This document shows positions 1 through 64,000 of a stretch of DNA of 64,000 nucleotides, piece by piece (within the stretch, counting starts at the first letter, position 1; each line of letters begins with the position of its first letter). Where the stretch lies: NCBI GenBank assembly GCA_017617935.1, contig JAFZVF010000051.1:1-64000 (forward strand). The letters run 5' to 3'. Source of the stretch: Clostridiales bacterium. Its GTDB lineage: Bacteria; Bacillota; Clostridia; Saccharofermentanales; Saccharofermentanaceae. The notes under the pieces are model-generated. The model had not been told where the DNA came from, did no database searches, and saw nothing but the letters and a program-made list of their open reading frames with translations. Both the position numbers and the translations under genes were made by a program.

Positions 1-348
1 AAGGATCCTGTTGTTTTCGCTTGCGCTAACCCTGTACCTGAGATCCTTCCTGACGAAGCAAAGAAGGCAGGCGTTAAGGTCATGGCTACCGGAAGATCCG
101 ACTATCCGAACCAGGTCAACAACGTTCTCGCATTCCCCGGCATCTTCCGTGGCGCTCTCGACGTAAGGGCTTCCGACATCAACGACGAGATGAAGATCGC
201 TGCCGCAAATGCGATCGCAGGCATCGTTTCTGACGCTGAGCTCAATCCTGACTACATCCTTCCTGACGCATTCGATCCGAGGGTCGGTAAGGCTGTTGCT
301 GCTGCTGTTGCTCAGGCTGCCCGTGACACAGGCGTTGCCCGTATCTGA
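1..348 (+). CDS. NAD-dependent malic enzyme, C-terminal part (5' truncated by window edge)
   Basis: The reading frame is open from the first base and ends at a TGA. The 115 residues include the stretch FACANPVPEILPDEA followed by ATGRSDYPNQVNN and FPGIFRGALDVRA, the hallmark of the NAD-binding domain of malic enzymes. These enzymes oxidatively decarboxylate malate to pyruvate in the cytosol. Only the C-terminal end is present, so the malate and metal site cannot be checked. NAD or NADP preference cannot be read from this fragment. A hairpin terminator follows directly, so it is the last gene of its transcript. Confidence 0.9.
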   Translation, partial: KDPVVFACANPVPEILPDEAKKAGVKVMATGRSDYPNQVNNVLAFPGIFRGALDVRASDINDEMKIAAANAIAGIVSDAELNPDYILPDAFDPRVGKAVAAAVAQAARDTGVARI

Positions 349-361
349 ATTTAACAACTAA

Positions 362-370
362 TGGTATAAT
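362..370 (+). promoter_or_regulatory. Extended -10 promoter for the Lrp-aminotransferase genes
   Basis: TGG-TATAAT is a perfect -10 hexamer with the TGn extension. No good -35 lies 16-19 bases upstream, which an extended -10 can tolerate. The expected start point falls around 377, inside the left arm of the upstream gene's terminator hairpin, so promoter and terminator overlap. Confidence 0.5.
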
Positions 371-373
371 ATT

Positions 374-405
374 CCCCGCGTATATATATGCGCGGGGTAT
401 TTTTA
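374..405 (+). terminator. Intrinsic terminator of the malic enzyme gene
   Basis: CCCCGCG (374-380) pairs with CGCGGGG (391-397), the stem may extend through the TA-rich loop, and TATTTTTA follows. It sits 25 bases after the malic enzyme stop codon. Confidence 0.75.
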
Positions 406-426
406 ATATTGAAAGGACGGTTCACA

Positions 427-915
427 ATGATTGACGACATCGAATTGCTGAGACTTATTGAAAACAACGCAAGGCTTTCTTCCGAAGAGATAGCCGTTAT
501 GCTCGGCACGACCGCCGCCGACGTTGAAGCCGAAATCAAGCGCCTCAAGGATGAGAACATCATCTTGGGATACAACACGATAATCAACTGGGAGAAGCAG
601 GCGCCCGACAACTGCATCGGCATGATCGAGGTAAGGATCACGCCCGTCAAGAACAAGGGTTATGACCACATCGCCCAGATCCTGAGCAAATATGACAAGG
701 TGACCGCATGCTACCTCATGTCCGGCGGTTTTGACCTCATGATCATATACGAGGACAGCAACTTAAGGAACATCGCCAACTTCGTTACCGAGAAGATCGC
801 CACTCTTGAGGGCGTTCTTTCCACGACGACGCACTTCATCCTCAAGAAATACAAGGCTAACGGCATTATCTACGATAATCCGAACACCGATGACAGGCAG
901 GCGATCATCTTATGA
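427..915 (+). CDS. Lrp/AsnC family transcriptional regulator
   Basis: 162-residue protein. An N-terminal winged helix-turn-helix (about residues 1-60, with LRLIENNARLSSEEIAVMLG and EIKRLKDENIILGY) is followed by a RAM/ligand domain with the beta-alpha-beta pattern of Lrp proteins (about 65-150). Such proteins form dimers or octamers and respond to amino acids. The start at 427 is preferred because GAAAGGACGG lies just upstream. An in-frame ATG at 388 falls in the terminator hairpin. The last four bases (ATGA) overlap the start of the aminotransferase, so the two are translationally coupled, and regulation of that gene is a reasonable inference. Confidence 0.88.
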   Translation: MIDDIELLRLIENNARLSSEEIAVMLGTTAADVEAEIKRLKDENIILGYNTIINWEKQAPDNCIGMIEVRITPVKNKGYDHIAQILSKYDKVTACYLMSGGFDLMIIYEDSNLRNIANFVTEKIATLEGVLSTTTHFILKKYKANGIIYDNPNTDDRQAIIL

Positions 916-2099
916 GTTTAGATTACGATTCAAAGATCTCCAAAGCTGTTCAGGCCGTGCCGCCTTCAGCCATAAGGAAGTTCTTCGATCTTGCGAACGA
1001 GATGCAGGGGCACGTCATCTCGCTGTCCATCGGAGAGCCTGACTTCGATACGCCCTGGTCCATCAGGGAGTCCGCGATCAATTCGCTTATCGAAGGCTAT
1101 ACGCACTATTCGCCCAATTCCGGTTACATTGATTCCAGGAAGGCGATCGCTGATTACGTCGTCAGAAGATACGGCGTTTCATACGATCCCAAGTCCGAGA
1201 TCCTCATTACCGTTGGCGGCAGTGAAGGTTTGGACCTGGCAGCAAGGGCGCTTATCAATCCCGGCGACGAGGTCATTGTCGTTGAGCCCTGTTTCGTGGC
1301 TTACAAGGCAACCGTCAATTTTGCTCACGGCGTGCCCGTGATCGTTTCAACAAAGCCTGAAAACGACTACAAGCTCATGCCTGAGGAATTGGAAACTGCG
1401 ATCACCGACAAGACGAAGTACATTATCGTCGGTTATCCCAACAATCCTACCGGCGCCATCATGACTCTCGAAGACTGGGCAAAGATCAAGGACGTTCTTT
1501 TGAAGCATCCCGACATCATAGTTCTTTCCGATGAACTCTATTGCGAGCTCAACTATTTGGACGGAAAGCCCGCTTCGCTTACGCAGTTTGCAGAGCTGAA
1601 GGACAGGGTGGTAATGGTAAACGGCTTCTCGAAGTCTTACGCCATGACGGGTTTCCGTGTAGGATACCTGGCAGGTCCCAAGGAACTCATCGCGCCGATG
1701 TTCAAGATCCATCAGTACTGCATCATGTGCGCTCCTTCAACGTCGCAGTATGCAGTCGTCGAAGCTGCCATGAACTCTGACGACGAAGTTACAAAGATGC
1801 GTGACGAATACAACCACAGAAGAAGGGTCATCATTCAGGGCCTTAAGGATGCCGGCCTTGACTGCTTTACTCCATACGGAGCTTTTTACGCTTTCCCTTC
1901 GATCAAGAGCACGGGTCTTACTTCCGAACAGTTCTGTGAGCGGTTCCTGCTTGAAAAGCACGTGGCAATGGTACCCGGAAACGCTTTCGGCGAGTGCGGT
2001 GAGGGATTTGTAAGGATCAGTTACGCGGCATCTTTGGAAGACATTAAGGAAGCCATGAAGCTTCTCAAGGAATTTGTAGAGGAACTTAAGAAAGGTTAA
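912..2099 (+). CDS. Class I/II PLP-dependent aminotransferase
   Basis: 395 residues, the usual length for fold-type I aminotransferases of the aspartate aminotransferase superfamily. Visible landmarks are SIGEPDFDTP near the N-terminus, GGSEGLDLAARAL (cofactor phosphate loop), YPNNPTG, SDELYCEL (Asp that contacts the pyridine nitrogen) and NGFSKSYAMTGFRVGY, in which Lys241 should form the Schiff base. The conserved C-terminal Arg lies in FVRISYA. It transfers an amino group between an amino acid and a 2-oxo acid in the cytosol. The exact substrate is not readable. Pairing with an Lrp-type regulator suggests amino acid-responsive expression. Confidence 0.88.
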   Translation: MSLDYDSKISKAVQAVPPSAIRKFFDLANEMQGHVISLSIGEPDFDTPWSIRESAINSLIEGYTHYSPNSGYIDSRKAIADYVVRRYGVSYDPKSEILITVGGSEGLDLAARALINPGDEVIVVEPCFVAYKATVNFAHGVPVIVSTKPENDYKLMPEELETAITDKTKYIIVGYPNNPTGAIMTLEDWAKIKDVLLKHPDIIVLSDELYCELNYLDGKPASLTQFAELKDRVVMVNGFSKSYAMTGFRVGYLAGPKELIAPMFKIHQYCIMCAPSTSQYAVVEAAMNSDDEVTKMRDEYNHRRRVIIQGLKDAGLDCFTPYGAFYAFPSIKSTGLTSEQFCERFLLEKHVAMVPGNAFGECGEGFVRISYAASLEDIKEAMKLLKEFVEELKKG

Positions 2100-2101
2100 T
2101 T

Positions 2102-3217
2102 ATGCTGGAATTCGACAACATAAGACTTGAACTTGAATCTTTTGAAGAACCGGTTGCAAAGCTCAAGGATGCGCTGCACATCGATCACGTAAGCGATCAG
2201 ATCAGCGAACTTGAACAGCGTACGACCGAGCCTGATTTTTGGAATAACTCTGATAAGGCTACCGAGCTTACACAGAGGCTTGGCCAGCTCAAGAAGAAAG
2301 TTGAAAGCTATAAGGCTTTGGCTTCTGAAAGGGAGGACCTTCTTGCGCTTTGCGAGCTTGGCAACGAGGAAGAGGATTTGGATACGCTCGCCGAGCTTAA
2401 GACGAGCGTCGCGGCCTTCAAGGATGCCTTCGAGAAGATGCGCCTTCAGACTCTGCTTACCGGTCCTTACGATGCCAATAACGCCACGCTTTCGCTTCAT
2501 GCGGGCGCAGGCGGAACGGAGGCCATGGACTGGTGCTCCATGCTCTACAGAATGTATACGAGATGGGCTGAAGCTCACGGATTCATTGTTGAGGAACTTG
2601 ATTACGTTGAGGGCGATTCGGCCGGCATCCAGTCCGTTTCCGCCATGATCAAGGGCGAGAACGCATACGGCTTCTTGAGGTCTGAATTAGGCGTTCACCG
2701 TCTCGTCAGGATCTCGCCGTTTGACGCCGCAGGCAGAAGACATACGTCCTTTGCTTCCTGCGAAGTCATCCCCGAGCTTGACCAGAAGACCGAGGATGAC
2801 ATCAAGATCGACATGTCCGAAGTCCGTGTAGATACGTACCGTTCAACGGGTAAGGGCGGTCAGCACATCAACAAGACCGATACTGCCGTCAGAATGACGC
2901 ACAATCCCACCGGAATCGTCGTTTCCTGCCAGGCTGAGAGATCACAGCTCCAGAACAGGGAGACGTGCCTTAAGATGCTGAAAGCAAAGCTTTTCGCGCT
3001 CGCAAGGGCTTCCGAGATGGAGAAGATCGAAGACCTCAAAGGCAACCAGATGGACATCGCTTGGGGTTCACAGATCAGGTCTTACGTTTTCTGCCCCTAC
3101 ACGCTCGTTAAGGACGCCCGTACTGGTTACGAGGAAGTCGACGTTGATTCCGTCATGGACGGCAATCTGGACGGCTTCATCAACGCATACCTATCCGGAA
3201 TGAAGAACGAGAAGTAA
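2102..3217 (+). CDS. prfB: Peptide chain release factor 2
   Basis: 371-residue class I release factor that reads UAA and UGA stop codons and triggers peptide release on the ribosome. The peptidyl-hydrolysis motif GGQ is at residues 252-254 (STGKGGQHINKTDTAVR). The RF2-specific anticodon-like tripeptide SPF is at 205-207 (RISPFDAAGRRHTSF), which separates it from RF1. The reading frame is continuous from the ATG two bases after the aminotransferase stop. The in-frame UGA plus +1 frameshift used by many bacteria to autoregulate prfB is absent here. It shares a transcript with the preceding aminotransferase. Confidence 0.96.
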   Translation: MLEFDNIRLELESFEEPVAKLKDALHIDHVSDQISELEQRTTEPDFWNNSDKATELTQRLGQLKKKVESYKALASEREDLLALCELGNEEEDLDTLAELKTSVAAFKDAFEKMRLQTLLTGPYDANNATLSLHAGAGGTEAMDWCSMLYRMYTRWAEAHGFIVEELDYVEGDSAGIQSVSAMIKGENAYGFLRSELGVHRLVRISPFDAAGRRHTSFASCEVIPELDQKTEDDIKIDMSEVRVDTYRSTGKGGQHINKTDTAVRMTHNPTGIVVSCQAERSQLQNRETCLKMLKAKLFALARASEMEKIEDLKGNQMDIAWGSQIRSYVFCPYTLVKDARTGYEEVDVDSVMDGNLDGFINAYLSGMKNEK

Positions 3218-3220
3218 TCC

Positions 3221-3652
3221 ATGTATTTTGACGACATGAAGATCGGCATGAAGGTTGATACCGCTCCTGCCGTTATCGAGAAAGAAAAGATGCTGGCTTT
3301 TGCCAGGCTTTACGACAACATTCCGCTTCACACGGATGAGGAATACGCTAAGACAACGCCATTCGGCAAGCTTATTGCCCCCGGCGTTATGTCGTTTTTG
3401 GAAGTGTGGAGCAAGTATCTTGAAGTGGATTTCTACGGTGAAGAGCTGCTTGCGGGAATCTCTACCAAGATCGAATGGCATAAGCCGGTTTTCCCGGATG
3501 ACGTTCTGACGGGAACCGCTGAGATCACGAACCTTGTCGAACGCAATCCAAAGAACGGCCTGGCTGAACTTACCATTAAGGTCTACAACCAGAACGGCGA
3601 ACTCGTGCTGACCGACGTTACTGAGTCAGTAGTCAAGCGCAGGCCTGCCTGA
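3221..3652 (+). CDS. MaoC-like (R)-specific enoyl-CoA hydratase family protein
   Basis: 143 residues forming a single hot-dog domain. The hydratase-2 motif is visible as ARLYDNIPLHTDEEYAKTTPFG followed by IAPG, where the Asp and His of D-x(4)-H are the expected catalytic pair. Members hydrate trans-2-enoyl thioesters or act in related acyl-CoA chemistry. The gene starts three bases after prfB. No other fatty acid genes are adjacent, so its pathway is unknown. Confidence in the fold is high, confidence in the substrate low. Confidence 0.85.
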   Translation: MYFDDMKIGMKVDTAPAVIEKEKMLAFARLYDNIPLHTDEEYAKTTPFGKLIAPGVMSFLEVWSKYLEVDFYGEELLAGISTKIEWHKPVFPDDVLTGTAEITNLVERNPKNGLAELTIKVYNQNGELVLTDVTESVVKRRPA

Positions 3653-3682
3653 TCCAATCTGACATATCTATTCCTAAATCTA

Positions 3683-3720
3683 ACGCTGCCAGACGGTTTT
3701 TCCTGATACGGCAGTGTATT
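3683..3720 (+). terminator. Possible terminator after the MaoC gene
   Basis: ACGCTGCC (3683-3690) can pair with GGCAGTGT (3710-3717, one G-U pair) across a 19-base loop, followed by ATTTTG. The large loop and short T-run make it weaker than the other terminators of the window. Confidence 0.4.
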
Positions 3721-3750
3721 TTGTCAAGAAAAGTTGTAAAATGTTTTATA
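3721..3750 (+). promoter_or_regulatory. Candidate promoter of the LRR gene array
   Basis: TTGTCA (3721-3726) and TTTATA (3745-3750) are separated by 18 bases. This is the only promoter-like pair seen upstream of the four-gene array. The spacers between the four genes are too short for further promoters, so the array is probably one transcript. Confidence 0.45.
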
Positions 3751-3789
3751 GTGGGTTATTTCGCGAATAAGGTTTATTGGGGGTAGAAA

Positions 3790-5526
3790 ATGAAAGCTTT
3801 AAAAGTAACATCAGTTCTTTTGTCAGCCGTTATGTGCGTTTCAATGGTGATGATGCCTGTTTCGGTGTTTGCTGACGAGACGGAAACTCCTTCTGAGACG
3901 GAGACAACAGAAACGGAAGAAGAAAAAGAATCAGAGAAGCCGGATCCTAAAGAAGAAAAGCAGGAACCTGAAGAGGATGAAGAACCTGCTGAAGAATCTG
4001 AACCCGAAGACGGAGAAGAACGGGTACCCGGTGATGAAGACAGCCAGGAGGCTATGGATGCTGTAGCTTCAGGAAAGTGCGGTAAAAAGCTTAAGTGGAC
4101 CTTGGACAAAAACGGTACTCTTAAGATTACCGGCAAGGGCTCTATGTACAGCTTTAAGCCCAAGGGACCAACGGATCCATTTAACAGGCCTTGGGAAAAT
4201 TATAAGGACGATATTAAGAAACTTGTTGTCTCTAAGGGCGTGACTACCATTGGCAAATACGCTTTTTATCGCTTCGGAAACTTGACAAGCGTTTCGCTTC
4301 CAAAAACTTTGAAGATAATTGATGATGTTGCATTTTCTCGGACGGGTCTTACCAGCGTTACCGTACCAAATGGCGTAAAGACTATTGGAGATAGTGCATT
4401 TTACGGCTGCAAGCTGCTTGCAAGCGCCAAGCTTCCTGACAGCGTTACGACTCTTAAAGCGTATGCATTTGGTCAATGTCTCGTCCTTAAAAGCGTAAAC
4501 ATTCCTAAGAATTTAAAAGTTATAGAAGATAGGACGTTTGAAACAACTTCCATCGAGAGTATAACCATACCAAATGGCGTAACTTCGATAGGCGATTATG
4601 CGTTTAGTTCTACTCGCCTTAAGACCGTAACCATTCCTGCCAGTGTAAAAACTATTGGTGATTCAGCATTTTATTATAATCGGATTGAGAAGGTTAACAT
4701 TCCAAAATCAGGTTTAACTTCGCTTGGTGACAGAGCTTTTGCAAGTTGTATTTTTGAGAGTTTTGAAGTTCCTTTAACCGTAACGAGTTTTGGAAATTCC
4801 GTATTTTCCAATTGTAGTTATCTTAAAGATATCTGGATCAGCCCGATACAAAAACAGAATTTACCTGAAAACACTTTTGACGGATGTAATAATGTTAAGT
4901 TTACTGAGCATAATTACGCCATTATCGGCGAGACTTTTGGCGCCGGCAATGTTATATACGCCGTTACGAATCCAGCTACCGGTGGAACGACAGGGACTGT
5001 TGAGGTCTTTGGTTTTGACACTTCTGAAGAAAAGATCGTTGTTCCTAATGTCGTTACATACAGCAAGGACAACGTAACTGCCAAGGTCACTTATAGAGTT
5101 ACCAAGATTACTAACCTACTCAAACAGTTCAACGATAGCATAGCGCTGAAAACCATTGTAATCGGCTCGAATGTGGCAGTGATAGCAGACAACGCATTTG
5201 CAAATTGTCAGAATCTTGTATCCGTCACAGGCGGTGCAGGACTCAAGACGATAGGCTCTAAGGCTTTTGCGAATTGTCCAAACCTCAAAGTCTTAACCAT
5301 TAACTCTAAAGTCCTTTCAAAGATCGGAGCTGAAGCGTTTAACGGCGATAAGCTTCTTACGACTTTGAACATTAAGAAGACCACTAAGCTTACAAAGGGT
5401 GGAGTCAAGAATTCGCTTAAGGGTTCTTCGGTCAAGACCGTCAAAGTCAAGAAAAAGAAGGTCAAGAAGTATAAGAAGTTCTTCAAAAAGAAGAACAGCG
5501 GCAGAAGCGTCAAAGTTAAGAAATAA
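3790..5526 (+). CDS. Secreted BspA-like leucine-rich-repeat protein, array copy 1
   Basis: 578 residues. A signal peptide (1-28, cleavage after SVFA) is followed by a very acidic Glu/Pro/Thr linker (about 29-90), then the clostridial LRR lead-in GKCGKKLKWTLDKNGTLKITGKGSMY (95-120, split here as GKCGKK at 95-100 and GKGSMY at 115-120). LRR_5-type repeats of the form IGDxAF..C..LKSVxIP run to about residue 355. A beta-rich insert (about 365-450) and a second LRR block come next. The C-terminal module of about 50 residues is dominated by Lys and Val (KTTKLTK, SSVKTVKVKKKK, YKKFFKKKNSG). No LPXTG or membrane anchor is present. The family is linked to adhesion in other bacteria. The ligand here is unknown. 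Confidence 0.9.
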   Translation: MKALKVTSVLLSAVMCVSMVMMPVSVFADETETPSETETTETEEEKESEKPDPKEEKQEPEEDEEPAEESEPEDGEERVPGDEDSQEAMDAVASGKCGKKLKWTLDKNGTLKITGKGSMYSFKPKGPTDPFNRPWENYKDDIKKLVVSKGVTTIGKYAFYRFGNLTSVSLPKTLKIIDDVAFSRTGLTSVTVPNGVKTIGDSAFYGCKLLASAKLPDSVTTLKAYAFGQCLVLKSVNIPKNLKVIEDRTFETTSIESITIPNGVTSIGDYAFSSTRLKTVTIPASVKTIGDSAFYYNRIEKVNIPKSGLTSLGDRAFASCIFESFEVPLTVTSFGNSVFSNCSYLKDIWISPIQKQNLPENTFDGCNNVKFTEHNYAIIGETFGAGNVIYAVTNPATGGTTGTVEVFGFDTSEEKIVVPNVVTYSKDNVTAKVTYRVTKITNLLKQFNDSIALKTIVIGSNVAVIADNAFANCQNLVSVTGGAGLKTIGSKAFANCPNLKVLTINSKVLSKIGAEAFNGDKLLTTLNIKKTTKLTKGGVKNSLKGSSVKTVKVKKKKVKKYKKFFKKKNSGRSVKVKK

Positions 5527-5544
5527 GCTTGAAAGGAGTAGGAA

Positions 5545-7209
5545 ATGAAGAGTTTAAAACTGACATCAGTTCTTTTGTCAGCCGTAATGTGCGTTTCAAT
5601 GATGACGGCACCTGTTTCAGTCATGGCTGACGATACGGAAGTTCCTTCTGAGACGGAGACCACTGAAACGGAAGAAGAATCCGAGAAACCTGCTCCGAAG
5701 GAGGAAAAAGAGCAGGAACCTGAAAAGGAAGAGGATCCTGCCGAAGAAGAGGAAGCGGAACCTGAAGATGGTGAAGCTCAGGTACCCGGTGATGAAGACA
5801 GCCAGGAGGCAATGGATGCCGTTGCTTCAGGTAAGTGCGGTAAAAAGGTTAAGTGGTCCTTGGACAAAAAAGGCACGCTTAAGATCACCGGCAAGGGATC
5901 CATGTATAGTTACAAGTTTGATCAATACACTGCTCAACCAAATACGCCTTGGTTTAAATATGCCTCTAAGATCAAGAAGGTCGTTGTTTCCAAAGGCGTA
6001 ACCACCATCGGTTCGGCTTCTTTTTGTCTGTGCCAGAATATAACAAGCGTTTCTCTTCCAAAAGGAATTAAAACAATCGGCAAAGACGCTTTTGGCGCCT
6101 GTGACTCTTTAAAAACGATATCTCTTCCCAAGAGCGTCAGAAGAATAGATGAACAAGCTTTCTGCGAGAGTGGCATTACGAGTATTACAATACCTAAAGG
6201 CGTTACTGAGATTGGAAAAGGTGCTTTTTCATATACAACTTACCTTAAAAGCGTTTCGATTCCCGGTACTGTGAAAATAATCGGAAGCAATGCTTTTAGA
6301 GATTGTGATGGCCTTACGACGGTAACCATTCCCTCCAGCGTAAAAGAGATTGGTGAATCTGCGTTCTATGGCTGCGACAATCTCGCTACGGTCAAGATTC
6401 CTGTTGCGGGTCTGAGTACGATCGGAGAGGATGCTTTTAGAAAATGTACCAGTCTTACCAAGATAGACGTTCCCTTGTCTGTGACTGATCTTGGCGATTA
6501 TGCCTTTGCAGGATGCACGTCTCTTGAAGAAGCGACGATCAGCCAAACGCTTAGTAATCATTTGGCCGCTCATGTTTTCGACGGCTGCACGAAGCTGTCA
6601 AAGCCCACTGTTTCCAAGTATCTTGGCATCTATGAATATTTCTTTGATGACGGAAACACCAATTGTTTCATCGTATTGTCTCCTAACATTAACGGAACCG
6701 GAATGGCCTTAATGATGATTACCGATTATGTTCCTGAACGCTTGGTGGTTCCGAACGTTGCGGATTTCAACGGCGTAAAATATAAGGTTATCGGTGTAGT
6801 GGCTTCTTCGCGCAGCTATCTTAAGTATATGAAACAGCTGGTCCTCGGTTCTAACGTTGTCAGCATTACTGATGAAAACTTCGCAGGTTGCCCGGAACTC
6901 GTGTCCGTTACCGGAGGCGCAGGTCTTGTAACGATTGGCTCAAAAGCATTTGCAAACTGCCCGAAACTTAAGACTTTCAACATCACTTCGAAAAAGCTCA
7001 ATAAGATAGGCGCCAATGCTTTCGACATAGACAAGGCTCTCACGACGTTGCAGTTTAAGAAGACCACGAAGCTTACCAAGTCGGGTGTCAAGAATTCGCT
7101 AAAGGGTTCGTCGGTAAAGACGGTCAAGGTTAAGAAATCCAAGGTAAAGAAGTATAAGAAGATCTTCAAAAAGAAGAACAGCGGAAAGAAAGTAAAAGTT
7201 AAGAAATAA
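5545..7209 (+). CDS. Secreted BspA-like leucine-rich-repeat protein, array copy 2
   Basis: 554 residues with the same order of parts as copy 1: signal peptide to about residue 28 (ending SVMA), acidic linker, GKCGKKVKWSLDKKGTLK lead-in, LRR_5 repeats, a divergent central beta segment, a second LRR block and the Lys-rich tail. The first 25 codons are nearly identical in DNA to copy 1, whereas the central segment (about residues 350-420, KYLGIYEYFFDDGN) has diverged most. Eighteen bases separate it from copy 1, including the ribosome binding site GAAAGGAG. Cell surface or extracellular location is inferred. Confidence 0.9.
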   Translation: MKSLKLTSVLLSAVMCVSMMTAPVSVMADDTEVPSETETTETEEESEKPAPKEEKEQEPEKEEDPAEEEEAEPEDGEAQVPGDEDSQEAMDAVASGKCGKKVKWSLDKKGTLKITGKGSMYSYKFDQYTAQPNTPWFKYASKIKKVVVSKGVTTIGSASFCLCQNITSVSLPKGIKTIGKDAFGACDSLKTISLPKSVRRIDEQAFCESGITSITIPKGVTEIGKGAFSYTTYLKSVSIPGTVKIIGSNAFRDCDGLTTVTIPSSVKEIGESAFYGCDNLATVKIPVAGLSTIGEDAFRKCTSLTKIDVPLSVTDLGDYAFAGCTSLEEATISQTLSNHLAAHVFDGCTKLSKPTVSKYLGIYEYFFDDGNTNCFIVLSPNINGTGMALMMITDYVPERLVVPNVADFNGVKYKVIGVVASSRSYLKYMKQLVLGSNVVSITDENFAGCPELVSVTGGAGLVTIGSKAFANCPKLKTFNITSKKLNKIGANAFDIDKALTTLQFKKTTKLTKSGVKNSLKGSSVKTVKVKKSKVKKYKKIFKKKNSGKKVKVKK

Positions 7210-7227
7210 ACTGAAAGGGGTAGAAAA

Positions 7228-8910
7228 ATGAAGAGGTTAAAAGTAACGTCAGCACTTTTGTCGGTTGTAATGTGCGTATCGATGGCGATCGCACCCGTTA
7301 CGGTCATGGCCGATGAAACGGAAGTTCCTTCCGAAACGGAGACGACTGAAACGGAAGAGGAGAAGGGATCAGAAAAGCCGGCTCCAAAGGAGGAAGAAAA
7401 GCAGGAGCCTGAAAAGGAAGAACCTGCAGAAGAGGAACCGGAATCTGAAGACGGCGAAGAGCAGGTTCCTGGCGATGAAGACAGTCAGGATGCCATGGAT
7501 GCCGTTTTGGCCAAAGGCAAGTGCGGTAAAAAGGTTAAGTGGTCCTTGGACAAGAAGGGAACGCTTAAGATCACCGGTAAAGGGTCCATGTATGGATACA
7601 GTTTTGATCCGTCTACGTATCAATACAACACGCCTTGGGTCAAATATACGTCGAACATCAAGAAAATAGTTGTTTCAAAAGGCGTAACCACCATAGGGGA
7701 TTATGCTTTTGCCGGTTGTCTCAATGTAACGAGCGTTTCACTCCCCAAGGGACTTAAGATTATTTGTTACGGGGCTTTTTGCGGATGTTCTTCTTTGAAG
7801 AAGATCACGATTCCCAAGAGTGTAAGAAGAATAGACAATTACGCTTTTTGTGAAAGCGGCATTGAGAGTTTTACGATCCCTAAAGGCGTTACTGAGATTA
7901 AAGAGGCTGCTTTTGCAGCCTGCTACAATCTGAAGAGCATCTCCATTCCAAGCACGGTTACAAAGATCGGAGTAGCAGCTTTTAACTACTGTCAAAAACT
8001 TACGTCCGTAACCATTCCTTCGAGCGTAAAAGAGATCGAGTATTATGCTTTTGCCGAATGTAAAAACCTTAAGACCGTCAAGATCCCTGTTTCAGGACTT
8101 AATTCCATTGGCGTACGTGCATTTGACAATTGTCAGGCGCTTGAATCTTTTAACGTCCCTTTGTCCGTCACGTTCATTGGAGGATATGCCTTTGGCGACT
8201 GTAAGAATCTTGCTAAAGTTTGGATTTCCACAACTCAAAAGAATAATGCCATAGACTCATTTGAAGGAAGTTCAAACGTGAAATTCGACGAGCATGCTTA
8301 TGCCATCATCGGCGAGCAGCTTAACGGGGGAAACATCACTTACATCGTAACCAATCCTGCTGCCGGCGGATCGGCGGGTACTGTTGCAGTATATGGTTTC
8401 AGCTCTACTGACGAGAAGATTGTCGTTCCGAACGTTTTCACTTTCAGCAAGGATGGCGGAAAGACCAAGGTCACTTATAAAGTCACGAAGATTACCAACA
8501 TTGCCAGCCAGTTCAACGATACGATTGCGCTTAAAGCCCTTGTCATTGGTTCGAATGTTGCAGTGATTACGGATGGCGCATTTGCCAATTGCCAGAAACT
8601 TGAATCCGTAACAGGCGGTGCGGGACTCAAGACCATCGGAGCGAAAACGTTTGCGAACTGCCCTAACCTGAAAGTCTTTACGATCAATTCAAAAGTGCTT
8701 TCAAAGATTGGTGCCGGTGCGTTTGGCGGTGACGTGCTTCTGACGACTTTGAACATTAAGAAGACCACAAAGCTTACCAAGGCGGGAGTCAAGAATTCTC
8801 TTGCGGGCTCATCGGTCAAGACCGTCAAGGTAAAGAAAAAGAAGGTCAAGAAGTACAAGAAGTTCTTCAAAAAGAAGAACAGCGGTAAGAGCGTAAAAGT
8901 AAAGAAGTAA
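7228..8910 (+). CDS. Secreted BspA-like leucine-rich-repeat protein, array copy 3
   Basis: 560 residues: signal peptide ending TVMA, acidic linker about 30-85, GKCGKKVKWSLDKKGTLK lead-in, LRR_5 repeats, central beta segment close to that of copy 1 (DEHAYAIIGEQL, TNPAAGGSAGTV), second LRR block and Lys-rich tail. The 3' 120 bases match copy 4 with about two differences, much closer than the middles of the genes. This suggests recent duplication or gene conversion between the copies. The spacer to copy 2 is again 18 bases with GAAAGGGG. Confidence 0.9.
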   Translation: MKRLKVTSALLSVVMCVSMAIAPVTVMADETEVPSETETTETEEEKGSEKPAPKEEEKQEPEKEEPAEEEPESEDGEEQVPGDEDSQDAMDAVLAKGKCGKKVKWSLDKKGTLKITGKGSMYGYSFDPSTYQYNTPWVKYTSNIKKIVVSKGVTTIGDYAFAGCLNVTSVSLPKGLKIICYGAFCGCSSLKKITIPKSVRRIDNYAFCESGIESFTIPKGVTEIKEAAFAACYNLKSISIPSTVTKIGVAAFNYCQKLTSVTIPSSVKEIEYYAFAECKNLKTVKIPVSGLNSIGVRAFDNCQALESFNVPLSVTFIGGYAFGDCKNLAKVWISTTQKNNAIDSFEGSSNVKFDEHAYAIIGEQLNGGNITYIVTNPAAGGSAGTVAVYGFSSTDEKIVVPNVFTFSKDGGKTKVTYKVTKITNIASQFNDTIALKALVIGSNVAVITDGAFANCQKLESVTGGAGLKTIGAKTFANCPNLKVFTINSKVLSKIGAGAFGGDVLLTTLNIKKTTKLTKAGVKNSLAGSSVKTVKVKKKKVKKYKKFFKKKNSGKSVKVKK

Positions 8911-8928
8911 ACTTGAAAGGGGTAGAAA

Positions 8929-10551
8929 ATGAAGAGTTTAAAAGTAGCTTCAGCATTTTTATCGGCCGTAATGTGCGTATCCATGCTCATGACGCCGGCT
9001 GTGGCTTTGGCAGACGAGACTTCCGTGCCTGAGGAAACTCAGACCGCTACTGAAGCGGAAACGCCGGATGCACAGGAAGAACCGGAAGATGAGGAAGAGG
9101 AAAATGAAGACCTGCTTCCCGGTGAAGAAGACAGAAAAGAGGCTCTGGAAGCAGTAGCTTCAGGCAAATGCGGTAAAAAGCTGAAGTGGTCTTTGGATAA
9201 AAAGGGAACGCTTAAGATCACCGGCAAAGGTGCCATGTATAATTTCGACTGTAAAGAAAGCACTCCGTATGTATATTATTCAACAGCACCTTGGATCAAA
9301 TACGCTTCCAAGATCAAGAAAGTAGTTGTTTCCAAAAAGGTAACTACTCTTGGTGCTTATTCTTTTTACAAGTGCTCGAATCTTTCCAGCGTTTCGCTGC
9401 CTAAAAAGATGAAAGCTATAAACGATGGTGCATTTGCTTTTTGTTCGAAGCTTACCAAGATCACTCTTCCGAAGAAGTTAACTGTTATAAATGAAGGCGT
9501 TTTTTATGATGCCGGACTTACAAGTGTTGTAATCCCAAAAGGTGTAAAGAGTATCCGTTTCTTTGCATTCGCAGGTTGTGATAAGCTGAAAAGTGTATCT
9601 ATTCCCGGTACTGTTAAATCAATTGGTGTCAGTGCTTTTGGCGCTTGTTCCAGTTTAACTACCATTACTATTCCTGCAAGTGTAAAAGAGATAGGAGATA
9701 CAGCTTTCTCTTATTGTACCAACCTTAAAACTGTTAAAATTCCTATTTCAGGATTAAATACACTTGGTTATTCAGTGTTTGAGAATTGTACTGCGTTAAG
9801 CACATTTGAAATGCCTTTATCTGTTACGTACGTTGGAGAATATATATTTAATAATTGTACTAGCCTTAGCAAAGTGGTGATTAGCGAAAGACAGAGAGAA
9901 GTTGGCGTATTCTTCGATAAGACATTTTCAGGTTGTAAGTGTAGTTTCGATACGACAAAATATCTGATCATTGGCGATTACATTCCTGTTGGCCCGGTAA
10001 CTTATAGGATCACGAATCCTGCCATAAACGGCACAGGTACTGTTGATGTATATGCTATTAGTGACAGCGCAGAAAGTGTAGTAATTCCTCCTGTTGTTGA
10101 AGCTGAAGGCGTAAAATATAAAGTAACAACCATTTCGGGTAGTCTCAGCCAGTATAACGTTGATTTGAAACTGAAATCACTGGTTATTGGTTCTAATGTA
10201 ACTTCCATTGGTGCTAATGCTTTCTCTAACTGCCAGTATCTTGAATCCGTAACAGGCGGCGCAGGACTCAAGACGATCGGAGCGAAAGCTTTTGAAAACT
10301 GCCCTAACCTTAAGGTCTTTACCATCAATTCAAAAGTCCTTTCAAAGATCGGTGCTTATGCCTTCAACGGAGACAAGGCCCTCACGACTCTTCAGTTAAA
10401 GAAGACCACAAAGCTTACCAAAGCGGGAGTCAAGAACTCTCTTGCGGGCTCATCGGTCAAGACCGTCAAGGTAAAGAAAAAGAAGGTCAAGAAGTACAAG
10501 AAGTTCTTCAAAAAGAATAACAGCGGAAAGAGCGTTAAAGTAAAAAAATAA
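8929..10551 (+). CDS. Secreted BspA-like leucine-rich-repeat protein, array copy 4
   Basis: 540 residues. The signal peptide ends VALA, and the acidic linker is the shortest of the four (about 29-70). GKCGKKLKWSLDKKGTLK leads into LRR_5 repeats, a divergent insert (TKYLIIGDYIPVGPVTY), a second LRR block and the Lys-rich tail. The middle third of the gene (about 9540-10250) is visibly richer in A and T than its flanks and than the housekeeping genes nearby. A strong bidirectional terminator follows. Extracellular location is inferred from the signal peptide. No covalent anchor signal is present. Confidence 0.9.
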   Translation: MKSLKVASAFLSAVMCVSMLMTPAVALADETSVPEETQTATEAETPDAQEEPEDEEEENEDLLPGEEDRKEALEAVASGKCGKKLKWSLDKKGTLKITGKGAMYNFDCKESTPYVYYSTAPWIKYASKIKKVVVSKKVTTLGAYSFYKCSNLSSVSLPKKMKAINDGAFAFCSKLTKITLPKKLTVINEGVFYDAGLTSVVIPKGVKSIRFFAFAGCDKLKSVSIPGTVKSIGVSAFGACSSLTTITIPASVKEIGDTAFSYCTNLKTVKIPISGLNTLGYSVFENCTALSTFEMPLSVTYVGEYIFNNCTSLSKVVISERQREVGVFFDKTFSGCKCSFDTTKYLIIGDYIPVGPVTYRITNPAINGTGTVDVYAISDSAESVVIPPVVEAEGVKYKVTTISGSLSQYNVDLKLKSLVIGSNVTSIGANAFSNCQYLESVTGGAGLKTIGAKAFENCPNLKVFTINSKVLSKIGAYAFNGDKALTTLQLKKTTKLTKAGVKNSLAGSSVKTVKVKKKKVKKYKKFFKKNNSGKSVKVKK

Positions 10552-10561
10552 CTTAAAAAGA

Positions 10562-10590
10562 AAGCACCTTCAAATTGAAGGTGCTTCTTA
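10562..10590. terminator. Bidirectional intrinsic terminator
   Basis: AAGCACCTTCAA (10562-10573) is a perfect inverted repeat of TTGAAGGTGCTT (10575-10586). T-rich sequence follows on the plus side, and a longer T-run follows on the minus side. It lies between the LRR array and the convergent PHP gene and can serve both. Confidence 0.85.
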
Positions 10591-10592
10591 AT

Positions 10593-11405
10593 TTACAACG
10601 GTTCGAAATAAGGCTTTCTGTCTTTGAAATAGACCGTTTCGGTAAATCCCAATGACTTCAGGTATTCAATTGCTTCACTGTAACAAACAGCCAGGGTGCC
10701 GGCAAAGTGTGAATCGGAACCCAGTGTTATGTATTTACCGCCCATTGCTCTGTATCTGTTAAGAACGCCCTCGTCGGGAAGATTTCTCGTAAAGCCGCCG
10801 TCTATGTGCTTCTTGATCGATTTTGTGTTGATCTCCAGGGCTTTGCCCTTGCTGATCAGAGCTTCAAAGAGCCTGTCGAATTCCTTGGGACACTCTTCGT
10901 AAGTTACGAAATCGCTTTTGTTGTCTGCATACCTGTTGATGTAATCGTAGTGGGCTGCAACTTCGAAGTTGCTGCATTTCTCGCACATCTCGGCCATTGT
11001 CGATATGTATTCGCCGTGAAGCTCCTTAGCAGGGAGCTTATAGCATTCGCGGTCAACATAGAAATCCTTACCCCTGAACAGATGCACGCTTAAAAGTACA
11101 ACATCAAAAGGGATCTTGGCTGCCAATCTGTCGATCTCTTCAGCTACATGCGTCTGGTAGCCGAATTCAATACCCTTAAGGAGCTCAAGTTCGCCCGCGC
11201 GGATACGCCAGTCGTTAAAGACCTTATCGTATTCGTTAAGGTCAAAAGTCCAGTCGAGCCCGTCATCAGGATAGTCAACTTCATAGTGCTCGGTGATGCC
11301 TATCCGGGTAAATCCCTTAGCTTTAGCCTCGCTTATGAGTTCATCTATCGACTGACCCGCGTCAGGCGAGAAATGCTTTGTGTGATTATGTCCGTCAGTA
11401 ACCAT
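10593..11405 (-). CDS. PHP-domain phosphatase, histidinol-phosphatase-like
   Basis: 270-residue polymerase-and-histidinol-phosphatase domain protein. The metal ligands are visible as DGHNHTKHFSPD at the start, ITEHYEVD, GIEFGY, LLSVHLF, AAHYDYI and LGSDSHFAG near the end, in the order typical of the HisK/HisJ phosphatases that make histidinol from its phosphate. No other histidine biosynthesis gene is nearby, so another phosphoester substrate is possible. The start is supported by AAAAGGA six bases upstream. It is a single gene transcribed divergently from the M18 peptidase. Confidence 0.8.
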   Translation of the reverse strand: MVTDGHNHTKHFSPDAGQSIDELISEAKAKGFTRIGITEHYEVDYPDDGLDWTFDLNEYDKVFNDWRIRAGELELLKGIEFGYQTHVAEEIDRLAAKIPFDVVLLSVHLFRGKDFYVDRECYKLPAKELHGEYISTMAEMCEKCSNFEVAAHYDYINRYADNKSDFVTYEECPKEFDRLFEALISKGKALEINTKSIKKHIDGGFTRNLPDEGVLNRYRAMGGKYITLGSDSHFAGTLAVCYSEAIEYLKSLGFTETVYFKDRKPYFEPL

Positions 11406-11478
11406 AAATGTCCTTTTAATTACAAGAATTAATTTTACTTTATGGTATCATAAGTTCATCAGAAATGAGGTGATTTTA

Positions 11479-12915
11479 ATGGCTAAGAAGAAAGAAACAA
11501 AGAAGATCAAGCCCAGCGAGCTTTTCGCTGATTTCCCGAATCTCTACGAGACAGCGTCTGAAGACGACATGACTGCGACTTTTGAGTTTGCGGAAGAATA
11601 CAAGGCTTTCTTAGACAATTCAAAGACTGAGCGTGAATTCGCCGCTAATGCCATCCAGGCGGCAGAAGAGCTTGGCTATGTGGACATAGCGACAAAGGAT
11701 ACTCTCAAGGCCGGAGACAAAGTCTATCAGAGCATTAAAGGCAAGGGCTTTGCGGCTGCAGTCATCGGAAAGAAGGGACCTGCTGAGGGATTTAACATCT
11801 TAGGTGCCCATATCGATTCGCCCAGGCTCGACCTCAAGCCCAATCCGATCTATGAGGATAACGATACCGTTTACTTCAAGACGCACTACTACGGCGGAAT
11901 AAAGAAGTATCAGTGGACTACGATCCCTCTGGCCGTTCACGGTGTTGTATTCACAAACGACGGAAAGGCTCACCAGATCGTAGTAGGTGAGAAGGAGTCT
12001 GATCCCGTTTTCTACATCACGGATCTTCTTCCTCATCTCGGTAACGAGCAGATGACTAAGAAAGCGTCTGACTTTATCCCTGCAGAAGACCTGAACGTCA
12101 TCATCGGCGGAATTCCCTGCACAGAGGACAAGAAGGCGACAGAGATCTTCAAGGCAGGAGTCCTTAAGATCCTTTTTGAGCAGTACGGAATCAAGGAGAA
12201 GGATTTCGTTTCAGCAGAGATCGAGATCGTTCCCGCAACTCATGCCAGGGACGTTGGTTTTGACCGTGCTTATATCGCTGCTTATGGTCACGATGACAAG
12301 GTCTGTGCATTCCCCGCATTGAGGGCTCTCCTTGCTCAGGAAAAGCCCAAGAAGACTTGTGTATGCCTTCTTACCGACAAGGAAGAGATCGGCTCTTATT
12401 CCAATTCCGGCGCGACTTCCAACCTTTACGAGAACTTCCTTATGGAAGTGTTCGCAAAAGCTGAGGGCGGCATAGACAAGTTCAACACGCTGAAGTTCCG
12501 CAAGGCTCTTGCCGCGACAAAGATGCTTTCCACAGACGTTACGACGGCGTACGATCCCAAGTATGCTTCCGTTTTCGAGAAGAACAACACCGCATTCATG
12601 TCGCGTGGCCTCAAGATCGAAAAGTACACGGGCGCGAGAGGCAAGTCAGGATGCTCTGAAGCGACAGGCGACTTCATCGCAGAGATCACTGACATCTTCG
12701 AAAAGAACTCAATCCCGTGGCAGACTGGCGAGCTCGGCAGGATTGACGCAGGCGGCGGCGGAACGATCGCAGCCGTCATGGCTGAACTCGGAATGGACGT
12801 CGTCGACATGGGCGTGCCCGTGTGGTCCATGCATGCGCCCGTTGAGGTCATTTCCAAGATAGACCTTTACTATTTGTACCTCGGATACAAAGCTTTCATC
12901 GAGAACATCGGATAA
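11479..12915 (+). CDS. M18 family aminopeptidase (zinc)
   Basis: 478 residues, a usual length for this family of cytosolic metallo-aminopeptidases that remove N-terminal residues, often acidic ones, from peptides. Metal-binding stretches are visible: LGAHIDSPRLDLKPNP, GHDDKVCAF, LTDKEEIGSYSNSGA and MGVPVWSMHAPVEV. The ATG at 11479 is chosen because AGGTGA lies five bases upstream. The alternative in-frame GTG at 11470 overlaps that ribosome binding site. The stop overlaps the next start by one base (TAATG), which couples it to the cardiolipin synthase gene. Confidence 0.92.
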   Translation: MAKKKETKKIKPSELFADFPNLYETASEDDMTATFEFAEEYKAFLDNSKTEREFAANAIQAAEELGYVDIATKDTLKAGDKVYQSIKGKGFAAAVIGKKGPAEGFNILGAHIDSPRLDLKPNPIYEDNDTVYFKTHYYGGIKKYQWTTIPLAVHGVVFTNDGKAHQIVVGEKESDPVFYITDLLPHLGNEQMTKKASDFIPAEDLNVIIGGIPCTEDKKATEIFKAGVLKILFEQYGIKEKDFVSAEIEIVPATHARDVGFDRAYIAAYGHDDKVCAFPALRALLAQEKPKKTCVCLLTDKEEIGSYSNSGATSNLYENFLMEVFAKAEGGIDKFNTLKFRKALAATKMLSTDVTTAYDPKYASVFEKNNTAFMSRGLKIEKYTGARGKSGCSEATGDFIAEITDIFEKNSIPWQTGELGRIDAGGGGTIAAVMAELGMDVVDMGVPVWSMHAPVEVISKIDLYYLYLGYKAFIENIG

Positions 12916-14474
12916 TGTCTAAGAAGAGAACCGTAGAGCGGAAGACCGCGATCAAGAACAGCATCGGAAGAATTACAGTCTTCGGTCTGTTTGTCATTGC
13001 GCAGATTGTCGGCTTTGTGGTTCTCATTTTCTTTCTCGGAAGGAACTTCCCGCCGATAGACGTTGGTTTGCGCGTAATTGCGTTGATCGTGGCCATCGGA
13101 ATCAACTCCAGGGATCATGACGGCGTCTTTAAGCTCATCTGGGTAATAGTCATCCTGATCGTGCCGATTCCGGGTCTTTTGTTCTACGTGCTGAACAACT
13201 TCAGCAGTTCGAGGCATAAGATCAAGAAGAGGCTTGAGAAGGTCGACATGATGGTCTTCAGCCATCTGAACTACAACGACGACATCTTCGCCGAGTTCAA
13301 GAAGGAAGATCCGGCAAGGGCTTCAAACGCAAGATACTTGAGACAATATGATTTCCCGATCTATGAGGGGACGGACATAAAGTACTATCCCGTTGCCTAC
13401 GATTGCTATAAGGCTCAGATCGAGGACATAAAGAAGGCTGAGCGCTTTGTCTATCTTGAGTATCACGCAATCGAGACCAAGGAAGCTTTCGAGCCTTTAC
13501 ATGAGGCGCTTAAGGATAGGGCTGCCGAAGGCGTTGACTGCAGGGTTTTGTACGATGACGTCGGTTCGTCCATTTTCATCAACAAAAACTTCGTAAGGGT
13601 TTTGGAATCGGAAGGAATCAAGTGCAACGCGTTTAATCCTGCATATCCCGTCCTTTCGCTTTTTATGAACAACCGAGACCACAGAAAGATCACGGTGGTT
13701 GACGGAAAGGTCGGTTACACGGGCGGATACAACATCGCCGATGAATACTTCAACATCGTAAATCCTTTCGGACTTTGGAAGGACAACGGAATAAGGCTTG
13801 AAGGACCTGCCGTGCAGAGCCTGACAGCCATGTTCGTTGAGATGTGGAACTTTGCCGACATGAAGCGTAAGGAAGACGACATGATGACCTTTGAGTCTGT
13901 CCCGCTCGTACCGGTTGAAGGCGCTCACGGATATTGCGTTCCTTACTGTGACAGCCCTTTGGATTACGAGCCTGTTGGCGAGAACGTTTATCTCAACATG
14001 ATCAACAACGCTCAGGAATACTGCTGGATAATGTCGCCTTATCTGGTTCTCTCGGACGAGATTGCCAGGGCGCTTCAGATCGCTGCAAAGAGGGGCGTTG
14101 ACGTAAGGGTAATGACTCCGGGAATCCCCGATAAGAAGATTACTTACGGCGTTACGCGATCGTATTACTACATGCTGATAGGCGCAGGCGTGAAGGTTTA
14201 CGAATACGCGCCCGGATTCAATCACTCAAAGACTTTTCTTTGTGATGACAAGTGCGCGGTCGTAGGCACCATTAATCTTGACTTCCGGAGTCTGTACCAT
14301 CATTTTGAAAATGCGGTTTACATGTACAAGACCGATTGCATAAAGGACGTCAAGCAGGACTTCGTCGAAACTTTCGCCGTATGCCGCAACGTGACCGACA
14401 AATATGCAATAAAACCGAACCTGTTCGTCAGGTTCTATAAATCAATCCTGAGGCTTGTAGCCCCGTTAATGTAA
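12915..14474 (+). CDS. cls: Cardiolipin synthase (phospholipase D superfamily)
   Basis: 519 residues. The N-terminus carries about three hydrophobic segments (residues about 17-38, 42-58 and 70-92). Two HKD catalytic motifs follow: His256-x-Lys258-x4-Asp263 in RDHRKITVVDG and His437-x-Lys439-x4-Asp444 in FNHSKTFLCDD. The enzyme joins two phosphatidylglycerol molecules into cardiolipin at the inner face of the membrane. Length and layout match bacterial ClsA-type enzymes. It is co-transcribed with the M18 peptidase, and the next gene begins 15 bases later with a good ribosome binding site. Confidence 0.92.
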   Translation: MSKKRTVERKTAIKNSIGRITVFGLFVIAQIVGFVVLIFFLGRNFPPIDVGLRVIALIVAIGINSRDHDGVFKLIWVIVILIVPIPGLLFYVLNNFSSSRHKIKKRLEKVDMMVFSHLNYNDDIFAEFKKEDPARASNARYLRQYDFPIYEGTDIKYYPVAYDCYKAQIEDIKKAERFVYLEYHAIETKEAFEPLHEALKDRAAEGVDCRVLYDDVGSSIFINKNFVRVLESEGIKCNAFNPAYPVLSLFMNNRDHRKITVVDGKVGYTGGYNIADEYFNIVNPFGLWKDNGIRLEGPAVQSLTAMFVEMWNFADMKRKEDDMMTFESVPLVPVEGAHGYCVPYCDSPLDYEPVGENVYLNMINNAQEYCWIMSPYLVLSDEIARALQIAAKRGVDVRVMTPGIPDKKITYGVTRSYYYMLIGAGVKVYEYAPGFNHSKTFLCDDKCAVVGTINLDFRSLYHHFENAVYMYKTDCIKDVKQDFVETFAVCRNVTDKYAIKPNLFVRFYKSILRLVAPLM

Positions 14475-14489
14475 AAGAGGGAGAGGGAA

Positions 14490-15752
14490 ATGTCCATAAG
14501 ATTCTACAATTGCAGGATCCTTTCAATGAAGGATGACAAGATAACCGAAGGCGAGCTTTGGACTGATAACGACCGGATCAGTTATATCGGTCCGAAGACT
14601 GATGCCGCCGGAAAGGTCTTTGACAGGGAGATCGACTGCAAGGGCAACCTACTGATGCCTGGACTTAAGAACGCTCATACGCATTCGGCTATGACCTTTT
14701 CAAGGTCTTTGGCTGATGAATACTGCCTAAACGATTGGCTTTTCAAAGCGATATTCCCGAGGGAGGCAAAGCTTACCCCGGAGCACGTTTACTGGTTTTC
14801 AAAGCTTGCTTATGCCGATTATCTTTCAGGCGGCATCACGGCGTGCTTTGACATGTATTTCCACAAGACTGAAAACGCAAAGGCAGCTGTTGAAACCGGC
14901 TTCAGACACGTTTTCTGCGGTGCTGCGAACGATTACGGCGGATTTGAAGAGCTTGAACAGTACTATCTCGATCTCAATGATTACGATCCTTTGGTATCTT
15001 TTATCTATGGATTCCATGCTGAATACACGACTTGCGAAGACAACCTCAAGTTTATGTCTGAGCTCGCGCACAAGTATAAGGCGCCCGTGTTTACTCACAT
15101 CTCAGAGACGGCTGCGGAAGTCGAAGGCTGCAAGGAAAGATATGGCATGACTCCCGCCGTGCTTTTTGACAAGCTTGGCATCTTTGACTTTGGTGGCGGA
15201 GGATTCCACTGCGTTTGGTTCACTGATGAAGACAGGGAAATTTTCAAGAAGCGAGGCCTCTGGTCCGTCTTTAACGCGTGCTCCAACCTGAAGCTCGCAA
15301 GCGGCATAACGCCCGTTCATAAGTTCATCGAGAATGACATGAAGATAGCGATCGGAACTGACGGAGCGGGTTCAAACAACGCGCTTTCGATGTTCCGTGA
15401 AATGTATCTTGACTGCGTTCTTTCCAATGTCGAGACGAATAACGCCGCGGCAGTGGATCCATTCAAGATCCTCAAGGCGGGTGCTTCAGGCGGTGCGCTC
15501 TGCATGGGCCTTACGGATTGCGATATTCTCGACGTCGGCAAGAAGGCTGACGTGGTCATGATCGACATGAGCAAGCCTTCGATGCAGCCTGAGAACAACA
15601 TTGCCAGGAACATCGTTTACAGTGCTGACAATTCCGTCGTCAAGATGACCATGATCGACGGAAAGATCCTCTATGAGGACGGCAGATTCGCTTCACTCGA
15701 TATTGATGAAGTCATCCGCGAGTGCAACAAGTTTAAAAAGGATCTCGCCTGA
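14490..15752 (+). CDS. Amidohydrolase, MTA/SAH deaminase-like
   Basis: 420-residue metal-dependent hydrolase of the amidohydrolase superfamily. Metal ligands are visible as NAHTHSAM (His-x-His), GFHAEYT, FTHISET and the catalytic Asp of IGTDGAGSNN. The substrate loop resembles 5'-methylthioadenosine/S-adenosylhomocysteine deaminases and related aminohydrolases (chlorohydrolase, guanine deaminase). ADVVMIDM near the C-terminus is the returning composite domain typical of the group. The exact base or nucleoside substrate is not certain. GGGAGAGGG upstream supports the start. Confidence 0.83.
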   Translation: MSIRFYNCRILSMKDDKITEGELWTDNDRISYIGPKTDAAGKVFDREIDCKGNLLMPGLKNAHTHSAMTFSRSLADEYCLNDWLFKAIFPREAKLTPEHVYWFSKLAYADYLSGGITACFDMYFHKTENAKAAVETGFRHVFCGAANDYGGFEELEQYYLDLNDYDPLVSFIYGFHAEYTTCEDNLKFMSELAHKYKAPVFTHISETAAEVEGCKERYGMTPAVLFDKLGIFDFGGGGFHCVWFTDEDREIFKKRGLWSVFNACSNLKLASGITPVHKFIENDMKIAIGTDGAGSNNALSMFREMYLDCVLSNVETNNAAAVDPFKILKAGASGGALCMGLTDCDILDVGKKADVVMIDMSKPSMQPENNIARNIVYSADNSVVKMTMIDGKILYEDGRFASLDIDEVIRECNKFKKDLA

Positions 15753-15760
15753 ATCAGGAT

Positions 15761-17482
15761 ATGAAGCTTCTTTTCGGTCACATCGGAAAATATAAAGCCG
15801 CTTCGATCTTAAGCCCGGTGTTTAAGCTTCTTGAAGCTTGCTTTGAACTGATCGTTCCGCTGATCGTGGCGGGCATGATCGATCAGGGCATTAACAAGGG
15901 CGACATGGGCTACGTGAAGTCCAGGATCTTCATCCTCGTGCTTTTCGCGGTTGTCGGCTTCGCGGTTGCGATTACCGCTCAGTACTTTGCCGCGTATTCG
16001 GCTTGCGGCATTTCCTCTTCGATCAGGAAGAGCATGCACGACAAGCTCCAATCTCTTTCTATTGCTGATTACGAAAAGATCGGTTCTTCGTCCGCGGTCA
16101 CGCTGCTGACAAGCGACGTCAATCAGATACAGACCGGCATAAACCTGTTCCTAAGGCTTCTTTTGAGATCGCCATTCATAGTCGTCGGAGCCTGCATTAT
16201 GGCGGCGACCGTAAAGCCGTCAATGGCCCTCGTATTTGCGGGCTGTACGCTCCTCCTGACGGTTGTCATTGCCCTCAACATGAAGTTTTCCATCGTCAGG
16301 CACAGGGAATCCAGGGAAGGCTTGGACGGCCTCGTTAAGAAGACTGCAAACGGCATTGCGGGCGAGAGGGTCATCAGGGGCTTTAACAAGACCGAAGCTG
16401 ATTATGAGAAGTTTGAAACCAAGAGTAAGAGCCTCAATAAGTCCCAGATAAAAGCTGCTGATTTCGCTGCTTGGCTGAACCCGCTCACATATGCTGTCGT
16501 GAATCTTTCGATCTGTCTTTTGATCTACAGGGGAGCGATCCATTTCAATTCAGGAACTCTTACCGACGGCCAGGTTGTGGCGCTCTATAACTACATGTCG
16601 CAGATCCTGATCGAGCTAGTCAAGCTTGCAAACCTGATAGTATCCGTATCAAGGGCCTATGCGTGCCTTAAGAGGGCGGAATCCCTCATGGAGATCAAGA
16701 GTACTGCAAATAGCGGGGCAATGGTGCTTGAAGCTTCCAAGCCATTGTCGCTTACGATGAAAAATGTTTCGTTTACTTACCAGGGCAATCAGGAGGAATC
16801 CGTAAAGGACTTCTCAATCGACATAAAGCCGGGCGAGACTATTGGAATAATAGGAAGCACGGGTTGTGGAAAATCAACCGTTGCGGCACTGATGTCAGGC
16901 ATCTACAACTGCACCGAAGGCGAGGTCCTGATCGGCGGCGTTGACATCAAAGAAATCGCTCTTTCGAGCCTTTCCTCGTCAGTCGGAATGAGCCTTCAGA
17001 AGACCAGACTGTTCAAGGGTTCTTTGAAGGACAACATTACGCTCGGCAGAGAAGGTCTGTCTGATGAGGATATAAGTCGGGCGTGCAGCACGTCATGCAG
17101 CGATGACGTCGTAAGTTCCAAGAAGGAAGGCCTTGAGTATGTGATTTCAGACGGCGGAGCGGGCCTTTCCGGCGGCCAGAGGCAGAGAATCGGGATCGCT
17201 AGAGCGCTTGCCGGCAAGCCCGGCATCGTTATCCTGGACGACTCGACTTCCGCATTGGACTGGGGAACCGAGAAGAGGCTTTTGGGCAACCTCAAGGAGC
17301 TCCCTCAAAAGCCTACTGTGATCCTTATCTCGCAGAAGGTAAGGACCTGCATGAACTGTGACAGGATAATCCTGATGGACGACGGAAGGATAGAGGCCGT
17401 TGCTTCGCATGAGGAACTGCTGAAGATATCAGAGAACTACAGATACCTGAACTCGCTTCAGGTGAGTGGAGGCGCAGTATGA
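15761..17482 (+). CDS. ABC exporter half-transporter with degenerate ATP site
   Basis: 573 residues: about six membrane helices (about 15-310) and one nucleotide-binding domain. Walker A is GSTGCGKST (365-373), the signature LSGGQRQRIGIARAL is intact, but the Walker B end is ILDDST with Asp494 in place of the catalytic Glu, and the switch His is Gln525 (ISQKV). This is the arrangement seen in the inactive-site subunit of heterodimeric exporters such as TM287/288 and BmrCD. It overlaps the next half-transporter by four bases (ATGA). Together they should form one heterodimeric exporter. The substrate is unknown. Confidence 0.92.
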   Translation: MKLLFGHIGKYKAASILSPVFKLLEACFELIVPLIVAGMIDQGINKGDMGYVKSRIFILVLFAVVGFAVAITAQYFAAYSACGISSSIRKSMHDKLQSLSIADYEKIGSSSAVTLLTSDVNQIQTGINLFLRLLLRSPFIVVGACIMAATVKPSMALVFAGCTLLLTVVIALNMKFSIVRHRESREGLDGLVKKTANGIAGERVIRGFNKTEADYEKFETKSKSLNKSQIKAADFAAWLNPLTYAVVNLSICLLIYRGAIHFNSGTLTDGQVVALYNYMSQILIELVKLANLIVSVSRAYACLKRAESLMEIKSTANSGAMVLEASKPLSLTMKNVSFTYQGNQEESVKDFSIDIKPGETIGIIGSTGCGKSTVAALMSGIYNCTEGEVLIGGVDIKEIALSSLSSSVGMSLQKTRLFKGSLKDNITLGREGLSDEDISRACSTSCSDDVVSSKKEGLEYVISDGGAGLSGGQRQRIGIARALAGKPGIVILDDSTSALDWGTEKRLLGNLKELPQKPTVILISQKVRTCMNCDRIILMDDGRIEAVASHEELLKISENYRYLNSLQVSGGAV

Positions 17483-19200
17483 AGGGCAAGATCGTAAAGC
17501 GCCTGTTCACTTATCTCAAAGGTTCTTCCGTTTTGGTATTGCTGTCAGTCCTTATCGGAATGCTTTTCGGAGCGGCTTCCGTTGCGGTTCCGTACTTCGC
17601 CGGCAAGGCGATTGATAATCTTGGAAACATTGATTCTCTTGTCAGACAGCTGATGGTTATCGTTTGCCTTTTGATCTCGGCCGCTGTCTTCCAGTTTGCC
17701 CTCATCAGGATGAACAACCGCATAGCCTTTTCGCTGGGACTCAATCTCAGAAACGCGACTTATGCGAAGATGCACAGGGTGAAAATGTCCTACATCGACA
17801 AGACTTCCGCGGGCAAGCTCCAGAGCTACATAATAAGCGACGTTGAGACGGCTTCGGACGGAATCCTTTTGTTCCTCAACCAATTTGCTTCAGGACTTGC
17901 AACGATAATCATAACGCTGATCGTGATGTTCCTCATAAATTGGAAGATCTCGCTCATAGTCGTTGTCTTCACGCCCGTTTCGATCGCGGTTTCTTACTTC
18001 ATTGCAAAAGGCGCATACAAGTCATTTGCGAAGCAGGCCGAGATAAGGGGCAGGCAGACCGCGTTCGTCGGAGAGTCCGTGAACAATTTCAGGGAATGCA
18101 GGGTCTTTAACGTTACGGACGTGAGGATCAGGGGATTTGACGAGATAAACGGCGAATACAGAAAGACTGCCACCAAGGCGACGTTCCTTTCTTCGATAAG
18201 CAATCCGTCGTCGAGGTTCGTAAACGCCCTCATCTATGCGGGAGTCGTGTTTACGGGTTGCATGGCGGGAGTCGGCGGAGCGATAACGGTTGGCGCGCTG
18301 ACCACGCTCCTTGCGTATGCAAATCAGTTCATGAAGCCCTTCAACGACCTGTCGGCCGTTTATACCGAGCTTTCTGACAGCTTTGCATGCCTTGCGCGCG
18401 TTTTCGAATACCTTGACAGTCCTGAGATCCCTCAGGAGAAGTCGGCTGAAGGCCTGCCCGACAACAAGATGCAGTTCGACATCGAGTTTAAGAACGTCAG
18501 CTTCTCGTATGTGGAAGGAAGACCGGTCCTGAAAGACGTCTCATTTACCGTCGGAAAGGGCGAGTCCTTTGCAATAGCGGGTCCCACGGGATGCGGAAAG
18601 ACGACTCTCATCAATCTTCTCATGCGTTACTATGAGCCTGATTCCGGCGACATACTTATCAACGGAAAGAGCATAAAGGACATTCCGAGGTCGGAACTCC
18701 GTCATTACATCGGCTTTGTCTCGCAGGACACGTGGCTTTCAGATGATACGGTCATGGAGAATATCAGGTTCTCAGGTCCGCAGATTACCGAAGAACAGGC
18801 GATTGACGCCTGCAAGAAGACCGGCTGCGATTCCTTTATAAGAAAGCTGCCCAAGCGTTATGACGAGATGATGGACAACGAAAGGGATGACGTTTCAGGA
18901 GGACAGAAGCAGCTTTTGACCATTGCGAGGGCAATGGCCTCAAATCCTTCCATAATGATCCTGGATGAAGCGACTTCGTCTGTAGACGTCGTAACCGAAG
19001 TCCGCATTCAGAAGGCCGTCAGGGAGCTCCTGAACGGCAGGACGAGCATAATAATCGCACACAGGCTCTCTACGATCACGAACTGCGACAAGATCGTCGT
19101 AATAGACGGCGGAAGGGTCTCAGAGATCGGAACGCACGACGAGCTTATCGCAAACGGCGGATTCTACAGCAGGCTCTATGCCTCGTACGTATCTGGTTAA
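17479..19200 (+). CDS. ABC exporter half-transporter with canonical ATP site
   Basis: 573 residues, the same length as its partner. A transmembrane domain (about 12-305) is followed by a nucleotide-binding domain with GPTGCGKTT (Walker A), VSGGQKQLLTIARAM (signature), ILDEATSSVD with catalytic Glu497, and switch His528 in IIAHRLST. Unlike the upstream half, all catalytic residues are present, so this subunit should supply the working catalytic glutamate of the heterodimer. A type IV (multidrug or lipid) exporter in the cytoplasmic membrane is expected. No regulator or peptide gene is adjacent to point to the cargo. Confidence 0.93.
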   Translation: MKGKIVKRLFTYLKGSSVLVLLSVLIGMLFGAASVAVPYFAGKAIDNLGNIDSLVRQLMVIVCLLISAAVFQFALIRMNNRIAFSLGLNLRNATYAKMHRVKMSYIDKTSAGKLQSYIISDVETASDGILLFLNQFASGLATIIITLIVMFLINWKISLIVVVFTPVSIAVSYFIAKGAYKSFAKQAEIRGRQTAFVGESVNNFRECRVFNVTDVRIRGFDEINGEYRKTATKATFLSSISNPSSRFVNALIYAGVVFTGCMAGVGGAITVGALTTLLAYANQFMKPFNDLSAVYTELSDSFACLARVFEYLDSPEIPQEKSAEGLPDNKMQFDIEFKNVSFSYVEGRPVLKDVSFTVGKGESFAIAGPTGCGKTTLINLLMRYYEPDSGDILINGKSIKDIPRSELRHYIGFVSQDTWLSDDTVMENIRFSGPQITEEQAIDACKKTGCDSFIRKLPKRYDEMMDNERDDVSGGQKQLLTIARAMASNPSIMILDEATSSVDVVTEVRIQKAVRELLNGRTSIIIAHRLSTITNCDKIVVIDGGRVSEIGTHDELIANGGFYSRLYASYVSG

Positions 19201-19220
19201 GCGTGAAAAGCCTGAAAAGG

Positions 19221-19250
19221 TTGACCTTTTCGAACGATTTATGATAAAGT
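19221..19250 (+). promoter_or_regulatory. Candidate promoter of the T-box/leuA transcript
   Basis: TTGACC (19221-19226) and TGA-TAAAGT (-10 at 19245-19250 with TGn extension) are separated by 18 bases. The predicted start near 19257 is just before the T-box leader. TTGACC also lies inside a short hairpin, GAAAAGG-TTGA-CCTTTTC (19214-19231), that could terminate the ABC transporter transcript. Confidence 0.5.
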
Positions 19251-19256
19251 AACGAA

Positions 19257-19542
19257 AATCGAATAGTTAAATGCGGTGAAGGGGAATATTACTTCATCAG
19301 AGCGCCTTTACAGAGAGCCTGCGGCAGGTGCGAGCAGGTAAGTCGCAGAGGAAGGAACTCACCCCGGAGCATTCGGTTGAAAGCCTTGCGGCAATTAGAC
19401 TTGAACGGAGTTATTCCACGTTACAGGAATACTGATATCGGATCAATTCCCGTATCTTGTGAGTGCACGGCAATGCCGTGAAATAGAGTGGTACCGCGAA
19501 CGCCCCTTCGTCTCTATATAACGAGACGAGGGGCTTTTTTGT
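19257..19542 (+). ncRNA. T-box leader RNA, tRNA-Leu specific (CUC specifier)
   Basis: This fills the only gene-free stretch above 300 bases. Stem I carries the AGAGAGCC (from 19312) and GGTGCGAGCAGG elements. The specifier loop reads GGAACTCACC, giving the codon CUC (19358-19360), which is leucine. The T-box core TGGTACCGCG is at 19489-19498. The base after TGG is T, which would pair with an A at the tRNA discriminator position, as expected for tRNA-Leu. A terminator with a T-run follows. Uncharged tRNA-Leu should bind and stabilise the antiterminator, switching on leuA when leucine is scarce. Confidence 0.95.
19502..19540 (+). terminator. T-box regulated intrinsic terminator
   Basis: GCCCCTTCGTCTC (19502-19514) pairs with GAGACGAGGGGC (19523-19534) with one bulge, followed by TTTTTT. 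Its left side overlaps the region that pairs with the T-box sequence in the antiterminator, giving the two exclusive folds. Confidence 0.9.
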
Positions 19543-19560
19543 ACAAGGAGGTACAGCGGT

Positions 19561-21237
19561 ATGAACAGTTCGAAATACGAAGCCAATCCTACGGTTCCAA
19601 TGCCGAACCGCAAGTGGCCGTCAAGAGTCATAACCAAAGCGCCGATCTGGTGTTCCGTTGACTTGAGGGACGGAAACCAGGCGTTGGAAGTCCCCATGAC
19701 GCTCGACCAGAAGGTTGAGTTCTTCACGTTCCTGTGCGAGATCGGCTTCAAGGAGATCGAGGTCGGCTTTCCCGCCGCTTCCGAGACTGACTACAATTTC
19801 TGCCGCCATCTGATAGATAACGACCTGATCCCTGACGGCGTAGCCATTCAGGTGCTGACGCAGTCAAGGCCCCACATAATCGAAAAGACGATGGAAGCCG
19901 TAAAAGGCTGCAAGAAGGCCATCATCCATCTGTATAACTCAACCAGCACTTTGCAAAGGGACGTCGTCTTCGGCTTTGCACCGGAGGACTGCATTGACTT
20001 AGCTGAAGTGGGCGCAAGGCTCATAATGGAAAGCATCTCTAAAGATGAAAGCGGTACCGAGTTCATTCTCGAGTATTCTCCGGAAAGCTTTTCTTCTACA
20101 GAGCCTGAGTTTGCCGTGCGCATCTGCGATGCAGTTTGCGACATCTGGAAGCCTACAAAAGAGAAAAAGGTGATTATCAATCTGCCCGAGACGGTCGAAT
20201 ATCAGACTGCAAACGTTTTCGCCGACCAGGTAGAGTATTTCTGCACACATACCAAGTGGAGGGACGAGATAATCGTCTCATTACATACGCACAACGATAG
20301 GGGAACCGCTGTTGCGACTTCCGAATTCGGCCTGATGGCCGGAGCCGACAGGGTGGAGGGCACTCTCTTCGGAAACGGCGAGAGGACCGGAAACGTTGAC
20401 ATAATCACGCTCGCTATCAACATGCTGATGCTGGGCGTTGACCCCGAGCTCGATTTTTCGGACATGAACAACGTCATCGACGTCTATGAAGACTGCACCG
20501 GAATGAAGGTGGAGCCGAGGCACCCTTGGGCTGGAAAACTCGTGTTTACGGCATTCTCCGGTTCTCATCAGGATGCGATCAACAAGGGCAGAAAGAAGAT
20601 GGAAGAGCGCCATTCCACCGTATGGGCCGTTCCTTATCTGCCTATCGATCCTGCAGACGTCGGACGCCAGTACGAGCCCGTCATCAGGATCAATTCCCAG
20701 TCGGGCAGGGGCGGCATCTCCTACGTTATGGAAAAGCATTTCGGCGTCCATCTGCCGAGAACCTTCCTGCGCAGCTTCCTGCCTGTAGTTAAGGCCGCGA
20801 CTGAAGAGAACGGCATTGAGAACGAACTGACGCCCCAGCAGATCTTTGACCTGTTCGACGACAAGTACATCAACGTCTTGGAGCCTTACGGCCTGAAGAC
20901 CTTCTCCGAGGCGCAGGATTCCGAGCAGATATCCACTGTTGAGGCCGTTATTACGGTTAACGGCGAGCCGGTTAAGATCAAGGGTACCGGAAACGGTCTA
21001 CTCGACGCCTTCGTAACTGCGTTTAAGACCTATACGGGAATTGATTTTGAGATCAAGGACTATTCCGAGCACGCTATGAAGAGCGGTTCAGACTCCGCGG
21101 CTATAACCTACATCGAAATCTTAAGCAAGCAGGACGGCAAAACCTATATTGGAGCGGGCGTTTCAAGCTCCGTCACGAAGTCTTCCGTCCGTGCCGTAGT
21201 TTGCGCATACAACAGAATGATTAATGTGATAAGATAG
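19561..21237 (+). CDS. leuA: 2-isopropylmalate synthase
   Basis: 558 residues. It condenses acetyl-CoA with 2-oxoisovalerate, the first committed step of leucine synthesis. The catalytic barrel shows CSVDLRDGNQALEVPM and HTHNDRGTAVATSEFGL (metal-binding His-x-His), and GNGERTGNVDI follows. The C-terminal part (about 430-558) is the LeuA allosteric dimer domain that senses leucine. The sequence start (NPTVPMPNRKWPS) marks the longer TIGR00970-type enzyme shared with actinobacteria and yeast rather than the common 500-residue bacterial form. AAGGAGGT precedes the ATG. Control by the leucine T-box upstream confirms the role. Confidence 0.95.
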   Translation: MNSSKYEANPTVPMPNRKWPSRVITKAPIWCSVDLRDGNQALEVPMTLDQKVEFFTFLCEIGFKEIEVGFPAASETDYNFCRHLIDNDLIPDGVAIQVLTQSRPHIIEKTMEAVKGCKKAIIHLYNSTSTLQRDVVFGFAPEDCIDLAEVGARLIMESISKDESGTEFILEYSPESFSSTEPEFAVRICDAVCDIWKPTKEKKVIINLPETVEYQTANVFADQVEYFCTHTKWRDEIIVSLHTHNDRGTAVATSEFGLMAGADRVEGTLFGNGERTGNVDIITLAINMLMLGVDPELDFSDMNNVIDVYEDCTGMKVEPRHPWAGKLVFTAFSGSHQDAINKGRKKMEERHSTVWAVPYLPIDPADVGRQYEPVIRINSQSGRGGISYVMEKHFGVHLPRTFLRSFLPVVKAATEENGIENELTPQQIFDLFDDKYINVLEPYGLKTFSEAQDSEQISTVEAVITVNGEPVKIKGTGNGLLDAFVTAFKTYTGIDFEIKDYSEHAMKSGSDSAAITYIEILSKQDGKTYIGAGVSSSVTKSSVRAVVCAYNRMINVIR

Positions 21238-21268
21238 TCCTCGATTACAATTTTGGAGTTGGATTTTT

Positions 21269-22129
21269 ATGTGGGATTATTTTGTTGCTTTCGTTTTTGG
21301 AGTCGTTGAGGGCATTACGGAATGGCTGCCCGTCAGCTCCACCGGACATATGATCATATTGAACGAATTCATGAAGCTCAACGTTTCACCTGAATTCTAC
21401 GACCTGTACCTTGTCGTCATCCAGCTTGGCGCCATTATCGCGGTCATGCTGTTGTTCTGGTGGGAGATATGGCCTTTCGGCATCAAGCGCAACAAGCAGC
21501 CGCTTTCCGACAAGGGTTTGGGCCGCTGGATAATGAAGGACAAGTTCATCATGTGGTTCAAGATCCTTGTTGCGTGCATTCCCGCAGCCATCGTCGGAGT
21601 TCTTTTCGACGATTGGCTCGACGAGCATCTTTATAACTATTTCGTGGTCGCCATGGCGCTTATTGTGTTCGGCGTCGCATTCATCGTTGTTGAGAGGCTG
21701 ATGAAGGGAAAGGATCCCAAGGTCAAGACCGTTGGCAACATCAATTGGGGGCACGCGTTCCTCATCGGCGTTTTCCAGCTGTTCGCAGCCATTTTCCCGG
21801 GTGCTTCAAGGTCAGGTTCGACCATTGTTGGTTCGATCGCCATTGGCATTAAGAGGGAAGCGGCAGCAAAGTTCACTTTCTTCCTTGCAATTCCTGTAAT
21901 GTTTGGTGCTAGCCTTCTTAAGATCGTTAAGTTCAAGGGAGACGTTACGGCTCACGAGGTAGGGCTTTTAGCCGTCGGCATGGTCACGGCTTTCGTTGTC
22001 AGCCTTTTCGTAATCAGGGCATTGATGAACTTCATCAAAAAGCATGATTTCTCGTGCTTCGGCTGGTACAGGATCGTACTCGGCATCATCGTCCTGCTCC
22101 TTGGCACGTTCGGCGTCATCGGGTTCTGA
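21269..22129 (+). CDS. uppP: Undecaprenyl-diphosphatase
   Basis: 286-residue polytopic membrane protein of the BacA/UppP family. It removes a phosphate from undecaprenyl diphosphate to recycle the lipid carrier for peptidoglycan and other wall polymers. The two signature motifs are present: EGITEWLPVSSTGHMII at residues about 11-27 and FPGASRSGSTIVGS in the middle. About eight hydrophobic segments are visible. It begins 31 bases after leuA with no terminator between, so it may be read from the T-box controlled transcript as well as from its own promoter. Overexpression is known to give bacitracin resistance in this family. Confidence 0.95.
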   Translation: MWDYFVAFVFGVVEGITEWLPVSSTGHMIILNEFMKLNVSPEFYDLYLVVIQLGAIIAVMLLFWWEIWPFGIKRNKQPLSDKGLGRWIMKDKFIMWFKILVACIPAAIVGVLFDDWLDEHLYNYFVVAMALIVFGVAFIVVERLMKGKDPKVKTVGNINWGHAFLIGVFQLFAAIFPGASRSGSTIVGSIAIGIKREAAAKFTFFLAIPVMFGASLLKIVKFKGDVTAHEVGLLAVGMVTAFVVSLFVIRALMNFIKKHDFSCFGWYRIVLGIIVLLLGTFGVIGF

Positions 22130-22186
22130 TAGGCCTATTTTCCCGGCCTGATTATCGTCCTAAAAAATCAAGCATTTATTACAAGT

Positions 22187-22210
22187 ATAACGCGCGCGTT
22201 ATGCTATAAT
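22187..22210 (+). promoter_or_regulatory. 16-bp palindrome joined to an extended -10 promoter
   Basis: ATAACGCGCGCGTTAT (22187-22202) is a perfect palindrome. It shares two bases with an extended -10, TGC-TATAAT (22202-22210). No -35 is recognisable. A dimeric regulator bound here would cover the -35 region, so this looks like an operator for the long operon that starts at 22249. Confidence 0.5.
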
Positions 22211-22248
22211 TTTAAACTGAAAAATAATGCGTAGAGGTATTAAGGCTT

Positions 22249-23037
22249 TTGCACAAGTATATATTCAACAGCCGTGACGTGGCTGCTTATTTCAAATATT
22301 TCTCAGTTCCGAGCTACCTTGAGGTGTCTTACATGCAGTACATCTTCAATCTCGGGAACAAGATCCTGGCAGAGCCCTTGACCAGGGATTTCGAACATTT
22401 CAAGAACGAAGTGTTCAGAGAGCTCTATTTCCTGTGGGCAAACGGCTTTGAAGGCGAGAGGTCCGACATTTCGGCAATGACCGCTGACGGTCAGTTGGCT
22501 CTTATCTGTGATCAGGAATGCATCAATCTTGAGTCTTACATGAAGCTTATCTGTCTGCATCTCATTTTTTCGGGCAATCTTCCTTACATCAACCTCAATT
22601 TTACGGGCATGATCCTTCAGCTTGGCCTGAAGTGTGATTCCGACGTTTATGAGGACAACATCAGGAGGATTATGGAATCACTGAGACTGGTGGCATATGA
22701 TTCGTTCGGACACGCCTTTGATCTTGGCCTCGGAGTTCCTGATGAACTCTTGAGGGTATCTCTTAACGATGAGTTCAAGTCAAGTCTCGTAAACAGAAAC
22801 TTCAGGGACAGCCTTAAGAAAGAACAGCAGAACTGGCTTTCGGAGCTTAAAGAGAAGTCGCTTAAGGTCTTTGGCAGCATTCCTGCAAGACGCAAGACCG
22901 GGACGGTCGGGAGAAATTCCAATTCCAGAGGCACGTCCGGTTCTGTAAGTGGAGCGAAATATTCAGATACGGCATCCCAGATGCCGGCAAATAAAGTCCA
23001 GCCGAAGGGTGCGCCTTCGTCCGGAAACAGAAAATAG
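22249..23037 (+). CDS. Conserved-looking hypothetical protein, TTG start
   Basis: 262 residues, not recognised. The N-terminal 190 residues look like a compact helical domain (NSRDVAAYFKYFSVPSYLEVSYMQYIF at the start is helix-rich), with no membrane span or signal peptide. The last 70 residues are a low-complexity, basic Ser/Gly/Asn/Lys tail that is probably disordered. The TTG start is chosen because a promoter and GAGG (22234-22237) lie upstream, and the first in-frame ATG would remove about 28 conserved-looking residues. It is the first gene of a tight operon with the activase-like protein, polA and coaE. Confidence 0.65.
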   Translation: MHKYIFNSRDVAAYFKYFSVPSYLEVSYMQYIFNLGNKILAEPLTRDFEHFKNEVFRELYFLWANGFEGERSDISAMTADGQLALICDQECINLESYMKLICLHLIFSGNLPYINLNFTGMILQLGLKCDSDVYEDNIRRIMESLRLVAYDSFGHAFDLGLGVPDELLRVSLNDEFKSSLVNRNFRDSLKKEQQNWLSELKEKSLKVFGSIPARRKTGTVGRNSNSRGTSGSVSGAKYSDTASQMPANKVQPKGAPSSGNRK

Positions 23038-23058
23038 CGGTAATTTGGAGGAGATCAA

Positions 23059-26000
23059 ATGGACAAGTTCTACCGTTTAGGGCTTGATATTGGTTCAACA
23101 ACGATCAAAGTCGTCCTTCTTGACGGCGAAGAGATCATTCACAGCGAATACAGGAGACACCATTCGGACGTCTCAGGCCTTCTTAACGAGCTTTTCGCTG
23201 AACTCAACGAGAAGTTCCCCGGAATATCCGTCGATACCGTTATAACGGGTTCCGGCGGACTTTCCGTAGCCAACTGGCTGGGCCTTAAGTTTACGCAGGA
23301 AGTCATGGCCGAGACCGTGGCCATCAGGAAGTATCATCCGGAGACTGACGTCATCATCGAACTTGGCGGCGAGGACGCCAAGATCACTTACATGCACCCC
23401 GTTCTCGAGCAGCGTATGAACGGTACGTGCGCAGGCGGTACGGGCGCTTTCATTGACCAGATGGCATCGCTCCTTCAGACTGATGCAGACGGCCTCAACA
23501 ACTTCGCAAAGGACTACAGGTCGCTTTATACCATCGCTTCAAGATGCGGCGTTTTCGCAAAGAGCGACCTCCAGCCTCTGATCAACGAGGGTGCGGCAAA
23601 GGAAGACCTCGCGGCTTCGATCTATCAGTCAGTAGTTAACCAGACCATTTCCGGTCTTGCATGCGGAAGGCCCATCAAGGGCAACGTCGCTTTCCTGGGC
23701 GGCCCGCTGTATTTCAATTCAGAGCTCAGGAGCGCATTTGAAAGGACTTTGGCAGAGAAGGTTGATTCCTTCTGGATGCCTGACGACGCGCAGATCTACG
23801 TCGGCCTTGGCGCGGCGCTTTCGGCAGAGGGCAAGAATCCCGTCAAGTTATCTGACCTTCTCGAGAAGCTTAAGAACCGTGAAGGCTTTGTTCCGGACAT
23901 CATCAGGATCGACCCGATCTTCAAGGATGAAGAGGACAAGAAGGCTTTCGACGAGCGCCATAAGAAGGACATGATTCCCGTTCTTGACTTCAAGGAACAG
24001 AAGGGACCTTTGTTTTTAGGTCTTGACGCAGGCTCCACGACCACCAAGGCCGTAGTTATCAACACGAGGGGAGAGCTCGTTTACACTTACTATGCGAGCA
24101 ACAAGGGCAACCCCGTCATGAGCGCGGTTACCATCATGAAGGACATTTATACTAAGATGCCTTCAGACTGCTACATCGCATATTCATGCGTAACCGGTTA
24201 TGGCGAGAATATTATCAGAGCAGCTCTCAACATCGATCTCGGTGAGATAGAGACGATGGCCCACTTCCAGTCCGCGAAATTCTTCTGTCCGGATGTTGAT
24301 TTCATCATCGACATCGGCGGTCAGGATATGAAGTGCATGAAGATCAGGAACGGCGTCATCGATTCCATCATGCTCAATGAGGCTTGCTCTTCAGGATGCG
24401 GCTCGTTCATCCAGACGTTCGCTGAAACGCTTGGTCTTACGACTCCACAGTTTGCCGCAGCTGCGCTTGAATCCAGAAAGCCCGTCGATCTTGGTACGAG
24501 ATGTACGGTGTTCATGAATTCGAAGGTCAAGCAGGCTCAGAAGGAAGGCGCTTCCGTAGGCGACATCTCCGCAGGCCTTTCATATTCCGTAGTCAGAAAC
24601 GCTCTCTACAAGGTCATTAAGATCCGTGACACCGAGCAGCTCGGCAAGAACATCGTCGTTCAGGGTGGTACGTTCCTCAACGATGCCATCCTGCGCTGCT
24701 TCGAGCTCGTATCCAAGCGTGAGGTAATAAGGCCTAACGTTGCGGGACTCATGGGCGCATTCGGTGCGGCCCTCATCGCGCAGAAGCGTTCCAAGGACGG
24801 TTCCGTATCCAAGGTGCTTGGAAGGGACGACCTCGATTCGTTCTCGATGGAGACTGAGAACACGCAGTGCCCGGGCTGCACGAACCACTGCAGGCTTACT
24901 ATCGCAACATTCTCCAACGGCAGGAAGTTCGTATCGGGAAACCGCTGCGAAAGAGGCGAAGACATTGCGCTTGACAAGGATCCGGGTCTCCAGAAGGAGA
25001 AGATCCCCAATCTTTTCAACTACAAGTACAACAGGACTTTCAAATATCAGCCGCTTAAGCTCGAGGACGCTCCAAGAGGTGAGATTGGCATCCCGAGAGT
25101 GCTTAACCAGTATGAGAACTATCCGTTCTGGTTTACCGTATTGACCAAGCTCGGATTCAGAGTTCTGGTATCCGCCAGGTCTTCACATAAGCTCTATGAG
25201 GAAGGCATGGAGACTATTCCTTCAGAGTCCGTATGTTATCCTGCAAAGCTTGCTCACGGCCATATTGAGAACCTCATCTCAAGAGGGATCAAGACGATAT
25301 TCTATCCTGACGTTCCTTATGAGAATCTTGAGAACCAGGGTTCAAACAACCACTACAATTGCCCGATCGTGTGCTCTTATCCTGAGGTAATCAGAAACAA
25401 CGTGGAGAACCTCAAGGAGAAGGAGATACGATATCTCAATCCTTTCATGCCTCTCGACAATCTTGACTGCGTCGCAGAACAGCTCGTAAAGATATTCGAT
25501 TACACCGCAGTATCGCTTAAGGAAGCAAAAGCCGCAGTAGAAGCGGGCGCTGAAGAGTATTTCAACTTTAAGGAAGACATCCGCAACAAGGGCGTGGAGA
25601 TCCTCAAGGAGATGGAAGAGAAGAAAATGAAGGGCGTCGTCCTTGCAGGAAGGCCTTATCACATCGATCCCGAGATCAACCATGGCATCCCCGAGATGAT
25701 CAATTCCCTTGGTTTGGCGGTACTTACTGAAGATGCTGTTGCAAGGCCCGGAAGGCTTAAGAGGCCAATCCGAGTTATTGACCAGTGGATGTATCACACG
25801 AGGCTTTATGAGGCTGCTGCATACGTCATCACAAGGCCTGATCTTGAACTCGTTCAGCTTACGAGCTTCGGATGCGGTCTTGACGCGGTTACTTCAGACC
25901 AGGTTCAGGAGATCCTTGAATCTTCAGGCAAGCTCTATACGCTCCTCAAGATCGACGAGGTCAGTAACTTGGGTGCCGCAAGGATCAGAATGAGGTCTCT

Positions 26001-27528
26001 CGTCGTTGCAATGAACGAGCGCGCAGAGCTCGAGAACGGCGGCGGTACCATTGAGAAGCTTTATCCTTCGCCGGATGCACAGCCTGATGACGCTCCTTAC
26101 ACGATGAGAAGGGTGGAGTTCACAAAGGAGAACAAGAAGAATCACACCATCTTGGCTCCCCAGATGGCTCCCATCCAGTTTGAGTTTGTTGAAGCGATTT
26201 TCCACAAGCACGGATACAAGCTCAAGCTCCTCAAGCAGGCTACGAGGGAAGACATCGAGTGCGGTCTCAAGTACGTCAACAACGACGCATGCTTCCCGAC
26301 GATCATCGTCATCGGTCAGATGATAAATGCGATCTTAAAGGGCGACATCGATCCGAACAACACGACTCTCGCGATCACTCAGACGGGCGGCGGATGCCGT
26401 GCGACCAACTACGTGGCGTTCCTCAGAAAGGCTTTGAGGGAAGCAGGATACCCGCAGATACCCGTAATCACGATCTCCGCACAGAGATTCGAAAAGAACG
26501 AAGGATTTGAATACACTGCAGGATTCCTTCTTGACGCGGTCAAGGCGTTAAGCTTGGGCGACATGCTCACGACGCTCCTCCTCCGAGTAAGGCCATACGA
26601 GAAGGTTGAGGGTTCCGCAAATGCCCTTTATTCGTTCATCAACAAGATCGGCCGCCGCATGCTTAACCCCAAGGGCGTATCAGACGACCTTACGGTTCGC
26701 TACGACAAGATGATGCCAAACAGCTACTATTCAAAGTCTCCTGAGCAGAAGAAAAAGATCAGGGACTGCCTCGCGGACATCGGCGTTGACATGGAGAACG
26801 TTCCCGTCATTACGAAGTACAAGGCATTCATCAAGTATGCCGTTCAGAAGTTTAATGCGCTGCCGCTTAAGGACATCCCGAGAAAGCCGAGGGTAGGACT
26901 AGTAGGCGAGATACTCGTTAAGTTCCAGCCTGACGCAAACAACAACGCGATCGACGTTATCGAGGCAGAGGGATGCGAAGCGGTCCTTCCGGGCGTGCTG
27001 GATTTCTTCCTGTACTGCGCATATAACCCCATCTGGCAGGCTGAGAACCTCGGCAAGAGCAAGAAGACGGGATACATAATGAAGCAGGGAATCAAGTTCC
27101 TTGAGTCATTGAGAAAGCCCATCAACCGTGAGTTCAAGGCTACGGGCGGCAAGTTCATGCTGACCGAGAGGATCCAGGAATTGGCAGAGAAGTCTTCGAC
27201 CGTCCTTAGCTGCGGCAACTCCTGCGGCGAAGGCTGGTTCCTTACTGCTGAAATGATCGAGCTCATCCAAGACGGCGTTCCGAACATCATCTGCGCGCAG
27301 CCTTTCGCGTGCCTTCCCAACCACGTTACCGGAAAGGGCATGATCAAGGAGCTGCGCCGTCAGTATCCTAATTCGAACATAATCCCGATCGACTACGATC
27401 CTGGTGCTTCCGAGGCTAACCAGCTCAACAGGATCAAGCTCATGATAAGCACCGCCCACACGGTCAGGAACAAGGAGATCGAAGATGCAAAAAGATCCGG
27501 CAACGCCACGGTTGTCGCGGAGGACTGA
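23059..27528 (+). CDS. Giant acyl-CoA dehydratase activase-like protein (double BadF ATPase plus DUF2229)
   Basis: 1489 residues. Two ASKHA ATPase domains of the BadF/BcrA/HgdC type lie in tandem: LGLDIGSTTIKVV near residue 7 with the cluster Cys124 (GTCAGGTGAF), and LGLDAGSTTTKAVV near 317 with Cys443 (EACSSGCGSF). A Cys-rich segment follows (CPGCTNHC from Cys604). After it come a DUF2229 region (about 660-880) and a long C-terminal HgdB-like part with further Cys. In the classic enzyme, the homodimeric activator uses ATP to inject electrons into a 2-hydroxyacyl-CoA dehydratase. Here two copies and a partner-like domain are fused. No separate dehydratase subunits are adjacent, and the substrate is unknown. 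GGAGGA precedes the ATG. Confidence 0.88.
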   Translation: MDKFYRLGLDIGSTTIKVVLLDGEEIIHSEYRRHHSDVSGLLNELFAELNEKFPGISVDTVITGSGGLSVANWLGLKFTQEVMAETVAIRKYHPETDVIIELGGEDAKITYMHPVLEQRMNGTCAGGTGAFIDQMASLLQTDADGLNNFAKDYRSLYTIASRCGVFAKSDLQPLINEGAAKEDLAASIYQSVVNQTISGLACGRPIKGNVAFLGGPLYFNSELRSAFERTLAEKVDSFWMPDDAQIYVGLGAALSAEGKNPVKLSDLLEKLKNREGFVPDIIRIDPIFKDEEDKKAFDERHKKDMIPVLDFKEQKGPLFLGLDAGSTTTKAVVINTRGELVYTYYASNKGNPVMSAVTIMKDIYTKMPSDCYIAYSCVTGYGENIIRAALNIDLGEIETMAHFQSAKFFCPDVDFIIDIGGQDMKCMKIRNGVIDSIMLNEACSSGCGSFIQTFAETLGLTTPQFAAAALESRKPVDLGTRCTVFMNSKVKQAQKEGASVGDISAGLSYSVVRNALYKVIKIRDTEQLGKNIVVQGGTFLNDAILRCFELVSKREVIRPNVAGLMGAFGAALIAQKRSKDGSVSKVLGRDDLDSFSMETENTQCPGCTNHCRLTIATFSNGRKFVSGNRCERGEDIALDKDPGLQKEKIPNLFNYKYNRTFKYQPLKLEDAPRGEIGIPRVLNQYENYPFWFTVLTKLGFRVLVSARSSHKLYEEGMETIPSESVCYPAKLAHGHIENLISRGIKTIFYPDVPYENLENQGSNNHYNCPIVCSYPEVIRNNVENLKEKEIRYLNPFMPLDNLDCVAEQLVKIFDYTAVSLKEAKAAVEAGAEEYFNFKEDIRNKGVEILKEMEEKKMKGVVLAGRPYHIDPEINHGIPEMINSLGLAVLTEDAVARPGRLKRPIRVIDQWMYHTRLYEAAAYVITRPDLELVQLTSFGCGLDAVTSDQVQEILESSGKLYTLLKIDEVSNLGAARIRMRSLVVAMNERAELENGGGTIEKLYPSPDAQPDDAPYTMRRVEFTKENKKNHTILAPQMAPIQFEFVEAIFHKHGYKLKLLKQATREDIECGLKYVNNDACFPTIIVIGQMINAILKGDIDPNNTTLAITQTGGGCRATNYVAFLRKALREAGYPQIPVITISAQRFEKNEGFEYTAGFLLDAVKALSLGDMLTTLLLRVRPYEKVEGSANALYSFINKIGRRMLNPKGVSDDLTVRYDKMMPNSYYSKSPEQKKKIRDCLADIGVDMENVPVITKYKAFIKYAVQKFNALPLKDIPRKPRVGLVGEILVKFQPDANNNAIDVIEAEGCEAVLPGVLDFFLYCAYNPIWQAENLGKSKKTGYIMKQGIKFLESLRKPINREFKATGGKFMLTERIQELAEKSSTVLSCGNSCGEGWFLTAEMIELIQDGVPNIICAQPFACLPNHVTGKGMIKELRRQYPNSNIIPIDYDPGASEANQLNRIKLMISTAHTVRNKEIEDAKRSGNATVVAED

Positions 27529-27530
27529 CA

Positions 27531-30233
27531 ATGACCAGACTGCTGCTAGTTGACGGCAACTCGATAATCAACCGCGCGTACTATGCCGTAATCGGAAGGG
27601 CGCCCATGACCGCGCCTGACGGCACTCCCACGGGAGCCGTAAACGGGTTCTTTAATTCCATCTTGGGAGTCATCGGCGAGTACAAGCCTGACAACGTCTG
27701 CGTTCTCTTTGACAGAAGGGAGCCCACTTTCAGGCACAAGATGAGCGCTGAATACAAGGCTAACCGCAAGGGAATGCCTGACGACCTAGCGGCACAGATG
27801 CCGGTCGTAAAAGAGATACTTGACCTATGGGGCGTATCTAGGATGGAGCTCGCAGGCTATGAAGCGGACGACCTGATCGGAACGCTCTCTAAGATGGGTG
27901 AAGAGGCCGGCATGGACGTCTTTATCTTCAGCGGCGACCACGACGATTTCCAGCTGATCTCGGACAAGGTCTCAGTCGTAATGCCACAGTCCGGCAAGGA
28001 CAAGGATCCCAGAGTCCTTTTCAACAGGGCAAAGTTTGAAGAGACTTACGGCGTAAAGCCTGAAGTCTTCGTTCAGGTAAAAGCCCTGATGGGTGACAAT
28101 TCGGACAATATCAAGGGCGTTGAAAAGGTAGGCGAAAAGACGGCCTTCAAGCTCATTGCAGAGTACGGCGACTGCAAAGGCGTAATGGAGAACGCGGACA
28201 AGCTTTCTCCCGCTCTCGGCGCAAGGATTGCCAATGCCGGCGAACTGCTCGATCTGAACATCAAGCTCTGCACTATAGACAGGGAAGCTCCCGTTCCATT
28301 TGGCCTTGATCAGACTTCGTTCTCGGGCGAACCCGCTGACGATCAGGCCCTCTACGACAGGCTTTCTGCGCTTTCGCTTAAGATGCTCATCAAAAAGCTC
28401 AGCCTAGACGGCATGCAAAGAAGCGAGGCATCCGTTCCCGCAAAGCCTATGGACGAAGTGTCCACAGGCATTATGGGCAAGCTCGACAAGCTTCTTGCTA
28501 CAGAAGGCTTTAAGGTCGTTATGGGCGCTTGCGAACTCCCTAAGGGAGACCTTGCGGCAGGCATGGATTTCGTAACGACCGCTTCCGGCAAGTTTGTGCT
28601 GTTGCTTGATTTCGATAACGCGACGCTTTTCTGCATGACGCCTGAAGAGGCCGCCAATGCGTTTGCCGATGGATCGATCATTCCTGCAGCCTATGGATAC
28701 AAGGACAGGTCAAAGCAGATCGATGAGCCGCTTGCCGCGGTCAAATCCGTTTTCGACATCGAGATAGCGGGCTACGTCATGAACCTTATCGAGGGCAAGT
28801 CCGATTTCGAAAGGCTTTACGAATACGCGACGGGTTCTTTGTATCCCGTTACGGAGGAAAAGACCGCCGCAGTACAGCTTTCGCTTTTCGACGAGCCTTC
28901 CAACACGGAGTCTCTTGAAGACGAGCTTAAGAAGGCGGGAAAGCGGCTCTGCTGCATAACCGCGGCTGCAAGGATGCTCTCCCACAAACTGGAAGAAGAC
29001 GAGAGGGCCAAGAAGCTCTTGTTTGAGATCGAGTTCCCGCTCGTGATCACGCTCGACAAGATTGAGAGGGCTGGCATGCACGTCTCACGCGAAAGGCTTG
29101 ACGCCCTGCACGAGGAATACGCCAGAAGGCTTGAGGACATCGCAGCTCGCATCTACGACATGACCGGCGTTCATTTCAACATCAATTCTCCGAAGCAGTT
29201 GGGAGACGTCCTGTACGGCGAGAAGGGACTTAGCCTTCCTCACGGAAAGAAGGGCAAGAACGGCCTTTACTCTACGGGCATTGATGAGCTCAACCGCCTC
29301 AAGGAATACCATCCGGTAATCGAGGAGATTATCAAGTACAGGGAGCTTTCAAAGCTTGATTCGACGTATGCCGCCGGCCTCGTCCGTTCGATCAGGAACG
29401 ACGGCAGGATCCATACGACGTTTACCCAGGCCATGACCAATACAGGAAGGCTTTCATCCACCGAACCCAACCTTCAGAACATCCCGATAAGGTCTGACGA
29501 AGGCTCAAGGCTCAGGGAGGCTTTCACGGCGTCTGAAGGCTGCGTATTGGTCGACGCGGACTATTCACAGATCGAGCTCAGGCTTCTTGCTTCGCTTTCC
29601 AAAGACGAGATCATGTGCTCTGCGTTCAACGAGGGCGAGGACATTCACAGAAGGACTGCGGCAAAGGTCTACGGAGTCAACGAGGACGCGGTAACCCACA
29701 AGATGCGTTCTATAGCAAAGACGGTCAACTTCAGCATCATATACGGCATATCGGATTACGGCCTTGCGACTGACTTGGGCATCGGCTTTAAGGAAGCTGG
29801 AACTCTCATTAAAGAATACGAGAACCAGTTCCCGGGCATTATGAAGTACTTGAACGGACTTAAGGCTGACGGCGAGAAGAACGGCTACGTTGAGACGATG
29901 TTCGGCAGGAGAAGGATCCTGACAGAGCTCAAGAGCCAGAACAGGAACGTCAGGAACTTCGGCTTCAGGGCCGCAATGAACACGCCGATACAGGGCACTG
30001 CGGCAGACATCATCAAGATCGCCATGAACAAGGTCAACGCGGCTCTTGAGAAGGAGCTTCCTGAGGCAAAACTCGTAATGCAGGTGCACGACGAACTCAT
30101 AGTCGAGTGCTCCGAAAAGGATGCCGAAAAGGCATCCGAGATTCTTAAAAGAGAGATGGAGGCAGCGGCGACCCTTTCCGTGCCGCTCGTAGCCGAAGTC
30201 GGAACGGGAAAGGACTGGCTTAGCGCTAAATAA
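27531..30233 (+). CDS. polA: DNA polymerase I with apparently inactive proofreading domain
   Basis: 900 residues. The N-terminal 5' nuclease (about 1-290) shows LLVDGNSIINRAYYA, FDRREPTFRHKM, GYEADDLIGTL and GDNSDNIKGVEKVGEKTA. The middle domain has the 3'-5' exonuclease fold position but lacks the Asp-x-Glu and other acidic metal ligands. The polymerase domain has DADYSQIELRLLA (motif A), KTVNFSIIYGISDYGL (motif B region) and QVHDELIVEC (motif C). A clamp-binding-like QLSLF is at 449-453 in a linker. It fills gaps and removes Okazaki primers. It begins two bases after the activase gene and overlaps coaE by one. Confidence 0.96.
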   Translation: MTRLLLVDGNSIINRAYYAVIGRAPMTAPDGTPTGAVNGFFNSILGVIGEYKPDNVCVLFDRREPTFRHKMSAEYKANRKGMPDDLAAQMPVVKEILDLWGVSRMELAGYEADDLIGTLSKMGEEAGMDVFIFSGDHDDFQLISDKVSVVMPQSGKDKDPRVLFNRAKFEETYGVKPEVFVQVKALMGDNSDNIKGVEKVGEKTAFKLIAEYGDCKGVMENADKLSPALGARIANAGELLDLNIKLCTIDREAPVPFGLDQTSFSGEPADDQALYDRLSALSLKMLIKKLSLDGMQRSEASVPAKPMDEVSTGIMGKLDKLLATEGFKVVMGACELPKGDLAAGMDFVTTASGKFVLLLDFDNATLFCMTPEEAANAFADGSIIPAAYGYKDRSKQIDEPLAAVKSVFDIEIAGYVMNLIEGKSDFERLYEYATGSLYPVTEEKTAAVQLSLFDEPSNTESLEDELKKAGKRLCCITAAARMLSHKLEEDERAKKLLFEIEFPLVITLDKIERAGMHVSRERLDALHEEYARRLEDIAARIYDMTGVHFNINSPKQLGDVLYGEKGLSLPHGKKGKNGLYSTGIDELNRLKEYHPVIEEIIKYRELSKLDSTYAAGLVRSIRNDGRIHTTFTQAMTNTGRLSSTEPNLQNIPIRSDEGSRLREAFTASEGCVLVDADYSQIELRLLASLSKDEIMCSAFNEGEDIHRRTAAKVYGVNEDAVTHKMRSIAKTVNFSIIYGISDYGLATDLGIGFKEAGTLIKEYENQFPGIMKYLNGLKADGEKNGYVETMFGRRRILTELKSQNRNVRNFGFRAAMNTPIQGTAADIIKIAMNKVNAALEKELPEAKLVMQVHDELIVECSEKDAEKASEILKREMEAAATLSVPLVAEVGTGKDWLSAK

Positions 30234-30838
30234 TGTTTGTACTTGGAATAACAGGCGGAATCGGAAGCGGAAAGAGCACCGTAAGCGGAATCCTCAGGGA
30301 AAAGGGGCTGCTTGTATTGGATGCCGACGAAATATCCAGGAACGTCACTGAACCGGGAGGGAAGGCCATTCCCGCGATAGCAGAGGCTTTCGGCTCAAGA
30401 GCGGTCAACGCTTCAGGAGTGATGAACAGAAAGGCCGTTTCGTCGATCGTTTTCTCCGACAAGAAGAAGCTTGATGAATTAAGCTCGATCGTACATCAGT
30501 ACGTGTTTGAGGAGATGGAGGACCGCCTTGAGAAGGAAAGGGAAAAGGGCACGAAGTGCGTTGTCCTGGACGTGCCGATCCCGGTCAAAAAGTTCACCGA
30601 CATGTGCGATCAGATATGGGTAGTTACCTGCGATGATGAAGTAAGGCTTGCAAGGCTTTCCAAGCGCGGCCTTGACAAGGATGAGGCGAAACGCAGGATC
30701 GACATGCAGATGACGGATGACGAATACTGCTCGCTGGGAGATTTTTCCATCGACAATTCCTGGGACATGGACAGCCTGAACGATAAGGTCAACAAGCTTG
30801 TCAAAGAGCAGCTTCACTCGAGGGGAATCAGGATATGA
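30233..30838 (+). CDS. coaE: Dephospho-CoA kinase
   Basis: 201 residues. It phosphorylates the 3'-hydroxyl of dephospho-CoA, the last step of coenzyme A synthesis. The P-loop GITGGIGSGKSTVSGIL is at the N-terminus. LDADEISRNVTEPG and the lid region (LSKRGLDKDEAKRRIDMQM) follow in the family order. The start overlaps the polA stop (TAATG). A polA-coaE neighbourhood is common in Firmicutes. Confidence 0.94.
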   Translation: MFVLGITGGIGSGKSTVSGILREKGLLVLDADEISRNVTEPGGKAIPAIAEAFGSRAVNASGVMNRKAVSSIVFSDKKKLDELSSIVHQYVFEEMEDRLEKEREKGTKCVVLDVPIPVKKFTDMCDQIWVVTCDDEVRLARLSKRGLDKDEAKRRIDMQMTDDEYCSLGDFSIDNSWDMDSLNDKVNKLVKEQLHSRGIRI

Positions 30839-31173
30839 ATACGGCAGCCGTGATCACAGCTTCATGCTTTACTTTGTTTTCAGTAGTGATGCTGATCTGT
30901 CTGATCTTTTCCAAAAAGCCGCTTTTTTCAGGCAGGCTCAAAAACTATTTCAGGGCTGTGGCAGGCGTATACGTATCCGGAACGGTACTGATCCTCTTTT
31001 TGTCGGTCGCGCTCAAAGGCGTTCCGATGGTCTTTATACTGATCTCGGAGCTTCTTATATTGACTGTGTTTGTTGCAACTTTCATACTTACCGTAAGACT
31101 GTCCAAGATTCTTTCTGAGAACGCGTCAAAGATGGCGAAAGAACCCGTTAAGGAAGAGGGAGCCGATGAATAA
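30835..31173 (+). CDS. Small membrane protein of unknown function
   Basis: 112 residues with three predicted membrane helices (about 4-26, 40-62 and 66-90) and a charged cytosolic tail ending KEEGADE. It is not recognised as a named family. The start overlaps coaE by four bases (ATGA) and its end overlaps the next gene by eight bases, so it is certainly part of the operon. Two adjacent membrane proteins that overlap in this way may act together. Confidence 0.7.
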   Translation: MNTAAVITASCFTLFSVVMLICLIFSKKPLFSGRLKNYFRAVAGVYVSGTVLILFLSVALKGVPMVFILISELLILTVFVATFILTVRLSKILSENASKMAKEPVKEEGADE

Positions 31174-31714
31174 GCACATAGCAAGGGTACCCCAGTACAT
31201 CAGTGGCTTTTTGACCGCTCTGGCGGGAGTGTTCTTTGTGCTGTTTCCTGAAACGGTTTCAGGCATTCTTGGCGTGCTTTGGGGCATCGTCCTCGTAGTG
31301 GCGGGAATTGCGGGCGCGGTCGATTACGTCATATCCATCAAGCAGTTCAAGGAAGAAAACTACGGCACCGCCGCGGGCGCGGAGATCGTTCTGGTCTATT
31401 CCGTGATAATAGCCATTTTGGGAATAATATTCGTGTTAAGGCCGAACCTCGTCATGCAGCTGCTTTCGTTTGTAATAGGCGTTTTCTTCATTATCGACGG
31501 CATAGTAAAATTCAGGCACGGTACGCTCGTGCCTGACTCAAAAGATCCTTTGTGGTACGTGATGCTGCTTCTCTCGGTGGCTCTGGTCGTAGCCGGAATA
31601 GCGCTTCTGATCAATCCGTTCAGCGGCACCATTACGGTCATCCGTTTCTCGGGAATTGCTTTCGTCATCAGCGGGATCGAGAGCATCGCCGAAGAATCCT
31701 GGAAAAAGAGATAA
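31166..31714 (+). CDS. DUF308/HdeD-like membrane protein
   Basis: 182 residues with about six hydrophobic helices in two or three similar hairpins (FLTALAGVFFVLFP, ILGIIFVLRPNLVM, SVALVVAGIALLINP), the pattern of DUF308 proteins related to the acid-stress protein HdeD. The last helix is followed by a short charged end. It is the last gene of the operon that starts at 22249 and ends four bases from the convergent ychF stop. Function is not known for the Firmicute members. Confidence 0.75.
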   Translation: MNKHIARVPQYISGFLTALAGVFFVLFPETVSGILGVLWGIVLVVAGIAGAVDYVISIKQFKEENYGTAAGAEIVLVYSVIIAILGIIFVLRPNLVMQLLSFVIGVFFIIDGIVKFRHGTLVPDSKDPLWYVMLLLSVALVVAGIALLINPFSGTITVIRFSGIAFVISGIESIAEESWKKR

Positions 31715-31718
31715 GCTC

Positions 31719-32810
31719 TTATACGTTGAATCTGAAGACTACGACGTCTCCGTCGTTCATTACGTATTCCTTGCCTTCGGATCTTACAAGACCCTTTTCC
31801 TTTGCGGCGTTATATGAACCGCAAGCCATGAGGTCGTCATATGCGACGACTTCCGCGCGAATGAATCCTCTTTCGAAATCCGAGTGGATCTTTCCTGCGG
31901 CCTGGGGAGCCTTGGTGCCCCTCTTGATCGTCCATGCGCGGACTTCCTTAGGTCCGGCAGTGAGGAATGAGATGAGGCCCAGGAGTGTATAGGAAGCCTG
32001 GATCATCTTATCAAGGCCTGCGCTTTCGATTCCGAGGTCGTCAAGGAATACCTGGCGGTCTTCGGGATCGAGCTGACCCAATTCTTCCTCGATCTTTGCG
32101 GAGATTACAACTACGCCCGAGCCTTCCTTCTTTGCAATCTCTTCGACCGTGTGAACGTATGAAATGTCAGGGTTCTTGATGTCGTCTTCAGCGATGTTTG
32201 CACAATAGAGGACGGGCTTCATCGAGATGAGCTGGAGGTCGCCCGTGAATTCAAGTTCGTCGTCAGTGAACTCGATGGATCTTGCGCTCTTGCCCTCAGC
32301 AAGTGCTGCAACGATCTTTTCATAGCAGGCTAGCTCGATCTGCATCTTTTTGTCGCCGCCACGGAGCATCTTCTTCGTCCTTTCGACTCTCTTTTCCATG
32401 ATCTCCAAGTCGGAGAGAATGAGCTCGATGTCGATCGTTTCGATGTCCCTTGCAGGATCAGCGTTTCCGTTGACGTGAACGACGTTGGGGTCGTCAAAGC
32501 ATCTAACGACGTGAACGATCGCGTCGCACTCCCTGATGTTTGAAAGGAACTTGTTGCCAAGGCCTTCGCCTTTGGATGCGCCTGCAACGAGACCTGCGAT
32601 GTCAACGAATTCAACAACTGCGGGTGTGTATTTTTCAGGATTGTATATCTCAGCGAGCTTGTCGAGCCTTTCGTCCGGGACTGCGACTACGCCCACGTTC
32701 GGTTCAATGGTGCAGAAGGGATAGTTTGCGGCTTCAGCGCCTGCTCTGGTAATTGCGTTGAATAAAGTGCTCTTTCCTACATTCGGAAGGCCGACGATTC
32801 CCAATTTCAT
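31719..32810 (-). CDS. ychF: Redox-regulated ATPase / Obg-like nucleotide-binding protein YchF
   Basis: 363 residues, the standard length. The G domain has GIVGLPNVGKSTLFNAIT (P-loop), FVDIAGLV (G3) and a non-canonical G4 region, which is why this family prefers ATP. A coiled-coil helical insert and a C-terminal TGS domain (AWTIKRGTKAPQAAGKIHSDFERGFIRAEV) follow. It is a ribosome-associated protein involved in translation and stress responses. The ATG is preceded by AGAGG, and an extended -10 lies about 34 bases upstream. The gene converges with the DUF308 gene. Confidence 0.96.
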   Translation of the reverse strand: MKLGIVGLPNVGKSTLFNAITRAGAEAANYPFCTIEPNVGVVAVPDERLDKLAEIYNPEKYTPAVVEFVDIAGLVAGASKGEGLGNKFLSNIRECDAIVHVVRCFDDPNVVHVNGNADPARDIETIDIELILSDLEIMEKRVERTKKMLRGGDKKMQIELACYEKIVAALAEGKSARSIEFTDDELEFTGDLQLISMKPVLYCANIAEDDIKNPDISYVHTVEEIAKKEGSGVVVISAKIEEELGQLDPEDRQVFLDDLGIESAGLDKMIQASYTLLGLISFLTAGPKEVRAWTIKRGTKAPQAAGKIHSDFERGFIRAEVVAYDDLMACGSYNAAKEKGLVRSEGKEYVMNDGDVVVFRFNV

Positions 32811-32843
32811 AAATAGGTACCTCTTTTTAATTTATACCCGAGC

Positions 32844-32852
32844 ATTATATCA
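32844..32852 (-). promoter_or_regulatory. Extended -10 promoter of ychF
   Basis: On the minus strand TGA-TATAAT reads as a perfect -10 with TGn extension. No -35 is found at normal spacing. Instead three 10-bp repeats containing A-tracts lie just upstream. Confidence 0.55.
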
Positions 32853-32860
32853 CACTTGCT

Positions 32861-32890
32861 TTGTCGGTTTTTGTCGGTTTTTGTCGGGTA
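32861..32890. repeat. Three 10-bp direct repeats with phased A-tracts
   Basis: TTGTCGGTTT, TTGTCGGTTT and TTGTCGGGTA follow each other without gaps. On the minus strand this is CCGACAAAAA repeated with a period of 10 bases, close to one helical turn. It lies directly upstream of the ychF -10 and between ychF and the divergent comM-like gene. Confidence 0.85.
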
Positions 32891-32943
32891 TTTTGGCACC
32901 TTTGGCGTCGTATTCTAAACGAGTATCACAAAGGAGGTTCGTT

Positions 32944-34467
32944 ATGTCATCCAAACCGTCTGTAGCAAGAATCTATTCCGGCTTTGCAAGGGGAACCGAC
33001 TGCGTCATTTCAGAACTTGAAGTATCGGTGACGCCTGGAATACCCACTTTCTCAGTAATTGGTCTTTGTGATTCATCGATAAGGGAATCCCACGGAAGGA
33101 TAATGTCTGCATTAAGATCTTCCGGTTTCAATATGCCCAAGGGTCACGTGACGATAAGCATCAGTCCCGCTTACATGAAGAAATCAGGTTCAGGCTTTGA
33201 TCTCGCAATGGCGATCGGGATACTCTTTGCTTCCGGTCAGATCCCGTATTCGCCCGGACGAAGGACTTATGCGGAAGGCGAGCTCAGCCTTGACGGAAGC
33301 GTGAAAGGAACTCCCGGTGCCGCATTAAGGCTCAACAAAGCGGGAAGCGAAGGCTTCGATTTCGTCCTTATTCCTGAGGAGGAAAGAAACAGCGCCAGAT
33401 GTACTGGTTTTGAGGGACGGTGCGTAAAAGACCTTGGTGAAGCCTGCTTGGTTTTCAGGCCGAACGGTTATTTGCCCGAAAAGTTTTCCATCGGCGAAGA
33501 ACCTGCGATTTCTGACGGAAAGCTCGACATATCAATGCTCAAAGGACAGGAGAAGACTAAAAGGGCCATCGTTCTGTCTGCCGCGGGTTTCCACAACATG
33601 CTGCTGCTGGGAAGTCCCGGCTCGGGCAAGACGATGGCGGCTAAGATCTTGTCGGGAATCCTGCCGCCGTTGGATAAGAGTGAGACCGGCGAAGTTTATG
33701 CGCTCTATGAAGCTCTTGAAGGTCCTGCTGCAAAGATCAGTTCTGACAGGCCCGTAAGGTGCATCAGTCCTGACGTAACGCCGGGCAAGCTCTTGGGAAA
33801 CGCCATGAGCATGACTCCCGGCGAGATGGCTCTTGCCAATCACGGCGTGCTGTTTGCTGACGAGATAATGGAATTTCCCGCACAGGTTTTGGACCTGATG
33901 AGAAAGCCCTTGGAAGAACGCGAAGTAAGGCTTTTCAGGAACGGGATCACTTACGTTTATCCTGCTGACCTTATCTTTGTCGGAGCGGGAAACCCATGCA
34001 AATGCGGGATGTTCTATGAACCGGGATCAAGGTGCAAATGTTCTGCGGGCACGAGGAAGAGGTATCTGACGAGGCTTTCCGGACCATTTCTCGAGAGGGT
34101 GGACATCTTCAGTGAGATGCGATCGATCGGAAAGGACGACATGGCGCTCATGTACGCTGACAGTGCATCCGCAGAGAGCCCGGCCGTAAGGGACAAGGTA
34201 GCCAGATGCTGGGAGATGCAGAACCGGCGCTACGGCGGAAAGGTTTTCAATTCAAGCGTCAACGCCGCAAATCTTGCAGACGCGATGGAACTTTCCAAGG
34301 ATATTCTCTCATACTGCTCCGACTTGGCGTCTAAGGGATTGTTTTCCGCGAGGGGATATCAGAAGACCTTAAGGCTTGCCAGGACCATAGCGGATTATGA
34401 AGGAAGATCCGACGTCACCAAAGCCGACGTGTCGGAAGCCGCGGTCTTCAGGGCACACGAATTGTAA
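32944..34467 (+). CDS. comM: YifB/ComM-family Mg-chelatase-like AAA+ ATPase
   Basis: 507 residues. An N-terminal ribosomal S5-like fold domain (about 1-170, VTPGIPTFSVIGLCDSSIRES) is followed by an AAA+ core with GSPGSGKTMAAKIL (Walker A) and HGVLFADEIMEF (Walker B). A C-terminal helical domain follows (ARGYQKTLRLARTIADYEG). ComM is a hexameric helicase that drives branch migration during natural transformation in Gram-negative bacteria. The Firmicute homologues are less studied. The ATG at 32944 is chosen because AAGGAGG lies seven bases upstream. An in-frame extension to 32758 would run through the ychF coding end and promoter. It is in an operon with dprA. Confidence 0.92.
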   Translation: MSSKPSVARIYSGFARGTDCVISELEVSVTPGIPTFSVIGLCDSSIRESHGRIMSALRSSGFNMPKGHVTISISPAYMKKSGSGFDLAMAIGILFASGQIPYSPGRRTYAEGELSLDGSVKGTPGAALRLNKAGSEGFDFVLIPEEERNSARCTGFEGRCVKDLGEACLVFRPNGYLPEKFSIGEEPAISDGKLDISMLKGQEKTKRAIVLSAAGFHNMLLLGSPGSGKTMAAKILSGILPPLDKSETGEVYALYEALEGPAAKISSDRPVRCISPDVTPGKLLGNAMSMTPGEMALANHGVLFADEIMEFPAQVLDLMRKPLEEREVRLFRNGITYVYPADLIFVGAGNPCKCGMFYEPGSRCKCSAGTRKRYLTRLSGPFLERVDIFSEMRSIGKDDMALMYADSASAESPAVRDKVARCWEMQNRRYGGKVFNSSVNAANLADAMELSKDILSYCSDLASKGLFSARGYQKTLRLARTIADYEGRSDVTKADVSEAAVFRAHEL

Positions 34468-34479
34468 GGAGGAGCCGGT

Positions 34480-35724
34480 ATGGATTACAAAGACGGCGAA
34501 ATGATGGATTTTTACTATACGGCAGTTCTGATGAACACGGCGGTTGATTACCGGGTGATCCGCGAACTGTTTGAAAAGGGTGACGTGGAAACGCACAGGG
34601 ACCTGTATGGCATGGCCAAAATGCCTTCGACCAAGATAAAGGATCTTCTTCTTAGTCCGCAAAGCGAGAGAAAGCTCAGGGATTGGTTGGAATCGAAAGG
34701 CAAGGTTGAAAAGGCTTGCGAGGAATACATGCAGCTTGGCAAACAGTACGGAATTCAGGTCGTTTCCTCGCTGAACAGGATGTATCCGGTGAACTTCAGG
34801 CTTCAGACGGGAATGCCAAAAGTCCTCTATTGCAGGGGAAGGACGGAACTTTTGAAGCAATGCTCATACCAGGGCTCGGTAGCTGTCGTGGGTTCAAGAA
34901 ACGCTAGCGGATACGCGCTGTATGCGACCGAACGCTTCAGCAGCGAGTTCTCAACAAAAGGGATTACCGTCGTCTCGGGAATGGCTTTGGGAGTGGACAG
35001 GAAGGCGCATGAGGCGGCATTGCAGGGGTGCGGCAGCACGATAGCGATCCTGGCAGGAGGTCCTGACAACGTATATCCGCCTGAGAATGCAGAGCTCTAC
35101 AAGCAGATAGTAAGCAAGGGGCTTGTCATTTCCGAGATGCCTCCAGGCCAGCAGCCGTTGAGACAATACTTTCCTTCAAGAAACAGGCTGATCGCTGGCT
35201 TGTCTGACTGCACGCTTGTGATGGAGGCGGGAGCATGTTCAGGAACCCTTCATACGGCTTCTTTTGCCGCAGTACAGGGAAAGGAAGTCTTCGTGCTCCC
35301 AAACAACATCTACTTTGAGAATGCCGAAGGCGGGTTGAAACTGTTGGAAGACGGTTGCTGTGTGCTGTATTCTTCCGAAAACGTGATCGATTCCGTGACA
35401 CAGTCCATCGTGAGAAGAAGGCTGGAATACCCGGACCTTATGGAGAACGAAGAGAACATAGGCGGCAACCCCGTTTCTGAGGCGTCAAACCGTGAGAAGC
35501 TGGACCTTATCAGGTTGAAGGCCGACAAGACTCCTGACGAGGTCACGGATGAGGAATGGGAGGCTTTGATCGAGGACGAGCTGACGTTAAAGTCCTTGGA
35601 CATAGACAGTCTCTGCAATTCTTTGTGTCTGCCTTTTTACCGTATCAGCGATCTTTTGATCCGCCTTCAGATGTCAGGTCGGGTTGTCCTGGAAAACGGA
35701 AAATATGCGTTGACATTTCGATAG
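34480..35724 (+). CDS. dprA: DNA-processing protein DprA/Smf
   Basis: 414 residues. The central Rossmann-like domain shows VAVVGSRNASGYA, VVSGMALGVDRKAHEAAL, AILAGGPDNVYPPENAELY, PLRQYFPSRNRLIAGLSD and EAGACSGTLHTA, the order expected for DprA. It has an N-terminal helical region and a C-terminal winged-helix-like part (CLPFYRISDLLIRLQMSG). It loads RecA on incoming single-stranded DNA during transformation. It is the second gene after the ComM-like ATPase and shares the conserved dprA-topA-trmFO order of Firmicutes. AAGGAGGAG precedes the start. Confidence 0.95.
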   Translation: MDYKDGEMMDFYYTAVLMNTAVDYRVIRELFEKGDVETHRDLYGMAKMPSTKIKDLLLSPQSERKLRDWLESKGKVEKACEEYMQLGKQYGIQVVSSLNRMYPVNFRLQTGMPKVLYCRGRTELLKQCSYQGSVAVVGSRNASGYALYATERFSSEFSTKGITVVSGMALGVDRKAHEAALQGCGSTIAILAGGPDNVYPPENAELYKQIVSKGLVISEMPPGQQPLRQYFPSRNRLIAGLSDCTLVMEAGACSGTLHTASFAAVQGKEVFVLPNNIYFENAEGGLKLLEDGCCVLYSSENVIDSVTQSIVRRRLEYPDLMENEENIGGNPVSEASNREKLDLIRLKADKTPDEVTDEEWEALIEDELTLKSLDIDSLCNSLCLPFYRISDLLIRLQMSGRVVLENGKYALTFR

Positions 35725-35735
35725 CTTTGTATAAT
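35710..35735 (+). promoter_or_regulatory. Consensus hexamers with a 14-bp spacer upstream of topA
   Basis: TTGACA (35710-35715) and TATAAT (35730-35735) both match the consensus exactly but are 14 bases apart, three short of the optimum. The -35 lies within the last codons of dprA. Such spacing is expected to make a weak promoter or one that depends on DNA twist or a protein. Confidence 0.55.
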
Positions 35736-35771
35736 GATGAATATATTTATTTATTATATAGGAAGTGCGAA

Positions 35772-37931
35772 ATGGGTAAAAAATTAGTGATCGTCGAGTC
35801 TCCGGCTAAGTCGAAGACAATCAGCAGATACTTGGGAAGTGATTATCAGATCACGGCTTCTTTGGGCCACATCAGGGATCTGCCTTCAAACAACCTCGGT
35901 GTTGACGTTAAGAACGGCTTCAAGCCTCTTTACATCACGATGAAGGGAAAGGAGAAGGTCGTAAGGGATCTCAAAGAGCTCTCAGCCGGTTGCGACGAGA
36001 TATTCCTCGCAACGGACCCTGACCGCGAGGGAGAAGCTATTGCATGGCACCTTGCCAAGGTCTTGAAGATCGATCCCGAGTCCAAGTGCAGGATCACTTT
36101 TAACGAGATTACGAAGACGGCGGTTCAGGACGCGATCAAGAACCCCAGAACGATAGACATGAATCTTGCCAATGCCCAGCAGGCAAGACGCGTTTTGGAC
36201 AGACTCGTAGGCTACGAACTTAGCCCTCTGCTCTGGCAGAAGGTCAGAAAGGGCCTTTCCGCAGGACGCGTTCAGTCCGTTGCTACCAAAATCGTAATGG
36301 ACCGTGACGCTGAGATCGACAGCTTCATTCCTGAAGAATACTGGCTCATCAAGGCTCTTGCCACACCCGGAAAGCAGTCTGACAAATTCCTTTTGGGATA
36401 CTACGGATACATGGACAACGGCAAGGCCGTTAAGGACGACCTCAAGAACGAGGCTGACGCAAAGAGCGTATTGAAGGACGTCGGATCAGGCCCGCTGGTC
36501 GTTGATTCCGTCAAGAAGGGCAAGAAGGAGAGGAATCCCTATCCTCCTTTCACGACTTCCACGCTCCAGCAGGAAGCGTCAAAGAGGCTCGGCTTCTCAT
36601 CCAAGAAGACGATGTCGATTGCACAGCAGCTCTATGAAGGCGTTGAGATCGCAGGCGCAGGCCAGACGGCACTCGTTTCCTACATCAGAACCGACTCCGT
36701 AAGAATCTCCGAAGAAGCCGTTGCGGCGTGCAAGGACCTCATCAAGAAGAGATTTGGCGACGAATACTGCTCAAGCTACAAGCGTGAATATAAGAACAAG
36801 AATTCAGCTCAGGACGCGCACGAAGCGATCAGGCCCACGCATTTCGACATGGATCCTGAGAGCATCAGGTCATCTCTGACGAACGATCAGTACAAGCTCT
36901 ATTCGCTCATCTGGGACAGGTTCCTTGCTACCCAGATGGCTTCTGCAAAGCTCGATACCGTTACCGTACAGGCTTCATGCAACGGCAGGATATTCAGGGC
37001 TGCAGGCGAGACCGTAATCTTCAAGGGCTTCCTCATCCTTTACGCTGACGTTGCGGAGGACGTTCAGAAGACTGACGAATCCGAATCCAAGGCAAAGATC
37101 CCTCAGCTTGAGGACGGCATGAAGCTTGAAGTGCTTGACTTCAACGCTTCCCAGAAGTTCACGACACCGCCTCCGCACTATACGGAAGCAACGCTCATCA
37201 AGGCTATGGAAGACAACGGTATCGGAAGGCCTTCAACATACGCTCCTACGATAACGACCATCCTTGAGAGAAACTACATCGAGAAGAACGGCAGGATGCT
37301 CCTGATCACGGATCTCGGTAAGATCGTAACGAACCTTTTGAGTGAGAACTTCTCCGAGATCGTAGACGTTTCGTTTACGGCCGGCATGGAAGACAGGCTC
37401 GACAAGGTTGAGGAAGGCGCTGAGGAATGGGACAAGGTCCTTGAGGACTTCTATCCCGAATTCGATTCCCAGGTCAAGGCCGCAAAGGATTCCATTGAGA
37501 AGGTCACTTTCGAACCTGAGAAGACTGGTGAGACGTGCCCTCTTTGCGGAGGAGAGCTCCTCTTCAAGGAAGGAAGATACGGCAAGTTCATCGCATGCGA
37601 GAACTTCCCTGAGTGCAAATACACGAAGAACATTGAAGTTCAGGCAAAGGGCAAGTGCCCTCTTTGCGGATCGGGACTCTTGTCTCACAGATCCAAGAAG
37701 TACAAGGGCAAGGTTTTCTACACCTGTGACAAGAAGGGCGCTGATCCGGAATGCAGCTTCATTTCCTGGAATCTCCCGATAGAGGGAAAGGTTTGCCCTG
37801 AGTGCGGTTCGTACATGGTCCTCAAGTATTTCGGAAAGAAGGTCTATCCGAAGTGCGCGAACAAGGATTGTCCTACAAATGCCAGAAAGGGAAAAGGCGG
37901 AGGAAAGGGTGATGACGCAAAAGCGGAGTGA
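35772..37931 (+). CDS. topA: DNA topoisomerase I
   Basis: 719 residues. It relaxes negatively supercoiled DNA by single-strand passage (type IA). The Toprim domain starts [19 protein letters not shown] with the [13 protein letters not shown] acidic motif. The active-site tyrosine is Tyr304 in [11 protein letters not shown]. Three C-terminal four-Cys zinc ribbons are visible (CPLCGG.. CENFPEC, CPLCGS.. [16 protein letters not shown].. CANKDC) and a Lys/Gly-rich end. The ATG at 35772 with AGGAAG six bases upstream gives the standard N-terminus. The longer in-frame extension would overlap dprA by 170 bases. It overlaps trmFO by 20 bases. Confidence 0.96.
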
Positions 37932-39276
37932 CGCTGCCGTCGTAACCGTCGTCGGAGCGGGACTGGCAGGCTGTGAAGCCGCCAACCTCCTTGCTTCCAT
38001 GGGAGTTAAGGTTAGGCTTTGCGAGATGAAGCCAATGAAGATGACGCCTGCACATCACAGTGAGGATTTTGCCGAGCTGGTCTGCAGCAATTCATTGCGT
38101 GCCGCTTCCCCCGAGAATGCGATCGGACTCCTGAAAGAGGAATTGAGACGCCTCGGGTCATTGATTATGGAGGCTGCCGACAAGGCGCAGGTTCCTGCAG
38201 GCGGTGCTTTGGCGGTTGACCGCAACGAGTTCTCGTCTTACATAACCTCAAAGATCAGGAACAATCCCAACATCGAGATCGTTGACGGAGAGGTCTTGAA
38301 GGTCCCTGAAGAAGGGATCGTGGTAATTGCAACGGGGCCTCTCACGGCAGGACCTCTTTATGAGGATATTTCAAGGCTTATCGGTGATTCCGGAATGCAT
38401 TTCTTTGACGCGGCCGCTCCAATCGTTTCTTTTGATTCAATAGACATGACAAAAGCCTTCAAGGCTTCAAGATACGGCAAGGGCGGGGACGACTACGTCA
38501 ACTGCCCCATGACGAAGGAAGAATACGTAAACTTCAGGAACGAGCTCGTTACTGCTGAAAGAGCGGAAGTCAAAGATTTTGACAAGGAGATCGTCTTTGA
38601 AGGCTGCATGCCCATAGAGACGATGGCTTCCAGAGGCGAAGACACGATGAGGTATGGACCGTTGAAGCCCGTTGGACTTGTTGATCCGAAGACGGGAAGG
38701 GAACCGTATGCGTGTCTGCAGTTGAGGCAGGACGACAGGGAAAGCACGATGTACAACCTCGTCGGCTTCCAGACAAGGCTTAAATGGTCTGAGCAGAAGC
38801 GCGTATTCGGCATGATCCCCGGACTTGAGAATGCAGAATACGTAAGGTACGGAGTAATGCACCGCAATTCATACCTCAATTCGCCCAAGTGCCTCTCATC
38901 GCACTATTCGTTGAGAGAAAGACCCAACGTGTTCTTCGCTGGACAGATAACGGGCGTTGAGGGATACATCGAATCGACCGCTTCAGGATATCTTGCAGGA
39001 TACTATGCGGGACTTATGGCGCTTGGAATCGAAGTTCCTTTCGAGCCGTCTGCCGATACTGCGATCGGTTCGATGGCGCTTTACGTTTCCGATCCGTCCA
39101 TCAAGCATTTCCAGCCGATGAACGCGAATCACGGAATAATGTCGCCGATCGCGGGAAGATTCAAGGGGAAGACCGGTAAGAAGGACAGGAACCGCGCGAT
39201 AGCGGACAGGGCTCTTGAAGAGATTGAACTCATGAGAAAGTCTGTCGATTCTTTGTGTTCGGGAATTAAGCCTTAA
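37912..39276 (+). CDS. trmFO: Methylenetetrahydrofolate-tRNA-(uracil-54 C5) methyltransferase
   Basis: 454 residues. This folate- and FAD-dependent enzyme makes ribothymidine at position 54 of tRNAs, the Gram-positive counterpart of TrmA. The FAD motif [16 protein letters not shown] is at the N-terminus. [15 protein letters not shown] and [18 protein letters not shown] (with the conserved Cys) and [10 protein letters not shown] near the end are family signatures. The ATG at 37912 sits behind GGAGGAAAGGG inside the last codons of topA, so translation is probably coupled. The order dprA-topA-trmFO is widely conserved. Confidence 0.96.
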
Positions 39277-39295
39277 ACGGCTGAAAGGAGACGGA

Positions 39296-40194
39296 ATGCC
39301 TGATTTTACGCTTTTGTCGGATCAGATAATACTGCTAATCCAGATAGCGGCAGGCCTTTTCGTTGCAGCCTTCCTTTCGTTCATCTACGTTGCCCTCACG
39401 TCCGTGATGAGCCTTATCCATTTGAAGAAGATAGCGGGAACCGATACTGACAATCTTCTTGTCTGCGACGTTGCTTACTTCCATTGCCGCGGCAAGAGGG
39501 AAAACCAGGAGGATTCGGTTTACATCTCGCCTTTGGAGGATTCGTTTTCAAACGGCGTTATCGCGGCTTGTTCAGACGGAATGGGCGGACTCTTGTATGG
39601 CGAGGTCGTGTCGCGTTACGTGGTCGAGCGATTGGGCGAAGCCTATCCGATGAAGTTTGACGATCCTGAGGGAGTTTCTGAAGAAATCAGGAAGATTTCG
39701 TCCGAGGTTTACGAACAGTATCACCTTGGCGCGGGCGCTACTCTGGTTATGACGCACATCATGAAGAACATGATGAATTTCTACAGCGTCGGTGACAGCA
39801 ACATAATCCTTCTTAGAAAAGGACGCGTCACGCTTTTGAATCACAAGCAGAATTACGTTTCGCTCCTGATAAGAAAGCTTGCCGAGGGTGGCATGGACAC
39901 TTCCGAGGCGTACAGGAATTCCAGGGCGAAGGCCTTGATCGATTTCGTCGGAAACACGGAGACGAACGTCATCCATACTTCAAAGCCAATACAGCTTTAT
40001 GAGGACGACATAATAATCGTGAGCTCGGACGGCGTTACCGATGCAGTGTCGCTTAACAAGATGAAGTCGATCCTTTCGCCGGAATTTAGCGCGCAGCATC
40101 TTGCGAGGCTTTTGAAGAGCGGCGTAAAGAACAAGAAGCTGCCCAAGCAGGACAACTTCTCGGCGGTCGTTATTAAGATGGACAGGAGCATTAT

Positions 40195-40198
<4 letters not shown>
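39296..40198 (+). CDS. Membrane-anchored PP2C-type protein phosphatase
   Basis: 300 residues. One or two hydrophobic segments at about 8-42 anchor a cytosolic PPM domain. All metal-binding positions are present: Asp73 in KRENQEDS, Asp94 in SDGMGG, Asp245 in SSDGVTDAV and Asp286 in QDNFSAVV. GATLVMT and VGDSNIILL fit the family. It should remove phosphate from Ser/Thr residues using Mn or Mg. No Hanks-type kinase is adjacent, unlike the usual prpC-prkC pair of Firmicutes. Its stop overlaps the next gene by four bases, and that gene looks like an inactive relative. Confidence 0.88.
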
Positions 40199-42881
<2,683 letters not shown>

Positions 42882-42948
42882 GAAAACAGCCTTTATGGTA
42901 GATGTAATTACCGCAAGATTTTATCACAAGGGGAGAATTGTTGCTAAA

Positions 42949-44523
42949 TTAATTGCCCAAATTTCTCAGGTTGTTGAGCTTGGTCAGCTGATCCCTTCTC
43001 TTGACCAAAGGAATGGTGATCTCAAAGCATGCTCCGCCGTCTACTTTGTTGAAAGCGTTGATTTCGCCGCCGTGCTCGTTCGCAATGGCTTTTGCGAGGG
43101 CAAGACCGATTCCGTGCTTACCGTCGGAACCTTTGGTAAATCGCTCAAAGAGGTGATCCAATACTTCCTGCGAGATGCCAGGACCGTCGTCAGATATGGT
43201 GAAAATAATCTTCTTGCGGTATCTGTCAGGCCTGCAGTCGAAGGTGACGGCGCTCCTGCAGTAACGCAGGCAGTTGGAGAAGATGTTCTCAAGACATCTG
43301 ATCATGTCGTTTTCGTTTGCGTAGATGTAGAGGCTGTCAGCCTGGATCCTGTTGATTATTGCCTTGTCGGCGTGGATGAAGTTTCCTCTTACCCTGTCGA
43401 TTATCGTTTCGCAGAGTACCTTGACGTTGATGTTCTGCTTCTTGACCTCGTAGTTGCCGCTCTTGCTCATGTCCATCTTGGAAATGGAGAGGAGGTTTTC
43501 AACAAGGCCTGAAAGCCTTTCGGTCTCAGCAATGATGACGTCGATCGCGTTGTCCTTCGATTCCTTGTCCTCGAAAACGCCGAACTTAAGGCCTTCTGCA
43601 TAACCCTGGATGGACATCAGAGGGGTACGGAGTTCGTGCGAGGCGTTCTGGAAGAACGTTTTTTGTTCAACGTCAGCTTCTTCAAGCTTGTAAGCCATCC
43701 GGTTCATCGAATCGCCGAGTTCGGAAAGCTCCTTGCTTCTGATCTTGCCCTTGATCGGATCGAAGTCTCCCTTTGCGACGCGGCTGGCAAAGCGGGAAAG
43801 CCTTCTGGTTGAAGAGATGAGAGGATATGAAAGGATGAAACTCAAAACGCCCGCGATGATTATGGCAAGGAGTGCCGCCTGAACGAGGGCCAGAGTTATC
43901 TGCGCCATGAACGAGTAATAGGAACCTGAGTTGACGTATACGACGAGATAGTAGCCGTCGAGATCCATAACCTTGTTGTCAGGCGAGTTGTACTGGAAGC
44001 CGACCGATCTGTAGTAGATGAGGTTGCCGTTTATCTTCGTCGTCTGCGTGTCCCTTAAGTTGCTGTAGCCGTGTTCTTCAACGACCTGGGAGACGACTGC
44101 GGAAGCGCTGTTCGCATAATTGACGTTGTAATCGGAAGTCGGCCACAACAGAAGGCAGCGGTTTGTCTTTGCATCGTAAGTGTAGAGCGCGATGCTTGCC
44201 TGGTTTGAAAGGTCGGCCGTGCGGATGGATTTCAGAAGGAAGTCCTTGATGACTTCTTCGCTTTTCTCGGGGTATTTGTCGATCTCGGCCCTGAAGGCAA
44301 TGGTGAAGTTCTGTGTTGAGCTTACGGCCGTTTCTATTCTGGCCTTGCACTCTTGCGCGATGTAGTTCTTAACGATCGATTGGACGTAGAAGTTGATGAT
44401 GAAGATGACGAGGAGGATGGCAACGATCTCGAGGGCATAGAAGTGCAGTGCAATAGGAACCCGGATGGCGGATTTGCTGCGGATCGGATTATGCTTTTTC
44501 TCGCTGTTGCCGGCTTCGGTCAT
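42949..44523 (-). CDS. Sensor histidine kinase
   Basis: 524 residues. A first membrane helix (about 27-50), an extracytoplasmic sensor region of about 170 residues, a second helix (about 215-240) and a HAMP linker (RLSRFASRVAKGDF) lead to the HisKA domain with the phosphorylated His in NASHELRTPLMSIQGYAEGL. The ATPase domain follows (NIFSNCLRYC N-box, SDDGPGIS, GKHGIGLALAKAI). It abuts the response regulator gene with no space between. The signal is unknown. The sensor domain shows no family I recognise. It is read in the same direction as queA, 67 bases ahead. Confidence 0.93.
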   Translation of the reverse strand: MTEAGNSEKKHNPIRSKSAIRVPIALHFYALEIVAILLVIFIINFYVQSIVKNYIAQECKARIETAVSSTQNFTIAFRAEIDKYPEKSEEVIKDFLLKSIRTADLSNQASIALYTYDAKTNRCLLLWPTSDYNVNYANSASAVVSQVVEEHGYSNLRDTQTTKINGNLIYYRSVGFQYNSPDNKVMDLDGYYLVVYVNSGSYYSFMAQITLALVQAALLAIIIAGVLSFILSYPLISSTRRLSRFASRVAKGDFDPIKGKIRSKELSELGDSMNRMAYKLEEADVEQKTFFQNASHELRTPLMSIQGYAEGLKFGVFEDKESKDNAIDVIIAETERLSGLVENLLSISKMDMSKSGNYEVKKQNINVKVLCETIIDRVRGNFIHADKAIINRIQADSLYIYANENDMIRCLENIFSNCLRYCRSAVTFDCRPDRYRKKIIFTISDDGPGISQEVLDHLFERFTKGSDGKHGIGLALAKAIANEHGGEINAFNKVDGGACFEITIPLVKRRDQLTKLNNLRNLGN

Positions 44524-45258
44524 TTAGTCTTCCGAATCTTCTCCTTCAGCCGAGTCTTCGGCGGTTCTCAATACAAGGCGGAAGCCGTATCCCCAGATAG
44601 TGGAAATCTTGGCTCCGGAATGTGAGATCTTTTTGCGGAGTCTCTTGACCGTGTCGTCCGCGACCCTTGTCTCGACCTGCGTCTCATAGCCCCAGATCTT
44701 GTCCAGGAGCTCAGTTCTGGATATAGCCCTGTCCCTGTTGGAAATGAGATAGGTGAGGAGTGCGTATTCATTAGGGGTAAGAGGGAAGGGCTCGCCTGCG
44801 AGCGTCGCTTCCTTGGTCTTTCTGTTTATGACGATGTCAGCGAAGGAGATCATGCCGTCGTCGGTTTCCTTGACGGAGTTCTTGCCAGTGATCTCTTCCT
44901 GCCTCTTGAGTACTGACTTTACCTTTGAAACGAGCTTGACGGGTGAGAAGGGCTTTGTGAAATAATCGTCGCTTCCCAAGTCGAGGCCCTGAATGTAGTC
45001 GGCGTCAGAGTCCTTTGCAGTGAGCATGATTATCGGAACGTTAGACGTTTTTCTGATTTCTTTAAGAATGTAGAAGCCGTCGTGGCCGGGCATCATGACG
45101 TCCAAGATCACGAGGTCGCAGGGTGAATCGGAAAACGCTTCGAAAAGGGCGTCGCCCGTCGGATATCCGATGCATCTGAAGCTTTCCCTTTCGAGGAATG
45201 ACTTCAGAAGATTTCTAATATTGTCGTCATCGTCAGCAATGTAGATCAGTTTGTCCAT
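44524..45258 (-). CDS. OmpR/PhoB-family response regulator
   Basis: 244 residues. The receiver domain carries the acidic pocket IADDDDN, the phosphorylated Asp53 in LVILDVMMPGHDG, the switch Thr in IIMLTAKD and Lys in YFTKPFSP. The C-terminal winged helix (about 140-230, LTPNEYALLTYLISNRDRAISR, split by the recognition turn, then WGYGFRL) binds DNA. It is the first gene of the pair with the histidine kinase directly downstream. The tail EDSAEGEDSED is unusually acidic. Target genes cannot be read from the sequence. Divergent galE is a candidate only because of its position. Confidence 0.94.
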   Translation of the reverse strand: MDKLIYIADDDDNIRNLLKSFLERESFRCIGYPTGDALFEAFSDSPCDLVILDVMMPGHDGFYILKEIRKTSNVPIIMLTAKDSDADYIQGLDLGSDDYFTKPFSPVKLVSKVKSVLKRQEEITGKNSVKETDDGMISFADIVINRKTKEATLAGEPFPLTPNEYALLTYLISNRDRAISRTELLDKIWGYETQVETRVADDTVKRLRKKISHSGAKISTIWGYGFRLVLRTAEDSAEGEDSED

Positions 45259-45419
45259 TGAAATTCTGTGTCTCCAAATTGTTATTGAAGTTATTTTAAC
45301 CTAACTGAGTTCTTTTAATATGTTAATTTGGTGAAAAAATGAGGTATTAAAAACAGCATGAAGATTTTCACGGGCAAAAGTGATTAAATATTCTTATCAA
45401 ATTTTAAAGGAGTACATCC

Positions 45420-46442
45420 ATGCCAACCATTCTTGTTACCGGCGGAAACGGTTATATAGGCTCTCACACCGTCATATCGCTCTTTGAAAACGGTTACGAC
45501 GTCGTTATCGCGGACAATCTTTCAAACAGTAAGATGGAGGTCCAGAACCGTCTCGAACAGATTACCGGCAAGCGTTTCAAATTCTATAACGTCGATTGTT
45601 GCGATGAGTCCGCTCTTGACAAGGTCTTTGATGAGAATCAGATCGACAGCGTCATACACTTTGCAGGTCTCAAGGCCGTAGGCGAATCGGTAAAGATCCC
45701 GCTTGAGTACTATTCCAACAACATCGGCAGCATGATCTCCGTTCTCAAGTCAATGGAAAAGCATGGCGTAAAAAAGCTCGTGTTCAGTTCCTCCGCAACA
45801 GTTTATGGCATGAGCGAAGACGTTCCTTTCACCGAGCAGAGCCCTCTCGGCATGTGCACGAACCCTTACGGATGGACAAAGTGGATGATCGAGCAGATCC
45901 TCCGTGACTATGCGGTAGCTCACCCCGAGATGAGGATCTGCCTTTTAAGATACTTCAATCCGGTCGGAGCTCATGAGAGCGGTCTTATCGGCGAGGATCC
46001 CAGAGGAATCCCTAATAATCTCTTTCCATATATATCCAAGGTCGCAGGCGGCACGCTTGAGTGCCTGACCGTTTTCGGTGACGACTATGACACACCCGAC
46101 GGAACGTGCCTGCGTGACTACATCCACGTTTGCGATCTCGCTGAAGGACATGTAAAAGCGATCTCCTTCCTTGGCAAGACGGAAGATCCCGTAAGCGTAT
46201 TCAACCTCGGTACCGGAAAGGGCACTTCGGTCAAGGAAGCGGTTTCCGCCTTCGAGAAGGCGTGCGGTCATCCGATCAAGCACGTTTTCGGCGCTAGAAG
46301 ACCCGGAGACATTGCCGTCTGTTACGCTTCGACCGAGAAGGCGGAAAGGGAACTCGGATTCAAGGCAAAGTACGGAATCGACGACATGTGCGCGTCCTGC
46401 TGGAAGTGGCAGACGATGAATCCTGAGGGCCTGAAAGACTAA
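45420..46442 (+). CDS. galE: UDP-glucose 4-epimerase
   Basis: 340 residues of the extended short-chain dehydrogenase family. The NAD motif is LVTGGNGYIGSHTV, the catalytic set is FSSSATVYG plus Tyr-x3-Lys in NPYGWTKWM, and RYFNPVGAHESGLIGEDP and DYIHVCDLAEGH are GalE signatures. It interconverts UDP-glucose and UDP-galactose for galactose use or surface sugar synthesis. AAAGGAG precedes the start. It is monocistronic, followed by the groE promoter, and divergent from the two-component system. Confidence 0.95.
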   Translation: MPTILVTGGNGYIGSHTVISLFENGYDVVIADNLSNSKMEVQNRLEQITGKRFKFYNVDCCDESALDKVFDENQIDSVIHFAGLKAVGESVKIPLEYYSNNIGSMISVLKSMEKHGVKKLVFSSSATVYGMSEDVPFTEQSPLGMCTNPYGWTKWMIEQILRDYAVAHPEMRICLLRYFNPVGAHESGLIGEDPRGIPNNLFPYISKVAGGTLECLTVFGDDYDTPDGTCLRDYIHVCDLAEGHVKAISFLGKTEDPVSVFNLGTGKGTSVKEAVSAFEKACGHPIKHVFGARRPGDIAVCYASTEKAERELGFKAKYGIDDMCASCWKWQTMNPEGLKD

Positions 46443-46475
46443 CGGATTTGTTTTTGACTTTTTTTGATATTCGTA

Positions 46476-46504
46476 TTGACATCTAACATTTTGAGAATTA
46501 TATT
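46476..46504 (+). promoter_or_regulatory. Sigma-A promoter of groES-groEL
   Basis: TTGACA (46476-46481) and TATATT (46499-46504) are exactly 17 bases apart. The predicted start point near 46511 falls within the CIRCE operator. Confidence 0.85.
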
Positions 46505-46507
46505 TAG

Positions 46508-46860
<353 letters not shown>

Positions 46861-46863
46861 TAG

Positions 46864-48498
<1,635 letters not shown>

Positions 48499-48523
48499 TA
48501 AGCGGCTTAAAAGCAATGCTTTC

Positions 48524-48553
48524 AAGGCTGTCTCGTTTGAGACGGCCTTTTTG
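48524..48553 (+). terminator. Intrinsic terminator of groES-groEL
   Basis: AAGGCTGTCTC (48524-48534) and GAGACGGCCTT (48539-48549) form an 11-pair stem with one G-T pair and a GTTT loop, followed by TTTTG. Confidence 0.9.
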
Positions 48554-48611
48554 TTTAGTTTCGGTTTCTTGTGATATGATAATAAGGTATTTTCTCGGAA
48601 GGTGACCATTT

Positions 48612-49190
48612 ATGATCGAAGACAGCTTTATTGAATCACACGTCGTGCGCAAGGGCGGCAAGAACGTCGCAGCTCGCTTTTTCTCAATATTCGCGCTCCT
48701 TGCGGTCATTGTTGCCGTCAACATATTTGGAGTCGCCACTTTTGGCTTTGCCGTGCTTTCGATCACGCTGACGCTTTCCGTTACGCTGGCTTTCATCTTC
48801 GTCACACTTTTTAAGCGTTCGTATGCCGAATACGACGTCGAGATTTCCAATGACAACGTCAACGTTGCCAAGATCCTGGGACAGTCGAGTCGCGTGGATC
48901 TCATGGATTTCTCGATAAAGGACTGCATTTACATCGGTCCCGTGACTGACGACCGTTACAAGTCTGACCTCGAGAAGGCCGACATTAAGCTCGCGGTCAC
49001 TGCAAAGAAGGATTATCCGATTACAGAGGATTATTGGTATCTGACTTATAAGGAAGAGAACTATGTCTGTATGCTGATCCTTGAGTTCAAGCCCGAGATG
49101 TACAAGGTCTTCAGAAGGTACAATCCAAGGAATACGGCTTTCTACAAGGCTCCCGTCAATAAGGAGCCTGAGAAGGATGCAGAGGATTAA
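48612..49190 (+). CDS. Small membrane protein of unknown function
   Basis: 192 residues. Two hydrophobic helices at about 23-43 and 46-68 are followed by a soluble domain of about 120 residues with a beta-rich, PH-like pattern (YAEYDVEISNDNVNVAKIL ... WYLTYKEENYVCMLILEF) and a charged end. It resembles clostridial proteins such as those grouped as DUF6106, but I am not sure of that assignment. AAGGTGA upstream supports the start. It ends three bases before the thioesterase, so they share an operon. A role near membrane lipids is possible but not shown. Confidence 0.65.
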   Translation: MIEDSFIESHVVRKGGKNVAARFFSIFALLAVIVAVNIFGVATFGFAVLSITLTLSVTLAFIFVTLFKRSYAEYDVEISNDNVNVAKILGQSSRVDLMDFSIKDCIYIGPVTDDRYKSDLEKADIKLAVTAKKDYPITEDYWYLTYKEENYVCMLILEFKPEMYKVFRRYNPRNTAFYKAPVNKEPEKDAED

Positions 49191-49193
49191 GCA

Positions 49194-49958
49194 ATGCCGG
49201 ATTATCCTCCATATAACGAGATCGAGGTCTACTGTAAGGCGACTGAATGCGGGATAGGGGACAAGCTCTACGCGTCCGTCCTGATCGGCGACATGCAGGA
49301 AGCGGCCGAGCAGAGTTCTTATTCGCTGGGCTATGGCACGGATTTCCTGAAGGAAAACAAGATGTGCTGGATAATCCTGAGGATGCACATCGAGATAGAA
49401 AGGCTTCCTTCTTGGCACGAGACCTTTAAGATTAAGACTTGGGCGACGGGTCTTGAGAAGATATACTACGGCAGGGAATTCGAAGTATACGATTCCAAAG
49501 GGATCCGCATCGGAAAAGCGACTTCCACATGGATATTGGCCGACTGGAACACCCACAGGCCCGTTATCGCCGCCAAGAGGCCTGAACTGCCGCCTGCATT
49601 CATCCAGTCTGAAGAGAAGGTCTTTGGTATCAACTGTCCCAAGATCGATTTCCCTGACAAGAGCGAGGTGGCGGGACCTTCTGACGAGCCCGTGATCATC
49701 AAGTATGCGGATTATTCCGAACTTGACAGGAACAGGCACGTAAACAACTCAAGATACACGGCATGGGCTTATGACGCCCTTTTCAAGTCGGGCTACGACG
49801 TTTCTTCCGTTAAGGAGATCTCGATAAATTACAACAGCGAGGTCAAGCAGGGTGAAAAAGTCGAGCTGTATGTTTCCGATAATGACGGAAAACTTGCCGT
49901 TTACGGCTACAAAGGCGCTGATACAAAGGTTTTCGCGGCCGTTTTGAAGCTTGGCTGA
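49194..49958 (+). CDS. Acyl-ACP thioesterase (FatA/FatB type)
   Basis: 254 residues with two hot-dog folds. The N-terminal one has QEAAEQSSYSLGYG, WIILRMHIEIERLPSWHE and TWATGLEKIYYGREF. The C-terminal one has SELDRNRHVNNSRYTAWAYDAL, containing the Asn-x-His-Val-Asn-Asn stretch of plant-type thioesterases. It releases free fatty acids from acyl carrier protein. Bacterial members often favour short to medium chains, but chain length cannot be read here. It shares an operon with a small membrane protein. The physiological use of the released acids is unknown. Confidence 0.88.
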   Translation: MPDYPPYNEIEVYCKATECGIGDKLYASVLIGDMQEAAEQSSYSLGYGTDFLKENKMCWIILRMHIEIERLPSWHETFKIKTWATGLEKIYYGREFEVYDSKGIRIGKATSTWILADWNTHRPVIAAKRPELPPAFIQSEEKVFGINCPKIDFPDKSEVAGPSDEPVIIKYADYSELDRNRHVNNSRYTAWAYDALFKSGYDVSSVKEISINYNSEVKQGEKVELYVSDNDGKLAVYGYKGADTKVFAAVLKLG

Positions 49959-50008
49959 GTAATGCTGTCCCCATTTTTTGATATTTTTGCTTTTTGTTTT
50001 GTCTGCTT

Positions 50009-50017
50009 TGTTATAAA
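50009..50017 (+). promoter_or_regulatory. Extended -10 promoter of the GldA-like ABC operon
   Basis: TGT-TATAAA is a good -10 with TGn extension, 34 bases before the ATPase start. The region upstream is a long T-rich run without a clear -35. Confidence 0.45.
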
Positions 50018-50050
50018 ATAATAAATTAGCAAATAAAACGGAGGTCTGCC

Positions 50051-50983
50051 ATGATTGAGATCAAGAATCTTGTTAAGCATTATGGAGACAAGCAGGCTTT
50101 AAAGGGCATTTCTTTTACCGTTAATGACAATGAGGTCCTGGGATTCTTAGGCCCCAACGGTGCCGGCAAGTCCACGACCATGAACATCATTACTGGTTTC
50201 CTTTCGTCAACTTCTGGCACGGTCAAGATCAACGGCCACGACATTTTGGAGCAGCCTGATCTTGCGAAGAAGGACATCGGATATCTTCCCGAGCAGCCGC
50301 CCCTTTACCTCGACATGACGGTGTACGAGTATCTTACTTTCATGTGCGAGCTCAAGGGCGTCGCCAAAAAGGAACGCAAAGAGCACATCGAGACCATCGC
50401 TAAAATGGTTGGCATCGAAGCCGTTACCGGAAGGCTTATCGGAAACCTTTCCAAGGGTTACAAGCAGAGGGTTGGAATTGCTCAGGCATTGGTAGGCGAT
50501 CCGCCGATCCTTATCCTTGACGAGCCCACGGTAGGCTTGGACCCCAACCAGATCATCGGCATCAGGAAGCTTATCAAGGACCTTTCCAAGAATCATTCGG
50601 TCATAGTCAGCTCCCACATTCTCTCTGAGATCCAGGAGATTGCCGACAGGGTCGTCATCATACATCATGGAAAGATCGCAGCCATCGACACGGTCAAGGA
50701 CCTTTCGCAGAGGCTTTCAGGTTCGACCAAGCTCCTGCTTTCATTCAAAGGTCCCGCAAAGGATGCGGTCAACAGGCTTAAGATGATACAGGGCATCACC
50801 GACGTCGTCATCAGGAATTCCGGAAATCTGAATGAGGTTGAGATAACCACCGCAAAAGTGGCCGGAGACGAGATCAGGGCCGCCATTTTCTTCGTGATGG
50901 CCAAATCAGGATGGCCGATACTTGAATTCCGTTCGCTCGATCCTACACTCGAAGAAGTGTTCCTGAGCATTACTGCGGGTTAA
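50051..50983 (+). CDS. ABC transporter ATP-binding protein, GldA-like
   Basis: 310 residues. Walker A is GPNGAGKSTTMNI (about 38-50), the signature is LSKGYKQRVGIAQAL, Walker B is ILILDEPTVGLDPNQ and the switch His is in SSHILSEI. The extra C-terminal 80 residues (RLSGSTKLLLSFKGPAK onward) are typical of GldA and related exporters. It energises the permease encoded ten bases downstream. The gene set ATPase, permease, GldG-like protein and DUF4340 protein recurs in clostridia, spirochaetes and Bacteroidetes. Cargo is unknown outside gliding bacteria. GGAGG precedes the start. Confidence 0.93.
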   Translation: MIEIKNLVKHYGDKQALKGISFTVNDNEVLGFLGPNGAGKSTTMNIITGFLSSTSGTVKINGHDILEQPDLAKKDIGYLPEQPPLYLDMTVYEYLTFMCELKGVAKKERKEHIETIAKMVGIEAVTGRLIGNLSKGYKQRVGIAQALVGDPPILILDEPTVGLDPNQIIGIRKLIKDLSKNHSVIVSSHILSEIQEIADRVVIIHHGKIAAIDTVKDLSQRLSGSTKLLLSFKGPAKDAVNRLKMIQGITDVVIRNSGNLNEVEITTAKVAGDEIRAAIFFVMAKSGWPILEFRSLDPTLEEVFLSITAG

Positions 50984-50993
50984 GGAGGAAGTT

Positions 50994-51761
50994 ATGTACG
51001 CAATATTTAAAAGAGAATTCCTGTCGTACTTCAGAACGCCTGTCGGTTACGTCGCAATGGCGATCTTCACCTTTATTTCAGGATTCATTTTCTATTCGCT
51101 GTTTTCCAGGGGAATCGTCAGCATAAGCAATGAGATTATCAGCCTGCGTTCGCTCTTCATCGTCATCGTTCCCATTATCACGATGGGCATGTTTGCCGAA
51201 GACAGGAAGAGGGGCACGGAAGTTCTGTATTTCACGACGGCGGGAGACCTTTTCTCCGTTGTCCTCGGCAAGTTCCTCGCGGCAATGGCGCTTTGCCTTG
51301 TCATGTTCGTCAACGTATTCCTCCACATGATCGTCGTATCCATATGCGGCGGCAGGGTAGGAGTTGGCGCTTGGGGATCCGTCATTGTCTTTTTCTTCCT
51401 TGCGGCTTTGTTCATCTCGATAGGACTGCTTGCGTCCGTTCTTACTGACAACCAGATAATATCCGCGATCGTTTCATTTCTTCTGATCCTTGTTACGCAG
51501 CTGATTACTGCGATCGGCGCGTATTTCGGAACCGCGCTAAGCACTCTGATGGCATACATGGGATTCTCCGTTGACGCCAGAAGTGACGCGTATACGGCTG
51601 TCAGCGGTGCGATCGGTTGGTTTGATCCGTTCGCTAAGACTTCCCAATTCGGCGATGGCATCTTTTCCGTATCCGCATTGGTTTTCTGCATTTCCTTCGC
51701 AATCTTCTTCCTGTATCTGACCTTCAGGATCCTTGAGAAGAAGCGCTGGAGCCAGAAGTAA
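50994..51761 (+). CDS. ABC transporter permease, GldF-like
   Basis: 255 residues with about six membrane helices (starting YFRTPVGYVAMAIFTFISGFI and ending ALVFCISFAIFFLYLTFRIL, each given here only in part). It is the single-subunit ABC-2 type permease that pairs with the preceding ATPase. An amphipathic stretch (MFAEDRKRGTEVLYFTTA) after the second helix is a common ABC-2 feature. AAGGAGG precedes the start. The next gene follows after 14 bases. Confidence 0.9.
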   Translation: MYAIFKREFLSYFRTPVGYVAMAIFTFISGFIFYSLFSRGIVSISNEIISLRSLFIVIVPIITMGMFAEDRKRGTEVLYFTTAGDLFSVVLGKFLAAMALCLVMFVNVFLHMIVVSICGGRVGVGAWGSVIVFFFLAALFISIGLLASVLTDNQIISAIVSFLLILVTQLITAIGAYFGTALSTLMAYMGFSVDARSDAYTAVSGAIGWFDPFAKTSQFGDGIFSVSALVFCISFAIFFLYLTFRILEKKRWSQK

Positions 51762-51775
51762 CGGGGGATGTGACA

Positions 51776-53302
51776 ATGAGTAAAGTTGAAAAGATTACGA
51801 TAAACGACAAATTCAAGAAGAAGCCTAGAAACGAGAGGGCCCGCCAGCTCAAGATCTACTCCATCGGCTCGGTTCTGATCCTTTTGGCCATCGTTCTGCT
51901 TCTTAACGTTCTTGTGGACAAGGCTTTCGGCAAGTCGCTTACTTTCGATTTTTCAGTTGAGAGGAGCAATACGATCTCAGACGAAACCGAGAAGTTCCTA
52001 AATGGACTTCCCGCTGACGCTAAGATCCGCATCGTCGGCCTGTTTGAAAGACCTGAATCGCTTAATGAGAAGGATACCCAGATGTATCTTTACATCATTC
52101 CGCTTCTTGACGACTACGTTAAGAAGTCGGGCGGCAGGGTTTCCGTTGAATACGTGGACGTCACGAAGAACCCCGGCATCATTACCGAACTCGATCCGAA
52201 CAGTTCTTACGACCTTTCCAAGAAAAAGGGATCTTTCGTCGTTTCATATAACGGCAGGATCGACATAGTCAATCCTTTGGACTGCTACACGATCGATACC
52301 GAATATCTTGAGGCTTATGACCAATACATGGCGAACGGCAACAATGCCGAATACACCTTCACAAATACCATGATGTCTCTCGTAAACGGTTTTTCCAACA
52401 AGGCATACATAATTACGGGCCTTAAGGAGAGCACTTCCGTATCGCTTACGAAGATCTTGAATTCCGTTGGCGTAGAGACTGCCGAGCTGCCGGTTGCCTC
52501 CGGCTTCAAGGTGCCTGACGACTGTGACCTGATCATCCTTAACGGACCTGACACGGACATCACCGAATCGATGTACGTTGAGCTTCATTCCTATATATCA
52601 AAGGGCGGAAGGATGATAGCGGCAGTTGAGTATTCGTCGGAGAACGCAAATGAGTCCTTCCCGAATCTTAACCGTCTCTTAAACGAGTACAACATCAACG
52701 TTGAGCAGTGCATGGTTGCGGAGAACGATCCAAATTATCAGCTCAACAAGCAGATAAACGATTCGCTTGCAGACATCGGTCCCGCTTTTACTGACATGAC
52801 GTCTTCAAAGCAGTTCCACATTACGCTCGCAAGGCCTCTCGGAACTTCGAGCACTGCCAATGCGGATGCCGTTGCGACGCCGGTGCTCACGACGAGCTCA
52901 TCCGCAACGAAGGGCATAGCCGGAGATCACAACCAGGCAATGCCTTATGGTGAAGACGAAGGCGTTTTCAATGTCGGAATGTATGCGATCACGAATGGCG
53001 ATAATGGCGGTCAGATCCTTGTTTTCGGTACTTTGAACTTCACTGCGGACGTTTACTATTCAGAGTTTACCGTAACTGACAAGAATGCCGACCTCTTAAA
53101 GTCGTTCGTCAGAACGATGCTTCCGAAGACGGCTTCTTATAACGTCAACATTCCCGTAAAGAAGATCGAAGACTACACGCTTGGCGAAAAATACGCAACG
53201 ACTTCCAATTCCACGACTATGATGGTCGTCTTCATGATGGTTCTGCCCATCATCTTAAGCACGGCCGCGGTCATCGTTTACAACAAGAGAAAGAACCTGT
53301 GA
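51776..53302 (+). CDS. GldG-like ABC accessory protein
   Basis: 508 residues. One N-terminal membrane helix (about 28-50), a large extracytoplasmic domain containing a GldG/ABC_transp_aux-type region (TFDFSVERSNTISDETEKFL, ILNGPDTDITESMY) and one C-terminal helix (about 482-502) with a basic cytosolic end KRKNL. ATG at 51776 is preferred because GGGGG lies eight bases upstream. A GTG six bases earlier is in frame but too close to it. It works with the ATPase and permease in a membrane complex. Its exact role is not known in non-gliding bacteria. Confidence 0.86.
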   Translation: MSKVEKITINDKFKKKPRNERARQLKIYSIGSVLILLAIVLLLNVLVDKAFGKSLTFDFSVERSNTISDETEKFLNGLPADAKIRIVGLFERPESLNEKDTQMYLYIIPLLDDYVKKSGGRVSVEYVDVTKNPGIITELDPNSSYDLSKKKGSFVVSYNGRIDIVNPLDCYTIDTEYLEAYDQYMANGNNAEYTFTNTMMSLVNGFSNKAYIITGLKESTSVSLTKILNSVGVETAELPVASGFKVPDDCDLIILNGPDTDITESMYVELHSYISKGGRMIAAVEYSSENANESFPNLNRLLNEYNINVEQCMVAENDPNYQLNKQINDSLADIGPAFTDMTSSKQFHITLARPLGTSSTANADAVATPVLTTSSSATKGIAGDHNQAMPYGEDEGVFNVGMYAITNGDNGGQILVFGTLNFTADVYYSEFTVTDKNADLLKSFVRTMLPKTASYNVNIPVKKIEDYTLGEKYATTSNSTTMMVVFMMVLPIILSTAAVIVYNKRKNL

Positions 53303-53303
53303 C

Positions 53304-54788
53304 ATGAAGACTGCAAAGAACCTTTTGATCCCTTTGATCATCATGATCGTCCTGGCAATAGGACTCGTGGTGTTCTTTGCAGTTGACAAGAACAGGAACG
53401 GGGGAGGCGAGCCGACTTCGGTAAGCAGGGTGGACCTCCTTTACATCAGTCCGGTCGACGTTTCTTCAGTAAGCGTACGGCACAGGGATTCCGGGGCCAC
53501 CGTCACGGTCGACAAGAAGACTTCGGGCAACGGATCCGACGTTTACTCCTATTCAGGCAGCGACATGACCGGTGAAGGCTATTCACAGACCCTTATGGGG
53601 GATTTCGTTGACGCCCTTACTTCGTTTGTTGGGTGCGTTCCCGTTTCCCAGAACGGAAACCTTGCCGAATACGGATTGGACGATCCTGCCTTCAAGGTAA
53701 CGATCGCCAAGACCGACGGTTCTTCGAGCACGATCCTCATAGGTAATCTTTCCCCCGGCAAGGAGACCTGCTATGTTTGCGCACCCGGCACAACCGCGGT
53801 GTATTACGTCAATGCCAAGAAGTATGAACAAGCTTCCAAGGTAGGAAAAGACCTCCTTGACAGAAGGGTTGCCAAATTATCGCTTTCAACCATTGAGACC
53901 GTCAGGTTTGAGAGAAGAAAGGATTCTCTTGACCTTTATGCAAGCTGCGTCTACGATTCTTCTGCCGAAACCGCTTCATTCAAGTTCAGCAAGCCTTTTG
54001 AAGTTTCTTCAAGCGCTTATTTTGACAGGCTCATCGAGACCGTTTGCGATCTTGAGGCTGATGGATACGAAGATCCGACCAATGACAATGTTTCAAGGCT
54101 TGGTCTTTTAAATCCTGCGTATACCGTTACTTTGATGGCGAAGAACGCTTCCGTTTTCAAGTTCGAATTCTCCGCGACGAAGAACGGATACTATTACGGT
54201 AGACTGAACGGTTCCGGCAAGATCTTCAAGGTCGCGAACGACAGACTGGACAATATGGAATCACCCGTTCTCGTCCTGATAAGCAGCTATGTTTTCCACG
54301 ACACTTGTGACAACGTCCTTTCGATCGAGTGCTCCGACCGCGAGAACAAGTTCGCGTTAAAGCTCGAAGTGCCCAAAGAAAAGACTTTTTCAGATGCGGA
54401 GGCCACTGTGACCCTCGACGGCAGGAACGCCAAGGTATTCAGCAGTTCTGGCCGCTCTTATGCCGCGATGCTCTATGAATCGATCTTCTGCATCGACGTT
54501 GGAGGCGTTGACGAGACCGCGTCGATCTCATCTTCCGCGGTTCCTGCAATGACGATCACCATCTTCGACCGCAACCATTCTTCCGTGACCTACACGTTCT
54601 TCAAGCGTAATGAGGATACCTATTACGTTTGCAAGAACGGCGTCTATACAAAATTCTATGTTTTCAGCAGAGAATTGTATAATGACGGAGGGACTGACAC
54701 GTACGATTACGGCATCTGGCCCGCGTACGATCTGCTTACAAAAGCAATTACGAATGCCATCAACGGCATTTACGAAATACCTAAGTGA
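53304..54788 (+). CDS. DUF4340 domain protein
   Basis: 494 residues. An N-terminal membrane helix (about 7-28) is followed by an extracytoplasmic beta-rich region in repeated units. VPVSQNGNLAEYGLDDPAFKV (given in part) is the recurring DUF4340 phrase, in which a residue pair YGLD/LGL precedes PAxxV, seen again as RLGLLNPAYTV. The start is one base after the GldG-like gene. DUF4340 proteins typically accompany GldA/F/G-like transporters, so it is likely part of the same envelope complex. No catalytic residues are evident. Confidence 0.82.
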   Translation: MKTAKNLLIPLIIMIVLAIGLVVFFAVDKNRNGGGEPTSVSRVDLLYISPVDVSSVSVRHRDSGATVTVDKKTSGNGSDVYSYSGSDMTGEGYSQTLMGDFVDALTSFVGCVPVSQNGNLAEYGLDDPAFKVTIAKTDGSSSTILIGNLSPGKETCYVCAPGTTAVYYVNAKKYEQASKVGKDLLDRRVAKLSLSTIETVRFERRKDSLDLYASCVYDSSAETASFKFSKPFEVSSSAYFDRLIETVCDLEADGYEDPTNDNVSRLGLLNPAYTVTLMAKNASVFKFEFSATKNGYYYGRLNGSGKIFKVANDRLDNMESPVLVLISSYVFHDTCDNVLSIECSDRENKFALKLEVPKEKTFSDAEATVTLDGRNAKVFSSSGRSYAAMLYESIFCIDVGGVDETASISSSAVPAMTITIFDRNHSSVTYTFFKRNEDTYYVCKNGVYTKFYVFSRELYNDGGTDTYDYGIWPAYDLLTKAITNAINGIYEIPK

Positions 54789-54810
54789 ATAGAATAAGGC
54801 TTAACTGATA

Positions 54811-55983
54811 ATGACGACTAACAGACCGGATAAGGCAAAAGAAAAGAAGGCAGTAAAGAAGGGCAACCCGATCAAAGGGCTGACGATAGCGGTATTTGTG
54901 TTTGCGGTAATGCTCATTCTGAGCGTCATCCTGATCTTCATTGTTTCAAGGAAGATCAACTCGATGGAGGGCGCGGACTCGCAGATCAAGCTCGCCGCGC
55001 AGGGAGGCTTTTCCTGCGAATATTCCGAAGCGCAGAAGCTCTATCCTTACGGTGAAGGCGTCGTAAAGGTAACGAACGAGCGTATCGCTTACCTTACGCT
55101 TTCAGGCACGGAGATCTACAACGTTGCCGTTTCCTATTCCAACCCGCAGTGCTACATCTATGGCGACTACGTTGCGGTATTTGACCTTAACGGCTATTCA
55201 TTTACCTTGATGAACCGTGACAAGGCGCTTTACACAACGCCTACGAAAAATCAGATCAAGGCTCTTGCGATCTCTAAAAAGGGTTACGTCGCGCTGATCA
55301 CAGGCAGTGACGAGTCCAATGGCGACGTGCTTCTCTACGATGAAACCGGAAAGGCGCAGTACCAGTGGTCTTCCTACAACTCGGGCTTCCCGGTAAGCTG
55401 TTGCTTTGACGGTGATTCCACGAAGCTTGCGGTATCCACGGTCAACACGAGCGGCGCCGTAATAGTTCCATTCGTCAGGGTCTTCTCGGTCAGCAAGAGC
55501 AACAGCGGAAGCCTTGAAATGGCTGACAGCGCAATGTACAACGTTGACGGAAACGTAGTGTTCATGTCGATGTTTTACAACGGCGACAACCTTTACTGTT
55601 TTACCGGAAACTCGATGTACGAGGTCAAGGAAGGTAAGCTCGTACAGGACAATTACGATTTCTCCGCCATCGGCTACATCAAGCTCGTTGACGGAAAGCT
55701 CTTCATCACGTATTCCGACGGCGTCAGCCAGCTTAACAAGCTTGCAATCCTGGGCGGTTCCGACAACGTCATCTACAATTCCGACATCGGTTCCAAGATC
55801 AATGCCGTCGCCCAGTCAGGAAAGCTTTATGCGATTAGCGTAGACAGGCGCATCTTCGTTTACGACTCGTCAGGCTCCATCCTCAATGACTTCGCTGTCG
55901 ACGAGGACGTCATCAGGCTTAATTTCCTTGCAGGCAACAAGCTCTGCGTTGTTTCCGCGAGCGGCGTCCATACCATCAGCTAA
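54811..55983 (+). CDS. Membrane-anchored beta-propeller-like protein (DUF5711-like)
   Basis: 390 residues. A basic cytosolic start (KAKEKKAVKKGN), one membrane helix (about 25-48) and a long extracytoplasmic domain with about seven repeated beta units (for example YIYGDYVAVFDLNGYSFTLM, ISKKGYVALITG, SVDRRIFVYDSSGSILN). This looks like a WD/PQQ-type propeller without the PQQ consensus. I think it belongs to the DUF5711 group, with moderate confidence. It follows the DUF4340 gene after 22 bases with only a weak ribosome binding site. A scaffolding or sensing role is inferred from fold and place. Confidence 0.7.
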   Translation: MTTNRPDKAKEKKAVKKGNPIKGLTIAVFVFAVMLILSVILIFIVSRKINSMEGADSQIKLAAQGGFSCEYSEAQKLYPYGEGVVKVTNERIAYLTLSGTEIYNVAVSYSNPQCYIYGDYVAVFDLNGYSFTLMNRDKALYTTPTKNQIKALAISKKGYVALITGSDESNGDVLLYDETGKAQYQWSSYNSGFPVSCCFDGDSTKLAVSTVNTSGAVIVPFVRVFSVSKSNSGSLEMADSAMYNVDGNVVFMSMFYNGDNLYCFTGNSMYEVKEGKLVQDNYDFSAIGYIKLVDGKLFITYSDGVSQLNKLAILGGSDNVIYNSDIGSKINAVAQSGKLYAISVDRRIFVYDSSGSILNDFAVDEDVIRLNFLAGNKLCVVSASGVHTIS

Positions 55984-55994
55984 GGAGCCGGACG

Positions 55995-56654
55995 ATGGAG
56001 ACCGAGGTCAAACTGGCATTTAAGGACAAGGAGAGCCTTTTTTCGGCGGTTTCAACCGATTGGTTCAAGAGCCGTTGCCAAAACCCCGACAGCCGTCCCG
56101 TTACACTCGAGAACTTTTACCTTGATACTGAAGACCGCATTCTGGCCGCTAGAGGCGTCAGCTTCAGAAAAAGGCATTATACGGCCGAAGATACCGACTT
56201 TTTTGAATATACCGCCAAATACAAGGGCGAGGTCAAGGAAGGCGTTCACAATCACTTTGAATGGAACCTCAAGAGCGTTGACGGAGTTCTCGATCTTGAG
56301 TCTTTCAAGCTTGAGGCTGAAGGCGATGACTTGGGGCTGCTTTCTGAGATACTGTCAGGAATAAAAGAGCATGATCTCAAAGTCTTGTGTTCCAACGTTT
56401 TTGACCGTACCTATTATGACTTCAGGTTTGGAAACAGTACGATGGAAGCCAGCGTCGATTACGGCGAGATAAAGGATTCGAAAGGGAAGGCCTGCGATCT
56501 GATCTGCGAGCTGGAGCTGGAACTTAAGGAAGGAACCGTAGAAGATCTTGAAAGCGCGAAAGCGAAGATATCCGCTGATCTTGGCGGAGTCCCCTTTGAT
56601 GAAACGAAGCTTGCCAGGACCTTGAGGGCCAGCATGAGCGGAGGCGCGTCATGA
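55995..56654 (+). CDS. CYTH domain protein (triphosphate-binding tunnel)
   Basis: 219 residues. The CYTH signature Glu-x-Glu-x-Lys is at the very start (METEVKL). YLDTEDRILAARGVSFRKRHY and YTAKYKGEV provide the Arg/Lys residues that line the tunnel, and ICELELELKEG the late acidic metal ligands. The family includes thiamine triphosphatase, inorganic triphosphatase and class IV adenylate cyclase. Without the fused CHAD domain, a triphosphatase is the most likely activity, but the substrate is open. It overlaps the next gene by four bases. Confidence 0.85.
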   Translation: METEVKLAFKDKESLFSAVSTDWFKSRCQNPDSRPVTLENFYLDTEDRILAARGVSFRKRHYTAEDTDFFEYTAKYKGEVKEGVHNHFEWNLKSVDGVLDLESFKLEAEGDDLGLLSEILSGIKEHDLKVLCSNVFDRTYYDFRFGNSTMEASVDYGEIKDSKGKACDLICELELELKEGTVEDLESAKAKISADLGGVPFDETKLARTLRASMSGGAS

Positions 56655-57910
56655 ACGGTGAGGTTTTTGACTGCATCATCCTGGGCGGCGGCGCATCAGG
56701 CCTTTTTGCAGCTTCCTTGCTCATTAAGGAGACTGATGGTAAAGCAAATGTCCTTTTGATCGACGGAAACGACAGGTGCGGAAAAAAGCTCGCCATGACC
56801 GGCAGCGGAAGGTGCAATCTCACCAACCGCAATGCTTCTGCGGACAAATACAACACGGATTGTCCTGAAAGGCTTGAAAAATGCCTTTCTTCGTTTGGGT
56901 ATTTCGATACGGTGTCTTTCTTTGAGAACGTTCTCGGAATAGAGACGGTTTGTGACGAAGGGCTTTACTATCCTGCAACATACAGGGCCGCCACGGTAAT
57001 CGATTCCTTCAGGTTTTACTTAGAGGACAACGGCTGCGGCATGAAGTTCGGTGCGAAGTGCGAGAACGTTTCGCTCAAAAACGGTTTGTATGAGACGCTT
57101 CTAAAGGACGGCTCGGTTTATAAGGGTAAAAACTTTATCTGCGCTACGGGCGGCCACACGTATCCTTCGACCGGTTCAACTGGTTCCATCGACACTGTGT
57201 TGAAGGAATTCTTAAGAAGGGAAGACCTTGTCCCGTTTAAGCCCGCGTTGACTTCGCTTACCAGCAAGCTCCCTGGAATCAAGGCTCTTGCAGGCATCAG
57301 GTGTAGGGGATCGGTTACCCTTGATCTTTACGGTAACGCCGTTGATGCTTCCGAGGGAGAGATAATATTCAGCAAGGATGGCGGCATTTCAGGCATCTGC
57401 GTAATGGACGTTTCAGGCAAGGCTGTTGAGATGCTCGGTAAAGGCCAAAAGCCCGTCGCCGTTTTGAACCTCCTTGGCAGGGATTTTGATGAGACTTATA
57501 AGCTTCTCCATAGAAGAACGTGCATGTTCGGCCAAAGAAGCGTTACTTCAGCGCTTACGGGATTGTTTCCGAGGGTTTTGTGCGAATTTCTCTGCAGGAC
57601 GGCAGATATTGATCCTGCAGGTACCATAAGCGGTCTTAGTGATAAGAATCTTCAGGAACTGTGTAACGCAATATGCAAACTGGAAATCCCCGTTGACGGC
57701 TTTGGCGGAACTGACAAGGCTCAGGTTTCTTCGGGCGGCATTAAGCTTGCTTCAGTTGGCGATAACATGCAGTATGGTTCTTTTGACGGCCTTTTCATTA
57801 TCGGAGAGGCATTGAACGTCGACGGCAGATGCGGCGGATTTAATCTCCAGTGGGCCTGGTCATCTGCGGCAGCAGCTGCTAAAGAGGTTGCTTTAAGATG
57901 TTCGAATTAA
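56651..57910 (+). CDS. HI0933/BaiN-family flavoprotein
   Basis: 419 residues. The FAD-binding start is DCIILGGGASGLFAASLLI. The family phrase GKKLAMTGSGRCNLTNRN follows, then CATGGHTYPSTGSTGS, FSKDGGISGICVMDVSG and, near the end, GLFIIGEALNVDGRCGGFNLQWA (given here as parts of one region). Members are NAD(P)-linked oxidoreductases. BaiN acts on bile acids in some gut clostridia, but most members have no known substrate. It overlaps the CYTH gene by four bases and the next flavoprotein by 13. Confidence 0.87.
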   Translation: MNGEVFDCIILGGGASGLFAASLLIKETDGKANVLLIDGNDRCGKKLAMTGSGRCNLTNRNASADKYNTDCPERLEKCLSSFGYFDTVSFFENVLGIETVCDEGLYYPATYRAATVIDSFRFYLEDNGCGMKFGAKCENVSLKNGLYETLLKDGSVYKGKNFICATGGHTYPSTGSTGSIDTVLKEFLRREDLVPFKPALTSLTSKLPGIKALAGIRCRGSVTLDLYGNAVDASEGEIIFSKDGGISGICVMDVSGKAVEMLGKGQKPVAVLNLLGRDFDETYKLLHRRTCMFGQRSVTSALTGLFPRVLCEFLCRTADIDPAGTISGLSDKNLQELCNAICKLEIPVDGFGGTDKAQVSSGGIKLASVGDNMQYGSFDGLFIIGEALNVDGRCGGFNLQWAWSSAAAAAKEVALRCSN

Positions 57911-59529
57911 GCTTTGAACCCAGAACAGGCGGAAAGGAGATCCCTGATTCAGTCAGGATTATGGAAGCAGGCCTTAAGTCTTCAGACAAAAAGCTTGTCA
58001 AAGCCTGCAAGGCTTGCGCAAACGGTGAATCAAGGCTCGTAATAGACAAACGCTTCATAGATGCCAGAAAGAACAAGGTAAAGATAAACTACAGGTTTGA
58101 TTTTGCCGATGATGAGGCTATCTACAAAAAGCAGGATGAACTGATGGAATTGGCGTTTCCACATAAGGACCATTTCAGCGTTCATTCCGGCGAATACATG
58201 AGACCCGTTGTCGTAGGTTCAGGTCCTGCTGGACTTTTTGCCGCTCTGATCCTTGCCAAATACGGGCTAAGGCCAATCGTTATCGAACGCGGACCCGAGA
58301 TGAAGCAGAGGATCGAAGACTGCGAGAACTACATGAACGGAAAGGCCCGTCTTAAGCCTGATTCAAACATCCAGTTCGGTGAAGGCGGAGCGGGAACGTT
58401 TTCTGACGGAAAGCTTTATTCCGGCGTCAGTTCAGGCCTGAAAGCCTTTGTCTATCAGATGTTGGTATCGCACGGAGCTCCTTCTGACATCCTTTATGAC
58501 GCTCATCCGCATGTAGGTACTGACAGGATAAGGGACATTGTGGTCAACGTCAGGAATGACGTAATCTCATTGGGCGGTGAATTCCTGTTCAACACGCTTT
58601 TCCAGGGCTACCGCACGGATAAAAACGGGCTTTCTTCAATTACCGTCCAGGACAAGAACGGTTCGCGCGAGATCAAGTGCAGAGGCCTCATTCTTGCGAT
58701 TGGACACGCCGGAAGGGACACTTTCAGGGCGCTTGAAAGACTTGGAATCGCTATGGAGCCCAAGCCTTTCTCGGTCGGAGTCAGGATCGAGCATTTGAGG
58801 AAAGATATTGATATCGCCCAATACGGCATTGATACTGACGAATCCCCAGATCTCATGGCTGCAAACTATAAGCTTGCCTGCGAAACAAAGACGGGCAGGC
58901 GCCTTTACACCTTCTGCATGTGTCCCGGCGGAACCGTCGTTCCTTCGCAGACCAATGATGGAACGGTATGCACCAACGGCATGAGCGTCAGATTAAGAGA
59001 CGCAGACAACTCAAACAGTGCCGTCCTCGTGCCCGTTGACGAATCTGATTATGGAACCGGAACTTTGGACGGCATGATCTATCAGGAAAAGCTTGAAAAA
59101 CTTGCGTTTACCGCAGGCGGAAAAGACGGATGCGCTCCTGCAACGAGATATGGTGACCTCGTAAATGGCGAGGTAACTACAGAGTTTGGAAAGGTAAAGC
59201 CTTCATACAGGCCGGGGGTAAGACCCGCTGACTTCAAGGAGATATTCCCGGAGAGCGTTTTGGATACGATTATCGACGGCGTTTCGGAGATGGGCAGGAA
59301 GATCAAGGGCTTTGACTGTCCTGATGCCGTTCTCACCGCGGTTGAGACGAGAAGCTCTTCTCCCGTAAGGATCTTAAGAGACCGTGTATCCTATCAGAGC
59401 GTCAACGTTCCAGGCATTTTCCCGTGCGGTGAGGGTGCAGGATACGCGGGCGGCATAATGTCGTCAGCAATCGATGGAATAAATTGCGCAAATGCGCTGT
59501 CGTCGGCTTTAATAAACGGCGGCAAGTGA
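57898..59529 (+). CDS. FAD-dependent dehydrogenase of unknown substrate (COG2509 type)
   Basis: 543 residues. An N-terminal ferredoxin-like region of about 95 residues (KLVKACKACANGESRLVIDK, in part) precedes the FAD motif VVGSGPAGLFAALILAKYGL and the family stretch SNIQFGEGGAGTFSDGKLYSG. ILAIGHAGRDTF, FCMCPGGTVVPS and PCGEGAGYAGGIMSSAIDG follow in order. Such proteins are widespread in Firmicutes and lack a proven reaction. It overlaps the preceding flavoprotein by 13 bases, so both are made together and may act in one pathway. Confidence 0.87.
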   Translation: MFELSFEPRTGGKEIPDSVRIMEAGLKSSDKKLVKACKACANGESRLVIDKRFIDARKNKVKINYRFDFADDEAIYKKQDELMELAFPHKDHFSVHSGEYMRPVVVGSGPAGLFAALILAKYGLRPIVIERGPEMKQRIEDCENYMNGKARLKPDSNIQFGEGGAGTFSDGKLYSGVSSGLKAFVYQMLVSHGAPSDILYDAHPHVGTDRIRDIVVNVRNDVISLGGEFLFNTLFQGYRTDKNGLSSITVQDKNGSREIKCRGLILAIGHAGRDTFRALERLGIAMEPKPFSVGVRIEHLRKDIDIAQYGIDTDESPDLMAANYKLACETKTGRRLYTFCMCPGGTVVPSQTNDGTVCTNGMSVRLRDADNSNSAVLVPVDESDYGTGTLDGMIYQEKLEKLAFTAGGKDGCAPATRYGDLVNGEVTTEFGKVKPSYRPGVRPADFKEIFPESVLDTIIDGVSEMGRKIKGFDCPDAVLTAVETRSSSPVRILRDRVSYQSVNVPGIFPCGEGAGYAGGIMSSAIDGINCANALSSALINGGK

Positions 59530-59573
59530 TTATAATTTTCCTAGTAAAACAATAGTTCCCGGAGGACTTTTTT

Positions 59574-59858
59574 ATGGAATACGAAAAGAATACTGCAGTC
59601 GTAACAGTTCTAGGAAAGGACAGGGTAGGCATAATCGCAGGCATTTCCACGCTGCTCGCCGAATACGGGATCAACATCAAGGACATTTCACAGACGATAT
59701 TGGATGACATCTTCACGATGGTCATGATGGTCGACTTGAAAGACCTCCAGATCGAAAACTCCGACATTTCCGACAAGCTCAAGGCTTTGGGCGATGAACT
59801 GGGCGTTCAGATCACCATCCAGCACACAGGCCTTTTCAACGCAATGCATAAAATCTGA
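59574..59858 (+). CDS. ACT-domain protein (UPF0237)
   Basis: 94 residues: a single ACT domain (VVTVLGKDRVGIIAGISTLL then the strand-helix pattern) without a fused enzyme. ACT domains bind amino acids or other small ligands. It is followed after 17 bases by the UPF0210 protein, a pairing conserved across Firmicutes and other bacteria, so it is presumably the regulatory subunit or sensor for that protein. CGGAGGA precedes the start. A TATAAT at 59531-59536 may serve as a promoter for the pair. Confidence 0.9.
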   Translation: MEYEKNTAVVTVLGKDRVGIIAGISTLLAEYGINIKDISQTILDDIFTMVMMVDLKDLQIENSDISDKLKALGDELGVQITIQHTGLFNAMHKI

Positions 59859-59875
59859 TATAGAGAGTATTTCTT

Positions 59876-61234
59876 ATGATCAACGAATACGAGATTATTG
59901 AAACGATGCAGATGTTCAATAAAGAGCATCTGGACATAAGAACCATCACGATGGGAATATCCCTCATGGACTGCGCCGCATCCACGGTAGAGGAGTCCTG
60001 CAACAAGATCTACGACAAGATCTGTCGTTATGCTGGCAACCTCGTTGCAACGGGCGAGCAGATCAGCAAGAAGTACGGGATCCCGATAATCCACAAGAGG
60101 ATCTCCGTTACTCCGATCGCTATTGTTGCCGCAGCCTGCGGTGCAAAGGACTATACGCCTTTCGCAAAAACATTGGATAGGGCTGCCAAGACCTGCGGAG
60201 TTAACTTTGTCGGTGGTTTTTCGGCTCTCGTTCAGAAGGGCTATACGGAATCCGACAAGATCCTTATCAATTCTATACCGGAAGCCCTTTCCACGACTGA
60301 ATTCGTTTGCTCGAGCATCAATCTCGCATCCACAAGGACCGGCATCAACATGGACGCGGTCCGCGACATGGGCGTGATAATTAAGAAAACGGCTGAAGCA
60401 AGTGCTGACAGAAGCGCCATCGGCTGCGCAAAGCTCGTCGTATTTGCAAACGCTCCCGAGGACAACCCGTTCATGGCTGGCGCTTTCCTTGGCCCTGGCG
60501 AACCCGAGTGCGTCATCAACGTCGGTATCTCGGGCCCTGGCGTTGTTAAACATGCTTTGGAAGGCGTGAAGGGAAGAGACCTTGGCGTCGTCGCTGAGAC
60601 CATCAAAAAGGCCGCTTTCAAGATCACCAGAGTAGGCGAGCTCGTTGCAAGGGAAGCTTCCGAGCGACTTGGCGTGCCTTTCGGCATAATAGACCTTTCG
60701 CTTGCTCCGACTCCGGCCGTCGGAGATTCGGTTGCTAGGCTTCTCGAGGAATTCGGTCTTGAGACCTGCGGCACGTGGGGAACGACGGCTGCGCTTGCCA
60801 TGCTCAACGATGCAGTCAAAAAGGGCGGAATAATGGCATCTTCTTACGTTGGCGGCCTTTCAGGCGCATTTATCCCCGTATCCGAGGACGAGGGCATGAT
60901 CGCTGCGGCAAGGAGCGGCGAATTAAAGCTTGAAAAGCTTGAAGCAATGACCTGCGTATGCTCCGTAGGCCTCGACATGATCGCAGTACCCGGAGATACA
61001 ACGGCTGAGACCATTTCCGGAATTATTGCTGATGAGATGGCTCTTGGTACCTTTAACAACAAGACGACCGCGGTAAGACTGATTCCCGTACCAGGCAAGG
61101 GAGTAGGCGACAGCGTTGAATTCGGCGGACTTTTGGGTACGGCTCCGATAATGCCCGTAACCAAGACTTCTTGCGCTGAATTCATCCACAGGGGAGGAAG
61201 GATCCCTGCTCCGATCCACTCAATGCGCAATTAA
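59876..61234 (+). CDS. UPF0210/DUF711 family protein
   Basis: 452 residues, the normal family length. Characteristic stretches are [40 protein letters not shown] (in part), [12 protein letters not shown] and [12 protein letters not shown] at the very end. The family is often labelled PFL-like because of a distant fold relation to pyruvate formate-lyase, but the radical glycine and paired cysteine motif are not evident, and no activity has been assigned. It is paired with the ACT protein upstream. The ribosome binding site (GAGAG) is weak, so translation may depend on the upstream gene. Confidence 0.9.
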
Positions 61235-61348
61235 TCAGGTCGTTTAAAGATTAGAAACATTTTGATTAAATAATCTTCATATAGCAAGATTAGAATGTTT
61301 TTAAGGGGAAATTTTGTTAAACAAGTGATAACCACTTTTTCTCTTTCC

Positions 61349-61387
61349 GAGCCTCCCGGCATAATTCAGCCGGGAGGTTCATTATTT
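61349..61387 (+). terminator. Intrinsic terminator after the UPF0210 gene
   Basis: GAGCCTCCCGGC (61349-61360) pairs with GCCGGGAGGTTC (61369-61380) over 12 positions (one G-T) with an eight-base loop, followed by ATTATTT. The end of its tail is also the start of the amylase -35 element. Confidence 0.8.
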
Positions 61388-61414
61388 GACCGGTTGGGAG
61401 TGTAGTGTTAACAT
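61386..61414 (+). promoter_or_regulatory. Promoter predicting a leaderless amylase mRNA
   Basis: TTGACC (61386-61391) and TAACAT (61409-61414) are 17 bases apart, and the -10 carries a TGT extension. Transcription would begin at about 61421-61422, the first base of the ATG. Confidence 0.55.
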
Positions 61415-61421
61415 ACTCGCC

Positions 61422-62732
61422 ATGTGGTACGAAGAATCAGTTTTTTATCAGATCTATCCCTTAGGCTTTTGCGGAGCGCCTTTTGAAAACGATGGCGTAG
61501 CCGCATCCAGGATCCTCAAAGTCCTTGACTGGATCCCACACATGAAAAAGCTCGGGATCAACGCGATCTATTTCTCACCTGTTTTTGAATCCGACAATCA
61601 CGGCTACAATACCCGTGACTATGGTCTTATCGATACGAGGCTCGGCACGAACGAGGATTTCAAGAACGTTGTCGAAAAGCTTCACGAAGAAGGCATAAAG
61701 GTCGTCTTGGACGGCGTCTTCAACCATGTCGGAAGGGGCTTTTGGGCATTCAAGGACGTTCAGGAACATAGATGGGATTCGCCTTACAAGGATTGGTTCC
61801 ATCTTTCTTTCGACGGAAACTCCAATTACAACGACGGATTCTGGTACGAGGGCTGGGAAGGAAACTACGATTTGGTTAAGCTCAACCTTAGAAATCCCGC
61901 CGTGATCGACCATCTTCTCGATAAAGTCGGCTATTGGATTGATTTCTTTGACATCGACGGACTGCGCCTTGACGTTGCATATTGTCTCGATCGTGACTTT
62001 CTGGGCAGGCTTAGGCAGTTCACTGATTCAAAAAAGCAGGATTTCTTCCTTTTGGGAGAGGTGCTCCACGGTGAATACGGCAGGATGCTGAATGAGATGC
62101 ACATCCATTCGCTGACCAACTATCAGTGCTATAAGGGAATCCATTCCGCTTTCAATTCCTGCAACATGTTCGAGATAGTTCATTCTCTGATGAGGCTCTT
62201 CGGCCCTGAGGACTGGACGGTCGCAAGGGGAGCACATCTCTTGTCTTTTGCGGACAACCATGACGTTACCAGGATCGCTTCCATTATCAACGATCCCAAC
62301 AAGCTGCCGCTTGTTTACACTATGGTATTTACGATGCCCGGCATTCCTTGCGTCTATTACGGTTCCGAATGGGGAGCCAAGGCCAGGAAGGAAGAGGGAG
62401 ATCCTGCACTGCGCGCATGCTTTGAGCAGCCTTGCTGGAATGAGCTTACCGACCATATCGCAAGGCTCACTGAAGTCAAGAAAAACAGCAAAGCCCTTAA
62501 CTACGGCGGCATGAGGTCCGTCGTTCTTACAAATAATCAGTGCATTTTCGAGAGAAACTGCGGTGACAGCCGAGTCATGGTAGCCATAAACATGGACTCG
62601 AACCCTTATACCGCGCACTTTGACGCGGGATGCGGCCAGGCGACCGAACTTCTTACCGGAACCGTCCACGATTTCGGCGGAGGCTCAACTTTAGCCCCGT
62701 ATTCATCTGAAATATGGTTAATGGAGCATTAA
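61422..62732 (+). CDS. GH13 alpha-amylase family glycosidase (cytosolic)
   Basis: 436 residues without signal peptide. It is a (beta/alpha)8 glycosidase: QIYPLGFCGAP at the start, DGVFNHVGRG (region I), GLRLDVAYCLD with nucleophile Asp184 (region II), LLGEVLHG with acid Glu213 (region III) and FADNHDVTR with Asp281 (region IV). A short C-terminal beta domain ends the protein. It probably acts on maltodextrins or related glucosides inside the cell. The ATG at 61422 has no ribosome binding site. An in-frame TTG at 61386 also lacks one and is part of the -35 element, so the ATG start on a leaderless message is preferred. Confidence 0.87.
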   Translation: MWYEESVFYQIYPLGFCGAPFENDGVAASRILKVLDWIPHMKKLGINAIYFSPVFESDNHGYNTRDYGLIDTRLGTNEDFKNVVEKLHEEGIKVVLDGVFNHVGRGFWAFKDVQEHRWDSPYKDWFHLSFDGNSNYNDGFWYEGWEGNYDLVKLNLRNPAVIDHLLDKVGYWIDFFDIDGLRLDVAYCLDRDFLGRLRQFTDSKKQDFFLLGEVLHGEYGRMLNEMHIHSLTNYQCYKGIHSAFNSCNMFEIVHSLMRLFGPEDWTVARGAHLLSFADNHDVTRIASIINDPNKLPLVYTMVFTMPGIPCVYYGSEWGAKARKEEGDPALRACFEQPCWNELTDHIARLTEVKKNSKALNYGGMRSVVLTNNQCIFERNCGDSRVMVAINMDSNPYTAHFDAGCGQATELLTGTVHDFGGGSTLAPYSSEIWLMEH

Positions 62733-62771
62733 ATTTGGTTAATCTGCCAAAAATTGTCAAATGAGAATCTG

Positions 62772-62800
62772 TTGATATTAAACAATTCGAAATGTATAAT
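62772..62800 (+). promoter_or_regulatory. Promoter of the fifth LRR gene
   Basis: TTGATA (62772-62777) and TATAAT (62795-62800) are 17 bases apart, one mismatch from consensus overall. The expected leader is about 49 bases and includes GGAGG before the ATG. Confidence 0.8.
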
Positions 62801-62855
62801 CTTTTTAACAAATACTATAATGATTTGGTAAATACATTGAAACATGGAGGTAAAA

Positions 62856-63599
62856 ATGAAACTTAAGCGTGTATTTGTTACATTGGTAGCTGTCGCAATG
62901 ACCGTTAGCATTGTACCCGCGTTGGTTTTCGCTGACGAGGTTAAGAATGATACGGAAGACACTGCTATTGTAGAAGTTGCTGACGCCAAGGCTGAAAATC
63001 CCGCTAAGCTCGGTTCACCGGTTCCTACCAGCGGTACTTGCGGTAAGAATCTTAAGTGGAGCGTTGACGGAAGCGGTAAGCTTGTCATTTCCGGTAAGGG
63101 TGCTATGTACAGCTATGGTGCTGGTAAGGCTCCTTGGTATGGTCTTAAGGATAAGATCACGGCTCTCGCTTTTGACGGTTCACCTACGTCTGTTGGTAAT
63201 TATGCGTTCTATAACCTTGACATTACCACTGTTTACATTCGTGCAACCATCAAGACGCTTGGCACAGGCGCTTTCTACAACTGCACAAAGCTTACAACCG
63301 TTAAGGGCGGAAATGCTCTGACAAAGATCGGCACGTCTGCATTCAAGAACTGCACAAGCCTTTCTTCGTTCACGATCAATTCCAAGAAGCTTTCTAAGAT
63401 TTGTTCTTCTGCTTTCGCAGGCGACACAAGCCTTACTCAGATCAACATCGCGAAGACGACAAAGCTTTCCAAGAAGGGCGTTAAGAATTCCCTCAAGGGT
63501 TCTTCCGTCAAGACTGTAAACGTCAAGAATTCCAAGAAGGTCGTTTACAAGTACTACTTCGGAAAGAGCAATTCCGGTGCTTCCGTTAAGGTTAAATAA
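62856..63599 (+). CDS. Short secreted BspA-like leucine-rich-repeat protein (fifth copy)
   Basis: 247 residues: signal peptide to about residue 27 (ending LVFA), a moderately acidic linker, the lead-in GTCGKNLKWSVDGSGKLVISG, four or so LRR_5 repeats (VGNYAFYNLDITTVYI, LGTGAFYNCTKLTTV, IGTSAFKNCTSLSSF, ICSSAFAGDTSLTQI) and the C-terminal module KTTKLSKKGVKNSLKGSSVK ending GASVKVK. It is related to the four-gene array 52 kb upstream but half the length. The long Glu-rich linker, the central beta insert and the pure Lys run are missing. Strong promoter and ribosome binding site suggest high expression. Confidence 0.9.
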   Translation: MKLKRVFVTLVAVAMTVSIVPALVFADEVKNDTEDTAIVEVADAKAENPAKLGSPVPTSGTCGKNLKWSVDGSGKLVISGKGAMYSYGAGKAPWYGLKDKITALAFDGSPTSVGNYAFYNLDITTVYIRATIKTLGTGAFYNCTKLTTVKGGNALTKIGTSAFKNCTSLSSFTINSKKLSKICSSAFAGDTSLTQINIAKTTKLSKKGVKNSLKGSSVKTVNVKNSKKVVYKYYFGKSNSGASVKVK

Positions 63600-63620
63600 T
63601 CTTAGCTACAAGTAAACATT

Positions 63621-63648
63621 AAAGGAGCCGCTTCATGCGGCTCCTTTT
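63621..63648 (+). terminator. Intrinsic terminator of the fifth LRR gene
   Basis: AAAGGAGCCGC (63621-63631) pairs perfectly with GCGGCTCCTTT (63637-63647) around a TTCAT loop, and the T-run continues after the stem. Confidence 0.9.
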
Positions 63649-63677
63649 TCTTGCTTTTTGTGTGGTTTTGGATCAAT

Positions 63678-63714
63678 TACCGTATCGAATCCGAAGCGTC
63701 TGGTTTATACGGTA
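63678..63714. repeat. Inverted repeat between the fifth LRR gene and argH
   Basis: TACCGTAT (63678-63685) and ATACGGTA (63707-63714) are exact inverted repeats with a 21-base loop. GTTTTTG follows on the plus strand. No T-run follows on the argH side. It may be a weak structural element. No function is assigned. Confidence 0.35.
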
Positions 63715-63744
63715 GTTTTTGCTTTATGGTTATTTCAGCGGACG

Positions 63745-64000
63745 TCAGATGCTTTCCAGATAACGCTTTACCGTTTCAGGGGCAGGGCCTCCGATGAGCG
63801 AGCGCCCTTCAACGCACGTCTTGAGGGAGATTGCGTCATAGACGTCTTCCTCGAAAGCTGGGGAGAACTCCTTCAGCGTTTCAAGAGGGAGCTTTTCAAG
63901 GGAGGTGTTGTTCTCGATGCAGTAGTGGACGAGCTTTCCTGAGATTGCGTGGGTCTCTCTGAAAGGAAGGCCTTTCTTAACGAGGTAGTCAGCGAGGTCA
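63745..64000 (-). CDS. argH: Argininosuccinate lyase, C-terminal end (truncated by window edge)
   Basis: The minus strand is open from the window edge to a TGA, giving 84 residues that begin DLADYLVKKGLPFRETHAIS (start of the visible part) and continue GKLVHYCIENN, LKEFSPAFEEDVYDAIS and SLIGGPAPETV. This is the C-terminal region of argininosuccinate lyase, which splits argininosuccinate to arginine and fumarate. The catalytic domain lies outside the window. No other arginine gene is visible here. Confidence 0.92.
   Translation of the reverse strand, partial: DLADYLVKKGLPFRETHAISGKLVHYCIENNTSLEKLPLETLKEFSPAFEEDVYDAISLKTCVEGRSLIGGPAPETVKRYLESI

What the first reader, a model, noticed from the sequence alone, without database searches (positions are those of the whole stretch)
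5350..5526. Lys/Val-rich C-terminal module shared by all five LRR proteins, with no known anchor
All five proteins end with a module of about 45-50 residues: KTTKLTK, GVKNSL, GSSVKTVKV and a tail such as YKKFFKKKNSG then VKVKK. There is no LPXTG, membrane helix or choline/SLH repeat. Because it is the most conserved part, it may bind teichoic acid, DNA or membrane lipids, or act as a sorting signal. I recall similar tails in other clostridial LRR proteins, but no assigned role.
Basis: partly seen in the sequence, partly recalled or inferred. Interest (0 to 1): 0.6.

Follow-up and report, generated by a model that had tools for sequence, protein, structure and literature searches.

The report
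Lysine-rich LRR cap, probable surface anchor
The shared lysine-rich ending of these bacterial proteins is not a separate tail but the folded end-cap of a leucine-rich-repeat domain, and because related enzymes in sister species carry known cell-wall anchors at the same place, it probably holds the proteins on the cell surface by its strong positive charge.

Summary
Five LRR_5 (BspA-type) secreted proteins in the window, and about a dozen in the genome, end in the same 50-58-residue Lys-rich module; it lies at the extreme C-terminus of 96 collected proteins (50-2669 aa as read) from ten genomes of one, probably Saccharofermentans, rumen lineage. AlphaFold models (pLDDT about 98 over the tail) show that it is not a free anchor peptide: it is the last degenerate LRR turn plus a helix and strand capping the solenoid. 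But the cap is far more basic than anything else in these proteins (+19.7 per 48 aa; 13 acidic residues in 4320), and the real unit is a ~185-residue C-terminal LRR module appended to unrelated proteins (heparinase-like lyase, CHAP+lectin, InlB-B-repeat adhesins). In sister species the homologous lyase carries SLH triplets, DUF4214 or an unnamed module in that slot, a homologous CHAP protein carries choline-binding repeats, and LRR_5 proteins carry LPXTG-like signals. Best reading: a non-covalent surface-retention module of LRR fold whose basic cap binds an anionic wall polymer. Fold, position, charge and slot substitution are shown; binding is inferred.

The parts
3790..5526 (+). LRR_5 protein A (578 aa): signal peptide, acidic linker (-27), LRR_5 repeats, C-terminal module with basic cap
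5545..7209 (+). LRR_5 protein B (554 aa), tandem copy
7228..8910 (+). LRR_5 protein C (560 aa), tandem copy
8929..10551 (+). LRR_5 protein D (540 aa), last tandem copy
62844..63599 (+). LRR_5 protein E (251 aa), short orthologous family with a less basic cap; found in most tail-bearing genomes
5350..5523 (+). the reported tail in A: last LRR strand and final degenerate LRR turn plus helix-strand C-cap
   Evidence: structure modelled on the D copy
7033..7206 (+). the same tail in B
8740..8907 (+). the same tail in C
10375..10548 (+). the same tail in D; part of the AlphaFold model, pLDDT 98-99
63429..63596 (+). the same tail in E; AlphaFold model, pLDDT 96-98
4909..5523 (+). ~185-205-residue C-terminal module of A (beta segment, 3-4 LRRs, cap), the real conserved unit
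6592..7206 (+). C-terminal module of B
8293..8907 (+). C-terminal module of C
9934..10548 (+). C-terminal module of D (modelled)

Best explanation
The tail is the C-terminal cap of an LRR_5 solenoid: the last strand, one degenerate LRR turn, an amphipathic helix (V..Y..FF inward, Lys outward) and a final strand. With the 3-4 repeats before it, it forms a ~185-residue module appended at the C-terminus of many secreted proteins of this rumen lineage. Its most likely job is non-covalent retention on the cell's own envelope, with the strongly basic, solvent-exposed cap face docking on an anionic wall polymer (teichoic-acid-like or another secondary polymer). Shown by sequence or model: fold, strict C-terminal position, charge, attachment to unrelated domains, slot shared with known anchors in sister species. 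Inferred: that it binds the wall, the polymer bound, and that the lysines do it.
For: Fold: AlphaFold pLDDT 98-99 over the tail, strands at 105, 128, 152, 177 (23-25 spacing), helix 182-191, strand 202-204; the same in protein E; structural alignments to BspA-type crystal structures run to the last residue. Position: exact C-terminus of 96 proteins. Charge: +19.7 +/- 2.5 per 48 aa in 90 proteins; it is the most basic window of every protein and no other window reaches +15 (50,678 windows); 13 acidic of 4320 residues. Modularity: LRR_5 hit confined to the C-terminal ~150 aa in a heparinase-II/III-like protein, in CHAP+ricin-lectin+InlB-B-repeat, and in other InlB-B-repeat proteins. Slot substitution: lyase homologues (58-68% identical over about 630-700 aa, one clear copy per genome) end in the module in 5 tail-bearing genomes, in an SLH triplet in congeners (2 confirmed by Pfam, E about 1e-25; a third by eye), in DUF4214 or in a further shared module in others; a CHAP-lectin protein 48% identical over 200 aa ends in choline-binding repeats; LRR_5 proteins of tail-lacking congeners end in xPxTG+TM+KRK or choline-binding repeats. 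Tail-bearing genomes have no SLH hit (0/10) and almost no LPXTG hits (2 weak in 10 genomes).
Against: No binding was measured. Two of the substitutes (DUF4214, an unnamed module) are not proven anchors, so the slot may be more general than anchoring. Tail-bearing genomes are essentially one clade, so their scarcity of LPXTG and SLH is a single evolutionary contrast; 8 of 10 still have a sortase. Basic caps may partly reflect a general Lys bias of clostridial secreted proteins: an ordinary LRR cap (L161) also has +17. Presence of teichoic acid or another anionic wall polymer in this lineage was not examined. Other anchors (choline-binding repeats, CWB2, LysM) were not searched genome-wide.
Confidence: 0.6

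Rival explanations
1. Plain structural C-cap: the tail only closes the hydrophobic core of the LRR solenoid, and its lysines keep a highly conserved cap soluble. No anchoring role.
For: The model packs it as a cap in two different copies; all near-invariant uncharged positions are structural (L161, V166, S169, L170, S173, V178, V180, Y188, F192, N196, G198, V201, V203); less related clostridial LRR proteins end in similar caps, some Lys-rich.
Against: A cap need not be +20 with almost no acidic residue, nor be the most conserved part of proteins that share little else; the LRR+cap module closes enzymes whose homologues have real anchors instead.
Confidence: 0.2
2. Docking or assembly module: the basic cap binds an acidic protein partner (a scaffold, or the acidic N-terminal linkers of the same proteins), giving a protein layer rather than direct wall binding.
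For: Many of the proteins carry an acidic N-terminal linker (about -20 to -27 in the four tandem copies).
Against: Linker acidity and cap charge are uncorrelated (Spearman -0.07, p 0.55, 85 proteins), and caps of +19 to +22 occur in proteins with no acidic linker. No scaffold candidate was looked for.
Confidence: 0.12
3. Sorting signal read by a dedicated export or attachment machine (by analogy with type IX CTDs or sortase signals), possibly with processing.
For: Strict C-terminal position and one module on many unrelated passengers.
Against: No motif plus hydrophobic segment; folded to the last residue; no convincing NCBIfam model across 24 tails. Machinery was not searched for.
Confidence: 0.06
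4. The basic cap binds something outside the cell (plant polysaccharide such as pectin, mucin, extracellular DNA), making the proteins adhesins through the tail itself.
For: Rumen setting of the nearest named records and polysaccharide-type passengers (heparinase-like, lectin).
Against: Exchange of the module for SLH and choline-binding repeats, which bind the cell's own wall.
Confidence: 0.1

Closest known systems
BspA-type LRR_5 domain (PF13306), e.g. PcpA LRR 4cp6, TpLRR 6mlx, 4fs7, 4gt6, 4h09
   Same: Sequence family (all 68 scanned members hit) and fold; VIA-align Z 14.6-17.8 for these five, aligned to model residue 205
   Different: Sequence similarity to PDB entries stops near the start of the tail (about residue 155-168); the Lys-rich cap itself has no solved sequence relative
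PcpA of pneumococcus (LRR_5 followed by choline-binding repeats)
   Same: LRR_5 surface protein; the annotation of 4cp6 names it a choline-binding protein
   Different: There the anchor is a separate repeat domain (own knowledge); here nothing follows the LRR cap
SLH triplet (PF00395) and choline-binding repeats (PF01473 / PF19127)
   Same: Occupy the same C-terminal slot on homologous lyase and CHAP proteins in congeners
   Different: Unrelated sequence and fold; no hit to either in the proteins with the tail
GW modules of Listeria InlB / Ami / LygA
   Same: C-terminal domain holding LRR proteins or autolysins non-covalently on wall teichoic acid (PMC10335673): the functional analogy proposed
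   Different: SH3-like fold and Gal- or Rha-dependent recognition; no GW match here
Lys-rich LRR C-caps of Lachnospiraceae, Mogibacterium and Eggerthellales
   Same: Same ending (YKKIFTKKNCGKKVKVK) at the protein's C-terminus
   Different: Several have a 6-7-residue insertion before the helix; rare (none in 397 other genomes sampled from the phylum at E 1e-6)

Membership tests
LRR_5 / BspA-type LRR (PF13306) | profile match above the curated cut-off in each window protein | tested here: met
   82.6-252 bits against cut-off 27.7; 68 of 68 family members scanned match at E<=0.001
LRR_5 / BspA-type LRR (PF13306) | LRR solenoid with regular strand spacing continuing into the tail | tested here: met
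   strands at 105, 128, 152, 177 in D module; 122, 145, 169, 194 in E
LRR_5 / BspA-type LRR (PF13306) | tail recognised on its own as LRR_5 | tested here: not met
   isolated 58 aa gives 0 Pfam families; it is covered only as the end of a longer hit, e.g. 115-242 of 251, 834-962 of 971. So the proteins are members; the tail alone is not a profile match
Sortase (LPXTG) substrate | LPXTG-like motif, hydrophobic segment, basic end | tested here: not met
   absent from the tails listed; the tail is folded and highly charged
SLH-anchored protein | PF00395 repeats | tested here: not met
   no SLH among families of 68 members; 0 of 10 tail-bearing genomes have a hit at E<=1e-5
Choline-binding protein | PF01473 / PF19127 repeats | tested here: not met
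   no hit in window proteins or among the families of 68 relatives
GW / LysM / CWB2 wall-binding protein | corresponding Pfam domain | tested here: not met
   none among Pfam hits of window proteins or of 68 relatives
Non-covalent cell-wall anchor (by function) | binds isolated cell wall or wall polymer | not testable with these tools
   needs a binding assay; slot substitution is indirect
Type IX secretion CTD | CTD family match and T9SS genes | tested here: inconclusive
   no convincing NCBIfam model for the tail; genes of the machinery not searched

The most novel reading that the evidence does not exclude
A previously unnamed class of cell-wall retention module: an LRR_5 solenoid with a +20 basic C-cap, swapped for SLH, choline-binding or sortase anchors on homologous proteins within one genus, used for about a dozen surface proteins per genome.
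Probability: 0.5. Interest if true: 0.65.

Novelty: new variant of a known kind. Interest (0 to 1): 0.5.

Why it matters
Many gut and rumen Clostridia carry large sets of LRR_5 proteins with no recognisable anchor, and it is unclear how they stay on the cell. If the basic LRR cap is the anchor, a whole class of 'secreted' proteins is reassigned to the surface, LRR_5 domains gain an envelope-binding role besides ligand binding, and one conserved sequence pattern would predict it.

Tried and rejected
Separate tail domain: rejected by two AlphaFold models. Head-to-tail binding of basic cap to acidic linker: no correlation, and strong caps without linkers. Gene conversion as sole cause of conservation: codon identity at identical residues is higher in the tail (0.72 against 0.49; Lys codons 0.89 against 0.71), so some DNA-level homogenisation or codon bias is possible within the array, but the protein pattern also holds in far diverged genomes. 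Loss of sortases as proof: counts are lower in tail-bearing genomes (mean 1.4 against 2.8, Mann-Whitney p 0.007, counts typed), but these are nine nearest relatives by prfB plus one odd genome, so this is one clade, not independent evidence. A module in G000 without the tail (C34) proved to be cut by the contig end. Isolated tail against Pfam and NCBIfam: nothing useful. No paper found that assigns a role to such caps (open-access library only).

Full report
OBSERVATION. The stretch 5350-5526 is the 3' end of a 578-aa gene (3790-5526), first of four tandem LRR genes (3790-5526, 5545-7209, 7228-8910, 8929-10551). The four and a fifth, 62844-63599 (251 aa), end in the same Lys-rich sequence. A search of the window's own genome finds 11 good copies on six contigs; one contig (C34) stops inside the module and another (C52) starts with the tail, perhaps one gene split by assembly. 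In the family, ten of 115 genomes carry it, 5-14 copies each. I collected 96 proteins; the tail lies at the very C-terminus of each.

HOW FAR THE CONSERVED UNIT GOES. An 80-row alignment of the last 205 residues (A1) shows that conservation starts well before the reported tail: YxVTNxAxxGTGTV ... VVIPxxV ... YKVTxI..AF, then 3-4 LRR_5 repeats, then the tail. Column entropy falls steadily towards the C-terminus, 2.59, 1.99, 1.42 and 0.76 bits. A 261-aa reading frame (L013) is little more than signal peptide plus this unit.

WHAT THE TAIL IS. AlphaFold2 on the D-copy module with A1 gives mean pLDDT 95.7, 98-99 across the tail. Strands at 105-108, 128-131, 152-155 and 177-180 keep the LRR spacing; TKLTKAGVKNSLAGSSVKTVKV is thus one more, degenerate, LRR turn. 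Helix 182-191 (within KKVKKYKKFF), a short helix 194-197 and strand 202-204 close the solenoid. The fifth protein, whose helix is poorer in Lys (NSKKVVYKYYFGKSNSG), gives the same elements. Against the PDB the best matches are BspA-type LRR proteins (4cp6 Z 17.8, rmsd 3.0, 183 aligned; 6mlx Z 17.7; 4fs7, 4gt6, 4h09), aligned up to the model's last residue; for the fifth protein 4h09 gives Z 21.6. By sequence, matches to solved chains fade at about residue 155-168, so the tail is a cap of known fold but of its own sequence type. Pfam LRR_5 covers most of the tail when the upstream repeats are present, though the isolated 58 residues hit nothing in Pfam or NCBIfam.

WHY A PLAIN CAP IS NOT THE WHOLE STORY. 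First, charge: the last 48 residues carry +19.7 +/- 2.5 in 90 proteins (minimum +10); in 50,678 other 48-residue windows of the same proteins the mean is -0.6 and none reaches +15; the tail is the most basic window of every protein, with 13 acidic residues in 4320. About a dozen columns are Lys or Arg in at least 93% of 80 sequences, interleaved with the invariant structural residues; the helix is amphipathic (moment 0.67 against 0.32 for shuffles, p 0.02). Second, passengers: all 68 scanned proteins have LRR_5, but what precedes the module differs: 21 InlB-type B repeats, heparinase-II/III-like domain with LRR_5 only at 834-962 of 971, CHAP plus ricin-type lectin plus B repeats with LRR_5 only at 545-672 of 682. 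Third, exchange. I searched the lyase part (780 aa) in the family: 25 genomes have a strong match. In five tail-bearing genomes it ends in the LRR+cap module; in congeners and family members lacking the tail, proteins 58-68% identical over about 630-700 residues end in an SLH triplet (G041 and G036 by Pfam, E about 1e-25; G056 by eye, reading frame cut by the contig), in DUF4214 repeats, or in an unnamed module ('ESETxLxLYF ... YHKAAE') that also closes some LRR_5 proteins there. A CHAP-lectin protein in G054, 48% identical over 200 residues, ends in choline-binding repeats. LRR_5 proteins of tail-lacking congeners end in xPxTG plus a hydrophobic segment and KRK (L208, L219, L228, L230) or choline-binding repeats (L206). 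Tail-bearing genomes show no SLH hits and two weak LPXTG hits in ten genomes, though eight of ten keep a sortase.

CAUTIONS. By identity of prfB, nine of the ten tail-bearing genomes are the nine closest to the window's genome, itself included (92-100%), then a gap to 89%; the tenth, G026, has an 88% prfB and may be a mixed assembly. Genome-wide contrasts are therefore one clade against others. The lyase and CHAP exchanges are stronger because homologous proteins are compared, but two of the substituting modules have no proven anchoring role. Ordinary LRR caps of other Clostridia can be basic too (L161, +17). Similar tails with an insertion before the helix occur in scattered Lachnospiraceae, Mogibacterium and Eggerthellales records, but in none of 397 other genomes sampled from the phylum at E 1e-6.

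MECHANISM. Most likely (0.6): after Sec export the LRR module folds and its basic cap face holds the protein on an anionic wall polymer, reversibly and without sortase, as GW modules hold InlB and autolysins on teichoic acid (PMC10335673). Fold, position, charge and slot exchange are computed results; polymer, affinity and the role of the lysines are inference. Rivals: plain cap (0.2), docking to an acidic partner protein (0.12), outside ligand (0.1), dedicated sorting machine (0.06). The idea that the acidic linker is the partner is disfavoured: no correlation between linker and cap charge, and strong caps without linkers.

GENOMIC SETTING. The array sits at a conserved place, Lrp-type regulator - aminotransferase - prfB - LRR genes, with varying copy number (four here; five in G023; three in G025; at least two in G091). 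Gaps between copies are about 20 bases with a Shine-Dalgarno-like GAAAGG, and an inverted repeat with a T-rich end follows the last copy: an operon grown by tandem duplication.

VERDICT. Observation confirmed; 'separate anchor tail' not supported; 'C-terminal surface-retention module of LRR fold with a basic cap' supported indirectly and worth a binding experiment.

Noticed in passing
window 3790-10551: The four-gene LRR array has about 43.5% GC in a window otherwise near 50%, consistent with its A-rich Lys and Glu codons or with a different history.
   Followed up: no
window 388-10551; G023:C19, G025:C31, G091:C9 (L324, L325, L326): LRR arrays of different copy number lie downstream of the same Lrp-type regulator - aminotransferase - prfB genes in several species: a conserved site of tandem expansion.
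   Followed up: partly
Possibly another surface module.
   Followed up: partly
L271, L272, L273, L277, L279, L290: A homologous heparinase-like protein changes its C-terminal domain between species (LRR cap, SLH, DUF4214, unnamed), a natural set for studying exchange of anchors.
   Followed up: partly
G026 (L055-L058): This genome holds LRR genes almost identical to those of G023 but a prfB outside the tail-bearing group (88%) and five sortase hits; it may be a mixed assembly.
   Followed up: no
G000:C34 end and G000:C52 start: A truncated module at one contig end and a lone tail at another contig start are probably one gene split in assembly.
   Followed up: partly
L150, L166: The same ending in records labelled Eggerthellales / Eggerthellaceae suggests horizontal spread or mis-binned MAG contigs.
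   Followed up: no
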